Shown piece after piece: positions 1 through 64,000 of a stretch of DNA of 64,000 nt. Made by a program: the position numbers and the translations under genes. Under the pieces are notes generated by a model. The model saw only the letters and a program-made list of their open reading frames with translations. It did no database searches and was not told where the DNA came from. The stretch's first letter is position 1. Every line of letters starts with the position of its first letter. Source of the stretch: Sulfurifustis variabilis (GTDB lineage Bacteria > Pseudomonadota > Gammaproteobacteria > Acidiferrobacterales > Sulfurifustaceae); the NCBI RefSeq assembly GCF_002355415.1, contig NZ_AP014936.1, positions 1,302,001 through 1,366,000 on the forward strand. The letters are read 5' to 3'.

Positions 1-39
1 ATCAGCGGGTCCCAGGTTCGAGCCCTGGACGGCCCACCA
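1..39 (+). tRNA. tRNA-Lys, 3' part only (cut by window edge)
   Basis: The window opens just after an anticodon loop. The T-arm (CCAGG, loop TTCGAGC, CCTGG), the 3' acceptor strand ACGGCCC, discriminator A and encoded CCA (37-39) are all readable. The bases ATCAGCGGGTC before the T-arm match the usual anticodon-stem/variable region of proteobacterial tRNA-Lys, whose 5' acceptor GGGCCGT would pair with what is seen here. The anticodon itself lies outside the window, so the identity is inferred. Confidence 0.75.
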
Positions 40-135
40 TTTTCCCGCTACCCGGTTACGGGGCCCCCACGGGGCCTCGCCCTCGTGTCCCCACCGTTCG
101 GCCGCAATCGTGATCTAATAAGGAAGCGGGCGCGG

Positions 136-220
136 GCGAATGTGGCGGAACTGGTAGACGCGCTGGACTTAGGATCCAGTGGGGAAACCCATGGGAGTTC
201 GAGTCTCCCCATTCGCACCA
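136..220 (+). tRNA. tRNA-Leu (anticodon UAG)
   Basis: An 85-nt class II tRNA with a long variable arm. The acceptor GCGAATG pairs with CATTCGC; the anticodon stem CTGGA/TCCAG encloses the loop CTTAGGA, giving anticodon TAG (Leu, CUN codons). The T-arm GGGAG-TTCGAGT-CTCCC and encoded CCA (218-220) are present. It sits 78 nt upstream of tig, a common tRNA-Leu/tig arrangement in proteobacteria. Confidence 0.95.
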
Positions 221-298
221 ATCCTTGGCCGGCTGGGGTCAAAACGGTAGGATCGGCCGGAATACGGGCAGCAAAAGCATAAGCGAGAGAAAGCAGAG

Positions 299-1609
299 AT
301 GCAGGTATCCGTCGAAAGCATTGGGACCCTGGGGAGGCGTCTTACGGTGGCCGTCCCGGCCGAGCAGTTCGAGCAGGCCTTCGCCGAGCGGCTCAACCGC
401 CTGTCGCGGCAGGTGAAGCTTCCCGGATTTCGTCCGGGCAAGGTGCCGACGAAAGTGGTAGAGGCGCGGTATGGGGGCAAGCTGCTCGAGGAGGTAGCGG
501 GCGACCTGATCGAGACCACGCTCCGCGAGGCGATCGGGACGCAGGGGCTCAAGCTCGCCGGTGGCACGCGAATCCGTCACAAGCCGCTCGCCCGGGGCCA
601 GAGTTTCGAGTACACGGCGGAGTTCGAGGTATTCCCCGAGGTTCGCAAGCTGGATCTGGCGGGGGTCGAGATCGAGCGGCCGAGCGTCGGCATCGCCGAC
701 GAGGACGTGGAGCGGACGATCGAGACGCTGCGTCAGCAGCGCGTGACCTGGAACCCGACCGACCGGGCGGCGCAGCGTGGCGACCGGTTGATGATCGACT
801 TTGTGGGGCGCCTGGACGGCGCCGAGGTGGAGGGTGCGAAGGGTCAGAATGCGACCGTCGTGCTGGGGAGCGGGACCTTCGTCTCGGGCCTCGAAGACGG
901 ACTCATCGGCGCCAAGACGGGGGAAAGCCGGGAAGTCCCGGTCGCGTTTCCGAGCGACTATCGGCACGCTCCGCTGGCCGGCAAGACGGTGCAGTTCGAG
1001 GTCAAGGTGAACGAAGTCGCGGAACCCGTACCGCCCGCCGTGGACGAGGAGTTCGCGAAGGCGCTGGGCGTCCAGGACGGCGGCGTCGAGAAGCTGCGCG
1101 CCGAGGTGAAAGCGAATCTCGAGCGTGAAGCGGCCGGGCGCGTGCGAGCGGTGCTGCGCCGCAACGTCATGCAGGCACTGTTGCGGGCGAACCCGATGGA
1201 GACACCCGCAAGCCTGGTCGCCGCAGAAATCGACCGGATGAAACGCATCGCCGAGGCCATGCGCGGCGCCGGCACTCCGCCGGTTGCGGAAGGTGCCGAC
1301 GACGAGCTTTATCGTAAGCGGGCGACGGTACGCGTGGCGCTCGGGCTGATTCTGGCGGAGATCGTTCGCGCGCGCGGGATCAAGCCCGATCCCGCCCGGG
1401 TACGGGCCCGGGTGCAGGAGATGGCCCAGGATTACGATGCGCCGGAGAAGTTCGTGGAGTGGTACTACGCGGACCCCGAGCGCCTCGGCGAAATCGAGTC
1501 GACGGTGATGGAGGAACGGGTGGTGGAGGAGCTGTTGGCGACCGCACAGGTGCGCGACGCACCGGCGGGTTTCCAGGAGCTTCTGAAGATGGACGTTTCG
1601 ATCGATTAG
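299..1609 (+). CDS. tig: Trigger factor, ribosome-associated chaperone/prolyl isomerase
   Basis: This 436-residue protein has the normal family length and three-part layout. The N-terminal ribosome-binding domain carries a GFRPGKVP signature at about residue 44, a slight variant of the usual GFRxGKVP. The FKBP-type PPIase domain spans roughly residues 155-240 ([14 protein letters not shown], then [18 protein letters not shown]). The rest is the alpha-helical C-terminal chaperone arms. Trigger factor binds ribosomal protein L23 near the exit tunnel and holds nascent chains in the cytosol. The ATG at 299 follows a purine-rich GAGAGAAAGCAGAG stretch. clpP starts 16 nt downstream, so the two are probably cotranscribed, giving a folding-then-degradation operon. 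Confidence 0.97.
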
Positions 1610-1625
1610 AGGTGCATATTCCAGC

Positions 1626-2258
1626 ATGAGCATGAACGAATTGCGGTACGGCGGCGCCCAGGAGGCGCAGGCGCTCGGTCTGATTCCCATGGTGATCGAG
1701 ACCACGGGGCGGGGCGAACGGGCTTACGACATCTACTCGCGCATGCTCAAGGAGCGCGTGGTGTTCCTGGTGGGTCCGGTCGAGGACCACATGGCGAATC
1801 TCGTTGTGGCGCAGCTGCTTTTCCTCGAGTCGGAGAATCCCGACAAGGACATTCATCTGTACATCAACTCGCCCGGCGGCGCGGTAAACGCCGGCCTCGC
1901 CATCTACGACACCATGCAGTTCATCAAGCCTGACGTCTCCACGGTGTGCATCGGCCAGGCGGCGAGCATGGGCGCGCTGCTGCTCGCGGGCGGCACGAAG
2001 GGCAAACGCTTCGCACTTCCGCACGCGCGCATGATGGTGCATCAGCCGATGGGCGGTTTTCAGGGTCAGGCGACCGATATCGACATTCACGCGCGCGAAA
2101 TCCTGCGCGTGCGCGAACGGCTGAATCAGATCCTGGTCAAACATACTGGCCGAACGATGGAGCAGATCCGCGACGACACCGACCGCGACTACTTCATGGA
2201 CGGCGACGAGGCGGTCAAATTCGGGCTGGTCGACGCCGTCATCGAAAAGCGTACTTAA
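1626..2258 (+). CDS. clpP: ATP-dependent Clp protease proteolytic subunit
   Basis: ClpP forms the two-ring, 14-subunit cytosolic serine protease chamber fed by ClpX or ClpA. The 210-residue product has the full catalytic triad: Ser114 in GQAASMGA, His139 in MMVHQPMGG and Asp188 in DTDRDYF. These lie three residues beyond the E. coli precursor positions. The oxyanion-side motif NSPGG is at 81-85. The first residues are probably an autoprocessed propeptide, as in other proteobacteria. The ATG at 1626 lies 16 nt after tig and behind a GAGGTG. A second ATG at 1632 is possible. It is cotranscribed with tig and, after a 104-nt gap, followed by its unfoldase partner clpX. Confidence 0.97.
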
Positions 2259-2362
2259 TGTGGGTGAACTTCCGCCGCTATGCTATATAAGAGGTAGAAC
2301 TTGCAGTTTCCGGTGGGAAGGGGCATCTTTGGGGCATTCTTCTTGAGGTCGAGGTCGTAGGC

Positions 2363-3661
2363 ATGGCGGACGACAATCACACCCGGGGCGACGGCAAGGG
2401 CGAGAAGCTCCTGTACTGCTCGTTCTGCGGCAAGAGCCAGCACGAGGTTCGCAAGCTCATCGCCGGCCCGTCGGTGTTCGTCTGCGACGAATGCGTCGAG
2501 CTTTGCAACGACATCATTCGCGAGGAAGTCCAGGAAGAGAAGAACGCCGCCCAGGCGAAGAAGAAGTTTCCGACGCCGCGGGAGATCTACCAGATCCTCG
2601 ACGAGTACGTGATCGGTCAGTCGGACGCGAAGAAGATCCTCTCGGTCGCGGTCTACAACCACTACAAGCGTATCGAGCACGAGCCGCGGACGGGCGACGT
2701 CGAGCTCTCGAAGAGCAACATCCTGATGATCGGGCCTACGGGCTCCGGCAAGACGCTGCTCGCCGAGACTCTGGCCCGGCTGCTCAATGTTCCGTTCACG
2801 ATCGCCGACGCCACGACGCTCACCGAGGCGGGTTATGTCGGCGAGGACGTCGAGAACATCATCCAGAAGCTCCTTCAGAAGTGCGACTACGACGTCGAGA
2901 AGGCCCAGAAGGGCATCGTCTACATCGACGAGATCGACAAGATCTCGCGCAAGAGCGAGAACCCGTCGATCACGCGCGACGTGTCGGGCGAGGGTGTGCA
3001 GCAGGCGCTCCTGAAGCTCATCGAGGGCACGATCGCCTCGGTGCCGCCCCAGGGCGGGCGCAAGCACCCGCAGCAGGAGTTCCTGCAGGTCGACACCGGC
3101 AACATCCTGTTCATCTGCGGCGGCGCGTTCGCCGGGCTGGAGAAGATCATCCAGAACCGGACCGAGAAGACCGGGATGGGCTTCAGCGCGGAGATCCGCT
3201 CGCGCGCGAGCCAACGCGCTGTCGGTGAGGTGCTCCGGCACGTCGAGCCGGAAGACCTGATCAAGTACGGTCTGATTCCAGAGTTCGTGGGCCGGCTGCC
3301 GGTCGTCGCGATTCTCGACGAGCTCGACGAGGCGGCGCTGATCCAGATCCTGACCGAGCCGAAGAACGCGCTCGCGAAGCAGTATCAGAGGCTGCTCAAG
3401 TTCGAGGGCGTGGAGCTCGAGATCCGCGAGGAGGCGCTGATCGCCGTGGCGCGGCGGGCCATGGAGCGCAAGACCGGAGCGCGCGGCCTGCGTTCCATAC
3501 TCGAGCGCTGCCTGCTCGACATCATGTTCGAGTTGCCCTCGCTCGAGGGCGTGAAGAAGGTCGTGGTCGAGGCGAACACGATCACAGAATCGGCCAAGCC
3601 GCTGCTCATCTACGCGGAGGACGACGACCATGGCAAGAAGCGCGCATCGTCGAGCCCCTGA
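2363..3661 (+). CDS. clpX: Clp protease ATP-binding unfoldase ClpX
   Basis: This is a 432-residue AAA+ hexameric unfoldase that delivers tagged substrates to ClpP. The N-terminal zinc-binding domain uses Cys19, Cys22, Cys41 and Cys44. The Walker A is GPTGSGKT at about 127-134, the Walker B region reads [10 protein letters not shown], and the C-terminal sensor-2 region contains GARGLRS. An IGF-type ClpP-contact loop cannot be located exactly, but the region after residue 260 is colinear with ClpX. The ATG at 2363 follows GAGGTCGAGG. The preceding 104-nt gap contains an AT-rich TATGCTATATAA (2279-2290), which may serve as a -10 element for a separate clpX promoter, with no convincing -35. A strong terminator follows. 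Confidence 0.97.
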
Positions 3662-3687
3662 CGCTTTTAAGCGTGACACGCGGTCCG

Positions 3688-3715
3688 AGCCCCGCCGCAA
3701 GCGGGGCTTTTTTTT
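3688..3715 (+). terminator. Rho-independent terminator after clpX
   Basis: A perfect 8-bp stem (AGCCCCGC / GCGGGGCT) with the 5-nt loop CGCAA is followed by eight T residues. It lies 27 nt after the clpX stop and closes the tig-clpP-clpX unit, so lon must have its own promoter. Confidence 0.93.
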
Positions 3716-3727
3716 GACACCTGTCAA
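3714..3727. repeat. Perfect inverted repeat upstream of lon
   Basis: TTGACA-CC-TGTCAA is a perfect 6+6 dyad that begins inside the T-tract of the clpX terminator. It lies about 45 nt upstream of the candidate lon promoter. It could be an operator for a dimeric regulator or simply chance next to a TTGACA-like -35 box. No matching -10 is seen at the right distance. Confidence 0.35.
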
Positions 3728-3771
3728 TGAAACGCGGCGCTCGTCGTGTGATCGTGGCCTTTCGTCGCGCA

Positions 3772-3800
3772 CTTGAAATCCGGTTGCAATAGCCGCACTT
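3772..3800 (+). promoter_or_regulatory. Candidate sigma-32 (heat shock) promoter of lon
   Basis: CTTGAAA (3772-3778) is an exact match to the RpoH -35 core. After a 14-nt spacer comes CCGCACTT (3793-3800), which agrees with the -10 consensus CCCCATNT at C1, C2, C4, A5 and T8. The predicted start would be about 65 nt before the lon ATG. lon is a classic heat-shock gene, which supports the call; it remains a sequence-only prediction. Confidence 0.55.
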
Positions 3801-3873
3801 TGGTTCCAAACTTGTTTTAGATCCCTCATCCACTCCGCCCGCCTCCGGGCCCAACCGAGACCTAGCCCATCAG

Positions 3874-6309
<2,436 letters not shown>

Positions 6310-6325
6310 CCGCTCGTTGACGAAG

Positions 6326-6354
6326 ACGGCCGGGGGCGCCCCGGCCGTTTTTTT
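6326..6354 (+). terminator. Rho-independent terminator after lon
   Basis: A 10-bp perfect stem (ACGGCCGGGG / CCCCGGCCGT) with the 3-nt loop GCG is followed by a run of seven T residues. It lies 17 nt downstream of the lon stop. Confidence 0.93.
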
Positions 6355-6426
6355 GTCTTCGTCCAGGTAGCCAAGGCGGGACCGATGCCTTAAACTAGCG
6401 CGCCTTTGCGGAGGGGTGCCTCCCCC

Positions 6427-6502
6427 GGGTGCTTAGCTCAGTTGGTAGAGCGTCGCCCTTACAAGGCGAAGGCCGGGGGTTCGAACCCCTCAGCACCCAC
6501 CA
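6427..6502 (+). tRNA. tRNA-Val (anticodon UAC)
   Basis: A 76-nt cloverleaf. The acceptor GGGTGC pairs with GCACCC, the D-arm holds the GTTGGTAGAG loop, and the anticodon stem TCGCC/GGCGA encloses CTTACAA (anticodon TAC, Val). The T-arm GGGGG-TTCGAAC-CCCTC and encoded CCA (6500-6502) are present. Confidence 0.95.
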
Positions 6503-6542
6503 GATGTCGCCGACTCGCGAAGCGAGAGCGGCAGGTTTGTAC

Positions 6543-6619
6543 GGAGCGGTAGTTCAGTCGGTTAGAATACCGGCCTGTCACGCCGGGGGTCGCGGGTTCG
6601 AGTCCCGTCCGCTCCGCCA
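6543..6619 (+). tRNA. tRNA-Asp (anticodon GUC)
   Basis: A 77-nt cloverleaf. The acceptor GGAGCGG pairs with CCGCTCC, the anticodon stem CCGGC/GCCGG encloses CTGTCAC (anticodon GTC, Asp), and CCA is encoded at 6617-6619. It is 40 nt after tRNA-Val and likely on the same precursor. Confidence 0.95.
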
Positions 6620-6627
6620 ACTCTCCC

Positions 6628-6651
6628 GGGGCGAGGATCGATCCTCGCCCC
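6628..6651. repeat. 24-bp perfect palindrome between tRNA-Asp and ppiD
   Basis: Two 12-base arms (GGGGCGAGGATC and its exact reverse complement) meet with no spacer, 8 nt after the tRNA-Asp CCA and 46 nt before ppiD. There is no T-tract. As RNA it would need a small loop but would still form a stable hairpin, so it may act as a tRNA 3' processing or partial termination signal, or as a protein-binding site. Confidence 0.5.
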
Positions 6652-6697
6652 ACGGTCGAATTGCGAAGTCCCGACTGCCCCCGTTAGTATTCCGCCC

Positions 6698-8581
6698 ATG
6701 CTCGCCAAGATACGAGAGAAGACCCAAGGCATTATCGCGAGCCTGATTCTCGCGTTCGTCGCCATTCCGTTCATCCTGTGGGGCGTGAGCTCCTATTTCG
6801 AGGCCGGCGGATCGCTTGCCGTGGCGAAGGTCAACGGCACGGAGATCAGTCAGCAGGCCTACCGTCGCGCGCTCGAGGATATCCGCGGGGCGGACCCGCG
6901 CCGCGCCGAGAACCCTGCCTTCCGCGAGCTCGTGGTCGAGAGTCTGGTCAGCCAGACGCTGTTGATCGACGAGGCGCACGAGCAGGGGTATCGGGTGAGC
7001 GACTCCCGGCTGGGTCGGCTCGTGCGCGATATTCCGTATTTTCAGCGGGATGGCCGGTTTGATCCGGCGCTGTACGAAGCGATTCTCCGGCGTGAGGGCA
7101 TCTTCGCGGCCGAGTTCGAGTCCCGGCTGCGAAACGAGAGCCTGGCGGGACAGGTCCAACGCGGGCTCAGCGAGACGGCCTTCGTGACCGAGGACGACGT
7201 TGCCCGCGTGCTGCGGCTCCTGCGGCAGGAACGTCGCTTGTCTTATGCCGTGATCGTTCCCGAAAGCTTCGGCAAGACTGTCCAGCCGAGCGATTCGGAA
7301 ATCGCCGACTATTACGACGCCAACCAGGAGGCGTTCCGCACGACCGAGGAGGTGCGCGCGGAGTATGTCCTGTTGTCGGCCGCCGAGGTGGGCAAGCAGT
7401 ATCAGCCGACCGAAGAGGACTTGCGGCAGCAGTACGAGGCCGATGCGGCGAGATATGTCACTCCCGCCCGCCGAAGGGCGAGCCATATCCTGGTGAAGCT
7501 GCCCGAGGGCGCCGAAGACGCGACGGTGCAGGCGGCTCGGGAACGCGCGGAGGCGATCGCGAAGGAGCTGGCTTCGGGGGTCGATTTCGCGGCGGTCGCG
7601 AAGAAGCGCTCCGAAGACCCGGCCACGGCCGCCCGCGGCGGCGATCTGGGCGACATCGCTCCCGGGCTCCTACCGCCCGACCTCGAGGCGGCCGTTTCCG
7701 CGCTCAAGCCAGGTGAAACAAGCCCCCCCGTGCGGACGCGCTTCGGATTTCACATCGTGAAGCTCGTTTCCATGACGCCCGAGAAGCGCAAGGCGTTCGC
7801 CGAAGTCCGCAAGGATCTCGCCGAGCAGGTGCGGGCGAGGAAGGGCGAGGAGCGGTTCCTCGAGCTTTCCGAGCGCTTCCGCAACCTCGTCTACGAACAC
7901 CCTGATGGGCTCCAACCGGCCGCCCAGGCGTTGGGTCTCGAGGTGCGCACTACGGGGTGGTTCAGCCGCGCGGGCGGGACCGGTATGGCGGCCAACCCGC
8001 GCTTCGCGGAGGCCGCCTTCGAGCCCGAGGTATTGGCCCGATCGCGCAACAGCGATGCGATCGACCTTTCGCCCGAGCAGCTTGTGGCGGTGCGAGTCAT
8101 CGACCATCGTCCCGCAACGTTGAAACCGCTTGCGGACGTGCGCGCGGCGATCGAACGCACGCTCAGGCAGCAGAAGGCGCGCGAGCAGGCCCGCGCTATG
8201 GCTGCCGAGTGGGTATCGAAGCTGGATAAAGGCGCGGCGCTCGCCGACCTCGCCCGGCCACTGGGCTCGACCGTGGAGTCAGGCCGCGTCGTGACCCGGG
8301 ACAAGACCGGAGGCGTGGATCCTCGGCTGGTGAATGCGGCATTCGCGGCACCGCGGCCCGCCGACGGTCCGGTGCACGGGCTGGTCGACCTTGGATCGCA
8401 GGGATACGCCGTGTTCGCGCTCGAGCAGGCGCGCGACGGTGACCCGGCAAACGCCGACGCGGAAGCGAAAGAGAAGGTTCGGCGTCAGCTGCTCTCACGG
8501 CGCGGCGCCGACTACTACGCGCACTACCGCGCCGGGCTTCGAGCCCAGGCGGACGTCAAGATCTACTCCGACCAGCTGTGA
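6698..8581 (+). CDS. ppiD: Periplasmic folding factor PpiD (SurA_N plus parvulin-like PPIase), membrane-anchored
   Basis: The 627-residue length is typical of PpiD. A single N-terminal membrane anchor (about residues 12-32) leaves the bulk in the periplasm. There, PpiD works near the SecYEG exit on newly translocated outer-membrane and periplasmic proteins. Residues about 35-180 form the SurA_N-like chaperone region. A PpiC/parvulin domain follows at about 255-350, with ASHILVKLPEG at its start and GGDLG then FGFHIVKLV later. A second discordant region and the C-terminal helices complete the fold. It sits downstream of clpPX/lon, a quality-control cluster. The ATG at 6698 is in a short 78-nt gap after tRNA-Asp that holds the palindrome. 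Confidence 0.9.
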   Translation: MLAKIREKTQGIIASLILAFVAIPFILWGVSSYFEAGGSLAVAKVNGTEISQQAYRRALEDIRGADPRRAENPAFRELVVESLVSQTLLIDEAHEQGYRVSDSRLGRLVRDIPYFQRDGRFDPALYEAILRREGIFAAEFESRLRNESLAGQVQRGLSETAFVTEDDVARVLRLLRQERRLSYAVIVPESFGKTVQPSDSEIADYYDANQEAFRTTEEVRAEYVLLSAAEVGKQYQPTEEDLRQQYEADAARYVTPARRRASHILVKLPEGAEDATVQAARERAEAIAKELASGVDFAAVAKKRSEDPATAARGGDLGDIAPGLLPPDLEAAVSALKPGETSPPVRTRFGFHIVKLVSMTPEKRKAFAEVRKDLAEQVRARKGEERFLELSERFRNLVYEHPDGLQPAAQALGLEVRTTGWFSRAGGTGMAANPRFAEAAFEPEVLARSRNSDAIDLSPEQLVAVRVIDHRPATLKPLADVRAAIERTLRQQKAREQARAMAAEWVSKLDKGAALADLARPLGSTVESGRVVTRDKTGGVDPRLVNAAFAAPRPADGPVHGLVDLGSQGYAVFALEQARDGDPANADAEAKEKVRRQLLSRRGADYYAHYRAGLRAQADVKIYSDQL

Positions 8582-8588
8582 CGCCGGC

Positions 8589-8605
8589 CGGAGCGGGCAG
8601 CTCCG
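8589..8605. terminator. Short hairpin between converging ppiD and fabI
   Basis: CGGAGC-GGGCA-GCTCCG forms a 6-bp stem with a 5-nt loop in the 27-nt gap between the two converging stops. It has no T-tract on either strand, so it is at best a weak bidirectional terminator. Confidence 0.4.
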
Positions 8606-8608
8606 CTT

Positions 8609-9397
8609 CTATGCGTAGTTGAGGCCGATCGCGACCACGTTGAAGCCGCCGTCGACGTAGGTCACTTCGCCGGTGATGCCCGACGCGAGGTCGGAGCAGA
8701 GGAACGCCGCCGCGTTCCCGACCTCGTCGATGGTGACGCCGCGCCCGAGCGGCGCCGTCCTGTCGTTGAAGTCGAGCAGCTTCTTGAAGTCGTTGATGCC
8801 GGCGGCGGCGAGGGTCCGGATCGGTCCGGCGGAAATCGCGTTGACGCGAATGCCCTCCGGCCCGAGCGCTTGCGCCAGGTAGCGCACGCTCGATTCGAGG
8901 CTCGCCTTCGCCAGGCCCATCACGTTGTAGTTCGGTATGGCCTTTTCGGCGCCGATGTAGGTCAGTGTCAGTAGCGCGCCGTTGCGGCCCTTCATCATCG
9001 GGCGTCCGGCCTTGGCGAGCGCCGCGAAACTGTAAGCGCTGATTTCGTGGGCGACGCGGAAGCCGTCACGCGAGACCGCATCGACGAAGTTCCCCTCGAG
9101 CTGTTCGCGAGGCGCGAAGGCCACCGAATGGACGAGGATGTCCAGGCCGTCCCAGGATCTGCCCAGCGAGGTGAACAGGTCGGCGATCTGCTCGTCGCTG
9201 GCCACGTCGCAGGGCAGGACGAGATCCGATCCGAGCTGCGAGGCGTACTTCTCGACTCGCTCCTTGAGCTTTTCGTTCTGGTACGTGAATGCGAGTGTGG
9301 CTCCCTCGCGGTGCATCGCCTTGGCGATACCCCAGGCGATCGAACGCTCGCTCGCGACGCCGACGATCAGCGCTCGCTTTCCGGCAAGGAATCCCAT
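8609..9397 (-). CDS. fabI: Enoyl-[acyl-carrier-protein] reductase (NADH), FabI
   Basis: FabI catalyses the last reduction of each type II fatty acid elongation cycle (trans-2-enoyl-ACP to acyl-ACP, NADH-dependent). The 262-residue product has the FabI-type SDR signature: a [13 protein letters not shown] cofactor region (13-25), Tyr147 in YIGAEKAIP, then Tyr157 and Lys164 in NYNVMGLAK. This spacing is one residue beyond E. coli Tyr146/Tyr156/Lys163, and the enzyme is of the triclosan-sensitive family. I start it at the ATG at 9397 (protein begins [10 protein letters not shown]), matching the family N-terminus with GGAGAG just upstream. A longer reading to 9409 adds four residues. It is divergent from the peptide ABC operon. 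Confidence 0.95.
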
Positions 9398-9463
9398 GCG
9401 GCTCTCCATGTTTGTCCGGCCAGGCATTGCGAGGGATGGCGCGGGCCGGTGCGCGCGGACCGG

Positions 9464-9476
9464 CGTTACAGTAACG
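9464..9476. promoter_or_regulatory. Inverted repeat in the fabI/ABC-transporter divergent promoter region
   Basis: CGTTAC-A-GTAACG is a perfect 6+6 dyad 67 nt upstream of the fabI start and 107 nt upstream of the divergent binding-protein start. A fatty-acid or other regulator could bind here; its identity is unknown. Confidence 0.4.
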
Positions 9477-9582
9477 AAATTCACCGACGACGTGAAGAGG
9501 GCGGACTGCGCGTAGGGTGATGGCAGAACCGATCTGGTATATTGACGGCGCCCGACAGGACGCCGCAGACCGACCCTCAGCG

Positions 9583-11784
9583 ATGAAGGCAAGAGCAAGG
9601 CCAAGGCGGGGCGCGTGCATGCTCGGCCTGCTCGTGCTCATCGGTCTGGCGCCGCCCGTCTCCGGCGCCTGGAACAACCCCTACCCGGAAGCCGACCGGA
9701 CCGCGAATACGCTCTACGCGGCGTTCCGCGAACGCCCGAAACACCTCGATCCCGCGCGTTCCTACAACGCAAACGAGTATCTGTTCATCGCACAGATCTA
9801 CGAGCCACCGTTCCAGTACCACTATCTTAGGCGCCCGTACGAGCTCGTACCGCTGGCGGCGGCGGAGGTGCCGATTCCCATCTACCTTGACGCCCGGGGG
9901 CGACGCCTGCCGGACGACGCGCCGGCCGACGCGATCTCTCAGAGCGTCTACGAAATCCGTGTTCGCCCGGGTATTTACTTCCAGCCGCATCCCGCCTTCG
10001 CCCGGGACGCGCAGGGGCGGCTTCTCTACCACGACCTTTCGCATGCAGAGCTCGCCCGCATTCGTACGGTCGCGGACTTCGAGAAAGCCGGGACGCGGGA
10101 GCTGACGGCGGCCGACTACGTCTACCAGATAAAGCGGCTCGCGCACCCGCGCCTGCACTCGCCGATCCTGAGCGTGATGGCCGACTACATCGTCGGCATG
10201 CGCGAATACGCAACGACGCTCGGCGCCGCGCAACGCGAGCTTTCCGCCGGCGGCAAGGGAGGCGCATACATCGATCTCACGAAGTACGCCCTGCCGGGAG
10301 CGGAGGAGGTCGACCGCTATACCTACCGCGTGCGGGTCCACGGCAAGTACCCGCAGTTCCTTTACTGGATGGCCATGCCCTTCTTCGCCCCGATGGCGCC
10401 CGAGGCGGACCGTTTCTTCGCGCAGGCCGGCATGGCGGAACGAAATCTCACCCTCGACTGGTACCCCGTGGGAACGGGGGCCTACATGCTGACGGTGAAC
10501 GACCCCAACCGGCAGATGATGCTGGAGCGTAATCCGAACTACCGCGAAGAGCGTTATCCGTCCGACGGTGAGCCCGCCGACGACGCCGCCGGCCTGCTCG
10601 CCGACGCCGGACGGCCCCTGCCGTTTATCGACAAGGTGGTGTTCAGCCTCGAAAAGGAGAGCATCCCGTACTGGACGAAGTTCCTGCAGGGTTACTACGA
10701 CCGCTCCGGGGTCCTGCGCGAGGCGTTCGACCAGGCGATCCGGTTTACCGGAAGCGGCGAGGCCGCGCTCTCGGAGTCGATGGAAGAGAGGGGTGTCCGC
10801 CTGGTCACGTCGATCGACACCTCGACGTTCTACCTCGGGTTCAACATGCTCGATTCCGTCGTCGGCGGCTACACGGAGCGCGCCCGAAAACTGCGCCAGG
10901 CCATCTCGATCGCCGTGGATTACGAAGAGTACATCTCGATTTTCCGCAACGGGCTCGGCATCGCCGCGCAGGGCCCGCTCCCGCCGGGCATCTTCGGGTA
11001 CCGCGAAGGACCGCAGGGCGTCAACCCGTTCGTGTACGACTGGGTGGACGGGCAGCCGAAGCGCAAGTCGATCGACGCGGCCCGGCGACTGCTCGCCGAG
11101 GCCGGCTATCCCAACGGACAGGACGACAAATCCGGCGGACCCCTCGTTCTTTATTACGACACGGCCGCCACCGGACCCGAGGACAAGGCGCAGCTGGACT
11201 GGATGCGCAAGCAGCTCGGGGAGCTGAACATCCAGCTCGTCGTCCGCGCGACCGACTACAACCGCTTCCAGGAGAAGATGCGCAAGGGCGATGCGCAGCT
11301 CTACGTATGGGGCTGGAACGCGGACTACCCGGATCCGGAAAACTTCTTTTTCCTGCTGTACGGCCCGAACAAGAAGGTGGGACACGACGGCGAGAACGCT
11401 TCGAACTACGACAACCCGGAGTTCAACCGGCTCTTCGAGCGCATGAAGAACATGGAGAACGGGCCGGCCAGGCAGGCGATCATCGACCGTATGCTCGAGG
11501 TCGTCCGGGAGGACGCTCCGTGGGCGTGGGGGCTGCACCCGAAGACCTTCACCTTGCAGCACGCCTGGGTGCACAACGCCAAGCCCAACCAGATGGCGAA
11601 CAACACCCTCAAGTACCTGCGGATCGAGCCGGAGAAGCGCGCCGGGCTGCGCGAGGCATGGAACCGGCCGGTCGTCTGGCCGGTCGCGGCCCTGCTCGCC
11701 GTGGTCGTCGCGAGCGGGGTGCCCGCCGTCGTGAGCTACCGGCGCCGCGAGGCGCGCAGCCAGCGCGCCGGCGGGAGCGCCTGA
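9583..11784 (+). CDS. Oligopeptide-type ABC transporter substrate-binding protein with C-terminal membrane anchor
   Basis: A family 5 extracellular solute-binding protein, here 733 residues and longer than the usual 500-620. The start chosen is the ATG at 9583, because it gives a clear signal peptide (MKARARPRR, hydrophobic core, cleavage near VSGA). A longer frame to 9517 would add 22 residues and spoil the signal. The body has the SBP_bac_5 features [30 protein letters not shown] and [14 protein letters not shown]. Unusually, residues about 697-718 form a hydrophobic helix followed by an Arg-rich tail, which would tether the mature protein to the inner membrane. The stop overlaps the permease start by one base, and the four-gene order matches peptide importers of the YejABEF type. 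Confidence 0.88.
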
Positions 11785-12761
11785 TGCTCGCTTACATTGT
11801 CCGGCGGTTGCTCTATGCGGTGCCGATCCTGCTCGGCGTGAATCTTCTCACCTTCGCGCTCTTCTTCTTCGTCAACAGCCCGGACGACATGGCGCGCATT
11901 CATCTCGGGGTGAAGCGCGTGACGCCCGAGGCAATCGAAAAGTGGAAGGCGGACCGCGGCTACGACAAGCCGCTGGTGTACAACGGCGGCGCGCCCGGGG
12001 CCCGGAAGCTGACGGACACCATTTTCTACCAGCACTCGCTCAAGCTCTTCGTGCTCGATTTCGGACGCTCCGACGAGGGGCGGGATATCGGCTCGGATAT
12101 ACGCACGCGCATGTGGCCGAGCTTCGCGATCGCGCTGCCCACGTTTCTGGTCGGCATTCTCGTTTACATCACCTTCGCCATGACGCTCGCGTTCTTCCGC
12201 GGCACGTACCTGGACACCTGGGGGATCGTGTTCGCCGTGGTGCTCATGTCGATCTCGACGCTGTTCTACGTCATCGGCGGGCAGTACCTGGTCGGAAAGC
12301 TCCTGAACCTCGTTCCGATTTCCGGCTACGGCAGCGGGCCCAACGCCGTGAAGTTCATCGTGCTGCCGGTCGTCATCGGCGTGGTCAGCGGCATCGGCGC
12401 CCACGCGCGGCTCTACCGGACGTTCTTTCTGGAGGAGATCAACAAGGACTACGTGCGTACGGCGCGGGCCAAGGGTCTGTCGGAGCCGCGCGTGCTGTTC
12501 CGGCATGTGCTGCAGAACGCCATGATCCCGATTCTGACGGGCGTGGTCGTCGTGATACCGCTGCTCTTCATCGGCAGCCTGATCATGGAGTCGTTCTTCG
12601 GTATCCCCGGGCTCGGGAGCTACACCATCGAGGCGATCCACGCCCAGGATTTCGCGCGGGTACGCGCCATGGTGTTCCTCGGCTCGTTGCTCTACATCGT
12701 CGGACTGATCCTCACGGATCTCAGCTACACCGTCGTCGATCCCCGGGTGCGGCTGAACTGA
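11784..12761 (+). CDS. Peptide ABC transporter permease (DppB/YejB-like)
   Basis: A 325-residue inner-membrane permease of the BPD_transp_1 family. It opens with the typical YIVRRLLYAVPILLGVN helix. About five to six further membrane segments and the cytoplasmic coupling loop YVRTARAKGLSEPRVLFRHVLQNA (about residues 225-247; seen in shorter pieces VRTARAKGLSE and LFRHVLQNA) contact the ATPase. It ends with SYTVVDPRVRLN, the usual C-terminus of this family. The ATG overlaps the upstream TGA (TGATG), indicating translational coupling to the binding protein. It pairs with the permease at 12767. Confidence 0.9.
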   Translation: MLAYIVRRLLYAVPILLGVNLLTFALFFFVNSPDDMARIHLGVKRVTPEAIEKWKADRGYDKPLVYNGGAPGARKLTDTIFYQHSLKLFVLDFGRSDEGRDIGSDIRTRMWPSFAIALPTFLVGILVYITFAMTLAFFRGTYLDTWGIVFAVVLMSISTLFYVIGGQYLVGKLLNLVPISGYGSGPNAVKFIVLPVVIGVVSGIGAHARLYRTFFLEEINKDYVRTARAKGLSEPRVLFRHVLQNAMIPILTGVVVVIPLLFIGSLIMESFFGIPGLGSYTIEAIHAQDFARVRAMVFLGSLLYIVGLILTDLSYTVVDPRVRLN

Positions 12762-12766
12762 TCACC

Positions 12767-14158
12767 ATGCCCTTCCAACTCGTCTTCCTCTGGACCGACG
12801 TGCTGGTCTACGCGCTCATCGCCACCGCGGCCGGGTTCGGCTGGTACGCCTCGCGCCACGAGCACCTGCGCGCGCCCTGGCGGCAGGTCGCACGTCGGCC
12901 GCTTGCGATGGGAGCGTTGGTCGTGCTCGCGGCTTACGTCGCGATCGGGCTGCTGGATTCGGTGCACTTCCGCGAACGCCTTCCCGACCGGGAGGAGCGG
13001 TACTCGTTCGAGGTGAAGAGCGTGCTGGACGTGGTGCTCGAACCGTTGCGCTCGCGCACCGAGCGCACCTACTCGGCGCCGTTTGCGGCGCAGGCATACA
13101 CCAAGGAGACGGTCGAGCGCGCCGATGGAACGACGGCACGAATCTATCCCCGCCTGACGCACGGCGGTGCTCACCTCGACGATCCGGCGGACCGCGGCGC
13201 GGACATTCTGGCGCGCACCGCGATGGGGCTCGTCTCGGGCCTCGTCGTCTGGGCGATTCTGGTCGGGGCGTTCGTCGCGGCGTACCGGGGCGGAGGGGAG
13301 CCGTACGCCGTGGCTCTTCGTCGACTGGCACGCGGCGGCACCTCGGTACCCTGGCGCACTATACTCGGAGCCCTGGGGGTGCTGGTTCTGCTCGCGGCCG
13401 TTCTGGTCCGGCTCGCGCCGTATTACCACGTCTTCGGTACCGACCAGGTCGGGATCGACGTATTCTACCGCTCGCTGAAGAGCGTGCGCACCGGGCTCGT
13501 GATCGGCACCCTCACGACGCTCGTGATGCTTCCGTTCGCACTGCTTCTCGGCGTGATGGCCGGGTACCTTCGCGGATGGGTGGACGACATCATCCAGTAC
13601 GTCTATACGACCCTGTCCTCGATCCCGGGCGTGCTGCTCATCGCGGCCGCGATCCTGAGCTTGCAGGTCTACATGGCCAACCACCCGGAGTCGTTCGCGA
13701 CGGTGGTCGAGCGGGCGGACGCGCGGCTGCTGTTCCTGTGCATCATCCTCGGCATCACGAGCTGGACCAGCCTGTGCCGCCTGCTTCGAGGCGAGACGCT
13801 CAAGCTGCGGGAGATCGACTACGTGGAGGCGGCGCGCGCCCTCGGCGTGGGGCGGCTGCAGATCATGACGCGCCACCTTTTTCCGAACGTCATGCACATC
13901 GTGCTCATCACGGTGGTGCTCGATTTCAGCGGCCTCGTGCTGGCCGAGGCGGTGCTGTCGTACGTCGGCGTCGGCGTGGATCCCAGCATGGACAGCTGGG
14001 GCAACATGATCAACAGCGCGCGCCTGGAGATGGCGCGCGAGCCGATGGTGTGGTGGAGCCTCGCGGCCGCGTTCATTTCGATGTTCGGCCTGGTGCTCGC
14101 CGCGAACCTGTTTTCCGATGCGGTGCGGGATGCCTTCGACCCGCGTCTGAGGCGCTGA
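12767..14158 (+). CDS. Peptide ABC transporter permease (DppC/YejE-like) with large N-terminal insertion
   Basis: The second permease, 463 residues, well above the 280-340 typical of DppC and in the range of long YejE-like forms. Two N-terminal helices (about 5-22 and 45-62) are followed by a hydrophilic, probably periplasmic stretch (about 65-140). Another two helices follow, then the transport core with the EAA loop YVEAARALGVGRLQIM and the end VRDAFDPRLRR. I chose the ATG at 12767, 5 nt after the upstream stop, since the longer frame extends back through the previous gene. Confidence 0.87.
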   Translation: MPFQLVFLWTDVLVYALIATAAGFGWYASRHEHLRAPWRQVARRPLAMGALVVLAAYVAIGLLDSVHFRERLPDREERYSFEVKSVLDVVLEPLRSRTERTYSAPFAAQAYTKETVERADGTTARIYPRLTHGGAHLDDPADRGADILARTAMGLVSGLVVWAILVGAFVAAYRGGGEPYAVALRRLARGGTSVPWRTILGALGVLVLLAAVLVRLAPYYHVFGTDQVGIDVFYRSLKSVRTGLVIGTLTTLVMLPFALLLGVMAGYLRGWVDDIIQYVYTTLSSIPGVLLIAAAILSLQVYMANHPESFATVVERADARLLFLCIILGITSWTSLCRLLRGETLKLREIDYVEAARALGVGRLQIMTRHLFPNVMHIVLITVVLDFSGLVLAEAVLSYVGVGVDPSMDSWGNMINSARLEMAREPMVWWSLAAAFISMFGLVLAANLFSDAVRDAFDPRLRR

Positions 14159-14161
14159 TCC

Positions 14162-16048
14162 GTGAACAGGCCGCTTCTGGACGTCCGGGATCTCAGGACC
14201 TGGTTCGACACCCCGGAAGGCGTGGTCCGCGCGGTCGACGGCGTCTCCTTCCGGATCGAGCGCGGGCAGACCCTGGCGCTGCTCGGGGAGTCGGGCTGCG
14301 GCAAGTCGATCACGGCGCTCTCGCTTCTGCAGCTCGTCCCCGAACCGGCAGGGCGCATCGTGTCCGGCGAGGCCTGGCTCGACGGGCAGGACGTCTTCGC
14401 GCTGCCGGAGCGCGCCATGCGGCGGGTGCGCGGGCGGCGCATCGCGACGATCTTCCAGGAGCCGCAGACCTCGCTCAATCCGGTGCTGCCGGTCGGGCTC
14501 CAGATCCGCGAGGCCCTGCCGGCCGGATTGCCGCGAAGACAGGCCCGGAGGCGGGTGATCCAGCTTCTGGAATCGGTCGGCATTCCCGACGCCGAAAGGC
14601 GGTACGACGCCTGGCCGCACCAGCTTTCGGGAGGGATGAAGCAGCGCGTGATGATCGCCATGGCGCTCGCCGCCGAACCCAGCCTTCTGATCGCCGACGA
14701 GCCGACCACCGCGCTCGACGTCACGACCCAGGCCCAGATCCTGCACCTTCTCAAGGAGCTGCAGGAGCGGACGCAGACGGCCATTCTGCTGATTACCCAT
14801 GACCTCGGCGTCGTTTCGGAGATGGCCGACGAGGTGGCGGTCATGTACGCCGGCCAGGTGGTGGAGGCGGCACCACGCGATCGTTTTTTCGCTGCGCCGA
14901 AGCACCCGTACTCCCGCAAGCTGTTTCGCTCCCTGCCTTCCAGGATGAAACGGGGCGAGGCGCTCGCCGTGATCGCCGGCAGCGTGCCGCGGTTGACCCT
15001 GGAGTTTCCCGGGTGCCGGTTCGTGGAGCGCTGCCCGCACGCATGGGAGCGCTGCAGGACCGAGCGGCCGCTCTGGCTCGAGGAGCAGGGTCACGGCGTG
15101 CGGTGTCATCTGCACGATGTCCGGGCTCCGCGACCGGAGTCTTCTTCCGAGAGGAGCGGTACGGGCCTCGCTCCGGCGGTGCGAACCGCGCCGAAAGGCG
15201 AGCAACCGCTGCTCGAGGTCGACTCGCTCGAAGTCCACTTTCCCATCCGGCGCGGCGTGCTGCAGCGCACGGTCGGTCACGTGCGCGCCGTGGACGGGGT
15301 GTCTTTCGTCATCCGTCCCGGACAGACACTCGCGCTCGTGGGCGAGTCGGGAAGCGGCAAGACGACCGTGGGGAAGGCGGTCCTGCAGCTGATCCGGCCG
15401 ACGGCGGGACGGGTGTTCTACGACGGCCGAAACCTGACTCGGCTGCGCGAGCACCGGCTTCGGCCGCTGCGTCGCGAGTTCCAGGTTATCTTTCAGGATC
15501 CCTACGCTTCACTGGATCCGCGCATGCTGGTGGGCGAGATCATCGAGGAGGGCCTGCGTGCTCAACGGATTGCGCGCTCTTCGAAGGCGATCCGCTCGCG
15601 TGTCGAGGAGTTGCTGGAGCACGTCGGGCTTCCGGCGAGCGCCCGATCGCGCTATCCGCACGAGTTCTCGGGCGGGCAGCGCCAGCGCATCAGCATCGCC
15701 CGCGCGCTCGCCGTCGAGCCGCGCCTCATCGTCTGTGACGAGCCGACGAGCGCACTCGACGTTTCCGTGCAGGCGCAGATCCTCAATCTGCTCAAGCGGC
15801 TCCAGGACGAGCTGGGATTCAGCTACCTCTTCATCAGTCACAACCTGGCCGTCGTCGAGTACCTCGCCGACGAGGTCGCCGTAATGTATCGGGGCAGGAT
15901 CGTGGAACAGGGAACGGCCGACGACGTACTGGGGCGACCCAGGCACGAGTACACGCAGGCACTGCTTTCCGCCGTGCCGAAGATCGCGCTACCGCGGGAA
16001 ACCGGGTCGGAATGGCCGCCCGAGCGGGCGGGAAGGGATCAGGCGTAG
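14162..16048 (+). CDS. Peptide ABC transporter ATP-binding protein, two fused ATPase domains (YejF-like)
   Basis: 628 residues carry two complete ABC cassettes in one chain. Domain 1 has Walker A GESGCGKS (42-49), signature LSGGMKQR and Walker [13 protein letters not shown]. Domain 2 has Walker A GESGSGKT starting at 394, signature FSGGQRQR and Walker [13 protein letters not shown]. Between them lies the Cys-containing oligopeptide-ATPase C-terminal segment ([14 protein letters not shown]). Fusion of the DppD- and DppF-type subunits is the hallmark of YejF. The GTG start at 14162 is 3 nt after the upstream stop. Its 3' end overlaps the converging mltD stop region by 10 bp. Confidence 0.92.
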
Positions 16049-17565
16049 ACCGGGGCGATCTGCTGCTGATGTGCCGAGGGGCGCGAAGCCGGGAAGATCT
16101 TGAGCTTCTGGCCGAGGCGAAGGACATCGGACGGGTCGAGCACGTTCCACTCCGCGATCTGCTGCACCAGCACGTTGTAGCGACGCGCGATACCGTAGAG
16201 CGTGTCGCCGCGGCGGACGCGATGGATCAGGGGCTGGCCGGAGCGGGCCGCCGCGCGGACGGGAGCCGCGCGAGCGGATCCTGCGGCCGGCGCGCTCGAC
16301 GAGACCGGAAGCAGAAGCGATTGCCCGACGCGCAGCAGGCTGGTCCTCAGCTTGTTTGCCGTCTTGATGGCGGACACCGAGATGTTGTAGCGACGCGCGA
16401 TGCCATGCAGCGTGTCGCCGCGCCGGACCTGGTGATGGCGCCACTGGACGCGTTCCTTCTCCGGCAGGCTGCTCAGGCCGGCGAGCAGCACGTCCTTCTT
16501 GTCCACCGGCACGAGCAAGCGGTGCGGCCCGTCCGGATCGGTCGCCCAGCGCATGTAGCCGGCGTTGATGTAGTGCAGCTCCTGCGCTTCCATGTCGGTC
16601 AACCGGGCGATCACGCCGAGATCGACCTGCGAGCCCACGTCGACCTTCACGAAATACGGCTCGTTGGGGATTTCGGGCAGCGCTACGCCGTACCTGGCCG
16701 GATCGGAGACCAGATTGACCATCGCCATGAGCTTCGGCACGTAGTGCTTCGTTTCGGGCTTGAGCTTGCGCAGGTGCTCGTACGTGGTCGGGAGGCCTCT
16801 CTTGCGGTTCCAGTCGATCGCGCGCATCACCCGCCCCTCGCCGGCGTTGTACGCCGCGATGGCGAGATGCCAGTCGCCGTCGAAGTCGTCGTGCAGCTTC
16901 TGAAGATAGTCGAGCGCCGCCCGGGTCGCGGCGATCACGTCCCTCCGTCCGTCGTACCACCAGTTCATCTTGAGTCCGTAGAGCTTGCCGGTCGAAGGGA
17001 TGAACTGCCACAAGCCGCTGGCCTTCGCGCGCGAATATGCGTACGGCTTATAGGCGCTTTCGATGGCGGGAAGGAGCGCGATTTCCATCGGCATGCCGCG
17101 CTTCTCGACTTCCTCGACGATGAAGTAAAGGTAAAGTTTCGACCGGTCGAACATCGCCTCGCGGAACTCGGCGTTCTCCGTGAACCAGCGCTCGTGCTGA
17201 GCGATGAGCGGGCTCTCGAGCTTGGGGATCCGGAAACCGTTGCGGATGCGCGACCAGAGGTCGTTATCGGCCGCATCCGTCGAATCCGGCGTTTCCGTCG
17301 AAGCCACGGCGTCGTCGTTCGGGACGACGAGCGACGCATCGTCACTGAGCGGGTTCGGGGAAGAAACGACTGCCGAAGGTGCGGCGTCGTCTTTCCGGGG
17401 TACGGCGAGAACGGGTGATACCGGCACCGAGGGCGCCAGCTCCGGTTGCGAAGCGGCGGTCTTTTTTGAGTCGGCGGAAAAGGTGCTGCAGCCCGACACG
17501 ATCAACGTGACCGTGAGGCCGAACAAAAACGCCAGGACCTCGTTATTACTTGTTCTCCGATCCAT
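16039..17565 (-). CDS. mltD: Membrane-bound lytic murein transglycosylase D, lipoprotein with two LysM domains
   Basis: The 508-residue product starts with a lipoprotein signal peptide ending in LIVSGC, so it is predicted to be lipid-anchored, probably at the outer membrane. The SLT domain (about residues 130-290) contains the catalytic Glu in [13 protein letters not shown] and the downstream [11 protein letters not shown] and [11 protein letters not shown] motifs. It cleaves the MurNAc-GlcNAc bond to yield 1,6-anhydro products. Two C-terminal LysM peptidoglycan-binding repeats follow, each with a (V)RRGDTL.GIARRYN core and a VGQ/LGQ end. It begins the mltD-gloB-yafS-rnhA-dnaQ neighbourhood known from E. 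coli. Confidence 0.94.
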
Positions 17566-17608
17566 CCTCCCGAATGGTAGGCGCGGGTCGGAGAAGCGTC
17601 AACCGGCT

Positions 17609-18382
17609 CTAACCGCGAAAACCGTCCTTCCATCGGCGAATTTCGCCAAACACGTCGGCTTCCGTCGACAAGGAACGGTCCGTTCTCGCCTCGGCTGCGG
17701 CGCGTACGTGGGGCTCGGCGGAGCGCAGAAACGGGTTGATCCGCCGTTCCAGGCCGATGGTGGACGGCAGGGTCGGTAGATCGCGCGCCCGCCGGCGCTC
17801 GCACTCGGCGAGATGGCGCCCGACGTCGGGATTGCCCGGCTCGACCGCCAGCGCAAAGCGCAGGTTCGCGACGGTGTACTCGTGGCCGCAGTAAACGGCA
17901 GTGTCCGGGGGAAGAGCGGCGAGCCGCGAGAGCGAGGCGTGCATCTGTGCGGGCGTCCCTTCGAACAGCCGTCCGCAACCAGCCGAAAAGAGCGTATCGC
18001 CGCTGAAGAGGAGCCCGGGCGCGAAATACGCCACGTGATCCCGGGTGTGACCCGGCACCTCGAACACTCGCAGCGCGGTGCCGAGCATGTCGAGGTCGAC
18101 GACGTCCCCCTCGCGCACGGGCCGATCGACGGAGGCAATACGCGACGGCGGGCCGTAGACCGGCACTGCCTCATGCATGAGCAGTCCTTCCACGCCTCCC
18201 ACGTGATCGCCGTGGTGGTGGGTGCAAAGGACGGCCGCCAGCCGCCATCGATTGCGCGCGAGCAGGGCGAGGACGGGTTCGGCATCGCCCGGATCGACTA
18301 CGGCTACCCGGTCGGCGGGTTCGCCGCGGAGCAGCCAGATATAGTTGTCCTCGAAAGCGCGGACGTGTAAAACCCGTGGCAT
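17609..18382 (-). CDS. gloB: Hydroxyacylglutathione hydrolase (glyoxalase II)
   Basis: A 257-residue metallo-beta-lactamase-fold enzyme that hydrolyses S-lactoylglutathione in methylglyoxal detoxification. The binuclear metal motif THHHGDH lies at 54-60, with further ligands in VPGHTRDH, FSGDTLF and YCGHEYT. The C-terminal RINPFLR is the glutathione-contact element of GloB. The ATG at 18382 is chosen because the family starts just before the FEDNYIW motif and GAAGGG lies upstream on this strand. Its start codon overlaps that of the divergent methyltransferase by two bases (CATG). It lies 43 nt upstream of mltD in the same direction. Confidence 0.95.
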   Translation of the reverse strand: MPRVLHVRAFEDNYIWLLRGEPADRVAVVDPGDAEPVLALLARNRWRLAAVLCTHHHGDHVGGVEGLLMHEAVPVYGPPSRIASVDRPVREGDVVDLDMLGTALRVFEVPGHTRDHVAYFAPGLLFSGDTLFSAGCGRLFEGTPAQMHASLSRLAALPPDTAVYCGHEYTVANLRFALAVEPGNPDVGRHLAECERRRARDLPTLPSTIGLERRINPFLRSAEPHVRAAAEARTDRSLSTEADVFGEIRRWKDGFRG

Positions 18383-19238
18383 GCCCTTCAGTTTGAAAGG
18401 CCCGGCGTCGACGGTCAAACAGCCGCCCTCGCGCGGTACGCGGCTTCGCGATGAGCTCTGGCGATGGTTCGACACGCCGCTCGGCCGCTCGCTCCAGGCG
18501 CTGGAGGCGCACCATCTGCGGGATGTCCTGCCCTCGCTCTACGGGACCGTCGGCCTGCAGGTCGGACGCATCGGAAAGCTCGACCTGCTCGACGCCTGCG
18601 TCGCCCCGGCGCGGGTCGTGCTCGACGAGAGCAGCGCACCCGTGCGGATGAACCGGCAGGTCGAGCAGTTGACCGGCTCGCGGACGATCGCCGTGCTGGC
18701 GCAACCCGACGCCCTCCCGTTCGATACACGCAGCATCGACGTCGCGATACTTCCTCACACGCTCGATTTCGCGGAAGACCCGCGCCAGGTGCTCCGGGAA
18801 GTGAGCCGCGTCCTGAGTCCGGAAGGCCATGTCGTCATTCTCGGCTTCAACCCGCTCAGCCTGTGGGGCGCGCGGCGCCTGCTCGCCGCTCGCCCGCGCG
18901 CGGTTCCCTGGTCGGCGAATTTTCTGCGGCTCGCCCGCATCCGGGACTGGCTCGCGCTGCTCGATTTCGAGCTCACCCACGGGAGCATGCTCTACTACCG
19001 TCCGCCGGTGCAGGGCGAGAACATCATGGACCGGCTCTACTTTATGGAAAAAGCCGGGGACCGCTGGTGGCCCATGATGGCGGCGGTCTATCTGGTTGTC
19101 GCGAAGAAGCGCGTCTTCGGCATGACGCCGTTGCCCGTCTCCTGGAAGACACGGCGTACGCTCGGTCCGGCCTCGGAGCCCGCCGTGCGCGGCGCGCTGC
19201 ACGGGCGCGTCGGTCGCCGACTTCGGCGGCATGAGTAA
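18381..19238 (+). CDS. yafS: Class I SAM-dependent methyltransferase, YafS-like
   Basis: A 285-residue protein with the Methyltransf_11-type C-terminal strands: [15 protein letters not shown], then [20 protein letters not shown]. The glycine-rich motif I is poorly conserved, as is usual in this subfamily. Its substrate is unknown. Position between gloB and rnhA is the same as E. coli yafS, which supports the name. Start: the ATG at 18381 overlaps the divergent gloB start codon, and no good ribosome-binding site precedes it. The upstream frame offers only a TTG at 18345. The 3' end overlaps rnhA by 8 nt, so translation is likely coupled. Confidence 0.82.
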
Positions 19239-19677
19239 GGTCGAGATCTATACCGACGGGGCATGCCGCGGTAACCCGGGTCCGGGCGGCTGGGGTGCGC
19301 TGCTTCGTGCCGGCGATCACGAAAAGGAGCTCTACGGCGCGGAGCCCCAGACGACGAACAATCGCATGGAGCTCATGGCGGCCATCCGGGCACTCGAGGC
19401 GCTGAAGCGTCCGGTCGAGGTCTCGCTCACGACCGACTCGGAGTACCTGAGGAAAGGGATCACCGAGTGGCTGCCGCAATGGAAGCGTCGCGGCTGGAGG
19501 ACGGCCGACAAGAAGCCGGTGAAGAACCAGGATCTGTGGGAGCGTCTCGAGCGCGCGCTCGGCCAGCATCGCATTCACTGGCACTGGATCAAGGGGCACA
19601 GCGGTCATCCGGAGAACGAGCGCGCGGATCGGCTGGCCAATCTGGCGATCGATGAGATGCTGAGCGGATCGCGCTAG
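19231..19677 (+). CDS. rnhA: Ribonuclease HI
   Basis: The 148-residue enzyme hydrolyses the RNA strand of RNA/DNA hybrids (R-loops, primers). All catalytic residues are present: Asp9 ([14 protein letters not shown]), Glu47 (NNRMELMA), Asp68 (TTDSEY), His122 ([11 protein letters not shown]) and Asp132. It overlaps the yafS-like gene by 8 nt. Here rnhA is codirectional with dnaQ rather than divergent from it as in E. coli, and a membrane-protein gene separates the two. Confidence 0.96.
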
Positions 19678-19700
19678 AATCGCCGGCGTCGGGAGGCCGG

Positions 19701-20102
19701 ATGAAGAAGAACAACGAGAGGACCCTGCAAGGGCTGATCGCGCTCAATCTGCTCGCCAGTCTCTTCCATTACGCGCACAACGCCGTTTTCTTCGACGCTT
19801 ACCCGAACGAACCCGCCTGGCTGTCACCCGGCGCCGTCGACCTCGGCTGGTTCGCGCTGTCCGTCCTCGCGGCCGCGGCGTATCTCGCGCATCGGCGGGG
19901 TCGGCGTGCGACCGCGCGGTTCTCGCTTCTCGCCTACACGATAGCCAGTCTGAGCGTGATCGGGCACTACGTGCTCGCGCCGCCACGCGCGCACACGTTC
20001 GCGATGAACGCATCGATCCTGTTCGAGGCGGCCGCTGCGCTCGCGTTGCTCGGGTTCGTCGCGTTCTGGCCCCCACAACGACAATCGGAGGAGACGACCT
20101 GA
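19701..20102 (+). CDS. Small four-helix membrane protein of unknown function
   Basis: I do not recognise a characterised family. The 133-residue product has four predicted membrane segments (about 9-27, 45-63, 72-92 and 103-124). Conserved-looking His residues lie near the membrane faces (FHYAHN at 21-26 and IGHYVLAPP near 90). The C-terminal tail is short and polar. The ATG at 19701 follows GGGAGG. Its TGA overlaps the dnaQ ATG (TGATG), so it is translationally coupled to dnaQ and inserted into an otherwise conserved rnhA-dnaQ pair. Confidence 0.75.
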   Translation: MKKNNERTLQGLIALNLLASLFHYAHNAVFFDAYPNEPAWLSPGAVDLGWFALSVLAAAAYLAHRRGRRATARFSLLAYTIASLSVIGHYVLAPPRAHTFAMNASILFEAAAALALLGFVAFWPPQRQSEETT

Positions 20103-20869
20103 TGCGGCAAATCATGCTCGACACCGAGACCACCGGCCTCGATCCGGCGGAGGGTCACCGGATCATCGAAATCGGGTGCGTCGAGATGGTGAACCGGCGG
20201 CTCACCGGCAACACGTATCACAAGTACGTGAACCCGGGTCGCGAGATCGACGCGGCGGCGATCGAGGTGCACGGGATCACCAACGAGTTTCTGGCGGACA
20301 AGCCGCGCTTCGCGGACATCGCGGGCGATTTCCTGGATTTCGTGCGGGGCGCGGAGCTGGTCATCCACAACGCACCGTTCGACGTCGGTTTCCTGAACCA
20401 CGAGTTCCTCCGGCTTGCCGAGGAGGGCGCGTTGCCGGCACTCGATGCCGCATCCGCGGGGGAGGGGGCCGGCATCACGAAAATCGAGGGGCTCTGCGCG
20501 ATCACGGATACGCTCGCGCTCGCACGCAGCCTGCGGCCGGGACAAAAAAACGACCTCGATTCGCTCTGCCGGCACTACGGCGTCGACAACTCGCAGCGCG
20601 CGCTGCACGGTGCGCTCCTCGACGCCGAAATCCTGGCCGACGTGTACCTGGCGATGACGGGCGGCCAGACGGCGCTGTTCGAGGATGCCCGCGACCCCGC
20701 CGCTGCCGTCGCGGCGGTGCAGTCGGAGATCCGGCGGATCGTCGTGGCGCGCGACGCACTTGCGGTCATCCGGCCGACGGCAGAAGAGCTCGCCGCCCAC
20801 GAGGCCTGGCTGGACGAGCTCGACAAGAAAAGCGGGGGACGCTGTCTCTGGCGCAAGCTCGACGTCTGA
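20102..20869 (+). CDS. dnaQ: DNA polymerase III epsilon subunit, 3'-5' proofreading exonuclease
   Basis: The 255-residue DnaQ belongs to the DEDDh exonuclease family and proofreads for the replicative polymerase. ExoI is LDTETTGLD with Asp7 and Glu9, ExoII is HNAPFDVGFLN, and ExoIII is HGALLDAEILADVYL, with the invariant His and Asp. The C-terminal part after about residue 190 should bind the alpha subunit. The protein is slightly longer than E. coli DnaQ (243). Translation is coupled to the upstream membrane-protein gene. Confidence 0.95.
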   Translation: MRQIMLDTETTGLDPAEGHRIIEIGCVEMVNRRLTGNTYHKYVNPGREIDAAAIEVHGITNEFLADKPRFADIAGDFLDFVRGAELVIHNAPFDVGFLNHEFLRLAEEGALPALDAASAGEGAGITKIEGLCAITDTLALARSLRPGQKNDLDSLCRHYGVDNSQRALHGALLDAEILADVYLAMTGGQTALFEDARDPAAAVAAVQSEIRRIVVARDALAVIRPTAEELAAHEAWLDELDKKSGGRCLWRKLDV

Positions 20870-20912
20870 GCCGTCGTGCTTCCGGCGTGGTCCGCGTCGG
20901 TCCCGCGCCGGT

Positions 20913-21764
20913 TCAGTTGTTGATCGGGCGTGCGCCCTTGAACGTCAGGCTCGAGCCCGGCGTCATGATCTTATAAGACACGCCTCTCTTCTCGAGCTGC
21001 TCCGCGAAGCGCTTCGCGTCCTGCGCGAGCACCGGAAACGTGGCGTAGTGGTGCGGCACGGCCAGCTTCGCGCGTACCGTCCTTGCCGCCCGGGCGGCCA
21101 TGTAGGGCTCCATGGCGAAATGCCCGCCGGTGTTGATCAGCGCGACGTCGGGCTCATAAAGCTCGCCGATGAGCGACATGTCCTTGAAGAAGGCGGTGTC
21201 GCCCGTGTGGTAAATGGTCGGTCCGTTCTGGATCCGGACCACGACGCCGGCGGGGTTGCCGGCATAGGCGATGTCCGGGTCTTTGTCGCCCGCGTAGGGG
21301 TCGTTCAGTCCGCTCGAATGGACGGCGGGAACGAGCGCTACGGTCACCTCGCCTTCGGCGATGGCGATCTCTCCGCCGATGTTCATCAGCGTGTCGAAAC
21401 CCATCTGCTCCTTGGGATAACCGTGGAGCTTCGCCAGGTTCGTACCGAGCTCGAAGTTCGTCACGAGACGGGCCCCGGTTTTCCGGGCAAGAGCGACCGC
21501 GTCACCCACGTGGTCGAAGTGGCCATGGGTGAGCAGGATGTAGTCGAGCTTGGCCACGCTCGCGAGCGGGTCCTTTCCGTTCTTGGCGCTCGGGTTCGTC
21601 GGGTTCTTGAGCCAGGGATCGATCATCAGCACTTTGCCCTTGGGCGTCACGATCTCGAAGGCGGCGTGCCCGTGCCACGTGAGCGTGGTCCCGGCGGCCC
21701 GAGCGGCGACGGCGGCGAGGACCAGCGACAGACCGAGGACTGCGGAAGCACCCATGCGACGCAT
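20913..21764 (-). CDS. Exported metallo-beta-lactamase-fold hydrolase, UPF0173-like
   Basis: A 283-residue protein with a cleavable signal peptide (about residues 1-24, ending AARAAG) followed by a UPF0173-type domain. Motifs are TWHGHAAFEI, the metal site LTHGHFDHVGD, IYHTGDTAFF and PHHYATFP. Cytosolic UPF0173 members lack a signal, so this one is predicted to act in the periplasm; its substrate is unknown. The start at 21764 is chosen over the longer frame because a perfect AGGAGG lies 7 nt upstream. It is convergent with dnaQ and divergent from the ABC-2 pair. Confidence 0.88.
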   Translation of the reverse strand: MRRMGASAVLGLSLVLAAVAARAAGTTLTWHGHAAFEIVTPKGKVLMIDPWLKNPTNPSAKNGKDPLASVAKLDYILLTHGHFDHVGDAVALARKTGARLVTNFELGTNLAKLHGYPKEQMGFDTLMNIGGEIAIAEGEVTVALVPAVHSSGLNDPYAGDKDPDIAYAGNPAGVVVRIQNGPTIYHTGDTAFFKDMSLIGELYEPDVALINTGGHFAMEPYMAARAARTVRAKLAVPHHYATFPVLAQDAKRFAEQLEKRGVSYKIMTPGSSLTFKGARPINN

Positions 21765-21880
21765 GTATTCCTCCTTGGTGGAAACGGGGGAGTGCCGGAG
21801 CAGGACCGGCGCGCGTAATCTAGCACAACCGCCGTCCGGCGGTCCTGACACCGCCGGGCCGTTACGCTAATCTCGCTCGC

Positions 21881-22648
21881 ATGTCCGCGCCCGTGATCCT
21901 CGTCGATCGCGTGAGCAAGCGCTTCGGCGACGTGCTCGCGGTGGACGACATCAGCTTCGACGTGACGCAGGGTTCGACCACCGCGCTGCTCGGCGGCAAC
22001 GGCGCCGGCAAGACCACGACGCTCGCCATGCTGCTCGGGTTGCTGCTGCCGACGCACGGGCGTCTGTCGATTTTCGGCGAAGACATGCTGAGGCGGCGGT
22101 ATCGGGTGCTGCCGCGCATGAACTTTTCCTCGCCGTACGTCGATCTGCCGCGCCGCCTGACCGTCGCCGAGAACCTGCGCGTGTACGGCCTGCTCTACGG
22201 TCTGCGGGACCTGCCCGCGCGAATCCGGCGGCTCGCCGGGGAACTCGATCTCGAGGCGTTGCTCAGGCGGCCTTATGGAGAGCTTTCGGCCGGGCAGAAA
22301 ACCCGTGTCACGCTGGCGAAGGCCCTGCTCAATGATCCCGCGCTGATCCTGCTCGATGAGCCGACGGCGTCGCTCGATCCGGACACCGCGGATTACGTCC
22401 GCGGCTACCTCGAACGCTACCGCAACGGAACCGGGGCCACGATCCTGCTGGCGTCCCATAACATGACCGAGGTCGAACGCATGTGCGATCACGTGCTCAT
22501 GCTGCGCGCCGGCCGGCTGGTCGACCGCGGGACGCCCGACCAGCTTCTCGAGCGCTACGGGAGGCAGAACATGGAAGAGGTGTTCATCGACATCGCCCGC
22601 GAGCGGCGCCTCGCGGTCGACGCCCAATCCCGCCAGGCCGCCAAGTGA
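21881..22648 (+). CDS. ABC-2 type exporter ATP-binding protein
   Basis: A 255-residue ABC ATPase of the multidrug/NodI-like class. Walker A is GGNGAGKTT, the signature is ELSAGQKTR, Walker B is LILLDEPTASLDP, and the switch His is in LLASHNMTEVERM. It powers the adjacent ABC-2 permease, with which it shares a 4-base GTGA overlap. The exported substrate cannot be told from sequence. Confidence 0.9.
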   Translation: MSAPVILVDRVSKRFGDVLAVDDISFDVTQGSTTALLGGNGAGKTTTLAMLLGLLLPTHGRLSIFGEDMLRRRYRVLPRMNFSSPYVDLPRRLTVAENLRVYGLLYGLRDLPARIRRLAGELDLEALLRRPYGELSAGQKTRVTLAKALLNDPALILLDEPTASLDPDTADYVRGYLERYRNGTGATILLASHNMTEVERMCDHVLMLRAGRLVDRGTPDQLLERYGRQNMEEVFIDIARERRLAVDAQSRQAAK

Positions 22649-23445
22649 GGCTCGGCTCGCTCGCACGAATCGGCGCGCTCGTGCTGCGGCACGTCTACCT
22701 GCTGCGCGGTTCCTGGCCGCGCGTGCTGGAGCTGGTGTACTGGCCGACCGTGCAGATGATCCTCTGGGGGTTTATCACCGTGTTTCTCGTCGGTCACAGC
22801 TCCTGGGTGGCGCAGGCGTCGGGGGTGCTGATCTCGGCGGTGCTCCTCTGGGACGTGCTGTTCCGTGGTCAGCTCGGCGTCTCGCTCGTCTTCATGGAGG
22901 AGATGTGGTCGCGCAACCTGGGGCACCTGTTCGTCAGCCCGCTGCGGCCGCTCGAGCTCGTCGCCGCCCTGCTCGCCATGAGTCTCATCCGGACCGTCAT
23001 CGGGGTCGGTGGTGCCGCGCTCATCGCGATCCCGCTGTTCGAGTATTCGATCTTCGATATCGGCCTTCCGCTGATCGCGTTTTTCACGAACCTGATCGTC
23101 ATGGGATGGTCGATAGGCCTGCTGGTGTCGGGCGTGGTCCTGCGCTACGGGCTCGGCGCGGAAGGCATGGCATGGTTCGTGGTGTTCGCGTTGCAGCCGC
23201 TTTCGGGCGTCTATTACCCGATCGCCATCCTTCCCGAGTGGTTGCAGTCGGTGGCGTTCTTCCTGCCGTCGAGCCACGTGTTCGAGGGCATGCGGGCGGT
23301 GCTCTTCGAGCATCGGTTCCGCACCGACCTGCTGGCCAATGCCGTGCTGCTCAACATGGCGTACCTCGGTATAGGGGCGGGCGCGTTCCTCGCGTACTTC
23401 CGCGTCGCCCGCGTCCGCGGGCAGCTCCTCCACGTCGGCGAGTAG
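22645..23445 (+). CDS. ABC-2 type exporter permease
   Basis: A 266-residue inner-membrane protein with six predicted helices, typical of ABC2_membrane permeases. The last conserved region reads LQPLSGVYYPIAILPEWLQ, followed by LPSSHVFEGMR, the signature of this class. The GTG at 22645 overlaps the ATPase stop (GTGA), and the longer frame runs back through the ATPase gene. Confidence 0.88.
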   Translation: MRLGSLARIGALVLRHVYLLRGSWPRVLELVYWPTVQMILWGFITVFLVGHSSWVAQASGVLISAVLLWDVLFRGQLGVSLVFMEEMWSRNLGHLFVSPLRPLELVAALLAMSLIRTVIGVGGAALIAIPLFEYSIFDIGLPLIAFFTNLIVMGWSIGLLVSGVVLRYGLGAEGMAWFVVFALQPLSGVYYPIAILPEWLQSVAFFLPSSHVFEGMRAVLFEHRFRTDLLANAVLLNMAYLGIGAGAFLAYFRVARVRGQLLHVGE

Positions 23446-23508
23446 GCGTTGCATTCGCACCCTGATGGCTGCAAGCTAGTCCAATTCCCCGGCTTCCGAG
23501 AGAGCAGC

Positions 23509-23736
23509 ATGCCGTACTTCGTGTTTCGCTTCGGGCCCGACCGCAAGCCCGTGCTCGTCGATACCTTCGAAAAGTACAAGGACGCCAAGGACGCGTGCCG
23601 GAACCTCCGGCGGCAGGAATCGCCGGACGACCCGAACGGCATCCGCATGGCGTTCGCGAAAACCGAGCACGATGCCAAGCGGCTGCTGGCGGAGAAGCGC
23701 GAGCCTTCCTCGCCGCTGGAGGAGTGGGAGGCCTAG
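23509..23736 (+). CDS. Small conserved hypothetical protein
   Basis: A 75-residue charged cytosolic protein beginning MPYFVFRFGPDRKPV, with a Lys/Arg-rich helix in the middle and an acidic end (PLEEWEA). No catalytic motif is visible. The ATG at 23509 follows GAGAGAGC. A longer frame to 23449 exists but lacks a ribosome-binding site. I know of similar short proteins in beta/gammaproteobacteria but no function. Confidence 0.7.
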   Translation: MPYFVFRFGPDRKPVLVDTFEKYKDAKDACRNLRRQESPDDPNGIRMAFAKTEHDAKRLLAEKREPSSPLEEWEA

Positions 23737-23773
23737 GCCGCTACCGGGCCGGGGCGTCGAAGGGGATTCGGGA

Positions 23774-23848
23774 TGGTGGGCGATGCAGGGTTCGAACCTG
23801 CGGCCCCCGCCGTGTGAAAGCGGTGCTCTACCACTGAGCTAATCGCCC
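23774..23848 (-). tRNA. tRNA-Val (anticodon CAC)
   Basis: A 75-nt cloverleaf on the minus strand. The acceptor GGGCGAT pairs with ATCGCCC, the anticodon stem CCGCT/GGCGG (one T-G pair) encloses TTCACAC (anticodon CAC, Val), the T-arm contains GTTCGAA, and CCA is encoded (23776-23774). It is divergent from gltX. Confidence 0.9.
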
Positions 23849-23965
23849 GAGCGAGCGCGAAAGTGTAGCCGTCCCTCAAAACAGCGTCAATTTTCGAAGG
23901 GCTGCGGCTGATTTCGCTCCCGATTTTCTTTACCATAGCCGCCCTCGCATCCCCTGCACTCTCCC

Positions 23966-25369
23966 ATGACGGTCCGCACACGATTCGCCCCGAGCCCGAC
24001 GGGCTACCTGCACGTCGGCGGCGCGCGCACCGCGCTTTTCTCCTGGCTCTATGCCCGCCGCCACGGCGGTACGTTCATTCTTCGAATCGAAGACACGGAC
24101 CTCGAGCGCTCGACGGCCGAATCGGTCAACGCGATCCTCGAGGGCATGACCTGGCTCGGGCTCGAGTACGACGAGGGGCCGTTCTTCCAGACGCACCGCT
24201 TCCCGCGCTACCGGGAGGTGATCGACCAGATGCTCACGCAGGGAACCGCGTACCGCTGCTATTGCACGAAGGAGCGGCTGGAACAACTCCGGGCCGAGCA
24301 GATGGCGCGCAAGGAGAAGCCGCGTTATGACCGGCGCTGCCTGGCCGGCGTGCCCCACCCGCCGCCGGGCGTCGCGCCGGTCGTGCGCTTCAGGAATCCG
24401 CCGGACGGGCAGGTGGTCGTGGAAGACCTGATCCGGGGTCGGGTCGTCATCCAGAACGCCGAGCTGGACGATCTCATCATCGCGCGCGCCGACGGCACGC
24501 CGACGTACAACTTCACGGTGATGGTCGACGATCTCGACATGCGGATCACGCATGTCATCCGCGGCGACGATCACCTGAACAACACCCCGCGCCAGATCAA
24601 CATGCTGCGGGCGCTCGGTGCGACGCCCCCGATCTATGCGCACGTTCCCATGATCCTCGGACCCGACGGGGCGAGGTTGTCGAAGCGTCACGGCGCCGTG
24701 AGCGTCATGCAGTACCGCGAGGAGGGCTACCTGCCGGAGGCGCTTCTCAATTACCTGGTCCGGCTCGGGTGGTCCCACGGCGACCAGGAGGTGTTCTCGA
24801 TCGACGAGATGATTCGCCTGTTCGACATCACGGGGGTGCACAGCGCCGCCGCGTCGTTCGATCCCAAGAAGCTCCTCTGGCTCAACCAGCATTACATCAA
24901 GACGAGCGACCCGAAACACGTCGCACACCATCTTGCCTACCACCTGGGGAAGCTGGGGGTGGACCCCGCCGCGGGGCCCGACCCGACCGAGGTCGTGAAG
25001 GCGCAGCGCGAGCGCGCGAAAACGCTGGTGGAAATGGCGCAGAACAGTCTTTTCTTGTACCGGGAACCGGAAAGCTACGACGAGAAGGCAAAGGCGAAAC
25101 ACCTCACCCCCGCGATCCTGCCCGTGCTCGAGGCCGCACGGGAACGGCTCGAAGCGCTTCCGCTCTGGACCGAGGAAGCCATACACGCGGCCGTCACGGA
25201 GACGGCGAACGTGCACGGAGTGGAGCTGGGAAAGCTGGCCCAGCCGCTGCGCCTGCTTCTGACCGGCCGTACCGTCTCTCCCCCCATCGACGCAACGCTG
25301 TACCTGCTCGGGCGCGAACGCAGCCTGAAGCGCATCGCCGCGGGCCGGTCCGTCCTGTCTCGCCTCTAG
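23966..25369 (+). CDS. gltX: Glutamyl-tRNA synthetase
   Basis: A 467-residue class I aminoacyl-tRNA synthetase charging tRNA-Glu. It begins [20 protein letters not shown], which contains the HIGH-type motif. The KMSKS-type loop is [11 protein letters not shown] at about 236-246. Cys residues in RCYCTKERL and RRCLAG resemble the zinc site of E. coli-type GltX. The C-terminal anticodon-binding region ends in RGRSVLSRL-like sequence. It is the last housekeeping gene before the EPS locus. Confidence 0.96.
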
Positions 25370-25429
25370 CCCGGTCCGAGATCCGATCCCGACGGAGTAC
25401 TTTTGCGGGTCTGGTATTCCGGAAAAAAG

Positions 25430-25446
25430 CGGTACAATCAGTACCG
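25430..25446. promoter_or_regulatory. Inverted repeat upstream of the EPS sigma-54 promoter (candidate activator site)
   Basis: CGGTAC-AATCA-GTACCG is a perfect 6+6 dyad with a 5-nt spacer, about 165 bp upstream of the -12 element at 25611. This is a workable position for a sigma-54 enhancer-binding protein. The string CGGAAAAAAG also occurs twice in this gap (25420-25429 and 25556-25565). The 283-nt gap holds no likely gene. Confidence 0.4.
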
Positions 25447-25597
25447 GACCGATATCATAATTATTTAACGGTCTTTCCAGACAATGGGGTGCACGGGATA
25501 AGGACCATCCGCGCCGGCTTCTCGTGGGCGCGCCCGCCATTTCTGTCCGGTAGTACGGAAAAAAGGAGATAGAAACAAGGAACCGATCACGCGATCG

Positions 25598-25613
25598 CGG
25601 CATGGTATTTGCT
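25598..25613 (+). promoter_or_regulatory. Sigma-54 (RpoN) -24/-12 promoter of the EPS locus
   Basis: CGGCATGGTATTTGCT matches the consensus TGGCACG-N4-TTGC(A/T) at GGCA, the following G and TTGCT, with the invariant GG (25599-25600) and GC (25611-25612) exactly 10 bases apart. The predicted start near 25624 leaves a leader of about 29 nt before the ATG at 25653. From general knowledge, several exosortase-associated EPS loci are controlled by the PrsK/PrsR sigma-54 system; no such regulator gene is in this window. Confidence 0.65.
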
Positions 25614-25652
25614 TAAAACAGGCCGCATAGGCGAACAAGAGAAAACAATCGA

Positions 25653-27143
25653 ATGCCTGACACCGGTGCCCGTTCCTCCTGGCTGACTACGCCTTCCGCA
25701 ACCCCGACCACGGGGCGCCGTTCTCCCGTCGGCTCCGGACCGGTCAAGTTGACCATGGTGCGGATATTCCGGCACTACGTGCCGATCCAGCTTCTGCTGC
25801 TGGCTGCCCTGGAAGGGGCGATCTTCTACGGATCCATGTACCTGGGCGTCGGTCTGCGCTTTGCGGGGGGCGACATCGACGAAATCGGCGCGGTTTATCC
25901 GCGCGCCATCGTCTTCGCGACGGTGATGCTCGCCTGTCTCACCGCCTTCGGCTTCTACATGCGGGAGACGCCCAAGGGCAACTGGCTGTACTACGCCCGT
26001 TTCATGGCCGCCTTCCTCGTCGGGTGGGTGGTCATGACGCTGATCTTCTATGTCCACCCGCCGCTGTTTCTGGGCCGCGGCGCATTCGGTCTCGCCTTCC
26101 TCTTCGCCTTCTCGGGAACGGCGCTCGGAAGGATGGTCTTCTTCCGGCTGGTCGACCAGCAGGCCCTGCAGCGCCGCGTTCTGGTGCTGGGTGCCGGCAC
26201 GCGGGCCGCGGAGGTCGGCAAGCTCCTGCGGTCCAATCCGAGCGGCCACAAGTTCCACCTCGTGGGCTACCTCCCCGTCAAGGACGGAGAGCACTCTGTC
26301 CATGAATCGGAGATCGTGCCGGAAAAGGCACCGCTCCTCTCCATCGTGCACAAGTATGCCGTCGACGAGGTGGTCGTCGGCATCCGCGACCGGCGCAACG
26401 GCGGGCTCTGCATGTCGGACCTCCTCGAATGCAAGCTGGAAGGGGTGACGGTGACGGACCTCTCGACCTTCTTCGAGCGGGAGACCGGGCACGTTCAGCT
26501 CGACTCGCTCAATCCCAGCTGGATGGTGTTCTCCGACGGCTTCCAGCGGGGGTCGTACAAGACGGTGGTCAAGCGTTGCTTCGACGTGACCGTGAGCCTG
26601 GTTCTGCTGCTGCTGACCCTTCCCATCATGGCGCTGACCGCCTTCCTCATTTATCTCGAGACCGGGCTGCCGATCCTGTACCGCCAGGAACGGGTCGGGG
26701 AGTGCGGCCAGGTCTTCAAGATTCTCAAGTTCCGGAGCATGCGCCAGGACGCCGAGCGCGCGGGGTCGCCCCAATGGGCCAGACAAAACGACGATCGGGT
26801 CACCCGCGTCGGGCGGGTCATCCGCCTGCTCCGTATCGACGAGCTGCCCCAGATCTTCAACGTGCTCAAGGGCGACATGAGTTTCGTCGGTCCGCGCCCG
26901 GAGCGACCCTTCTTCGTGCAGGAGCTGGCCAAGCAGATTCCTTTCTACCTGAACCGGCACACGGTGAAACCGGGAATCACGGGGTGGGCGCAGATCCGCT
27001 ATCCGTACGGCGCCTCGGTGCAGGATGCCATGCGGAAGCTTCAGTACGACCTTTACTACGCCAAGAACTACAGCCTGTTCCTGGACCTGATCATTCTCTT
27101 CCAGACGGCGCAGGTCATTCTGTTCGGCAAGGGCGCGCGATGA
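25653..27143 (+). CDS. EpsB-like polyprenyl-phosphate sugar transferase initiating EPS synthesis
   Basis: The 496-residue product fits the TIGR03013-type sugar transferases of exosortase-linked EPS loci. Four N-terminal membrane helices (about 45-165) precede a nucleotide-binding-like middle region (VLVLGAGTRAAEVG). A fifth helix leads into the C-terminal bacterial sugar transferase domain, with YRQERVGECGQVFKILKFRSM, RIDELPQIFNVLKGDMSFVGPRPER and GITGWAQI. It would transfer a sugar-1-phosphate from UDP-sugar to undecaprenyl phosphate at the inner membrane. The family N-terminus aligns best with the ATG at 25755 (MVRIFRHYV). The longer start at 25653 is kept because it lies just after the sigma-54 promoter. 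Confidence 0.88.
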   Translation: MPDTGARSSWLTTPSATPTTGRRSPVGSGPVKLTMVRIFRHYVPIQLLLLAALEGAIFYGSMYLGVGLRFAGGDIDEIGAVYPRAIVFATVMLACLTAFGFYMRETPKGNWLYYARFMAAFLVGWVVMTLIFYVHPPLFLGRGAFGLAFLFAFSGTALGRMVFFRLVDQQALQRRVLVLGAGTRAAEVGKLLRSNPSGHKFHLVGYLPVKDGEHSVHESEIVPEKAPLLSIVHKYAVDEVVVGIRDRRNGGLCMSDLLECKLEGVTVTDLSTFFERETGHVQLDSLNPSWMVFSDGFQRGSYKTVVKRCFDVTVSLVLLLLTLPIMALTAFLIYLETGLPILYRQERVGECGQVFKILKFRSMRQDAERAGSPQWARQNDDRVTRVGRVIRLLRIDELPQIFNVLKGDMSFVGPRPERPFFVQELAKQIPFYLNRHTVKPGITGWAQIRYPYGASVQDAMRKLQYDLYYAKNYSLFLDLIILFQTAQVILFGKGAR

Positions 27144-27152
27144 GCCGCGGCC

Positions 27153-28019
27153 TTACGGCTTTGCTCGAAGCGGATTGATGGGAGACTCCGACCAGCCGAC
27201 GACGCGGTCGTTCTCGAAATAGACACGCGAGACGCCGTAGTCCCAGGCCCGGTCGGTTTCGTTCACCGGCTCGCCCTGTATCGCACGTACCTGGGCCTTG
27301 GTGAACCCGTAGGTAAACGCCGCTGTTTGCGAATGCAGCGGATCGAGGTCGCCCCGCGCTTTGAGCGGGTGCTCCGAGGTCGCTTCCCAGTGGACCACGG
27401 CACCGTCCTCGAAATACACCCTGGAGGTGTGGTAGTGCCAGACGTCCTTTTCGGTTTTTGTCGGTACGCCCTGCACGGCGTAGACGTCGCCGATTCTCGA
27501 GCCCACCGTGAAGTAGCGCTCGTCGCCGGGATCGGCGTCGTTTGTCGCCTCGCGAGGGAGGGGCGCCACGGACGTCGATCCGGTTTCGTCGTCCTCGGTC
27601 GCGGGAACCAGAACCACTGCGGAGTACGGAACGAGCAGCAGCAGACCGATAGCGGCCCAGAAGATACCCGGCCGACGCAACGCGCCCGCAAATCGCCCAG
27701 GTTGGAGATTCGGCGCGGTATCCGCCGGTCCGCGATCGCCGCCTTGCTCGACGGCCGAAACGGCGTCGGCGAGATCGGATCCGGTCTCTGCGGACAACGG
27801 AAGGCACCCGTGCCGGCGGTGGTAGCCGGCGAGCTTGCGATACGACTGATTGATCGCCTTACTGCGGTTCTCGGCCTCCGCGCGGGCACGGTCGTCGCCC
27901 TGGAATCGATCCGGATGCCAGGCGCGAATTCTTTCGCGGTAGGCGGCTCGCAGTTCCTTCCAGTCGGCTCCGGGACTTATGCCGAGCAGCCGATAGTCGT
28001 CGATGAACTCGTTGTCCAT
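27153..28019 (-). CDS. J-domain membrane protein with two tandem C-terminal repeats
   Basis: A 288-residue protein on the opposite strand inside the EPS locus. Residues 5-60 form a J-domain with the HPD motif at 35-37, so it could stimulate an Hsp70 ATPase. A single membrane helix lies at about 119-139. Two internal repeats follow (about 169-222 and 236-286). Each has an IGDVYAVQG/ KAQVRAIQG-like helix followed by a (H/D)Y.(T/V)SRVYFE(D/N) strand, and both end in HPLKA/NPLRA. The repeat shape resembles SmpA/OmlA-type folds, but I do not recognise a named family. The repeats lie on the far side of the membrane from the J-domain. The ATG at 28019 has no clear ribosome-binding site. It converges on the epsB-like gene with a 9-nt gap. 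Confidence 0.75.
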   Translation of the reverse strand: MDNEFIDDYRLLGISPGADWKELRAAYRERIRAWHPDRFQGDDRARAEAENRSKAINQSYRKLAGYHRRHGCLPLSAETGSDLADAVSAVEQGGDRGPADTAPNLQPGRFAGALRRPGIFWAAIGLLLLVPYSAVVLVPATEDDETGSTSVAPLPREATNDADPGDERYFTVGSRIGDVYAVQGVPTKTEKDVWHYHTSRVYFEDGAVVHWEATSEHPLKARGDLDPLHSQTAAFTYGFTKAQVRAIQGEPVNETDRAWDYGVSRVYFENDRVVGWSESPINPLRAKP

Positions 28020-28347
28020 GGGACGGGAAGGCGATCGCGCCGTGCGCAAAGAATTTCAGACGGAACTTGCAGAGTGAGGGCTAAGCCGTTGCTTTTGCTT
28101 CACGAATATTTGCGAGCCGCGAGCCGGGCATTTCGCGCTTTTGCCGACGCCTGTATAGTTCACACGGTTATACGGGGTGCCCAACAAAACATAAAGACCG
28201 GGCAGGTAGTCGCGACGGATGGGTCGTTTCCATCATCCGCCGCCGCATTGCATTTATCCGTTCCGCGCCTGCCGTCGTGGTCGAGCCGGCTGCCGAAAAG
28301 TAAAGCGAATGCGCGGTGAAAAATCCAGACACCAGACGGGGTTCCAG
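28020..28347. other. 328-nt intergenic region between divergent J-domain gene and EPS export gene
   Basis: Apart from the sigma-54-type element at 28078, I see no gene or strong hairpin here. If that promoter is used, the export gene has a leader of about 240 nt, including a weak TATAGT-like element at 28157-28162. A longer in-frame start for the export gene at 28309 falls inside this region. Confidence 0.5.
28078..28093 (+). promoter_or_regulatory. Second sigma-54-type promoter, upstream of the EPS export operon
   Basis: GGGCTAAGCCGTTGCT has GG (28079-28080), exactly 10 bases, then GC (28091-28092) within TTGCT. The GGC and TTGCT blocks match the consensus, while the middle ACG does not. 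The predicted start is near 28104. It is weaker than the element at 25598, but it has the same geometry at the only other internal EPS promoter region. Confidence 0.5.
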
Positions 28348-28974
28348 ATGTTGACGTTACGTATCGGGCTGCTCGCCGCGGTCCTGCTTGCGCTTGCCGC
28401 CTGCGCTTCCAACCGGGTCGAGGAATTCCAGAAGACGGCGCAGAACTTTGTCCCGGCCGTAGAGGGCCAGTACAAGATCGGCGTCGACGATCGCCTGCAG
28501 GTCAGCGTCTGGCGTAACCCGGAGCTGTCGGTGACCGTGCCAGTGCGCCCCGACGGCATGATCTCGGTCCCGCTGATCGGCGACGTCCAGGCCGGCGGAC
28601 GGACCCCGACACAGGTGGCCGAGTCGATCCGGCAGAAGCTCAGCACCTATATTCGCGATCCGAGCGTGGCCGTCATTCTCACGGATCTGCGTAGCCACGA
28701 GTTCCTGTCGCGCGTCAGGGTGACCGGTGCGGTCCGTGCCCCGCGGTCGATGCCGTTCCGCCAGGGCATGACCGTCCTCGACGCGGTGCTCGAGGCGGGC
28801 GGCGTCAACGACTTCGCCGCGGCGAACCGCGCAAAGCTCTACCGCAAGAAGAACGGGCAGCAGACCGAGGTGCTCGACGTCGATCTCGGCGACATCCTGA
28901 ACAAAGGCCGACTGGACACCAATGTGCTGCTGATTCCCGGGGACGTGATCACGGTCCCCGAACGCCTCTTCTAG
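28348..28974 (+). CDS. Polysaccharide export lipoprotein (Wza-like, exosortase-locus type)
   Basis: A 208-residue secreted lipoprotein with lipobox LAAC (residues about 14-17). The Poly_export domain follows (YKIGVDDRLQVSVWRNPEL, then PLIGDVQAGGRTP), and then one SLBB-type segment (RVRVTGAVRAPRSMPF, ending LLIPGDVITVPE). It corresponds to the short export proteins of exosortase-associated loci (TIGR03027 type) and should form part of the outer-membrane exit channel. The ATG at 28348 follows GGGG. A longer start at 28309 would precede a normal lipoprotein signal and is less likely. Confidence 0.9.
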   Translation: MLTLRIGLLAAVLLALAACASNRVEEFQKTAQNFVPAVEGQYKIGVDDRLQVSVWRNPELSVTVPVRPDGMISVPLIGDVQAGGRTPTQVAESIRQKLSTYIRDPSVAVILTDLRSHEFLSRVRVTGAVRAPRSMPFRQGMTVLDAVLEAGGVNDFAAANRAKLYRKKNGQQTEVLDVDLGDILNKGRLDTNVLLIPGDVITVPERLF

Positions 28975-28983
28975 GGAGCGACG

Positions 28984-30522
28984 ATGCTTTTCCTGCCCGA
29001 GCACCTGACCCGCATCTTCGTCAACGAGGCGTTTCGCCACCGGCGCGCCATGGTGGCGATGTTCGTGGTGATCTCCGTCACGCTGCTGCTCGTCGGCCTC
29101 GTGTGGCCGAAGGGATACTCGGCGTACACGACCATCCTCGTGGACGAAAAGAACATCATTCAGCCGCTGATGCAGGGGGCGGCGGTCACGACCGAGGTCG
29201 CCGACCGGTCGCGACTCGCCCGGGAGATCATCTTCGGCCGGAAGATCATGAATCAGGTCCTGTCCGAGACGGGCTGGCTGGAAAGCGAACCGGCGCCCGA
29301 CGAGCAGGAGCGGTTGCTCAAGAGAGTGATGCGAAAGACCTCGATCACGAACCTCGGACGTAATCTCATCAAGATCGAGTACCGTGACGACGATCCCGAA
29401 CGGGCCTACATGACGACCAAGCGATTCGCGGATCTCTTCATCTCCGAAAGCCTCGACGCGAAATCGAACGAGAGCCAGGCGGCCTTCGACTTCATCGACA
29501 AGCAGGTCCAGGAATACCACGAGAAGCTTGCGCGCGCGGAGCAGGCGCTCAAGGAGTTCCGCTCGGAGAATCTCGACGCCCAGCCGGGCGCGGACGCGGA
29601 CATCAGCACCCGACTCAATACCCTGCAGAGCCGGATCGAGGAGGCGACGCAGGAGCTGCGCGAGACCGAAATCAAGAAACAGTCCCTCGAGCGCCAGCTT
29701 TCGGGCGAGGCCGAGGTGGTCTCGGCCGTCTCGCGCGAGAACCAGTACCGGGCGCGGATCGCCGAGCTCTATTCGCAGCTCGAGACGTTGCGCCTCAGCT
29801 ACCACGACACGTACCCGGACATCGTACGGCTGCGGCACCAGATCGACGACCTGAACCAGGCGATCGCCGAGGAACGGCAGCGGCGCGAGCAGGCACGGCA
29901 GACGGGGCGCGCCACGATCGACGAGACCGTCATCAACAACCCGATGTACCAGCAGCTGCGGCGGGAGCTTTCCGCCACGCAGATCCAGGTCGATACGCTC
30001 CACGCCCGCATCGCGGAGGCCAAGCGCCAGATGCAGGCGGAGCTGGAGCGCGGCAAGCGCATGCAGGGCGGCGCGGCCACACTGGCGGAGCTGACCCGCG
30101 ATTACCAGGTGAACCGCGAGATCTACCAGGACCTGCTGAAGCGCCGCGAGAACGCCCGCGTGTCCATGAATCTCGACCGCGAGAACCAGGGCCTGACGTT
30201 CAAGATTCAGGAGCCGGCGGTCCTGCCGCTTCAGCCGAGCGGGCTGCGGTTCTGGCATTTCGTCCTCGGCGGCCTGATCCTCGGGATCGCCATTCCGATC
30301 GGCCTGCTGTACGCGAAGCTTCACTTCGACCCGCGCGTGCGCGTCGCCGCCGTGCTGGCCGACCGTTACAAACTTCCCGTGCTCGCGACCGTGCCGCAGC
30401 TGTGGTCGCCGCGCGAGGCCACCCTCGCACGTCGCGACGTGTACGGGCTGGCGACCGTCCTGCTTCTGACCGTCGCCAGCATCGGCGCCGTCGTTACCCT
30501 GCGACTCCTGAAGATGGTGTGA
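28984..30522 (+). CDS. Polysaccharide chain-length determinant (Wzc/GumC-like, no kinase domain)
   Basis: A 512-residue inner-membrane protein with a Wzz domain. Helix one is at about 20-40 and helix two at about 420-440, with a long periplasmic coiled-coil stretch between (about 165-390, rich in Glu/Arg/Gln). A third hydrophobic segment lies near the C-terminus (about 488-506). A PxxP-like LPLQPSGLRFW precedes the second helix. It corresponds to TIGR03007-type proteins of exosortase EPS loci. The kinase domain is separate and encoded by the next gene, 4 nt downstream. The ATG at 28984 follows AGGGAG. Confidence 0.9.
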   Translation: MLFLPEHLTRIFVNEAFRHRRAMVAMFVVISVTLLLVGLVWPKGYSAYTTILVDEKNIIQPLMQGAAVTTEVADRSRLAREIIFGRKIMNQVLSETGWLESEPAPDEQERLLKRVMRKTSITNLGRNLIKIEYRDDDPERAYMTTKRFADLFISESLDAKSNESQAAFDFIDKQVQEYHEKLARAEQALKEFRSENLDAQPGADADISTRLNTLQSRIEEATQELRETEIKKQSLERQLSGEAEVVSAVSRENQYRARIAELYSQLETLRLSYHDTYPDIVRLRHQIDDLNQAIAEERQRREQARQTGRATIDETVINNPMYQQLRRELSATQIQVDTLHARIAEAKRQMQAELERGKRMQGGAATLAELTRDYQVNREIYQDLLKRRENARVSMNLDRENQGLTFKIQEPAVLPLQPSGLRFWHFVLGGLILGIAIPIGLLYAKLHFDPRVRVAAVLADRYKLPVLATVPQLWSPREATLARRDVYGLATVLLLTVASIGAVVTLRLLKMV

Positions 30523-30526
30523 CGCG

Positions 30527-31381
30527 ATGAGCAAGATCGAAAAGGCATTGAGCCGGTCGTTGAGCGAGCGCCACCTCGCTCTCGTCCCGACCGGCGGGCC
30601 GGCCGCAAAGGCATCCGAACGGCGAGATCTCGTGGCCGCACCTTCCGAGCTGGAGGCGCGGGCGCGGTCGAGCGCCGCCATTGCGTTGATGCGCGAGCCG
30701 AAAGTGCGAGGCAGGAACGAGCTTGCGGAAGCCAGGATCATCTTTCCCGAGATGGGCGAGAGTCCGACGGTAAAGGCGTTCCGCGAGATCCGAACGAAGA
30801 TCCTGCAGAAGACGGCGGGCAACAACTGCGTCGTGATGATCACGGCGGTCAGGGGACAGAGCGGAACGACGTTCGTGGCCCTCAACCTGAGCGCCGCCTT
30901 CGCCTTCGACGTGGGCAAGACCGCCCTCCTGATCGACTGCAACCTGAGAAACCCGCGGCTGCATCGTCTCTTCACCGGCGAGGAGATGGTGGGACTCACC
31001 GATTATCTGGAGAACCCGGAGCTGGACCTCGCGGAGATCATCCACGCGGTGGGAATCGAACGTCTGCGCGTCATTCCCGCCGGCGGCCGGCGCGAGACGC
31101 CGGCGGAGTACTTCACCTCGATCAAGATGAAGCGGCTGCTCGACGATATCCGCGGGCGTTACCCGGAACGATTCATCATCCTCGATTCCCCGCCCATGAC
31201 GGAATCCGCCGACACGCAGATTCTGTCGGATCTCTGCGACTACGTCGTCCTGGTCGTGCCGTACGGCGAAGTGACGCGCTCGCAGATCGACGCCTGCGTG
31301 AAAGGCATCGATCGGAACAAGTTGCTGGGTGTGGTGTTCAACAACGAGCCGCAGTTCCCGAAATTCGGCCGCAAACGCTGA
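30527..31381 (+). CDS. CpsD/BY-kinase-like protein with altered ATP-binding residues (probable pseudokinase)
   Basis: A 284-residue cytosolic protein colinear with the tyrosine autokinases of exosortase EPS loci (TIGR03018-like). The P-loop reads GQSGTTFVALNLS (110-122): by alignment with Wzc-type SGKTF, the catalytic Lys is Thr114. Walker A' is LLIDCNLRNP, so the second acidic residue is Asn139. Walker B FIILDSPPM is kept. The C-terminus (PKFGRKR) has no tyrosine cluster. Together this predicts little or no kinase activity, leaving a possible structural role with the chain-length determinant just upstream. I infer loss of activity; ATP binding was not tested. Confidence 0.85.
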   Translation: MSKIEKALSRSLSERHLALVPTGGPAAKASERRDLVAAPSELEARARSSAAIALMREPKVRGRNELAEARIIFPEMGESPTVKAFREIRTKILQKTAGNNCVVMITAVRGQSGTTFVALNLSAAFAFDVGKTALLIDCNLRNPRLHRLFTGEEMVGLTDYLENPELDLAEIIHAVGIERLRVIPAGGRRETPAEYFTSIKMKRLLDDIRGRYPERFIILDSPPMTESADTQILSDLCDYVVLVVPYGEVTRSQIDACVKGIDRNKLLGVVFNNEPQFPKFGRKR

Positions 31382-31442
31382 GTCGTAGCCACGGCGCGCG
31401 ACATCCAGACGGCAAAGAACGACGCGGGAACATGCAGATGAA

Positions 31443-31454
31443 GGGGGGGGGGGG
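31443..31454 (+). repeat. Homopolymeric tract of 12 G at the 5' end of the EPS outer-membrane protein gene
   Basis: Twelve consecutive G follow ATGCAGATGAA (31432-31442). From the ATGs at 31432/31438 the reading frame is one base out of phase with the outer-membrane protein frame. With 13 (or 10) G it would read M-K-G-G-G-G-R-V-R-S-A-G and continue straight into the hydrophobic signal core. Such tracts are the usual substrate of slipped-strand phase variation. A homopolymer sequencing error is the main alternative. Confidence 0.85.
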
Positions 31455-31478
31455 CGAGTCCGATCTGCCGGTGCGCTC

Positions 31479-32768
31479 GTGTTGCTCTGCGCGGCGGCAC
31501 CGTCCGCGCATGCCGCGCAGGCGGCCTACGGCTTCGGTTACATCAGCGAGTACAGCTCCAACATCGAGCGTACCCCGACCGATCCCCGCAACGACTGGAT
31601 CAACTCGGTAGTCGGCGGTATCGCGTACGAGGAGAACACGGCGGATCTCGCTGCGCGCGTCAGCGGGCAGGTCGAGGCGCGGAGCTACGCGGAGAACACC
31701 TTTTCCGACGATGTGGTAGGCAACCTCGACGCGTCGGCGCTGTGGACCCTCTCTCCGCAGCGACTGACCTGGACGGTCGAAGACGCTTTCCGGATGGTCA
31801 CCCTCGATCCCGCCACCGCGACGACGCCCAGAAACGTGGCCGGCGCGAACATCTTCAATACCGGTCCCGACGCGTACCTCCGCTTCGGCCCCGTGCACAC
31901 CCTCTCGCTGGGCGGGCGCTACGGTAACGTCTACGTCGGCGACGCCGACATCGACAACAACCGTTACACGGGCATTGCCCGCTGGCTCTATCAGTCGTCC
32001 CCGCGGACCGTCTGGTCCCTGAACCTCGAGCACCTGAACGTATCGTTCGACAACGACGTCCTCAACGAGAACTTCAAGCGGGACGACGCGTACGCGCGTC
32101 TGCTCATCCGGCAGGCGCGCTCGGAGTTCACGCTGGACGCCGGCCGGTCGCGGATCGACCGCGACCGTTCGCCCGAGCTCGAAGGATCGCTCGGGCGGCT
32201 CGGGTGGCGCCGCGAGCTGTCGAGCGAGTCGAGCTTCGGTTTGTCCGCGGCCGCGGGCTACCAGGACGTCGGCGCCGCGCTGCTCGGTCTCCTGACGGGC
32301 CCCACGGCGACGGTCGCGGCCCCCGTCCCGCCGACCGGAACGGACGTGGTCACGAGCGACCTCTACTACACCCGCCAGGCGGATGTCTTCTATACCCGCC
32401 GTGGGTCCCGCTACGGCGGGACGGTCCGCGTGGTCGCGCGGGAGCTCGATTTCGAAACCACCCTCCAGGACCGCGACGAGGCGGGCGGCAGCCTGGAGCT
32501 CGGATACGTGCATTCGGCGACCACGAGCGCGACCCTTTTCGGCGATTACCTCAAGATCGACTACGCGCAGATCGTCCGCGAGGACGAGGACATCCATTAT
32601 GGCCTTCGGCTCGCGTACCTCGTGGGCCGCAACGTGTCGGTCGGGCTGGAAGGCCGCCGGATCGAACGCGCGAGCACGGACGCCGGCAGCGAGTTCGTCG
32701 ACAAGCGCGCGCTGCTCACGGTGCTGTACAGCACCGCACCCCTTTACTCGCCACTCAGCCGACGGTGA
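31479..32768 (+). CDS. EPS-locus outer-membrane protein (exosortase-system beta-barrel type), 5' end frameshifted at a poly-G tract
   Basis: The open frame from the GTG at 31479 encodes 429 residues. It starts in the middle of a signal peptide (LLCAAAPSAHA) and continues as a beta-strand-rich protein with alternating aromatic and polar residues and a YNVxxxY-like barrel pattern throughout. It matches the TIGR03016-type outer-membrane proteins of exosortase EPS loci. The true N-terminus is probably at the ATG at 31432 or 31438, with a basic n-region, but 12 G at 31443-31454 put those codons out of frame. If the tract varies, the gene switches on and off; as read here it is off or poorly exported. 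It ends 6 nt before the next start. Confidence 0.8.
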   Translation: MLLCAAAPSAHAAQAAYGFGYISEYSSNIERTPTDPRNDWINSVVGGIAYEENTADLAARVSGQVEARSYAENTFSDDVVGNLDASALWTLSPQRLTWTVEDAFRMVTLDPATATTPRNVAGANIFNTGPDAYLRFGPVHTLSLGGRYGNVYVGDADIDNNRYTGIARWLYQSSPRTVWSLNLEHLNVSFDNDVLNENFKRDDAYARLLIRQARSEFTLDAGRSRIDRDRSPELEGSLGRLGWRRELSSESSFGLSAAAGYQDVGAALLGLLTGPTATVAAPVPPTGTDVVTSDLYYTRQADVFYTRRGSRYGGTVRVVARELDFETTLQDRDEAGGSLELGYVHSATTSATLFGDYLKIDYAQIVREDEDIHYGLRLAYLVGRNVSVGLEGRRIERASTDAGSEFVDKRALLTVLYSTAPLYSPLSRR

Positions 32769-32774
32769 TCCGCC

Positions 32775-33845
32775 ATGTACCTCGAATTCTTCAAGTTGCG
32801 CGAGTTCCCCTTCCGTCTGACGCCCGACACCGAGTTCCTGTACATGAGCGACGCGCACGCGCGCGCCAAGGCGTACATGGACTACACCATCTGGAACCGC
32901 GACGGGTTCGTGGTGATCACGGGCGAGATCGGCTCGGGCAAGACCACGCTGATACAGAAGCTCCTCTCCGAGCTCGACGACAACGTGCTCGTCGCGAAGA
33001 TCTTCCAGACGCAGCTCGACGAAGTGGAGTTCCTGCAGGCCGTCCTCGTCGAGTTCGGGCTCAACCCGTTTCATGCGAAGAAGGTCGAGCTGATCGACAT
33101 GCTGAACACCTTCCTGATCGATCAGTTCCACAAGGACAAACAGCTCGTGCTCATCGTGGACGACGCCCACAACCTGAGCCCCAAAGTGCTCGAGGAGATC
33201 CGGATGCTGTCCGGTCTCGAGACGCAGAAGGAGAAGGTCCTTCACGTCATCCTGGTCGGACACCCGCAGCTCAACGAGCTCCTGGAGTCCGCGGAGATGG
33301 AGCAGCTGCTGCAGCGGGTGCGCCTGCGCTATCACATCAAGGCGCTGTCGGAGGAAGCGACGCGCGCCTACATCACGCACCGGCTGCGCGTCGCCGGGAT
33401 GGAGGAGCGCCACCTGTTCGCCGCGGAGACCTTTCCGCTGATCTACAAGTACACCGGCGGGCTTCCGCGCCTGATCAACACCCTTTGCGACACGGCGCTC
33501 GTTTGCGCCTATGCCGACGGGCAGACGGCGATCACCGGCCACGTGCTCAACAGCGCCATCGAAGAGCTCCAGTGGCTGCCGTATGCCAAGCGCGTTAACC
33601 AGCGGCGCCTGCGGCCGCCGCCCGCGGCGAACAACGAGTACCAGGAGGTGCTCAAGGACCACGCCCGGGCGCTCGTCAACGTCGGTCACCAGATGACGCG
33701 GCTGGACGCGCTGGTGCCGGCGCTCAACGCCCTCGCCGGGCGCATGGGAAACATCGAGTCGCTGCTGCGGAACATCGCATCGGCGCTCGACATGGAGCCG
33801 AAGGCAGGGAAGTCCGAGTCCAAGACGCTCGCGAAGCGCGACTGA
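32775..33845 (+). CDS. ExeA/GspA-type secretion ATPase of EPS locus
   Basis: A 356-residue AAA ATPase of the exosortase-associated class (TIGR03015). It starts with the typical MYLEFFKLREFPF. Walker A is GEIGSGKTT at 50-58, Walker B is LVLIVDDAHNLS, and the sensor region contains GGLPRLINTLCD. The C-terminal 90 residues are a predicted coiled coil with basic ends. ExeA-like proteins remodel peptidoglycan passage for secretin assembly; the role in EPS loci is unproven. The ATG at 32775 is 7 nt after the upstream gene. Confidence 0.9.
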   Translation: MYLEFFKLREFPFRLTPDTEFLYMSDAHARAKAYMDYTIWNRDGFVVITGEIGSGKTTLIQKLLSELDDNVLVAKIFQTQLDEVEFLQAVLVEFGLNPFHAKKVELIDMLNTFLIDQFHKDKQLVLIVDDAHNLSPKVLEEIRMLSGLETQKEKVLHVILVGHPQLNELLESAEMEQLLQRVRLRYHIKALSEEATRAYITHRLRVAGMEERHLFAAETFPLIYKYTGGLPRLINTLCDTALVCAYADGQTAITGHVLNSAIEELQWLPYAKRVNQRRLRPPPAANNEYQEVLKDHARALVNVGHQMTRLDALVPALNALAGRMGNIESLLRNIASALDMEPKAGKSESKTLAKRD

Positions 33846-33869
33846 TTCGCACCCGGGCGGCGTCGAGCG

Positions 33870-35843
33870 ATGTGCGGAATTGCCGGTATTCTGAACCTGT
33901 CTCCGGGCGCGGCGCCGGAGCGTTCGCTGCTCGCCTCCATGATCGGTGCCGCGGCGCATCGCGGGCCGGACGGTTTCGGATTCTACGCCGACAGCGAGGC
34001 GGGTCTGGCGCACGCGCGCCTCAGCATCATCGATCTCGAGGGGGGAGACCAGCCGATCTCGAACGAGGACGGGACGATCCAGGTGGTCTTCAACGGCGAG
34101 ATCTTCAATTACATCGAGCTCCGCAGGGAGCTGGAGGCGGCCGGCCATCGGTTTCGCACGCATTCCGATACGGAGGTCATCGTCCACGCGTACGAGGAGT
34201 ACGGCGACGACTTCGTCCATCGGCTGAACGGACAGTTCGCGATCGCGCTCTGGGACGCGCGCTCGCACAGGCTGCTGCTCGCGCGCGACCGTACCGGCAT
34301 CCGCCCCCTCTTTTACGCGACGTGGCGCGGGCGGCTCTACTTCGCCTCCGAGATCAAATCGCTTTTCCGCGTGCCCGGGTTTCCGCGTCGGCTCGACGTC
34401 GCCGGTCTCGGAGAGATCTTCACCTACTGGACGACGCTCGAGCCCGCTACCGCCTTCGCGGGCGTCCGCGCGCTGCCCGCGGGATACCGGGCGGTGGTGT
34501 GCGGCGGCCGGCTGCAGGCGCAGAGGTACTGGGACTGGAGCTTTCCGGAGCATCCCGTCCGCGCCGATCGAAGCGAGGAGGAGTATGCGGAGGAGCTGCG
34601 GCACCTGCTGGTCGATGCCGTGCGGCTCCAGCTGCGGGCGGACGTCCCGGTCGGCGCGTATCTCAGCGGCGGCCTCGATTCGTCGATCATCACGGGCCTG
34701 ATCAAGCGGTACACGGACACGCCGCTGCGGACCTTTTCGCTCACCTTCGAGGATGCCGAGTTCGACGAGAGCCCGTACCAGCGCGATCTCGTCGCATGGC
34801 TGGGGACGACCCATACGGAGCTGCGGTGTCGCGAGGCCGATATCCGCGAGGCCTTTCCGCGCGCCGTCTGGCACGCGGAGACGCCGATCCTGCGTTCGGC
34901 GCCGGCCCCGCTGATGCTGCTTTCGGGCGCGGTGCACGCCGCCGGTTACAAGGTCGTGCTGACGGGGGAGGGCGCCGACGAGGTCTTCGGCGGCTATGAT
35001 CTGTTCCGCGAGGCGAAGGTGCGCCGTTTCTGGGCGCGGGCACCGCAGTCGCGGTGGCGCGCGTCTCTGCTCGGCCGGCTCTATCCGTACCTCGCGCACT
35101 CGCCGAGCTCGGTCCGCGTCGCCCGGGAGGCGTTCTTCCGCGAAGGGCTCGACCTGGCCGATCGCCCGTACTTCGCGCATATCCCGCGGTGGTCCACGAC
35201 CCGGCGTCTGTGGCGGTTCCTCCACCCGGACGTGCGGCAGACCCTGGCGGGGTTCGACCCGCACGCGGCGATCGGTCGTATCCTGCCTCCCGGGATCGAT
35301 CGCTGGCCTCCGCTCGGGCGCGATCAGTACGTCGAAGCGCATACGCTGCTGAGCGGATACCTCTTGAGCTCGCAGGGCGACCGCATGGCGATGGCGAACT
35401 CGGTCGAAGGGCGGTTTCCGTTCCTCGATCACCGGGTGATCGAATTCGCGAACCGTTTGCCGCCATCCTTCAAGATCCGCGGGCTGGCCGAGAAGCACAT
35501 CCTCAAGCGCGCGGCCGGGGATCTCTTGCCCGCGAGCGTGCGCGAACGACCCAAGCAGCCGTACCGCGCGCCCGACAGTCAGAGCTTCTTCCAGAACGGC
35601 CGCCCGGCGGAGTACGTGGCAGCGCTCTTCGCCGAGAGCCGGCTGCGGGAGTCGGGTCTGTTCGACGCCGGCGCCGTGCGCAAGCTCTACGAAAAGTGCC
35701 GGGCCGGGCGCGCCATCGGATTCGGCGACAACATGGCCTTCGTCGGCATTCTTTCGACGCTGCTCGTGGACGAGCACTTCGTACGGCGCTTCGCCGAGCC
35801 GCCCGCCCAGCCGCAGGCGACGGCCGCGGCCGGAAGTTTCTGA
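33870..35843 (+). CDS. Asparagine synthase-like glutamine amidotransferase of EPS locus
   Basis: The 657-residue product starts MCGIAG, so Cys2 is the N-terminal nucleophile of a class II glutaminase. The glutaminase domain continues with HRGPDG, VVFNGEIFNY and HSDTEV. The synthetase domain has the PP-loop SGGLDSS at 266-272 and later GEGADEVFGGY. The reaction would be ATP-dependent amidation of a carboxylate using glutamine. In exosortase EPS loci such proteins are called amidotransferases, and they sit beside acyl-CoA ligase and ACP genes, as here (ligase starts 10 nt downstream). The acceptor is unknown; amidation of an uronic acid or an ACP-bound acid are both possible. Confidence 0.9.
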   Translation: MCGIAGILNLSPGAAPERSLLASMIGAAAHRGPDGFGFYADSEAGLAHARLSIIDLEGGDQPISNEDGTIQVVFNGEIFNYIELRRELEAAGHRFRTHSDTEVIVHAYEEYGDDFVHRLNGQFAIALWDARSHRLLLARDRTGIRPLFYATWRGRLYFASEIKSLFRVPGFPRRLDVAGLGEIFTYWTTLEPATAFAGVRALPAGYRAVVCGGRLQAQRYWDWSFPEHPVRADRSEEEYAEELRHLLVDAVRLQLRADVPVGAYLSGGLDSSIITGLIKRYTDTPLRTFSLTFEDAEFDESPYQRDLVAWLGTTHTELRCREADIREAFPRAVWHAETPILRSAPAPLMLLSGAVHAAGYKVVLTGEGADEVFGGYDLFREAKVRRFWARAPQSRWRASLLGRLYPYLAHSPSSVRVAREAFFREGLDLADRPYFAHIPRWSTTRRLWRFLHPDVRQTLAGFDPHAAIGRILPPGIDRWPPLGRDQYVEAHTLLSGYLLSSQGDRMAMANSVEGRFPFLDHRVIEFANRLPPSFKIRGLAEKHILKRAAGDLLPASVRERPKQPYRAPDSQSFFQNGRPAEYVAALFAESRLRESGLFDAGAVRKLYEKCRAGRAIGFGDNMAFVGILSTLLVDEHFVRRFAEPPAQPQATAAAGSF

Positions 35844-35853
35844 GGAGCGGCGC

Positions 35854-37392
35854 ATGCTGGTGCATCGCCTTCTCGAGCGTACGCTCGAAACGCATGCCGG
35901 CAAGACCGCGCTCGTGTGCGGCGCGGAGCGCCACACCTATGCGGAGGTCGGCGAGGCGGTGGCGCGGCTCGCGGCGTTTCTGCAACGCTCCGGCGTGCGA
36001 CGCGGCGACCGCGTCGTGCTGTTTCTCGAGAACGGCTTCGAGGCGGTGGTCGCCATCTACGCGGTGCTGACGATCGGCGCCGTGTTCATGCCCGTCAACC
36101 CCCTCACGAAACGGGAGAAGCTCGCCTACCTCTTCGCCGACGCCCGACCGACCGCGTTGATCGCCGCCCGTCATCTTCGGGATGCCTTCGAGTACGCGCT
36201 GTCGCGGAACGAGAGCGTGCACACGTGCATCGTCGCGGGCGAGGGGAACGGTCACGCTACCGCGGCCGGCCGGCCGATGATCCCGTTCGGCGAAGTGCTC
36301 GCGTCGCCCGCCCCGGAACCGGTCCATCCCGGCACGATCGACCAGGATCTCGCCGCGATCATCTATACCTCTGGCTCCACGGGCGACCCCAAGGGGGTGA
36401 TGCTGACGCACCATAATATGGTGTCGGCGGCGGAATCGGTGCTCGCCTACCTCCCCCTGCGGGAAAGCGACGTGATCTTTTGTGTCCTGCCGCTGGCTTT
36501 CGGCTACGGTCTGTATCACGTCGTCATGGGCTTCACGCTGGGGGCGACCGTCGTGCTCGAGCCGTCGTTCGCCTTTCCGGTCAAGACACTCGAAGCCATG
36601 TCGCGCGAGCGAGCCACCGTCTTCCCCGGCGTTCCCACGATCTTCGCCACGCTGCTGAACCTGAGCGTGTTTCCGCAGTACGACCTGCGCAGCCTGCGCA
36701 TCGTGACCAACGCCGGCGCGGCGCTCTCCGTGCAGCACATCGAGGCCATACGCCGGCTGCTGCCCCACGCCCGCCTCTATTCGATGTACGGCCAGACGGA
36801 GTGCAAGCGGGCGTCGTACCTCCCGCCGGAGGAGATCGACCGCCGGCCGACCAGCGTCGGCCGGGGCATGCCGAATCAGGAGCACTGGCTGGTCGACGAA
36901 TCGGGCAACCGGCTTCCGAACGGGAGCCAGGGCGAGCTCGTCGTGCGCGGCAGCCACGTGATGCGCGGCTACTGGGAGAAGCCGGAAGAGACCGCGCGAA
37001 AGCTGCGCCCCGGTCCGTATCCGGGCGAGAGCGTGCTTTTTACGGGCGACATTTTCCGGACCGACGCCGACGGATATCTCTACTTCGTCTGCCGCAAGGA
37101 CGACATGATCAAGAGTCGCGGTGAGATGGTCAGCCCGCGCGAAGTCGAAAACGCGCTCTACGCGCTCGACGGGGTGCTCGAGGCCGCGGTGATCGGCGTG
37201 CCGGACGACATGCTCGGTGCCGCCGTGAAGGCGTTTCTGGTCCTCAAGCCGGGTTACCGCTACACGGAGAGGGAAGTCGTCCGGCACTGCCTCGGGCGCC
37301 TGGAAAGCTTCATGGCGCCGAAGCAGGTCGTGTTCGCCGACTGCCTGCCCAAGACCGACAACGGCAAGATCCGCAAGACCGAGCTGGCGTGA
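35854..37392 (+). CDS. Acyl-CoA ligase/AMP-dependent synthetase of EPS locus
   Basis: A 512-residue ANL-superfamily adenylating enzyme. Its P-loop is YTSGSTGDPKG at 171-181, followed by SMYGQTEC (A5), TGDIFRTDADGY (A7) and the catalytic Lys in KTDNGKIRKTEL near the C-terminus. It belongs to the TIGR03098 type of exosortase loci. It would activate a carboxylic acid as acyl-AMP and load it on the carrier protein encoded next, 37 nt downstream. The acid is not identifiable by inspection. The ATG at 35854 follows GAGGAGCGGCGC. Confidence 0.9.
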   Translation: MLVHRLLERTLETHAGKTALVCGAERHTYAEVGEAVARLAAFLQRSGVRRGDRVVLFLENGFEAVVAIYAVLTIGAVFMPVNPLTKREKLAYLFADARPTALIAARHLRDAFEYALSRNESVHTCIVAGEGNGHATAAGRPMIPFGEVLASPAPEPVHPGTIDQDLAAIIYTSGSTGDPKGVMLTHHNMVSAAESVLAYLPLRESDVIFCVLPLAFGYGLYHVVMGFTLGATVVLEPSFAFPVKTLEAMSRERATVFPGVPTIFATLLNLSVFPQYDLRSLRIVTNAGAALSVQHIEAIRRLLPHARLYSMYGQTECKRASYLPPEEIDRRPTSVGRGMPNQEHWLVDESGNRLPNGSQGELVVRGSHVMRGYWEKPEETARKLRPGPYPGESVLFTGDIFRTDADGYLYFVCRKDDMIKSRGEMVSPREVENALYALDGVLEAAVIGVPDDMLGAAVKAFLVLKPGYRYTEREVVRHCLGRLESFMAPKQVVFADCLPKTDNGKIRKTELA

Positions 37393-37429
37393 GAGCGCGC
37401 GAGCGAACGACCAAAACGGGAACAAGAGA

Positions 37430-37681
37430 ATGAGCGACATCAAGCAACAACTGAGGGCGTACCTGCTGGACAACTTCCTGATGGGCGGCTCGGCGGACGA
37501 GATCCGGGACGACACCTCCTTCATGGCCAGCCACATCCTGGACTCGACGGGGTTTCTCGAGCTGATCGCGCACCTGGAAGAGACGTACGGCGTCAAGGTG
37601 AAGGACGAGGAGATGATTCCCGAGAACCTCGACAGCCTCTCCAGCATCGAGCGGTTTCTCGCCCGCAAGCAGTCGGCCTGA
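37430..37681 (+). CDS. Acyl carrier protein of EPS locus
   Basis: An 83-residue acidic carrier protein. The phosphopantetheine serine is Ser39 in SHILDSTGFLELI, a variant of the common DSLxxxEL motif. The following helix LIAHLEETYGVKV and the motif PENLDSLSSI are typical. It probably carries the acyl group loaded by the upstream ligase. Its placement between ligase and NadE-like genes separates it from housekeeping AcpP. The ATG at 37430 follows AAGAGA. Confidence 0.92.
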   Translation: MSDIKQQLRAYLLDNFLMGGSADEIRDDTSFMASHILDSTGFLELIAHLEETYGVKVKDEEMIPENLDSLSSIERFLARKQSA

Positions 37682-37691
37682 GGTCACCGGT

Positions 37692-38708
37692 ATGCACAAA
37701 TCGACCAGCGGCACTCCCTCCCGCCCGGCGCTCTCGCCGCGGGTCCTCGATCTCGACCTGGAAGCCGAGGCCCGGCGCATCGCCGCGCGGATGCGCGAGA
37801 TCGTGCGACGGCTGCACAGGCGCGGGCTCGTGGTGGCGATGTCGGGAGGCATAGACAGCTCGACCTGCGCGGCGCTCGCCGTGCGGGCGCTCGGGCCCGG
37901 CCGGGTCTTCGGTCTGCTGTTGCCCGAGCGGGATTCGGCGGACGACAGCAGCCACCGCGGCGAGCTGCTGGCGAAACACCTCGGCATCGCCTACCGGCGG
38001 GAGGACATCGCCGCCGCGCTGGAGGCCGTCGGGTGCTATCGCTGGCGGGACGATGCCATCCGCGCGGTTTTTCCGGAGTACGGCGCCGGGTGGAAGAACA
38101 AGATCGTGATCCGGGGCGGCCTCGAGGGGCGTCTGAACCACTTTCACCTGATCGTGCAGTCTCCCGACGGCGCCCTGTCCGAAAAACGCCTGGGCCTGAC
38201 CGAATACCTGCAGATCGTGGCGGCGACGAACTACAAGCAGCGGATCCGCAAGACCATCGAGTACTTCCACGCGGACCGGCTCAACTACGCGGTGATCGGT
38301 ACGCCGAACCGGCTCGAGTACGACCAGGGGTTCTTCGTGAAGAACGGGGACGGTTCGGCGGATCTCAAACCGATCGCGCATCTGTACAAGACGCAGGTCT
38401 ATGCCCTGGCGCGTCACCTCGGTCTGCCCGATGCCGTCTGCGTGGCGACGCCGACGACCGACACGTACAGCCTGCCGCAGGGCCAGGACGAGTTCTATTT
38501 CGCGCTGCCCTACGGGCAGATGGATCTCGCCCTGTGGGCGTACAACCACGACGTGGAGGCGGGAGAACTGGCCCGCGCCATCGGGCTCTCCGAGCAGCAG
38601 GCGCGATACGTATATGCCGACATCGAGGCCAAGCGCCGCACCACCGCCTACCTCCACGCGCGGCCGATGCTGATCGAACCGGTAAGCGGGCTGCCCGAGC
38701 TCGAGTAG
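37692..38708 (+). CDS. NadE-like ATP pyrophosphatase (NAD+ synthase family) in EPS locus
   Basis: The 338-residue product carries the PP-loop SGGIDSS at 51-57, and the NadE fold features IGTPNRLEYDQGFFVKNGDG and PIAHLYKTQVYALARHLG. It lacks a glutaminase domain. NadE adenylates a carboxylate and converts it to an amide with ammonia; the housekeeping role is NaAD to NAD+. Here its position between an ACP and two alpha/beta-hydrolase genes suggests a dedicated amide-forming step in polymer decoration rather than NAD synthesis. The canonical exosortase set I know has a PLP decarboxylase in this region instead. A genuine NAD synthase moved here cannot be excluded. Confidence 0.8.
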   Translation: MHKSTSGTPSRPALSPRVLDLDLEAEARRIAARMREIVRRLHRRGLVVAMSGGIDSSTCAALAVRALGPGRVFGLLLPERDSADDSSHRGELLAKHLGIAYRREDIAAALEAVGCYRWRDDAIRAVFPEYGAGWKNKIVIRGGLEGRLNHFHLIVQSPDGALSEKRLGLTEYLQIVAATNYKQRIRKTIEYFHADRLNYAVIGTPNRLEYDQGFFVKNGDGSADLKPIAHLYKTQVYALARHLGLPDAVCVATPTTDTYSLPQGQDEFYFALPYGQMDLALWAYNHDVEAGELARAIGLSEQQARYVYADIEAKRRTTAYLHARPMLIEPVSGLPELE

Positions 38709-38712
38709 CGGG

Positions 38713-39546
38713 ATGACGATGGAAACGCGTGGCTTCTTCGAAAACCGGCGGGGCAGACGCCTGTACTTCGCCGCGCACGGAGACGCCGGCGCGCGCGAGG
38801 CCTGGGTGTTCTGCAACCCGTTTCTCGAGGAGAAGGTGTTCAGCCACCCGGTCTACGTGGCGTTCGCGCGCCGTCTTGCCGGGGAGGGCGGTTTCGCGCT
38901 CCGTTTCGATTACGAGGGCGACGGCGACAGCGAAGGCGAGGTATCGCACCTCTCTCTGGCCGAGTGGGGTGACGATCTGGCGGACGCCTGCGCGTTAGCG
39001 CGCGAGCGATTCCGCGCGCAGAGCGTGAGCCTGTTCGGTCTGCGGCTCGGCGCCGCGCTGGCCTGGCTACGCGCGGACGAGGTGCGGGCCGAACGGCTGC
39101 TCCTGTGGGACCCGGTGGTCAACGGCGCCGCCTACTTCCAGGAGTGCCTGCGGCTGAACCTCACGACTCAGCTCGCGACGTACAAGAAGATCGTGGAGAA
39201 CCGGGAGCAGATGATGCAACGGCTGGAGGGCGGCGAGACCGTGAACATCGCCGGCTACGAGGTGGGTGGGCGCATGGCGTCCTCGATCGCCGCGATGGAC
39301 ATCGGCGAGCCCGACACCGCCCCCGCCAGCCCGGCCCGCGTGCTTCAGTTTCTGAAGCCGGGAGCGGGCGTGAACCGCGTCGCGAGCCCGATGGCAAATC
39401 ACTCGAACGTGCACGTCGAACCGGTCTCGATTCAGCCGTTCTGGCAGGAGTCGAAGCACCACGATCCGGCGCCGGAGCGTTTGATAGAGGCGAGCCTGCG
39501 GGTGGTTGCGAGCCGGCCCGGGGCGCGTGCGGGAGGCGCCGGGTGA
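38713..39546 (+). CDS. Alpha/beta-hydrolase-fold protein of EPS locus, nucleophile elbow Ser replaced by Arg
   Basis: A 277-residue alpha/beta-hydrolase fold protein resembling exosortase-associated hydrolase 2. The oxyanion strand FCNPFLEEK and FALRFDYEGDGDSEGE are fold markers. The nucleophile elbow is FGLRLGA, with Arg111 where Ser (or Cys) should stand, so ordinary hydrolase chemistry is not expected. No clear catalytic His is visible near the C-terminus. The C-terminal part contains QPFWQESKHHDPAPERLIEAS, seen in short pieces. Its stop overlaps the next gene (GTGA), and I infer that the two products act together. Confidence 0.82.
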   Translation: MTMETRGFFENRRGRRLYFAAHGDAGAREAWVFCNPFLEEKVFSHPVYVAFARRLAGEGGFALRFDYEGDGDSEGEVSHLSLAEWGDDLADACALARERFRAQSVSLFGLRLGAALAWLRADEVRAERLLLWDPVVNGAAYFQECLRLNLTTQLATYKKIVENREQMMQRLEGGETVNIAGYEVGGRMASSIAAMDIGEPDTAPASPARVLQFLKPGAGVNRVASPMANHSNVHVEPVSIQPFWQESKHHDPAPERLIEASLRVVASRPGARAGGAG

Positions 39547-40493
39547 ACGAAGAGCCGTTCGAATTCCGCGGGCGGGATGGCGCCGTGCGCCGGGGCATCC
39601 TGACGCCCGCGGAGCCGGGCCGGTCCAACGGCACGGGCATCGTGCTACTGCCGGCCGGCCTGAAATACCGCATCGGTCCGCACCGGCTCAACGTGACGCT
39701 CGCGCGGCGGTTGGCGCCGGTGGGTTACACCGTGCTGCGCTTCGATCCCTGCGGCGTCGGCGAGAGCGACGGGGCGCTTCCGGCAGGTCCGCTGCGCGAG
39801 CTGTGGCGGACCGTGGAGCAGGGTCGGTTCGTCGACGATACCCTGCACGCCGCCCGCGACCTGCGCGAGCGATGCGGCCTCCAGAGATTGGTGCTCGGCG
39901 GGCTTTGCGGCGGGGCGGTCACGGCCTTGCTCGCGGCCGCGCTCGCTCCCGAGCTGATCGACGGGGTCCTGTCGATCAATACGGCGGTGACGTTCTCGAC
40001 CGACACCAAGCCGGCCAGGCGGCCCATGGGCCGGATCCAGGCGCGGCACAACTTCAAGGGCTATCTGCGGAAGCTCCTCGCGCCCGCCGCCTGGGCGCGC
40101 ATCGTGCGTGGGGACAGCGACTACTCGGAGATCACGCGCACGGTCGTCGCCACGGTCCGGTCGTGCCTGGGCGCGCGCCGGCGGCCTGAGCACCTGTCGC
40201 ACGAGAACGCCCGTTTCATGGAGAGCTTCGAGAGCCTGGAGCGGCGGTCCGTTCCGCACCTGCTGATCTTCAGCGGCAACGACAACCGCTGGCTCGAGTT
40301 CCAGGAGGTCGTGCTGCAACGCCGTCTCGGCGGAAGGCTGGCCGGATCGGCGTACGAGATCGAGGTGATCCCGAACGCGAATCACGAGCTGCACTTCGCC
40401 GACTGGCAACGCGAGCTCGAGGAGCGGTTCGCCGACTGGTTGAACCGGCGTTTCCGCGATTCGGGACGCCCAGTGCGGGCGATGTCCGCCTGA
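39543..40493 (+). CDS. Alpha/beta-hydrolase-fold protein of EPS locus with Cys nucleophile
   Basis: A 316-residue partner to the preceding gene, resembling exosortase-associated hydrolase 1. The elbow reads LGGLCGGAV, with Cys122 in place of the usual Ser. A fitting Asp247 (FSGNDNRW) and His281 (NANHELHF) would complete a Cys-His-Asp triad. Cys elbows in this fold are known from PHA synthases, which form acyl-thioester intermediates from CoA thioesters. That suggests acyl transfer from ACP rather than hydrolysis. GTG start at 39543, overlapping the upstream stop by 4 bases. Confidence 0.82.
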   Translation: MNEEPFEFRGRDGAVRRGILTPAEPGRSNGTGIVLLPAGLKYRIGPHRLNVTLARRLAPVGYTVLRFDPCGVGESDGALPAGPLRELWRTVEQGRFVDDTLHAARDLRERCGLQRLVLGGLCGGAVTALLAAALAPELIDGVLSINTAVTFSTDTKPARRPMGRIQARHNFKGYLRKLLAPAAWARIVRGDSDYSEITRTVVATVRSCLGARRRPEHLSHENARFMESFESLERRSVPHLLIFSGNDNRWLEFQEVVLQRRLGGRLAGSAYEIEVIPNANHELHFADWQRELEERFADWLNRRFRDSGRPVRAMSA

Positions 40494-40508
40494 CACGAGG
40501 AGAAACAC

Positions 40509-41690
40509 GTGAATCTTGGAGCGAGTCGAGTCGCTGAATCGCCTTCCCCGTCCGTTGCCCCGCGGCCGCAATCCGCACCCTTGCGCATCCTGACGGTCGT
40601 CGACGGCTACTACCCGAGCACCGGCGGGGCCGAGCTGCAGGCGGGCCTGATCAGCCGCGCTCTCGTCAACGCGGGCCACCGGGTGACGATCCTCGCGCCG
40701 CGGCTCGAGGTACACCGCCCCCTGCACGAGGAGATCGACGGCATCGCGGTCGAGCGCATCGCGTATCCACGCGTGCGCATGCTCGGCGCTCTCGTCCTCG
40801 GCTTGAAGTTCGCCTGGCGTCTGTACGCGCGGCGGCACGAGTACGACGCCATCCATATCCACATGGCGAAGAACCTGGCGACGGTGGCGGGGCTGCTGCG
40901 GCCGCTTCTCAATCGGCCGGTGGTGGTGAAGATATCCGGGGCATGGGAGTTCGAAGGCGGCATCCTCGATCCGCGCCTGCGACGGAAGCCGGTCGTACGC
41001 CTGATGAACGCCTGCATTCGCAGGATCGACTGCGTGCAGTGCATCAGCGAATTCACCCGCCGCATGCTCGTCGAAGCGGGGTACGCCGAGAATCGCATCC
41101 GCATGATTCCGAACGCCGTCGACGTGCGTCGCTTTCGCCTCGCCGTGCCGGCCGACGATCAGCCGAGCGTCCTGTTCGTCGGACGGGTGGAGCCGGTGAA
41201 GGGGCTCGACGTGCTCATCGACGCCTGGCCGACGGTGCGCGCGCGTGTGCCCGCGAAGCTCGTCATCGCCGGCGACGGTTCGGTGCTGGAGGCGCTCAAG
41301 CGGCGGGCCAGGGAGCGGGGCGTCGAGGACTCGGTCCGTTTTCTCGGCAACGTCTCGAACGTGGCCGATCTGCTCGCGCAAAGCGCGCTCTACGTGCAGC
41401 CGTCCCACCAGGAAGGCCTGCCGAACTCGGTCCTCGAAGCGATGGCCGCGGGGCTGCCGATCGTCGCGACCCGGGTGAGCGGCAACGAGGATCTCGTGCT
41501 CGACGGCCGCAACGGCCGATTGGTGCCGCCGGGCCGGGCGGACCGGCTCGCCGAGGCGCTGATCGAGGTGCTGTCGAATCGGGCGGCGGCGCGCGCCATG
41601 GGCCGCGAGTCGCGGCGCGTCATCGAGGAGCAGTACCAGATGCCGGTGATCCTGGCCGCGCTGACGCGCGCCTACCGCGGAGAGGCGTGA
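40509..41690 (+). CDS. Glycosyltransferase family 4
   Basis: A 393-residue GT-B fold enzyme. The N-terminal Rossmann part starts near residue 27 (RILTVVDGYYPSTGGAELQ). The C-terminal nucleotide-sugar domain has LFVGRVEPVKG and the EX7E motif in EGLPNSVLEAMAAGLP. A Pro/Ser-rich leader of about 25 residues precedes the domain. GTG start at 40509 after GGAG. It would add one sugar to the lipid-linked repeat on the cytoplasmic face; donor and linkage are unknown. Confidence 0.9.
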   Translation: MNLGASRVAESPSPSVAPRPQSAPLRILTVVDGYYPSTGGAELQAGLISRALVNAGHRVTILAPRLEVHRPLHEEIDGIAVERIAYPRVRMLGALVLGLKFAWRLYARRHEYDAIHIHMAKNLATVAGLLRPLLNRPVVVKISGAWEFEGGILDPRLRRKPVVRLMNACIRRIDCVQCISEFTRRMLVEAGYAENRIRMIPNAVDVRRFRLAVPADDQPSVLFVGRVEPVKGLDVLIDAWPTVRARVPAKLVIAGDGSVLEALKRRARERGVEDSVRFLGNVSNVADLLAQSALYVQPSHQEGLPNSVLEAMAAGLPIVATRVSGNEDLVLDGRNGRLVPPGRADRLAEALIEVLSNRAAARAMGRESRRVIEEQYQMPVILAALTRAYRGEA

Positions 41691-41691
41691 G

Positions 41692-42627
41692 ATGGGCGCC
41701 GACCGCACGGAAAAAGTCCTCCTCCTCGTGACGATCGATACGGAGTGCGACCACGATCCGAGCTGGGTACGCTCGAAGCCGCTGGCGTTCCGCTCGGTGA
41801 CGGAAGGCGTGCCCGATCGGCTGCAGCCTGTCTTTCGCGCGGCCGGCGCCGCGCCGACCTACCTGCTCACGATCGAGGTGCTGGAGGACCGCGAATCCGT
41901 CGAGGCGCTCCGGCGGCTGGACGGACGCTTCGAGCTCGGCACCCACCTGCACTCCGCCTTCGTCGAGCCCGAAAAGAAGTTCCACGACTATGCCGGCGTG
42001 GACAGCCCGGACTTCCAGTGCCATTGCCGGCCGGAGATCGAGCACGCCAAGCTCGCCAACCTGACGCGAGCGTTCGAGGACGGTTTCGGCTACCGGCCCG
42101 TTTCCTTCCGTGCCGGGCGCTTCGGGGCGGGCCCCAACACCATCGCTTCCCTCGAGCGGCTCGGCTACCTGGTCGATACCAGCGTCACGCCTCACATGCT
42201 GTGGCGGCATCCGGACGGAGACGTGGATTACCGCGCGGCGCCGGCGCAGCCCTACTTTCCGCAACGGGGATCGATCGTGCGCGAGGGCAACGGCGACGCG
42301 TCGAGCGTGCTCGAGATTCCCGTGACCATGAAGCGCCGCTGGCTTCGCGGCCCGCGCTGGTTTCGACCGTGGTTCTCCTCCGTGGCGGCAATGAAGGACG
42401 TGGCGCGCGAGCAGCTGGCGCGCTTCCGCGACCGCCGGGTCGTGGTCCTGAACATGATGTTCCACTCCATGGAGGTCATTCCCAAGGCGAGCCCGTACCC
42501 GCAGAACGAGGACGAGGTGCGCCGGTTCCTGGACGACCTTGCCGCCGTATTGCAATGGTGCGCCGGGGAGGGCGTCGAGTTCGCCACCCCGGCCGCGGTG
42601 CACCGCGCCTTCGCCGGTCGGGAGTGA
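41692..42627 (+). CDS. Polysaccharide deacetylase-like protein
   Basis: A 311-residue NodB-like protein. The first metal/base motif is VTIDTECDHD (about 14-23), and GTHLHSAF lies where TxxH metal ligands are expected. FRAGRFGAGPNTI and VLNMMFHSMEV are further conserved blocks. It is more divergent than the three other deacetylases in this locus and may act on a specific sugar precursor. It lies 1 nt after the upstream GT gene, and no signal peptide is visible. Confidence 0.75.
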   Translation: MGADRTEKVLLLVTIDTECDHDPSWVRSKPLAFRSVTEGVPDRLQPVFRAAGAAPTYLLTIEVLEDRESVEALRRLDGRFELGTHLHSAFVEPEKKFHDYAGVDSPDFQCHCRPEIEHAKLANLTRAFEDGFGYRPVSFRAGRFGAGPNTIASLERLGYLVDTSVTPHMLWRHPDGDVDYRAAPAQPYFPQRGSIVREGNGDASSVLEIPVTMKRRWLRGPRWFRPWFSSVAAMKDVAREQLARFRDRRVVVLNMMFHSMEVIPKASPYPQNEDEVRRFLDDLAAVLQWCAGEGVEFATPAAVHRAFAGRE

Positions 42628-42632
42628 GGCGC

Positions 42633-43763
42633 ATGCAGGTCGCCTGTATCGATACGGACGACGGCTTTCGCGCGCTTCGCGAGGAATGGGACGCGCTCGT
42701 CCAGGCAGCGGCCGCGGCCAGCATCTTCACGACCTGGGAATGGCAGTACCTCTGGTGGCGGCACTACGGCGGCGGCCAGAAGCTCCGTCTGCTCGTCGCG
42801 CGCGCGGGCGGACGGCTCGTCGGCGTCTTTCCCCTCTACGTCCAGCGCGTCACGCCGCTGGCCGGCGTAGGCGCCGGTCTCCTCCGGCTGATCGGAACCG
42901 GCGGCGACACGTCACCGGACTATCTCGAGCCGCCGCTCGCCCCCGGGCACGAGGCAGACGCGGCCCGGGTGCTCGTCGACGCCGCGCTGGCAATCGAGGG
43001 ATGGGACGTCCTCGCCTGGAGCGACCTCGAGCCCGACGGTGCGATCGACCGTGCGGCGATGGCCGCGCTTCGCGAGCGCGGCCTTCCCGCGCGCCGCGGG
43101 ACTTCCGCGCGCATCTCTTACGTGCCGCTCCCGGCTTCGTGGGACGCCTACCTCGAGAGCCAGTCGCGCGACCGGCGGTACACGATCCGCAATACGCGTC
43201 GCAAGTTCGAGCGCGAGCCCGGCGCGCGCTTTCTCGTCTGGGACGGCGCAAGCCTCGACGACGCCTTCGACCGGCTGACCGCGCTGCACCACAAGCGCTG
43301 GCAGACCCGGGGCACGTCGCATTCTTTCGACTCCTCGACCTACAACGACTTCCACCGCGCGGTCATGCGCGCCTGCCGGGAACGCGACTGGCTGCGGCTT
43401 TATTCCCTGGAGCGCGAAGGCGAGATCATCGCCATGTACTACTGCTACCGCTTCCGGGGCACGGTGTACTACTTCCAGGGCGGCTTCGATCCGCAATACG
43501 AGAAGCTGCGCCCCGGGCTCTGCCTCATGGGTTACGCACTGGAGCACGCGATCGGCGAGGGGCAGCGCGTGTTCGACATGCTGCGCGGCGAGTACGACTA
43601 CAAGAAGCAGTGGGCCAGAGAGACGCGGGAGACCTGCTTTACGATCGCGTACCGGCGCACGGCGCCCGCCTTCGTCTACTGGCTTCGCCGCTCGTTGCTT
43701 CCCGAGGCGAAGCGCCTGGCGCAGCGCATGGTGTCGACCGCGCCCGCGCGCAATGACGGCTGA
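42633..43763 (+). CDS. GNAT/FemAB-like acetyltransferase (CelD/BcsL type)
   Basis: A 376-residue protein with duplicated GNAT-like (Acetyltransf_6) architecture. The N-terminal part contains FTTWEWQYLWWRHYGGG. The C-terminal part contains HHKRWQTRG, EIIAMYYCYRF and RPGLCLMGYALEHAI, then MLRGEYDYKKQW. Family members are found in cellulose and EPS loci, where acetyl or amino-acyl transfer to a sugar is suggested but mostly unproven. The ATG at 42633 follows GAGG. A GTG at 42624 is also in frame. Confidence 0.82.
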   Translation: MQVACIDTDDGFRALREEWDALVQAAAAASIFTTWEWQYLWWRHYGGGQKLRLLVARAGGRLVGVFPLYVQRVTPLAGVGAGLLRLIGTGGDTSPDYLEPPLAPGHEADAARVLVDAALAIEGWDVLAWSDLEPDGAIDRAAMAALRERGLPARRGTSARISYVPLPASWDAYLESQSRDRRYTIRNTRRKFEREPGARFLVWDGASLDDAFDRLTALHHKRWQTRGTSHSFDSSTYNDFHRAVMRACRERDWLRLYSLEREGEIIAMYYCYRFRGTVYYFQGGFDPQYEKLRPGLCLMGYALEHAIGEGQRVFDMLRGEYDYKKQWARETRETCFTIAYRRTAPAFVYWLRRSLLPEAKRLAQRMVSTAPARNDG

Positions 43764-43765
43764 AC

Positions 43766-45241
43766 ATGCTCAAGCGACTGGTCATACACACCTCGAACTA
43801 CGGTCTCGGCAGCCTCGCAGTGACGCTGGCGAGTTTCATTTCCTTCCCGATTTTCACCCGCGTCTTCAGCGTGGACGAGTACGGGGTGCTCAACCTGATC
43901 TCGGCCAGCCTGATGCTCCTCGTCGGCATCGCCAAGCTGGGGGTACAGCACGCCGTCGTCCGCTTTTACGCGGAAATCAAGGCCGGGCGGCGCGACATCA
44001 CGGTGCCCCAGTTCTACGCGACGGTGGTCTTCGGCATGACCGGCCTGAGCCTGCTGATCGCCGCCGGCTGGGCGGTCGTGAGCCAGGCGGTGCCCGACGC
44101 GTGGTGGAACGATCCGCGCGTCGCGGGGCTGCTCCTGCTCACCGCGGTCCTGGTCGCCGTTCGCACGACCGACAGCGGACTGCTGAATATCCTGCGCGCC
44201 CAGGAGCGCAGCGGGCTGTTCAGCGCGTACAGCGTCCTCAAGAAGTACGCCGGGCTCGGCCTGATCCTCGTCACGCTGTTCTTCGTCTCGAAGGGCCTCT
44301 ACGGGTTCTATCTGGCGACCATCGTGGCGGAGGTCGGGGCGGTGGCCGTGCTGGCGGCGGTGATGTTCCGCGGCGTGCGCTACGCGCCGCGTGATTTCTC
44401 GCCCGGGCTCTTTCGTTCGATGCTCGTCTTCGGCATACCGATGATCGGCTACGAGCTCGCCGGTACCGCGCTCGCGATCAGCGACCGCTACCTCATACAG
44501 GGCCTGCTCGGTAGCAGCGATCTCGGGATTTACGCGGCCGGGTACAACCTGTGCGAGTACGTGCAGCTCATCCTGGTCGCGGCCATCGGTCAGGCGATCA
44601 TGCCGATGTACGTGCGGACATGGGAGGAGAAGGGCGTGACCGAGACGGCCCGCTTCATCCAGAGCTCGCTGCACTATTACCTGCTCCTGGGGCTGCCCGT
44701 CGTCGCCGGGCTGTCGGCGGTGGGGGAAGACCTGCTGGTCCTGCTCGCCTCCGAGAAGTTCCGTGCGAGCGCGGGCGTCATTCCGTACATCATCGCGGGT
44801 CTCGTGCTCGACGGCATGGTGGTGATGGTCGGCGCGGGGCTGTACATCCACAAGCGCACCGTCGCCCTGGCGGCGCTCGTCGTGGCCAGCACGGTGCTCA
44901 ACGTCGTCCTGAACCTGATTTTGATTCCGAAGTTCGGCCTCGTCGGCGCCGCCGCCGCCACGCTGATCGCGTACCTGGTGCTGGTCGCCTCGATCCATGT
45001 CGCGGCCGCGCGCCACCTCCCCATCGTCTTTCCCTGGGCGAGCCTGGCGAAGTTCGGTGTCATGGCGGTCGCCATGTACCTGGCGGTGTCGCAGGTCCGG
45101 ATCGGCCACGACGTCGTGAATCTCGTCGTGAAGGTCGTCGTCGGCGGGGCGCTGTACGCGCTCCTGGTCGTCCTTCTCGACCGCCAGGCCCGCGGCGTGC
45201 TCCGCACCGGCCTGGGAAAGCTGTACCGCGTGGGAGCTTAG
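43766..45241 (+). CDS. Wzx-like polysaccharide flippase (MATE/PST family)
   Basis: A 491-residue integral membrane protein with about 12-14 predicted helices. The start LVIHTSNYGLGSL and helix one leading to FPIFTRVFS are typical of PST flippases. It would flip the undecaprenyl-linked repeat across the inner membrane. The ATG at 43766 is 2 nt after the upstream stop. Together with the polymerase at 49166 and the chain-length/export genes it defines a Wzx/Wzy-dependent pathway. Confidence 0.9.
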   Translation: MLKRLVIHTSNYGLGSLAVTLASFISFPIFTRVFSVDEYGVLNLISASLMLLVGIAKLGVQHAVVRFYAEIKAGRRDITVPQFYATVVFGMTGLSLLIAAGWAVVSQAVPDAWWNDPRVAGLLLLTAVLVAVRTTDSGLLNILRAQERSGLFSAYSVLKKYAGLGLILVTLFFVSKGLYGFYLATIVAEVGAVAVLAAVMFRGVRYAPRDFSPGLFRSMLVFGIPMIGYELAGTALAISDRYLIQGLLGSSDLGIYAAGYNLCEYVQLILVAAIGQAIMPMYVRTWEEKGVTETARFIQSSLHYYLLLGLPVVAGLSAVGEDLLVLLASEKFRASAGVIPYIIAGLVLDGMVVMVGAGLYIHKRTVALAALVVASTVLNVVLNLILIPKFGLVGAAAATLIAYLVLVASIHVAAARHLPIVFPWASLAKFGVMAVAMYLAVSQVRIGHDVVNLVVKVVVGGALYALLVVLLDRQARGVLRTGLGKLYRVGA

Positions 45242-45244
45242 CGA

Positions 45245-46315
45245 ATGGAACCTGTCTCGAACGCGCCGCCGCTGGTGAGCGTCGTCATTCCGACCTACAA
45301 CCGCGGCGACCTGCTGGCCGCAGCTCTGGACAGCGTGTTCGCCCAGACGTATCCGCGGGTCGAAGTGATCGTCGTGGATGACGGCTCTACCGACGACACC
45401 CCGGAGGTCGTGCGCCCGTATCTCGACCGCCTGATCTATCTCCGGCAGGCGAACGGCGGGCTTTCGTCGGCCCGCAACGCCGGGATGCGGCGTGCCAGCG
45501 GGGAGTACATGGCGCTCATGGACTCGGACGACCTGTGCGAACCGGAGCGTCTCGCCCTCGAGGTCGCCTACCTCGAACGCCATCCCGACGCCGTGCTGTG
45601 TTCCACGGATTTTTCGGCGTTCGACGGTACCGTGGTTCGCGAGCGCTCGCACATCGCGTCGTACTACGGTGCCTTCAAGCAGGCCGCCGACGGCGCGGCG
45701 AGCATCTACCCCGAGGCCGGCCGCCTCGATCCCGAGGAGGTGCCGTGGCTGCGCGGACGCGGGCTCGCGTCCGTGCGAACGTACAGCGGCCCGGTCTACG
45801 AGCGGCTCGTCTGGGGCAACTTCATTCATCCGCCGACCGTCCTGGTCCGCCGCGCGGTTTTCGAGAAGGTCGGCGGCTTCGACGAAACCATTCCCTACGT
45901 CGCGGACTACGACTGGTTCCTGCGCGCGAGCCGGCTGGGGCCGGTGGGCTATCTGGATACGTCCCTGCTCAAGTACCGCTACTCGCCGGACCAGATGAGC
46001 TCGGACCGGCACACGGCGAAGATCGCGTACGGAAACATCGCGATCATCAACAAGCTTCGGGCGGCGGACCCGACCTTCTTCGCGGCGCACCGGGCCGAGT
46101 TCCGGCGCCGACTGGGCGGCTGCTACCGGAGCGCGGCGAATGCGCTCGCGGAGTCGAATCGCGCGCGCGCTCTCGCGGATCTCGCCCGCAGCGCCGCTCA
46201 CGGGGCGCTGGGCGGCCAGGCGCTCCGCATTCTCGCGAAGCTGATGCTGCCGCGCTTCGTGGTCGAATGGCGCCGGCGCGGGCTGACGACGGCCGGGCAC
46301 GAAAGGGACCCATGA
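45245..46315 (+). CDS. Glycosyltransferase family 2
   Basis: A 356-residue GT-A enzyme. It has SVVIPTYNRGDLLA, VVDDGSTDDTPE and the metal-binding MDSDDLCEP, and the acceptor-side region reads VADYDWFLRAS. No membrane helix is visible, so it is cytoplasmic or peripheral. It adds a sugar to the lipid-linked repeat. The stop overlaps the next start (ATGA). Confidence 0.9.
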   Translation: MEPVSNAPPLVSVVIPTYNRGDLLAAALDSVFAQTYPRVEVIVVDDGSTDDTPEVVRPYLDRLIYLRQANGGLSSARNAGMRRASGEYMALMDSDDLCEPERLALEVAYLERHPDAVLCSTDFSAFDGTVVRERSHIASYYGAFKQAADGAASIYPEAGRLDPEEVPWLRGRGLASVRTYSGPVYERLVWGNFIHPPTVLVRRAVFEKVGGFDETIPYVADYDWFLRASRLGPVGYLDTSLLKYRYSPDQMSSDRHTAKIAYGNIAIINKLRAADPTFFAAHRAEFRRRLGGCYRSAANALAESNRARALADLARSAAHGALGGQALRILAKLMLPRFVVEWRRRGLTTAGHERDP

Positions 46316-47283
46316 GCGCGCTCAAACGGACCATCAAGCAGGCGCTGGCCTCGCCGCTCGGCTGGCGGATCACCCACCGCTTCCTGCGGGAACCCGGCGT
46401 CACGGTGCTCATGTATCACCGCATCACGCGATCCGGCGAGCCGTTTCCGGGGCTCGATGTCGAGATGTTCCGGGCGCAGATGAAGTGGCTGCGCGACCGC
46501 TGTACCGTGATCCGGTCCGTCGACCTGCTCGAGGCATGCCGGGGCCCGCGCCGGGGTCGCCCGGCGGTGCTGGTTACGTTCGACGACGGGTACCGGGATT
46601 ATCACGACAACGCCTATCCGGTCCTGCAGGAGCTCGGCCTGCCGGCGGTCGTTTTCGTCGCCACCTCGTTCATCGACGGCGGCGGGATGATCTGGACCGA
46701 CGAGGTTCATTGGGCGTGCCGGGCGAGTGACGTCGAGCGCGTCCGGCTGCCGTGGAACGGCGAGTCGACGTTCGATCTGAAGCGGCCGGGCGAGCGCGAT
46801 CGGCTGACGGCGGCGTGCAAGCGCTACCTGAAGGACGTGCCGGACCGCGAGCGCGTGGACTGGCAGGGCCACTTGCTCGACGTCCTCGGCGTTCGGGGCC
46901 GCGAGGGCGAGGCCGGGCGCCAGATGATGACCTGGGACGAGGTGCGGGCCACGATGCCGGGCACGGAGTACGGCGGGCACACCCACGGTCACCCGATCCT
47001 GTCGCAGCTCGACGCCGCCGGCATGGAGCGGGAGATCCGTCTGTGCCGGGAGCGGATCGAGCGGGAGACGGGAGCGCCCCCGCGCACGTTCGCCTACCCG
47101 AACGGGCGCGCGGTCGATTACAACGCGGACACGAAGCGGCTGCTCCGGGAGCACGGGTTCGAGCTCGCGTTCACCACGGTCGAGGGAATCAACGGCTCCA
47201 CCGTCGATCCGCTCGAGATCCGCCGGGTCCCGACGCGAGGAAATTCGCTCGGGGATTTCGCGTGTCTGGTGTCGAACCTGTGA
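46312..47283 (+). CDS. Polysaccharide deacetylase family protein
   Basis: A 323-residue NodB-homology protein. The catalytic motif is VTFDDGYRDYHDN, the metal His pair lies in GGHTHGHPILSQLD, and AYPNGRAVDYN and EIRRVPTRGNS follow. A short amphipathic N-terminus with VLMYHRI is typical of this class. It probably removes N-acetyl groups from glycan precursors or polymer. Translation is coupled to the upstream GT2 gene through ATGA. Confidence 0.88.
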   Translation: MSALKRTIKQALASPLGWRITHRFLREPGVTVLMYHRITRSGEPFPGLDVEMFRAQMKWLRDRCTVIRSVDLLEACRGPRRGRPAVLVTFDDGYRDYHDNAYPVLQELGLPAVVFVATSFIDGGGMIWTDEVHWACRASDVERVRLPWNGESTFDLKRPGERDRLTAACKRYLKDVPDRERVDWQGHLLDVLGVRGREGEAGRQMMTWDEVRATMPGTEYGGHTHGHPILSQLDAAGMEREIRLCRERIERETGAPPRTFAYPNGRAVDYNADTKRLLREHGFELAFTTVEGINGSTVDPLEIRRVPTRGNSLGDFACLVSNL

Positions 47284-47290
47284 TGACACC

Positions 47291-48415
47291 ATGAAGCTCG
47301 TCTTCTGGACCTCCCTCGTGTTCGTCGCGTACACGTACGCGGGCTATCCGCTGCTCGTCTGGGCCCTGTCCCGCCTGCGCCGCGAGCCGGATGCGGCGCC
47401 GGAAGCGGTGGCGCGATGGCCGAGCGTCCGCGTCATCGTGGCGGTCCATAACGAACAGGACCGGGTGGCGGCGAAGATCGCGAATCTGCGCGAGCTCGAT
47501 TATCCGCGGGACAAGCTGCGCATCGTCTTCGTCTCCGACGGATCGAACGACGCGACGAACGACCGCCTGGCGAAGGAGGCGGACGTGGAAGTCCTGAGCT
47601 ACCCGGTCCGCCGCGGGAAACCGCACGCGCTGAATACCGCCGTCGAGGCGGCGAGCGAGGAGGTGCTGGTGTTCACCGACGTGCGCCAGAGCCTCGCCCC
47701 CCGCGCGCTGCGCTATCTGGTGGCCCGGTTGCTCGCGCCGGGTGTCGGGGCGGTCAGCGGCGAGCTCGTGCACCTCGATCCGCAGACGCACGCCGCCGCT
47801 CACATCGGGCTGTACTGGCGTTACGAGAAATGGATACGCAAGTCCGAGAGCCGGCTGGCCTCCAACCTCGGCGTCACCGGCGCGCTCTACGCCATCCGGA
47901 GGGTCGACTACAAGCCCGTTCCGGAGGACACGCTGCTCGACGATTTCGAAATTCCCATGCGCATACTGCGCGGCGGCAAGCGGATCGTGTTCGAGACGCG
48001 CGCGCAGGTCTTCGACGAGCTGCAGCGAAGCGTGTCCGGAGAGCGCCTGCGCAAGGTGCGCACGCTGACCGGAAACTTCCAGAGCTTTGCCCGCAATCCC
48101 TGGCTGTTCTCGCCGCTGGCCAACCCGGTGTTCGTGCAGTTCGTCTCGCACAAGGTCTTTCGCCTGTTCGTGCCGTACGCCCTCGCGCTTCTCCTCGTGT
48201 CCGCGCTGCTCCTCGACGGGCGCGGGTACCGCCTCGCCGCCGGCGCGCAGCTGGCCGGCTACGCCGTGTGCGCCCTCGGGCTCGCCTGGCCGCGGCTGCG
48301 CGAGCACCGCCTGGTCAGTTTCCTCGTCGTGTTTCTCGAGCTGAACTGGGCGGCCGTGCTCGCGCTCGGGAACTTCCTCGGCGGAAGAATCGACTCCCGG
48401 TGGGAGAAGACATGA
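47291..48415 (+). CDS. Membrane-bound glycosyltransferase family 2 (processive type)
   Basis: A 374-residue protein with an N-terminal helix (about 3-20) and two C-terminal helices (about 305-325 and 345-365). The GT-A part has VIVAVHNEQDRV, FVSDGSNDATN and VFTDVRQ. The later ERLRKVRTLTGNFQSF is a QRxRW-like region. The ATG at 47291 is 7 nt after the upstream stop and the 3' end overlaps the next gene by 4 nt. Confidence 0.87.
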   Translation: MKLVFWTSLVFVAYTYAGYPLLVWALSRLRREPDAAPEAVARWPSVRVIVAVHNEQDRVAAKIANLRELDYPRDKLRIVFVSDGSNDATNDRLAKEADVEVLSYPVRRGKPHALNTAVEAASEEVLVFTDVRQSLAPRALRYLVARLLAPGVGAVSGELVHLDPQTHAAAHIGLYWRYEKWIRKSESRLASNLGVTGALYAIRRVDYKPVPEDTLLDDFEIPMRILRGGKRIVFETRAQVFDELQRSVSGERLRKVRTLTGNFQSFARNPWLFSPLANPVFVQFVSHKVFRLFVPYALALLLVSALLLDGRGYRLAAGAQLAGYAVCALGLAWPRLREHRLVSFLVVFLELNWAAVLALGNFLGGRIDSRWEKT

Positions 48416-49194
48416 GGGGCATCGTCGTCTTCATGTACCACGCGCTCTACCGGACCCGCGCCGAACGCGAGGCGATCGATCCGGCCGATCGGCCTTACGC
48501 CGTCAGCGTCGATGTCTTCGAGGCGCAGCTCGATCGGTTGCGCGCGAGCGGCGTCCCGGTGCTCGCGCCGGAGGCGCTCTGCACGGAATCGCCGCAGAGC
48601 GGCGTGGTACTGACGTTTGACGACGGGCACGCAAGCAACCGGGATTACGCATTCCCGGCGCTGGCCGACAGGGGCCTGCGCGCACTCTTTTTCGTCACGA
48701 CGGACTTCATCGGCCGCCGTCCGGGCTTCTGCGGCTGGACCGGGCTGCGGGAGATGGCGGAGGCCGGGATGGTTCTCGGATCGCACGGCCGTACGCATCG
48801 TTTCTTCGACGACCTCACCGACGACGAGGCGGGCGCCGAGCTCGCGCATTCGCGTCTGGCGATCGAGCGTGAAACGGGGGCGCGCGTCGAGACCCTGTCC
48901 TTCCCGGGCGGACGGTTTCGGGCGGGACAGCTGGCGCTCGCCCGGGCGGCGGGCTATCGACGGTGTTTCAGCTCGCAGGTCGGCGTCTGGCGCGGCGGCA
49001 CCGCCGCGGCAGGGAGCGCGGTCCCCCGCATCCCCGTTCGCGCCGACACGTCGATCGCGCTGTACGCGCGCTACGCGGCCGCCGACCCGCTGCTGCTCGC
49101 GCGGGCGCAGGCGACCTACGGGCTCAAGCGGCTCGCCAGACGGATGATGGGAAACCGGCTGTATCATGCCATCTACGAACGATTCTCCGTTTGA
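48412..49194 (+). CDS. Polysaccharide deacetylase family protein
   Basis: A compact 260-residue NodB-like domain. LTFDDGHASNRDY holds the catalytic Asp pair, LGSHGRTHRFF the metal His residues, and SFPGGRFRAGQ the third motif. There is no signal peptide, so it is cytoplasmic or acts on a precursor. Its 3' end overlaps the polymerase gene by 29 nt. Confidence 0.87.
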   Translation: MRGIVVFMYHALYRTRAEREAIDPADRPYAVSVDVFEAQLDRLRASGVPVLAPEALCTESPQSGVVLTFDDGHASNRDYAFPALADRGLRALFFVTTDFIGRRPGFCGWTGLREMAEAGMVLGSHGRTHRFFDDLTDDEAGAELAHSRLAIERETGARVETLSFPGGRFRAGQLALARAAGYRRCFSSQVGVWRGGTAAAGSAVPRIPVRADTSIALYARYAAADPLLLARAQATYGLKRLARRMMGNRLYHAIYERFSV

Positions 49195-50671
49195 GACGTT
49201 TCCCGCTCCCGAGGGGAGCGAGGATTCGGCGCGGGAGCGCACCGTCGAGTGGGCGGGGAAGCCGTTGCGCTCGACGCTGCTGTTCCTGAGCGTGCCGGCC
49301 GCCTTTGCGGTCGTGATACGCCTGTTCAACCTGCAGCTCCCGAGCGTCGTGCTGTACGGTCTGGCGGCCGCCCTCGGCCTCGCGCTCGTCAAGCGGAGCA
49401 TGAGCGATCCGGAGTGGCTGTTCGCCGCCTTCGTCGTCTACATCCCGCTCAACAAGGTTTACGTGGCGCCCATCGTGCCGGGCGTCAACGCGACCAACGC
49501 CTTCCTCATCCTGCTGATCCTGACGTGGATCGTGCGCTCGGTGCGCGAGGAGCGGCCGATGTTCGTCACGATGCCCGGCTCGAAGCTGGTCGGGGCCTGG
49601 GCGCTGCTCACCATGTTCTCCGGCGTCACGGTGATCTTCACGCTCGGGTCGTACGTGCTCGTCGACCAGTTGCAGGAGTACAAGGCCTGGGTCGATCAGT
49701 TCATCGTGTTCTTCGCGTTCCTCAACCTCATCCGGGACGGCGCGATGGCGCGTCGTCTGGTGGTCTACACGATGCTCGGCAGCGTCGTCGTGGTGCTCTT
49801 CGGCGTGCAGGAGATGCTCGACAAGCAGGGGGCCCCGACGATCGAGCTCTCGCGCCTGTTCGGGCCGCACAATCAGCCGAACGATTTCGGGGCGTTCCTG
49901 GTCTACGCCGCGGCCCCGTTCATCGCGCTGTTCCTCGCGCAGATGCCCAGGATCCGGTCCTGGGTGCTCGTGCCGTATTTCCTGGTGGTGGCCAAGCTGC
50001 TCCTGACCACCTTCTCCCGCGGGGCCTACGTCGCGATGGCCTTCGGAGGGCTCGTCGCCGGGTACCTGCGCGGCAAGCTGTTCCTCTTCTCCTGGTTGAT
50101 CGTGGCGCTGCTCCTGCTGTGGTCGATGCCCGAGCTCATCCCCGAGTCGCTGGTCGAGCGCATGTCCCACACCACGGTCGAAGGGGGGCACCGCCAGGAG
50201 CTCGACGCGAGCTCCCAGACGCGCCTCGTCCTGTGGAACGCGGCGATCGAGATGTCGCTCGAGAGTCCGTTGCTCGGCAAGGGCTTCAAGGCGTTCCCGG
50301 TGCTCAAGAGCGGCTACACCGAGTTCGAGGTGCACGAGTCGGACAACCACAACATGTATCTCTACATCAGCTCGCAGATGGGCATACCGGCGCTGTTGTT
50401 GTTCGTGCTGATCCTGTACCGCGCGTACCGGCTGGGCGCCCGCGTATACCGCGAATCGCGCGACACGATGGCGCGCGTGGCGGGCATGGCGACGGCGACC
50501 ATCGTCGCCGCCGTGGTGCTCGTCAACATGTTCGGTTCCCGGATGGTGAGCCTCGACGTCACCGCCTACGTCTGGATCTATCTCGCGGTCGTCGCGCACC
50601 TCTGGATCGAGGTCGAAAAGCGGCGCGAGGCGAAGGCGGCGGAGGAGGAGGCCGAACATGCGGCTGCCTGA
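49166..50671 (+). CDS. O-antigen ligase/polymerase family protein (Wzy-like)
   Basis: A 501-residue membrane protein with about 11-12 helices. The large periplasmic loop contains TRLVLWNAAIEMSLESPLLGKGF, seen in shorter pieces, and ESDNHNMYLYI, the His-containing PF04932 motif. It would polymerise the flipped repeats. The acidic N-terminal 30 residues and the Ala/Glu-rich C-terminal tail are cytoplasmic. The start overlaps the previous gene by 29 nt and the end overlaps the next by 14 nt. It is not an exosortase: the Cys/Arg/His triad pattern of XrtA is absent. Confidence 0.85.
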   Translation: MPSTNDSPFETFPAPEGSEDSARERTVEWAGKPLRSTLLFLSVPAAFAVVIRLFNLQLPSVVLYGLAAALGLALVKRSMSDPEWLFAAFVVYIPLNKVYVAPIVPGVNATNAFLILLILTWIVRSVREERPMFVTMPGSKLVGAWALLTMFSGVTVIFTLGSYVLVDQLQEYKAWVDQFIVFFAFLNLIRDGAMARRLVVYTMLGSVVVVLFGVQEMLDKQGAPTIELSRLFGPHNQPNDFGAFLVYAAAPFIALFLAQMPRIRSWVLVPYFLVVAKLLLTTFSRGAYVAMAFGGLVAGYLRGKLFLFSWLIVALLLLWSMPELIPESLVERMSHTTVEGGHRQELDASSQTRLVLWNAAIEMSLESPLLGKGFKAFPVLKSGYTEFEVHESDNHNMYLYISSQMGIPALLLFVLILYRAYRLGARVYRESRDTMARVAGMATATIVAAVVLVNMFGSRMVSLDVTAYVWIYLAVVAHLWIEVEKRREAKAAEEEAEHAAA

Positions 50672-51809
50672 GGAGCCGATCAAGGTGGTGCACGTGATCG
50701 ACGAGCTGCCGCCCGACGGGGCGGAACGGCTCCTGGTCGACGTGGTGAAGCGCGGATCCTCGGGATTTCGCTACTCTGTCCTGTGCCTGGTGCGCGGTGG
50801 GACGCTGGTCGACGAGCTCGAGGCCTTCGGGGTCCCGGTCTTCGTGCTCGGACGTCGCGGCAAGTTCGATGCCTCGCTGCTCGTCCGTCTCGCGCGCTGG
50901 CTGCGCCGCGAGCGTCCGGCGGTGGTGCACACGCACCTCTTCACGGCCGATGCATGGGGTCGCGCCGCGGCGCGGCTCGCGGGCGTCCCGGCGGTCTTTT
51001 CCACGGTGCACAGCACCAACCTGTGGAAGGGCGGGATCCATCGCCTGATCGATCGGGTGCTCGGCCGCCTGTCCACGCGAGTGATCGCCTGTTCCCCGGA
51101 GGTCGGCGAACGGCTCGTGAAGCACGACCGCATCCCGGCCGACCGCGTGGTCGTCGTCCCGAACGGCATCGATCTGAGGCGCTTCGGCGCGGTGAATCCG
51201 GGGGGCGTGCGTGCGGAGCTCGGCGTCCCGGCGGGACTTCCCGTTCTGATCGTCGTCGGCCGGCTGCACGAGGCCAAGGGCCACGCGGATCTGCTGGCGG
51301 CGCTGACGCGGGTCCGGAAGGAGACGATCGACTTCCGTTGCCTGTTCGTGGGCAGCGGCGAGCTTCGCGAACAGCTGGAGGCGGACGTCGAGCGGCGCGG
51401 GCTGAAGGACCAGGTGCGGTTCCTGGGACAGCGCAGTGACGTCCCGCGGCTTTTGGCGGCCTCCGACGTGGTGGTGATTCCTTCGCGGTGGGAAGGTCTG
51501 CCGATCGCGCTGCTCGAGGCCATGGCCATGGCAAAAGCGGTCGTGGCCACCGCGGTAGGCGGAATTCCGGACGCGATCGAAGACGGAGAGAACGGTCTCC
51601 TGGTCCCGGTCGGCGACGCCGGGGCGCTCGCCGGGGCGCTCGGGCGCCTGCTGCGGGACGCCAGCCTGCGCAGTCGCCTCGGCCAGGCCGCGGGCGCTTT
51701 GGTTCGCCGGCGCTACGACGTCGCCGCAACGGCCCTGGCGTACGAAGGACTCTACCGGACCGCCCTGGCCCGTCAGGCGCTCGCCCACGACGCCGGGAGC
51801 TCCGGATGA
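50658..51809 (+). CDS. Glycosyltransferase family 4
   Basis: A 383-residue GT-B enzyme. It opens with KVVHVIDELPPDGAERL, a form seen in EPS-locus GT4 proteins. The nucleotide-sugar domain has VVGRLHEAKGHADL and the EX7E motif in RWEGLPIALLEAMAMA. It is fused by overlap to the genes on both sides (14 nt upstream, 4 nt downstream). Confidence 0.9.
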   Translation: MRLPEEPIKVVHVIDELPPDGAERLLVDVVKRGSSGFRYSVLCLVRGGTLVDELEAFGVPVFVLGRRGKFDASLLVRLARWLRRERPAVVHTHLFTADAWGRAAARLAGVPAVFSTVHSTNLWKGGIHRLIDRVLGRLSTRVIACSPEVGERLVKHDRIPADRVVVVPNGIDLRRFGAVNPGGVRAELGVPAGLPVLIVVGRLHEAKGHADLLAALTRVRKETIDFRCLFVGSGELREQLEADVERRGLKDQVRFLGQRSDVPRLLAASDVVVIPSRWEGLPIALLEAMAMAKAVVATAVGGIPDAIEDGENGLLVPVGDAGALAGALGRLLRDASLRSRLGQAAGALVRRRYDVAATALAYEGLYRTALARQALAHDAGSSG

Positions 51810-52660
51810 GAGGCACCCTTCGCCGAGTCGTCCCGCGCCTGCTGCTGCCGGCGACCGCGGTCTATCAGCGGTGGCGCCCGGGGATTCGCATCCTCATGTA
51901 CCACCGCGTCGTCCGGGGGCTGCCGCAGGACCAGCTCACCGTGAGTCCGGAGCGCTTCGAGGAGCAGATGGCCGTGCTCGCGCGAACCCGGCGAGTCATG
52001 AGCCTGGCGGACGCCGCGCTGGCCCTCGGTTCCGGGGAGCGCCAGGCGGGGGCCGTCGTCGTGACGTTCGACGACGGTTATCGGGACAATCTCACCGTGG
52101 CGCTGCCGATCCTCGAGAAGTACCGGATACCGGCGACCATTTTCGTGACGACCGATTTTTGCGATCAGGTCAGCAGCCATCCGCGTTACGGAGAACGCGC
52201 GGCCGGCCTGCACCTGAACTGGGACGAGGTGCGGGAGCTCTTGCGCTCGCCCCTGATCTCGATCGGTTCGCACACGGTCTCCCATCCGTATCTGCAGCGG
52301 CTCGACCCGGAAGCGGCCAGACGCGAGATCGGCGAGAGTCGGCGTCGGATCGAAGCGCGCATCGGCCGTCCGGTGGAGTTCTTCTGCTATCCCTCGGGTG
52401 ACTTCGGCGAGCGGGAGATGCGCTACGTGCAGGAAGCGGGCTACCGGGCGGCCGTCAGCGTAGCCCCCGGCCTCAATCGCCGCGCGACGCCCCGCTACGC
52501 CCTGAGACGCACCGAGGTAACGGATCGCGACGGCGCACGTGAGCTGCGCGCGAAGCTGCACGGCGCCTTCGATCCGCTGCATGCCCTGCTGCACGCCCGC
52601 CGCCGGCGGGAGTTCGACGCAAGGCGCCTGGGCGTTCCGAACGGAGAGATCGCATCATGA
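51806..52660 (+). CDS. Polysaccharide deacetylase family protein
   Basis: A 284-residue NodB-like protein starting with an Arg-rich amphipathic segment and LMYHRVV. Motifs are VTFDDGYRDNL, IGSHTVSHPYLQRLD and FCYPSGDFGE. It is the fourth deacetylase of the locus. It overlaps both neighbouring GT4 genes by 4 nt (ATGA). Confidence 0.88.
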   Translation: MRGTLRRVVPRLLLPATAVYQRWRPGIRILMYHRVVRGLPQDQLTVSPERFEEQMAVLARTRRVMSLADAALALGSGERQAGAVVVTFDDGYRDNLTVALPILEKYRIPATIFVTTDFCDQVSSHPRYGERAAGLHLNWDEVRELLRSPLISIGSHTVSHPYLQRLDPEAARREIGESRRRIEARIGRPVEFFCYPSGDFGEREMRYVQEAGYRAAVSVAPGLNRRATPRYALRRTEVTDRDGARELRAKLHGAFDPLHALLHARRRREFDARRLGVPNGEIAS

Positions 52661-53820
52661 AGCTCCTTTATCTTATGACCGAGCCGTTCGGCGTGGGTGG
52701 CGTGCAGTCCGACATCCTCACCCTCACCGAAGACCTGAGCCGGCGCGGACACGAGGTCCACGTCGCGACCACGCCGGGTGTCCTGCTGGACGAGCTGATC
52801 GCGAAGGGAGCCCGCTACGTGGAGCTCGATTTTCGCTACAGTGGCATCGGCGGTCTGTGGCGCGCCATACGGGACCTGCGGCGGGTCATCCGCGAACGGG
52901 AAATCGAGGTGCTCGCGCCCCAGTCCGTGCGCTCCACGATCGCGAGCTATCTCGCATTGCGCGTGCTGCCGTTCGCCTACCGTGTTCCCGCGACCGGCCG
53001 GCGAGTGCCGATCGTCACGACGATCCACAACATCCATAACCCCGCGCACTTCCGCTATGCCGGCCGGATACTGGACCGCTGCAGCGACTTCGTGATCTTC
53101 GAGTCGCACTACGAGCGCGATCGATGCCTCGCGAGCGGATTGCCGCCCGCCAAATCGGCCGTGATCCACAGCGGCATCGACACCGACCGTTTCGTGCCGC
53201 GGCCGCCGGACCCGGCCCTCCTGGCGAGGTACGGCCTCGAGCCCGGTCGTCACAAGGTGCTGGGCATCGTCGCGCGCCTGTCGGAAGAGAAGGGGCACTG
53301 CTATCTGATCGCGGCGTTCGCACGGGTCGCGCGGGCCATGCCGGAAGCGCGGTTGCTGGTGATCGGCGACGGGCCGCTGCTGGACGCCGTGAAGGCGCAG
53401 GCGCGCGAGCTGGGGCTCACGTCGAACGTGATCTTCACCGGACTCCAGCGGAACATCCCGGAGCATCTCGCGCTGCTCGACGTCTTCGTGCTCGCGTCCA
53501 CGCGCGAGTCCTTTCCGCTGGCCGCGCGCGAGGCGATGGCGGCCGGCCGCGCCGTGATCGCGCCGCGGATCGGTGGGTGTCCCGAGGTCGTCGAGGACGG
53601 CGTGACGGGTTTCCTGTTCGAGGCGCGCGACGTGGACGGCCTCGCCGCGCGCATGCGCGAGATCCTCGCGCAGGACCGCTACAAAACCCAGGGCCGGGCG
53701 GCCCGGGAGCGCGTCGAGCGCCTCTTCTCGCGGCGGCAATGGGTCGAGGGCGACGAGCGCGTCTACCTGGAATGGTCGGCGGCCGCGCCGGCCGGTGCAA
53801 CGAGCAAGGGGGTGGCATGA
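52657..53820 (+). CDS. Glycosyltransferase family 4
   Basis: A 387-residue GT-B enzyme starting LLYLMTEPFGVGGVQSDI. The C-terminal domain has GIVARLSEEKGHCYLI and an EX7E-type region in STRESFPLAAREAMAAG. It overlaps the flanking genes by 4 nt at each end, so five consecutive genes from 49166 are translationally linked. Confidence 0.9.
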   Translation: MKLLYLMTEPFGVGGVQSDILTLTEDLSRRGHEVHVATTPGVLLDELIAKGARYVELDFRYSGIGGLWRAIRDLRRVIREREIEVLAPQSVRSTIASYLALRVLPFAYRVPATGRRVPIVTTIHNIHNPAHFRYAGRILDRCSDFVIFESHYERDRCLASGLPPAKSAVIHSGIDTDRFVPRPPDPALLARYGLEPGRHKVLGIVARLSEEKGHCYLIAAFARVARAMPEARLLVIGDGPLLDAVKAQARELGLTSNVIFTGLQRNIPEHLALLDVFVLASTRESFPLAAREAMAAGRAVIAPRIGGCPEVVEDGVTGFLFEARDVDGLAARMREILAQDRYKTQGRAARERVERLFSRRQWVEGDERVYLEWSAAAPAGATSKGVA

Positions 53821-55055
53821 AAGGCGTTCGCGCGGCAGTGCTCGCGGGCATCCTCGGGGCCGTCGGTCTTTCCGGCGCCCTGGCGGAACCGTTTACCGAC
53901 CTTCCGGCGGACCACCGTGTCCGGCCGGTGCCGAAGGTCGCGCAACCGCGGTTACACGAGTCGTACGCGGACCCGGTTTTCGGCGTCACGGTGCGCCGGA
54001 TCACGGACCCGGCTCAGCTGCCCGGGCTGAGCCGCGTCCGTCACTATTACTCCAAGGCGAACCCGTTCAACGCGGACGAGACGCGCGCGATCTTCCACGG
54101 CAGCGACGGCTCCTCGTGGCTTTACGACACGCGCACGTGGACGCCGATCAAGTCGCTCCGCCTCCGGAGCTCGGACCCCGAGATCCAGTGGCATCCCACC
54201 GACCCGAACCTCTTCTACCACATGGAGTTCGTCGGCAACTCCCCGAACGTGCGGGCGTTCCAGCTCTACGACGTACGCACGGACGCCAGCCGCGTCCTGC
54301 GCGACTTCAGCGAGTACGATACGGCGCGCGGCAGGCTGGAAGGCAACATGGACCGGAGCGGGCGGTATTACGCGCTCATCGGCAAGCGCGGCGACAAGCA
54401 CGAGGCGTTCGTCTACGACGTGCTCAAGGACCGGACGAGTCGCAAGCACGCCATCAGCGAGGATCAGGCCGACGACTGGATCAGCGTGACGCCGAGCGGC
54501 AAGTACGTCGTCATGATGGGCGGCGACCGCACGCGCGTGTACGACATCGACATGAATCATCTGCGGGATCTGCCGAAGGGCTCGTTCGGGCACGCGGACC
54601 TCTGCCTTCGAACCGACGGCAGCGACGTGATGGTGTTCGACGGAGCGGACCTCGCGCTCGACGGCAACCGCAACATCAACATGGCGGACCTCGCGACCGG
54701 CCGGATCTCGATTCTCGCCCGGATCGGCTGGGGCACGACGCCCCACGTCTCGTGTCGCAACATCGAGCTGCCCGGCTGGGCGCTGGTCTCGACGCAGGGG
54801 CCCGACTCCCGGTACCCGAACCACGACTTCGAGATCTTCTGGGTCAAGCTCGACGGTTCGCGCGAGGTGCGCCGGGTGGCGCATCATCGCAGCAGCAGGA
54901 AGGCAGGGGGGTACTTCGCGGAGCAGCACGCCGTCACCAACCGGACCGGCACGAAGATCGTGTTTGCCAGCAATTGGGGAGGCGAAGGACCGATCAGCGA
55001 TTACCTGATCGAGCTGCCGTCCGGTGATCGCGGCGCGGCGAAGCCCGGTCGCTAG
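53817..55055 (+). CDS. Exported beta-propeller-like protein (member 1 of a three-gene family in this locus)
   Basis: A 412-residue secreted protein with a signal peptide ending near SGALAE (about residue 23). The rest is repeated short beta blades, seen as WLYDTRTW, FQLYDVRTD, FVYDVLKD and RVYDIDMN. The C-terminal region has RRVAHHRSS, then AEQHAVTNRTGTKIVFASNWGG and YLIELPS. The same landmarks recur in the proteins at 57144 and 59520. The overall layout recalls propeller-type oligouronide lyases (PL22) and PD40-type propellers. I infer a role in binding or cutting the polymer; catalysis is not established. Confidence 0.75.
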   Translation: MKGVRAAVLAGILGAVGLSGALAEPFTDLPADHRVRPVPKVAQPRLHESYADPVFGVTVRRITDPAQLPGLSRVRHYYSKANPFNADETRAIFHGSDGSSWLYDTRTWTPIKSLRLRSSDPEIQWHPTDPNLFYHMEFVGNSPNVRAFQLYDVRTDASRVLRDFSEYDTARGRLEGNMDRSGRYYALIGKRGDKHEAFVYDVLKDRTSRKHAISEDQADDWISVTPSGKYVVMMGGDRTRVYDIDMNHLRDLPKGSFGHADLCLRTDGSDVMVFDGADLALDGNRNINMADLATGRISILARIGWGTTPHVSCRNIELPGWALVSTQGPDSRYPNHDFEIFWVKLDGSREVRRVAHHRSSRKAGGYFAEQHAVTNRTGTKIVFASNWGGEGPISDYLIELPSGDRGAAKPGR

Positions 55056-55064
55056 GGGATCCGG

Positions 55065-55814
55065 GTGCGCGTGCTGTTCGAACCGGTCGCGCTCCTGGGT
55101 TGGGCGATGCTCGCGCTTTCGGCGCTCGCCTGGCGCAGATCGACCGCGGGGAACCGCGGACTCTTCGCGCTGGCCGGCGGCCTGTCGGTGGCCTATTTCT
55201 GGTTCGCGAGCCCGCTCGGCGCCAATCTGATGGTGGGAGCCCTGGAACACGGCGTCTTCGCGGTCCGGGAATGCGCTCCCGGGGACGGCGCCCGGGTCTA
55301 CGTGGTGCTCGCGGGCGGGAAGACCGGCACCCCGGAGAGCGACGCGGACGTCGCGCACCTGCAGGAAGCCGGGTTTCGACGGACCGTGGAGGGCGCGACG
55401 CTCGCGCGAACCGACGCCGGGAGCCTGCTCGTGCTTGCCGGCGGATCGGGGGAGTCGGTGACGGAAGCCGATCTCATGCGGCATCTCGCGCTCCGCCTCG
55501 GCGTGAGCGCGGAGCGGATCCGGGTCGAGCGCAGCTCCGGGAACACGCACGAGAGCGCCGTCGGGGTCGCGCGGCTGCTCCGCAACGGCGGGACGCGCAT
55601 CCATCTGGTCACCTCCGCGATGCACATGCCGCGGGCAGCGGCTGCGTTCGGCGCGCAGGGTATTGAGGTGTGCCCTCGCGCGGTGGATCGGCGCTACGTG
55701 CGGCCCGATATCGAGGACGCGCTGATACCGCAGATCACCGCCCTCGTGAAAAGCACGGCAGCGATGCACGAGTTCGTCGGCTACGCGTGGTATTACCTGT
55801 CCGGCCGGCTGTAA
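55065..55814 (+). CDS. YdcF/ElyC-like DUF218 membrane protein
   Basis: A 249-residue protein with two N-terminal helices (about 8-22 and 32-50) and a DUF218 domain. Its landmarks are YVVLAGGKTG, VLAGGSGES, ERSSGNTHESA and LVTSAMHMPRA. ElyC-like proteins act in envelope and undecaprenyl-phosphate-related processes in E. coli; their presence in EPS loci is common. GTG start at 55065, 9 nt after the upstream stop. Confidence 0.87.
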   Translation: MRVLFEPVALLGWAMLALSALAWRRSTAGNRGLFALAGGLSVAYFWFASPLGANLMVGALEHGVFAVRECAPGDGARVYVVLAGGKTGTPESDADVAHLQEAGFRRTVEGATLARTDAGSLLVLAGGSGESVTEADLMRHLALRLGVSAERIRVERSSGNTHESAVGVARLLRNGGTRIHLVTSAMHMPRAAAAFGAQGIEVCPRAVDRRYVRPDIEDALIPQITALVKSTAAMHEFVGYAWYYLSGRL

Positions 55815-55883
55815 CGGACGGGTTATCGCTTCCGCGGGACTGTGTCGGGTGAAACGGGGGCGGATCTGGGTCAGGTAACGGGC

Positions 55884-57029
55884 ATGGTTTCGAAGGAGGT
55901 CATCGCCGGCGGCATCGACGTTCGCGTCGTCCGTCTCGAGGAGATCGACGACCGGACGATGCGGGAGTGGCTCGAGCTCGAACAGCGCGCGCTCGAGCCC
56001 AACGCTTATCTCTCGCCGCGCCTGGTCGTGCCCGCCGTACGGCATCTCGGCTTCGGGGGATCCGTCCTTCTCCTGTGTCTGGAGCGGGCGGAAAGGACCG
56101 GGCCCCGGCTGGTCGGCGTCGGGGCGTTCCAGTCCTTGGCGCGCTCCCGGCACTTCCCGCTCCCGCACCTGCGGGCGTTCCGGTCGCCGCATTCCTACCT
56201 GTCCGGTCTGCTCGTCGGCGCGGAAGAGGCGGGTTCGGCGCTGCGGGCCTTCTTCCGGTTCCTTCGCGGGCCGGACTGCCCCTGGCACGGCGTGGCCTTC
56301 TACGACCGCTCGGGCGGCGACGAGCTCGATCGCGGCCTGACGGCCGCGGCCGTCGATGCCGGCGCCGCCTGGTTCGAGATCGCCCGCACCCGCCGGGCCG
56401 TCTTCGTGCCCGCGGAGGCGGGGGAGCGCTACGTTGAACGTGTACTGGGACGCGACGGGGCGAAGAACTTCAGGCGCCGCCGCCGGAGGCTGGAAGAGAT
56501 CGGCCCGGTGGAATGGCGGTCGACGGCGAGCGACGACGCGGAGGCGGCGCGGCGTTTCATCGACCTCGAGCACCTCGGCTGGAGAGGCGAGCGGGGGCGT
56601 TCGTTGAAGGTCCGGCCGGGACACGCCGCGTTCTTCGAGGAGATGACGCGTGCGTTCGGCGCGGCGGGGCAGGGATTCTTCACCGAGCTCCGCGTGCGGG
56701 AGCGCGCGATCGCGTCGACGATCAACCTGATCGCGCAGGACGTCGGCTTCGCGTTCAAGCTCGGTTGGGATCCGGCCTACGCCCGGTACAGCCCGGGCCT
56801 GCTGAACGAGCTCGAACTGCTTCGAAACGCGCCGCAACGGTGGCCCCACCTCCGGTACTTCGACAGCGGCGCCGACGAAGGATCCTTCATCGATCGCCTG
56901 TGGAGCGGCCGGCGAACGCTGGTGTCGGGAATTTACGCCACGAGCAGCCTCGGGAAGCAGGCGGCACGTTGCCTCGGCGCTGCCCGCCGGGTCAAGCGGT
57001 GGCTTCGTGGCGGGCCGGTCCCCCGCTGA
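55884..57029 (+). CDS. FemAB/GNAT-like transferase of EPS locus
   Basis: A 381-residue protein of the Acetyltransf_6/FemAB-like group. An N-terminal GNAT half (DVRVVRLEEID, then FRSPHSYLSGLLVG) is followed by the C-terminal half with RRRRRLEEIG, FIDLEHLGWRGERG and FTELRVRERAIAST, then a C-terminal YFDSGADEGSFI region. The acceptor is unknown. The start is uncertain: the ATG at 55884 fits the domain start, while a GTG at 55842 adds 14 residues; neither has a good ribosome-binding site. Confidence 0.8.
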   Translation: MVSKEVIAGGIDVRVVRLEEIDDRTMREWLELEQRALEPNAYLSPRLVVPAVRHLGFGGSVLLLCLERAERTGPRLVGVGAFQSLARSRHFPLPHLRAFRSPHSYLSGLLVGAEEAGSALRAFFRFLRGPDCPWHGVAFYDRSGGDELDRGLTAAAVDAGAAWFEIARTRRAVFVPAEAGERYVERVLGRDGAKNFRRRRRRLEEIGPVEWRSTASDDAEAARRFIDLEHLGWRGERGRSLKVRPGHAAFFEEMTRAFGAAGQGFFTELRVRERAIASTINLIAQDVGFAFKLGWDPAYARYSPGLLNELELLRNAPQRWPHLRYFDSGADEGSFIDRLWSGRRTLVSGIYATSSLGKQAARCLGAARRVKRWLRGGPVPR

Positions 57030-57107
57030 CCGTCGGGGGGTCGTGGCCGAGAACCGAAGCGACCCCCTGACGCCTCGACCCCGCTTGTATGACCTGCACG
57101 CCGGCAA

Positions 57108-57135
57108 GACCGCGCGGCGACCCTGCCGCGCGGTC
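57108..57135. terminator. Strong hairpin between converging genes
   Basis: An 11-bp perfect stem (GACCGCGCGGC / GCCGCGCGGTC) with the 6-nt loop GACCCT. A second, weaker hairpin (GGGGGTCG / CGACCCCC, 57036-57067) lies beside it. Neither has a T-tract; position between two converging stops suggests bidirectional termination. Confidence 0.55.
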
Positions 57136-57143
57136 GGCGTCGA

Positions 57144-59222
57144 TCAGGGGACGTAGCTCGGAAGCTCCACGACGTAGGCGTCGACCGACGACCCGCCGCC
57201 CCAGTCGCTTCCGAAGAGCAGGCGCGTTCCGCTCGGGCTGATGACCACGTGCGGTTCGGCCCAGTATCCGCGCGGGCCGGCCTTGCCCCACGACCGGTGA
57301 TGCGCCACGCGGCAGACCTTGCCGCCGGCGTTGCTGTCGGCCAGCACGAGCTCCTGGTTCAGCGTGTTCGCGCCGTTCGTGCTGCCGACGATCGACAACG
57401 CGACCCATCCCGGCTTCTTGAAGGCGAGCGCCGAGACGTGCGTGCCGCCCGGGGGATACGGATACCCGGTCTCGGGTCCCACGATCACGCGTACCGATCC
57501 ATCCGTCATGTCCGCCGTGACGAGTGAACCTTCGTAGCCGCCGAACGACACCGCGTTGTGGGTGTCATGGCCGTTCGCCAGGCGTCCGAGGGAGGCGTGC
57601 TCGTTCGGGTCGATCGGCAGCCCGCGCAGATACTGCATGTCCAGGTCGCGCACTTCCGCGTTGCCGCCGTTGGCGAAGAAGACCGTGGTTCCGCTGGCCG
57701 ACGCGATGGGTGCGTTCCCCGAGCCGCTGCTCAGCGTCGCGCCGACAGTGTCCGTGCTGATGCGGTAGGTGAAGACGAAGCCGGAGGAGCAGCGCAGGCC
57801 GATGACGTCCGAGTCCCAGGACATGAACATCGGATCGGAGCCGCCCGAGACGCTCCCGCCGCACGAGAAGGTCTTGATCGCCTCCTTGGCGCCCGTGCTC
57901 ACCCGGTAGCGGGTCAGCGTCTTCGTGCTCGAGTTCACGTAAAAGAGCACGTCCGGGTCGGTGGTGTGCCAGTAGAACTGCTCCAAGTCGGGCGGATTGA
58001 TGTCGAGCTTCCTGATGTACTGGTAGGTCTTGCCGTCGTACAGGTGATGCCCGCTGTTCGACGTATTGGTGTGGTAGAGGATGAGGTAGCTTTCGTCCGC
58101 GTTCCAGGCCGGGATGGTCGAGTACGCCGGCTTGATCACGCCGGTTCCCCCGACCTCGGTGATGCGGCGGATGGTGGTGCCGAAGGCCGGATCGGTGACC
58201 GTTTGCCCCAACGCCGGTTTTGCGAGCGCCGGCATCGGATGGGCAACCTTGTCGGTGACGAGGCCGTTGCAGAGGTCGGCGCTCGCCGTATTCTGGGTGA
58301 AGCTCGCCGATACGCTGCGCGCCTGGGTCATGGAGACCGTGCAGGCGCCCGTTCCCGAGCAGCCGCTTCCGCTCCAGCCGCTGAAGGTGTAACCGGACGC
58401 CGCGGAGGCGCTGAGCGTCACCGACGTGCCGGAGGCATACGAGGCGGAGCAGGCGCTGCCGCAGCTGATCCCGGCCGGAGCGCTCGTCACGGTGCCCGAG
58501 CCGTTCTTCGATACGCTCAGCGTATAGGACGTCGGCGCGCTCTGCGTGAAGGTCGCGGCGACGCTTCGCGCCTGCGTCATGGACACGGTGCAGCTGCCGC
58601 TTCCCGAGCAGCCGCCGCTCCAGCCCGCGAACGTGTACCCGGACGCCGCCGAGGCGCTGAGCGTCACGGACGTCCCCGCCGCGTACGAAGCGGAGCAGGC
58701 GCTGCCGCAGCTGATCCCGGCCGGAGCGCTGGTGACCGTGCCGTTGCCGGTCCGGGAAACGTTGAGCGTGTAGGAGGTCGGCGTGCCGCCGCCGGTCTCG
58801 ACGAACGCCGCGGTCACGCCGCGGGCCGCGGTCATGAGGACCGTGCAGTCTCCCGTGCCGGAGCAGTTGCCGGACCAGCCCGCGAAGGCGAAGCCCGGGG
58901 ACGGCGTCGCGGAGAGCGTGACGGAGCTGCCGGCCCCGAAATCGGCCGTGCAGCTGCTGCCGCAGTCGATTCCCGCCGGCTGGGAGACGACCTGTCCGCT
59001 GCCGGAGAGCGTGACGTTCAATTCGTGCGTGCCGGGCGGCGGCGTCAGTCCCGTTCCGCCGGTGCTGCCGCTGCCTTCTGCGTCGCTTCCTGCACCGCCT
59101 CCGCATCCACCGAGGAACGCGAGCAGGACCCCGAGGACGAGGGTGCCGGGAAACGACGGGGAATGAGTGGAATGAGGGAAATGCCGTTTTGCCGAAAATG
59201 CTTTGTCTTGTTGTTTGGTCAC
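57144..59222 (-). CDS. Exported lipoprotein with three bacterial-repeat domains and a C-terminal propeller (family member 2)
   Basis: A 692-residue protein. The signal peptide ends in LGGCGGG, a probable lipobox. A Gly/Ser linker leads to three tandem repeats of about 75 residues (roughly 65-145, 150-225 and 226-305), each with SGTVTSAPAGISCG-like, SVTLSA and GWSG.C.G..CTV elements. These are InlB-type or bacterial-repeat modules with paired Cys. The second and third repeats are almost identical, suggesting recent duplication. The C-terminal part (about 315-690) is the propeller shared with 59520: TTIRRIT, NADESYLILY, GHHLY.GKTYQYIRKL, RVAHHRS and EPHVVISPSGTR.LFGSDWGG. GTG start at 59222 behind GGAG. 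The 297-nt upstream gap has no other gene. Confidence 0.82.
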   Translation of the reverse strand: MTKQQDKAFSAKRHFPHSTHSPSFPGTLVLGVLLAFLGGCGGGAGSDAEGSGSTGGTGLTPPPGTHELNVTLSGSGQVVSQPAGIDCGSSCTADFGAGSSVTLSATPSPGFAFAGWSGNCSGTGDCTVLMTAARGVTAAFVETGGGTPTSYTLNVSRTGNGTVTSAPAGISCGSACSASYAAGTSVTLSASAASGYTFAGWSGGCSGSGSCTVSMTQARSVAATFTQSAPTSYTLSVSKNGSGTVTSAPAGISCGSACSASYASGTSVTLSASAASGYTFSGWSGSGCSGTGACTVSMTQARSVSASFTQNTASADLCNGLVTDKVAHPMPALAKPALGQTVTDPAFGTTIRRITEVGGTGVIKPAYSTIPAWNADESYLILYHTNTSNSGHHLYDGKTYQYIRKLDINPPDLEQFYWHTTDPDVLFYVNSSTKTLTRYRVSTGAKEAIKTFSCGGSVSGGSDPMFMSWDSDVIGLRCSSGFVFTYRISTDTVGATLSSGSGNAPIASASGTTVFFANGGNAEVRDLDMQYLRGLPIDPNEHASLGRLANGHDTHNAVSFGGYEGSLVTADMTDGSVRVIVGPETGYPYPPGGTHVSALAFKKPGWVALSIVGSTNGANTLNQELVLADSNAGGKVCRVAHHRSWGKAGPRGYWAEPHVVISPSGTRLLFGSDWGGGSSVDAYVVELPSYVP

Positions 59223-59519
59223 CGGTTGCTCCGTTGACCCCTCCCCGTGCCCGTACGGCGGTGCCGTCGGACATCTCCGCCGCGCGCGCTGTTGTTGACG
59301 ACGTGCTGATGCGCGCTAGGCGTTTGAACGTCTGGGGAAATAGTAAGTCGCGAATCCGGGAAGAATCGCGCGATCGGACGCGCGGCGGCGCGATACGGAT
59401 GGAAGGGGCAACCCGGCGAACGAGCGGAACCGGAGAAGCGATAAAGAAGTGCGCTAAGGCGGACGCCCGTCAGACGAACAGGCTGCTTCGTCCGACGGGG
59501 GCAGTGATCGCGTACCGCT
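59223..59519. other. 297-nt gap between the two tandem propeller genes
   Basis: It holds the hairpin at 59468-59497 just beyond the stop of the upstream minus-strand gene, and the ribosome-binding site of the downstream one. I see no gene and no convincing promoter, although one must lie here if the hairpin terminates transcription. Confidence 0.4.
59468..59497 (-). terminator. Hairpin downstream of the 59520 gene
   Basis: CGTC-A-GACGAA pairs with TTCGTC-C-GACG around an 8-nt loop, giving a 10-bp stem with one mismatch bulge pair. It starts 23 nt after the stop of the minus-strand gene. No T-tract follows on that strand, so it could be a weak terminator or a transcript-end stabiliser. Confidence 0.4.
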
Positions 59520-60815
59520 TCAGGGCTGGTAGGAGGGCAGCTCCACCACGTACGTGTCGACCGTCGCGCCGCCGCCCCAGTCGCTTCCGAAGAGCATTCG
59601 GGTGCCGCTGGGGCTGATCACGACGTGCGGCTCTGCCCAGTAATCTTGAGGACCGTAGTCGCCCATGGACCGGTGATGGCCGACCCGGCAGACCTGTCCA
59701 CCCGGATTCGTGTCGACCAGCAGCAGCTCGTTGTCCAGAAGACTCTGTCCGTTGCCGTCGCCAACGATAGAAACCGCGACCCAGCCGGGGCGCTTGAGCG
59801 AGACGCCGGAGATGTGGGTGCCGCTCGGCGGATAGGGATAGCCCGTGTCGGGGCCGACGACCACGCGCACGTTGCCCGTGCCCATGTCGCCGACGACGAC
59901 CGAGCCCTCGTAGGTGCCGAACTGGACAGCTGTGAAGACGTCGCTACCATCGGCTAGCAGGTGCACCGACCCGTGCTCGTCCGCGTCCATGCCAGCGATC
60001 TCGCGAATGTAGGACATGCTATTCACTTGGCGCACTTCGGCCCGGTTGCTCCGATTGAAGAACATCTGCGTGCCGCTCGGGGCGGCCACGGGCGCCGTCA
60101 GGCTCGCGTTGATGACGTTGATCGCACTGCCCAGGGTATTGGTGCTGATCCGATAGCTGAAAACGGTGCCATCTTCGCAGGCGAGGCCGATCAGGTCGGA
60201 GTCCCAGGACATGTACATCGGATCGTTGCCGCCGTCGACCTGTCCGGCTGCGCACGAGAAGGTGCGGATTGCCTGCTTGGCGTCGGTGCTGACTTGGTAG
60301 CGTGTCAACGTGTTCGTGCTCGAGTCGATGTAGTAGAGAATGTCCGGGTCGGTCGCGTGCCAGTAGAACTGCTCGAGGTCCGGCGGATCGATGTTCAGCT
60401 TGCGGATGTACTGGTAGGTCTTGCCGTTGTAAAGGTGGTGGCCGGCGTTTGCGGTGTTCGTCTGGTACAGGATGAGGTACGACTCGTCCGCGTTCCACGC
60501 GGGGATCGTCGAGTAGGCCGGCTTGATGACGCCGGTCCCGCCCACGTTCGTGATTCGGCGAATGGTGGTCCCGAACTGCGGATCGATAACGAACTGGCCG
60601 ACACCGGGCTTGGCGAGCGCCGTCATCGGCCGGTTGACCTTGTCGATGATCAGACCTTCGCACAGATCCTTGCCGTCCCCGAGCGGAAGGGACGTCTGGC
60701 GCCCGCTGCTCGTCGAGCCGTCCCCGCCACCGCCGCCGCAGGCGGCGAGCGAAAGGGTCAGGACAGTCAGGAACGAAGCGAAAGCCGGACGGGCGACACT
60801 CTTCTTATTGTTCAT
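59520..60815 (-). CDS. Exported propeller lipoprotein (family member 3)
   Basis: A 431-residue lipoprotein with lipobox LAAC in SLAACGGGG (about residue 24). It is close to the C-terminal part of the 57144 protein over its whole length and lacks the repeat modules. Shared blocks include FGTTIRRIT, STIPAWNADESYLILY, YQYIRKL, DLEQFYWHATDPD, GYPYPPSGTHISG and AEPHVVISPSGTRMLFGSDWGG. The ATG at 60815 (MNNKKSVARP) is preceded by GAGGA and gives a normal signal; the longer frame to 60926 does not. It probably works at the cell surface with the EPS; lyase, binding or scaffold roles all remain open. Confidence 0.82.
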   Translation of the reverse strand: MNNKKSVARPAFASFLTVLTLSLAACGGGGGDGSTSSGRQTSLPLGDGKDLCEGLIIDKVNRPMTALAKPGVGQFVIDPQFGTTIRRITNVGGTGVIKPAYSTIPAWNADESYLILYQTNTANAGHHLYNGKTYQYIRKLNIDPPDLEQFYWHATDPDILYYIDSSTNTLTRYQVSTDAKQAIRTFSCAAGQVDGGNDPMYMSWDSDLIGLACEDGTVFSYRISTNTLGSAINVINASLTAPVAAPSGTQMFFNRSNRAEVRQVNSMSYIREIAGMDADEHGSVHLLADGSDVFTAVQFGTYEGSVVVGDMGTGNVRVVVGPDTGYPYPPSGTHISGVSLKRPGWVAVSIVGDGNGQSLLDNELLLVDTNPGGQVCRVGHHRSMGDYGPQDYWAEPHVVISPSGTRMLFGSDWGGGATVDTYVVELPSYQP

Positions 60816-60857
60816 CGATATCCTCGGCACCGGTCCATGGCGCCCTCCGGTGAGGGC

Positions 60858-60871
60858 GCAACCGCGGGACC
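60858..60871 (-). promoter_or_regulatory. Weak sigma-54-type element upstream of the 59520 propeller gene
   Basis: On the minus strand GG (60871-60870), 10 bases, GC (60859-60858) within GGTTGCG gives correct -24/-12 spacing and a TTGC core, but the -24 side reads CGGTCCC rather than TGGCACG. The predicted start would be about 32 nt before the ATG at 60815. Confidence 0.3.
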
Positions 60872-60981
60872 GGGCAGAAAGTAATGATAGGTGCTTTTGC
60901 CCGAGCGATTTACGACCCCGGATCAACGGGTACGAGACGCGGACGGGCGGCGGTGCCCGTGCATCGCGCGCGGTCTTGCGC

Positions 60982-62262
60982 CTACAAACGCCAGACGTTC
61001 ATGCCGGCCGCGCGCAAGGCCTGCGCGTCGAACCGCGACTTGACGTCGACGAAGCACCCGCCCTTCGTGAGCTTTTTCGAGAAGTCCTTCGGCGACATCG
61101 CGAGAAACGGCTTGTGCGCCACGGCCGCGACAATCGCCTCGGCGGCCGGCAGATCCTCCCAGCCGACCAGATCGATGCCGTACTCGTGCTTCGCCTCGTG
61201 CTGGACGGGAACCGGGTCGTGCACGTGAACTTCGACCCCGAAGGTGCGCAGCTCGTTGATGACATCGATCACGCGCGAGTTGCGCAGGTCGGGCACGTCC
61301 TCCTTGAAGGTGAGCCCGAGCACGTTCACTTTCGCGCCCTTCACGTGTGAGCCCGCCTGGATCATCTGCTTGATCGTCTGCTCGGCGATGAACTTGCCCA
61401 TCCCGTCGTTGATGCGCCGGCCGGCGAGGATCACCTGCGGGTGATAGCCGAGCATTTCCGCCTTGTGCGTCAGGTAGTAGGGATCGACACCTATGCAGTG
61501 GCCGCCGACGAGCCCCGGCCGGAAGGGCAGGAAGTTCCACTTCGTGCCGGCGGCCTGCAGCACTTCGAGCGTATCGATGCCGATGCGATCGAAGATGATC
61601 GCCAGCTCGTTCATGAGCGCGATGTTGAGGTCGCGCTGCGTGTTCTCGATGACCTTGGCCGCCTCCGCCACCTTGATGCCGGATGCCCTGTGGACGCCGG
61701 CCGTGATGACCGAGCCGTAGAGCTCGGCGACCGCCTCGAGCGTCTCGGGCGTGTCCCCGGAGACCACCTTCACGATGCGCGTGAGCGTGTGTTCCTTGTC
61801 GCCGGGATTGATGCGCTCGGGCGAGTAGCCCACGTGGAAATCCTTCTTCCATCGCATTCCCGACTGCTGCTCGAGCACGGGTATGCATACCTCCTCGGTG
61901 GCGCCCGGGTAAACGGTGGATTCGTACACGACGATGGTGCCGCGCTTCATGTGCTTGCCGACCGTGCGGCTCGCGCCCACGAGCGGACTGAAGTCGGGCT
62001 GATGGGCCTCGTCCACGGGCGTCGGGACGGCCACCACGATGAAATCGGCCTTCGCGATCTCCGCGGGGTCGTTGGTCACGTGCAGCCGCCGGGCGGCGCG
62101 GAGCTCCTCGCTCGACACTTCGCCCGTCGGATCCACGTGACGGCGGTACTGGTCGATCTTTTCGGCGCTCAGGTCGTAGCCGATCGTTTCGTGTTTCTTG
62201 CCGAACTCCACGGCCAGGGGCAAGCCCACATAGCCAAGTCCCACCACCGCGACAATACTCAT
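60982..62262 (-). CDS. Nucleotide sugar dehydrogenase, TviB/WbpO-like (UDP-HexNAc 6-dehydrogenase)
   Basis: A 426-residue NAD-dependent enzyme oxidising C6 of a UDP-sugar to the uronate in two steps. The N-terminal Rossmann motif is VVGLGYVGLPLA (6-17). The catalytic Cys256 is in GGHCIGVDPYYL, and the Lys/Asn residues in KVIENTQRDLNIALMNE and LTFKEDVPDLRNS are typical. Length and wording of these motifs fit the TviB/WbpO group (UDP-GlcNAc or UDP-GalNAc) better than UDP-glucose dehydrogenases. The ATG at 62262 is chosen because it is the standard start of the domain; a longer frame to 62316 exists. It is divergent from the epimerase at 62523, and the pair would supply a HexNAcA-type precursor for the polymer. 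Confidence 0.9.
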   Translation of the reverse strand: MSIVAVVGLGYVGLPLAVEFGKKHETIGYDLSAEKIDQYRRHVDPTGEVSSEELRAARRLHVTNDPAEIAKADFIVVAVPTPVDEAHQPDFSPLVGASRTVGKHMKRGTIVVYESTVYPGATEEVCIPVLEQQSGMRWKKDFHVGYSPERINPGDKEHTLTRIVKVVSGDTPETLEAVAELYGSVITAGVHRASGIKVAEAAKVIENTQRDLNIALMNELAIIFDRIGIDTLEVLQAAGTKWNFLPFRPGLVGGHCIGVDPYYLTHKAEMLGYHPQVILAGRRINDGMGKFIAEQTIKQMIQAGSHVKGAKVNVLGLTFKEDVPDLRNSRVIDVINELRTFGVEVHVHDPVPVQHEAKHEYGIDLVGWEDLPAAEAIVAAVAHKPFLAMSPKDFSKKLTKGGCFVDVKSRFDAQALRAAGMNVWRL

Positions 62263-62522
62263 AGGAACGGGTCCCCCGTTGGCCCGAAGCGGCGTACGGC
62301 GGAGACGCCCGGGCAACCGGAGACGTCCGGTGCGTTCGGTGCTCCGTCGGAATTCACCGCGATCGAGACGTTAATTATGAAGCAGCCTGGAAGGGTGCCG
62401 AGCTCAAGTGCCGAAACGGCCCATCTGTATTTGTATTATAAGATGGTAGGAAACGCGGATAGTAGGGTCAAAGGGGCGGGGCTCGGACCCCTCGACGAGA
62501 AATCCCCGGGAGGAGCGGAATA

Positions 62523-63449
62523 ATGCGGATACTGGTTACGGGCGGGGCCGGCTTCATCGGCTCGCATCTGACGGAGCGCCTGCTCGGGGAGGGTCACCGG
62601 GTCCGGGTCCTGGATAACCTGTCGACCGGGAAGCGCGAGAACCTGCCCTCGCACCCGGGCCTCGAGTTCGTGGAGGGCGATATCCGGGCGCAGGACGACG
62701 CCATGGAGGCCGTTTCCGGGATCGACGCCGTCTATCACCTGGCCGCGGTCGCCTCGGTCCAGGCCAGCGTCGACGACCCGCGGGGTACGCACGAATCGAA
62801 CTTCGTCGGCACGCTCAACCTGCTCGAGGCGGCGCGCCGTCACCGCGTGCAGCGCTTTCTCTACGCCAGCTCGGCCGCCGTGTACGGGGATAACGCCGAC
62901 CTGCCGGTGGGGGAGGAGGCGACGACCAAACCCCTGTCGCCCTACGCGGCCGACAAGCTCGCCGGCGAGCATTACCTGGATTTCTATGGCCGCAAGTTCG
63001 GTCTGGCCGGCACCGCGTTTCGATTCTTCAACATCTACGGTCCGCGTCAGGACCCCTCGTCGCCCTATTCGGGCGTGATCAGCATCTTCGTCGACCGCAT
63101 GCGCCAGGGTCGTCCCGTGACGATTTACGGCGACGGCAGGCAGACGCGCGACTTCGTCTACGTGGGCGATCTGGCCGAGCTGTTGGCGTCGGCGCTCATG
63201 AGCGAGGAGGCCGTCGGGCAGGTGCTGAACGTGGGGCGGGGCGTGGAGTGCTCCCTGCTCGAGCTGGTCGCGGAGCTGGAGAAGCTGGGAGGCAGGAGCA
63301 TCGAGCGCCAACACGAAGCGGCGCGCACGGGAGACATCCGCCACTCGCGCGCCCGGGTAGCGCGCCTGCGCCAGGTCTTCGGGCGCGTGCCCCAGACGCC
63401 GATCGGCGCCGGTCTCGCCAGGCTGCTCGGCCACGAGGACGCGGCTTAG
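62523..63449 (+). CDS. UDP-sugar 4-epimerase (SDR family, TviC/WbpP- or GalE-like)
   Basis: A 308-residue extended SDR with VTGGAGFIGSHL (5-16), the catalytic Tyr141/Lys145 pair in SPYAADKLAGE and the Ser pair in YASSAAVYG. RFFNIYGPRQDP and TRDFVYVGDLA complete the epimerase signature. It interconverts the C4 epimers of a UDP-sugar. Its neighbour at 60982 (divergent) suggests UDP-GlcNAc/GalNAc or their uronates as substrates. The ATG at 62523 follows GGGAGGAG. The 260-nt gap upstream contains an AT-rich TATTTGTATTATAAG near 62431, a likely promoter area. Confidence 0.9.
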   Translation: MRILVTGGAGFIGSHLTERLLGEGHRVRVLDNLSTGKRENLPSHPGLEFVEGDIRAQDDAMEAVSGIDAVYHLAAVASVQASVDDPRGTHESNFVGTLNLLEAARRHRVQRFLYASSAAVYGDNADLPVGEEATTKPLSPYAADKLAGEHYLDFYGRKFGLAGTAFRFFNIYGPRQDPSSPYSGVISIFVDRMRQGRPVTIYGDGRQTRDFVYVGDLAELLASALMSEEAVGQVLNVGRGVECSLLELVAELEKLGGRSIERQHEAARTGDIRHSRARVARLRQVFGRVPQTPIGAGLARLLGHEDAA

Positions 63450-63715
63450 CGGCCGGTTCGGTCTTCCTTCAAACGCTTATCGCCTTCCGGTCGGGAGGCG
63501 GGCGGAGCCGATCCGGGCTCGGCTTCCAGCGCCCCCATCGTCGCGCGAGGCGCCGCCCGGGGGCGCCCGGTCAGGTCGCTGCCCACGAGCGGAACGCGCT
63601 CGGGCGTCGCCTGTTTGGCCGCCGGTTGCTCTTTCGCGGCCGGCGCGGGCTGCTCCCGCACGCACCCGCTGAACGGGAAGGCAACGGCAATGATCAACGC
63701 ATAGAAAATCGGCAA
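63446..63715 (-). CDS. Possible small lipoprotein, Pro/Ala-rich
   Basis: An 89-residue reading from a TTG at 63715 gives a hydrophobic segment ending FPFSGC (lipobox) followed by an Ala/Pro/Glu-rich, probably disordered tail. AGAAGA lies upstream of the TTG. The only other in-frame start is a GTG at 63859, which adds 48 residues without any signal character. The stop overlaps the converging epimerase stop by 4 nt. It may be a real envelope lipoprotein, but codon evidence is weak. Confidence 0.45.
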   Translation of the reverse strand: MPIFYALIIAVAFPFSGCVREQPAPAAKEQPAAKQATPERVPLVGSDLTGRPRAAPRATMGALEAEPGSAPPASRPEGDKRLKEDRTGR

Positions 63716-63837
63716 GCGCGTTCTTCTGAAGGGCCGGCACGGAAGACGGCCGGTAATCGTGTCGTTACAGGGAATTATTTTGAGCCGAGCTCTTTGCGCA
63801 CAATAGGGAAAAGCCGGGCTCTTATCGGCGCGGCGGC

Positions 63838-63866
63838 TTGACCGGTCAGGCCTCAGCACGTAGAGT
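63838..63866 (+). promoter_or_regulatory. Sigma-70 promoter of tRNA-Ala
   Basis: TTGACC (63838-63843), a 17-nt spacer and TAGAGT (63861-63866) form a fair -35/-10 pair, followed by a GC-rich discriminator (ACCCGG). The predicted start near 63873 is about 60 nt upstream of the mature tRNA 5' end. Confidence 0.5.
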
Positions 63867-63932
63867 ACCCGGCCTTTGGCGCAGGCCTTTACTCCCGCCG
63901 TCCGGAATCGGTACGGTCAGGCCAAAGCATCC

Positions 63933-64000
<68 letters not shown>

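Follow-up and report, generated by a model that had tools for sequence, protein, structure and literature searches.

Sulfurifustis variabilis skN76T (AP014936) is a free-living autotroph that oxidises sulfur and was isolated from a lake in Japan (PMC5024460). Its genome carries a tract of twelve G at the very start of a gene for an outer-membrane beta-barrel protein, inside an XrtA/PEP-CTERM exopolysaccharide cluster. The best explanation of this G12 tract is, in our view, a slipped-strand phase-variation (contingency) switch, and we hold it with moderate confidence. A random on/off switch is probable because the order to which the organism belongs appears to be without mismatch repair and because, in its relatives, other surface genes begin with comparable runs. 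All positions given below refer to the analysed stretch of 64,000 nucleotides (hereafter the window), unless stated otherwise.

The G12 tract occupies positions 31443-31454 of the plus strand, exactly where an earlier inspection of the bare letters (the sequence-only reading) had placed it, and is preceded by two ATGs at 31432 and 31438 that are in frame with each other. The second of these is the likelier start, since it has GGGA at a short distance upstream (Table 1). Frame translation confirmed that the barrel frame is out of register with both ATGs: at 12 G they lead into MQMKGGGGESDLPVRSCC... and meet a stop once 59 codons have been read. If the tract is 10, 13 or 16 G long, the ATG frame reads MQMKGGG(G)RVRSAGALVLLCAAAPSAHA/AQ... 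and continues into the barrel, giving a protein of 444-446 amino acids. The proposal that one G more or two G less restores a signal peptide running into the barrel was thereby confirmed, for 13 and 10 G. Tracts of 11 or 14 G lead into the third frame, which is also dead. That is, tract length modulo three sets whether an intact barrel protein is encoded, as is expected of a slipped-strand phase-variable locus. Between the stop at 31386 and the tract, the barrel frame contains no ATG, GTG, TTG or CTG. The first usual start in this frame is GTG 31479, which lies within the hydrophobic core with no basic residues ahead of it, and it had indeed been claimed that at 12 G the barrel could be started only inside that core. 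Because the frame is intact over 429 codons from this GTG, shows strong GC3 and encodes a protein 42-48% identical to family members, the barrel gene does not look like a decayed pseudogene.

Table 1. Features of the tract, the barrel gene and the surrounding cluster (positions in the window)
Feature	Position	Strand	Remark
Short OPX export protein (XrtA/PEP-CTERM), Poly_export + SLBB	28219..28974	+	domain-bearing part 28348-28971
XrtA system polysaccharide chain length determinant	28984..30522	+	TIGR03007 over cut-off
XrtA-associated tyrosine autokinase	30527..31381	+	ends 50 bp before the ATG
First ATG, out of the barrel frame at 12 G	31432..31434	+	
Dead-end frame of 59 codons at 12 G, stop included	31432..31611	+	
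Second ATG, same frame as the first	31438..31440	+	GGGA 8 nt upstream
G12 homopolymer, proposed slippage site, signal-peptide n-region	31443..31454	+	the genome has just one other G/C run of at least 9
Remaining signal peptide in the barrel frame, RVRSAGALVLLCAAAPSAHA/AQA	31455..31523	+	relatives have homologous signal peptides, in frame
TIGR03016-like outer-membrane beta-barrel, open frame	31479..32768	+	429 codons from GTG
XrtA-associated ATPase	32775..33845	+	begins 6 bp past the barrel stop
XrtA-type amidotransferase and acyl-CoA ligase, downstream cluster genes	33870..37392	+	

Family relatives with readable start regions encode a basic n-region followed by a hydrophobic core, in frame. 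A signal peptide of this build had been postulated for the S. variabilis gene, with the reservation that orthologues might start downstream of the tract and lack one; the relatives instead carry homologous in-frame signal peptides. None of these readable start regions contains a G tract, nor do they encode poly-Gly. In the start-region alignment, however, two relatives (L011 and L014) have G5 at the position aligned to G12, and this shorter run is a plausible seed of the tract.

Among curated families, the barrel frame was best matched by TIGR03016, an XrtA/PEP-CTERM outer-membrane protein found at the same cluster position. Since the score was 58.4 bits against a curated cut-off of 90.85 bits, with profile positions 11-180 alone aligning, we label the protein TIGR03016-like only. 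The match to the Pfam beta-barrel porin family PF10082 was weak, and a single-protein query against the genome contigs found no relative of the barrel. An AlphaFold model (22 relatives aligned, pLDDT 86, pTM 0.80) comprised 20 strands, and Foldseek and VIA-align placed it among outer-membrane barrels (best VIA-align Z 16.7), in agreement with the original assignment to this class. The alginate exporter AlgE was among the structural matches (Z about 15). These model-based matches point to a fold, not to a function.

The genes neighbouring the barrel gene are XrtA/PEP-CTERM exopolysaccharide genes, including a glycosylphosphotransferase and several glycosyltransferases, and bear out the exopolysaccharide context suggested by the sequence-only reading. 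One of the cluster genes encodes, from ATG 28348, a short OPX protein of 208 amino acids with Poly_export and SLBB only and without an outer-membrane-spanning domain. Short OPX proteins of Myxococcus, which likewise have no outer-membrane domain, pair with a barrel, the loss of which impairs polymer production (PMC9601211, PMC9603273). The pairs EpsY/EpsX and WzaX/WzpX show the same combination of a short OPX protein and a signal-peptide-bearing outer-membrane barrel in one polysaccharide cluster, and by analogy with Myxococcus the short OPX protein is the likely partner of the barrel in S. variabilis. The AlgE match is a further likeness to this composite OPX/beta-barrel translocon. In contrast, our model has 20 strands instead of 18, and the OPX and barrel genes are two genes apart in an XrtA/PEP-CTERM cluster; PEP-CTERM is mentioned in neither of the two Myxococcus papers. 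We infer the exopolysaccharide role of TIGR03016-type barrels from these relatives of a different family. Since the protein models as an outer-membrane barrel within an XrtA exopolysaccharide cluster, its loss would plausibly block polysaccharide export. The XrtA-associated ATPase gene might be affected as well through translational coupling or polarity, because it follows the barrel stop so closely.

G12 is exceptional for this genome. In the window, the number of G/C runs drops about 5-fold per added base, from 8 runs of 6 to a single run of 7, and the next run has length 12, against an expectation of 0.014 G/C runs of at least 12 per window under a first-order model. Pattern searches of the whole genome (a single contig of 3,958,814 bp) found just five G/C runs of at least 8, namely the G12 described here, an apparently intergenic G22 and, in REP-like intergenic DNA, three runs of length 8; of these, only G12 was found within a gene. 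The repeat tract is thus far beyond chance length, again as expected of a slipped-strand phase-variable locus. Glycine codon use does not explain it: GGG makes up 26% of the Gly codons in the genes of the window and GGGGGG encodes 1 of 62 Gly-Gly pairs, and since relatives have no poly-Gly either, the protein has no need of the tract. The G22 run (1260205-1260226 of the genome contig, G000:C1; 8206-8227 of L096) is the longest tract in the genome. It lies several hundred bases from likely genes, without a clear target, and was dropped as a candidate second switch.

Homopolymers slip more often in the absence of mismatch repair, which the order Acidiferrobacterales seems to have lost. In the S. 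variabilis genome, MutS1 (TIGR01070) gave no match, and MutL and NucS were undetected. Across 57 genomes of the order, MutS1 exceeded the cut-off in two, MutL (TIGR00585) only in the same two, and NucS in none, while control genomes gave positive matches. In the two exceptions (G008 and G009), the MutS1 and MutL genes adjoin; regain or contamination is possible there. By comparison, 208 of the 232 genomes in a sample of the class had MutS1 above the cut-off, and most of those without it are small genomes. Restricted to good-quality genomes, MutS1 was found in 1 of 34 for the order versus 208 of 229 for the class (Fisher P about 1e-26, a value that is too small since the genomes are phylogenetically related, although the loss as such is clear).

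We searched for long G/C runs across the family and the order, and the parallels found were classified by hand after the fact. Some of them come from drafts assembled from metagenomes, where a poly-G run can be artefactual, whereas the cases in genome G036 belong to a single-contig assembly. We discarded many G9+ tracts of relatives because they were contig-end artefacts, lay in leaders or were intergenic. In Sulfuricaulis (G011), the outer-membrane usher of a chaperone-usher operon has G12 in its signal-peptide n-region, in frame; its start is a GTG overlapping the end of the chaperone gene (L097, G011:C18, minus strand, reverse-complement position ~2131-2142). A GT4 glycosyltransferase of genus g14 begins MVKF-G13 in frame in one genome (G047, L143/L185), and its 73%-identical orthologue in another (G049, L145/L183) begins MDKL-G12 out of frame. 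It is only between these GT4 orthologues, that is, in another gene and between related species, that variation in tract length was seen. Short EAL-domain genes of g14 carry tracts in an N-terminal linker, one in frame and three out, and several orthologues are without a tract. G036 (L153/L139, L136) has C22 in frame in one EAL gene and C11 out of frame in a paralogue, and the EAL genes of G050 (C14+G26; L159/L144) and G052 (G23; L105) are both out of frame. By hand count, 7 of ~16 tracts of at least 12 in the order lie at gene starts (binomial P about 0.003 with an assumed 13.5%), a post hoc figure that we do not rely on. A run of G48 also occurs in G036 (L138, L139), as do a G10 and a G11 that lie ~90 bp from each other and share the same 30 bases on their left side.

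Alternative explanations concern both the length of the tract and its origin; the chief ones are a miscount in an always-ON gene and neutral or laboratory drift, and since the alternatives overlap, our confidences do not sum to one. The genome was assembled with HGAP from PacBio RS II P6-C4 reads only (210x), without short-read polishing, and a comparable Streptomyces genome (P6-C4, HGAP3, 262x) had to be corrected at 205 indels with the help of short reads, almost all of them in G/C homopolymers (PMC4832174). Because such a pipeline errs at G/C homopolymers, the recorded 'OFF' state may be a miscount by a base or more. A true tract of 13 G (or 10), with the gene ON in the type strain and the frameshift a consensus error, is possible, though we think it unlikely. 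All seven G/C runs of length 6-7 in genes of the window keep their frames open, so for runs of this size the consensus is reliable. Moreover, a miscount accounts for the frame, but not for a tract of 10-13 G, which is slip-prone regardless. The claim of a switch is therefore independent of whether the true length is 12 or 13, whereas the claim that this isolate is OFF depends on it. We give very little credence to a protein that begins at GTG 31479, with G12 in an untranslated leader. This codon is of an accepted start type and the first in the barrel frame, but a start there would do away with the basic n-region and cut the hydrophobic core in half, with no basic residue left and a peak 9-mer hydropathy of 1.67 versus 2.81 with the upstream part. 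In full-length family relatives the basic n-region lies upstream of this position, and we rejected the GTG as the true start for want of an n-region.

It is also conceivable that the G5 seed drifted to G12 without mismatch repair and that OFF cells were tolerated or favoured in pure culture, with no selected switch involved. Exopolysaccharide is dispensable in pure culture and the type strain has been kept in culture; MutS and MutL are absent clade-wide; and relatives have G5 at the homologous site, the tract itself not being conserved. Yet the genes of this genome are otherwise without long G/C runs, so free drift does not generally make them, and envelope and EAL genes of relatives repeatedly have similar tracts close to their starts. 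We consider this neutral course doubtful. Long homopolymers provoke slippage, and ribosomal or RNA-polymerase slippage on G12 could give some in-frame protein at every length; such graded expression appears improbable to us.

In the phase-variation switch that we favour, replication slippage would add or delete G's in the tract. At 10, 13 or 16 G, translation from ATG 31432 or 31438 would make the barrel with an entire Sec signal peptide in front, and the barrel and the short OPX protein of the cluster would pass XrtA-type exopolysaccharide across the outer membrane. Other lengths would yield a dead-end peptide of 59 or about 165 residues; the barrel would be absent, export would be lost and, perhaps, expression of the downstream genes as well through polarity. 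The loss of mismatch repair in the clade would make slippage frequent. Slippage rate, reversibility, the export role of the barrel and the phenotype are all points that we infer.

The same arrangement, a long G tract in the 5' coding region of an outer-membrane gene with length modulo three setting the frame, is known from the homopolymer phase variation of Neisseria, Helicobacter and Campylobacter (PMC11868660, PMC2831843). Unlike these systems, the host of the present tract is a free-living, GC-rich chemolithotroph of a clade without MutS and MutL, and the switch is a candidate one. The sequence-only reading had argued from host association; since S. variabilis is a lake chemolithotroph, this part found no support and was dropped. 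The reading had also known of no report for this barrel family, and in the open-licence papers that we searched, we found no exosortase/PEP-CTERM polysaccharide system reported as phase-variable. The mechanism is classical and its setting is new: a free-living lineage lacking mismatch repair and an exopolysaccharide-export barrel. The EAL tracts of relatives would further tie switching to c-di-GMP, as with the c-di-GMP phosphodiesterases pdcB and pdcC of Clostridioides difficile (PMC9286219); switching there is by site-specific inversion, whereas the relatives have homopolymer tracts, in EAL genes located in their genomes and not in the window.

For PacBio-only assemblies of GC-rich genomes, tract-bearing genes of this kind can be misjudged by annotation. 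If the switch is real, simple genetics could tell whether the export of XrtA exopolysaccharide is gated by a barrel that partners an OPX protein. More tentatively, and with less than even confidence, we propose that Acidiferrobacterales, free-living and having lost MutS and MutL, use long 5' G/C tracts to switch biofilm and surface traits by phase variation, with no animal host involved, in exopolysaccharide-export, glycosyltransferase, usher and c-di-GMP phosphodiesterase genes. Homopolymer phase variation is chiefly known from host-associated bacteria and has been explained by immune evasion. If our reading of the G12 tract holds true, bet-hedging over polymer or biofilm alone can favour homopolymer switches, here in a lake sulfur oxidiser of a clade without mismatch repair.
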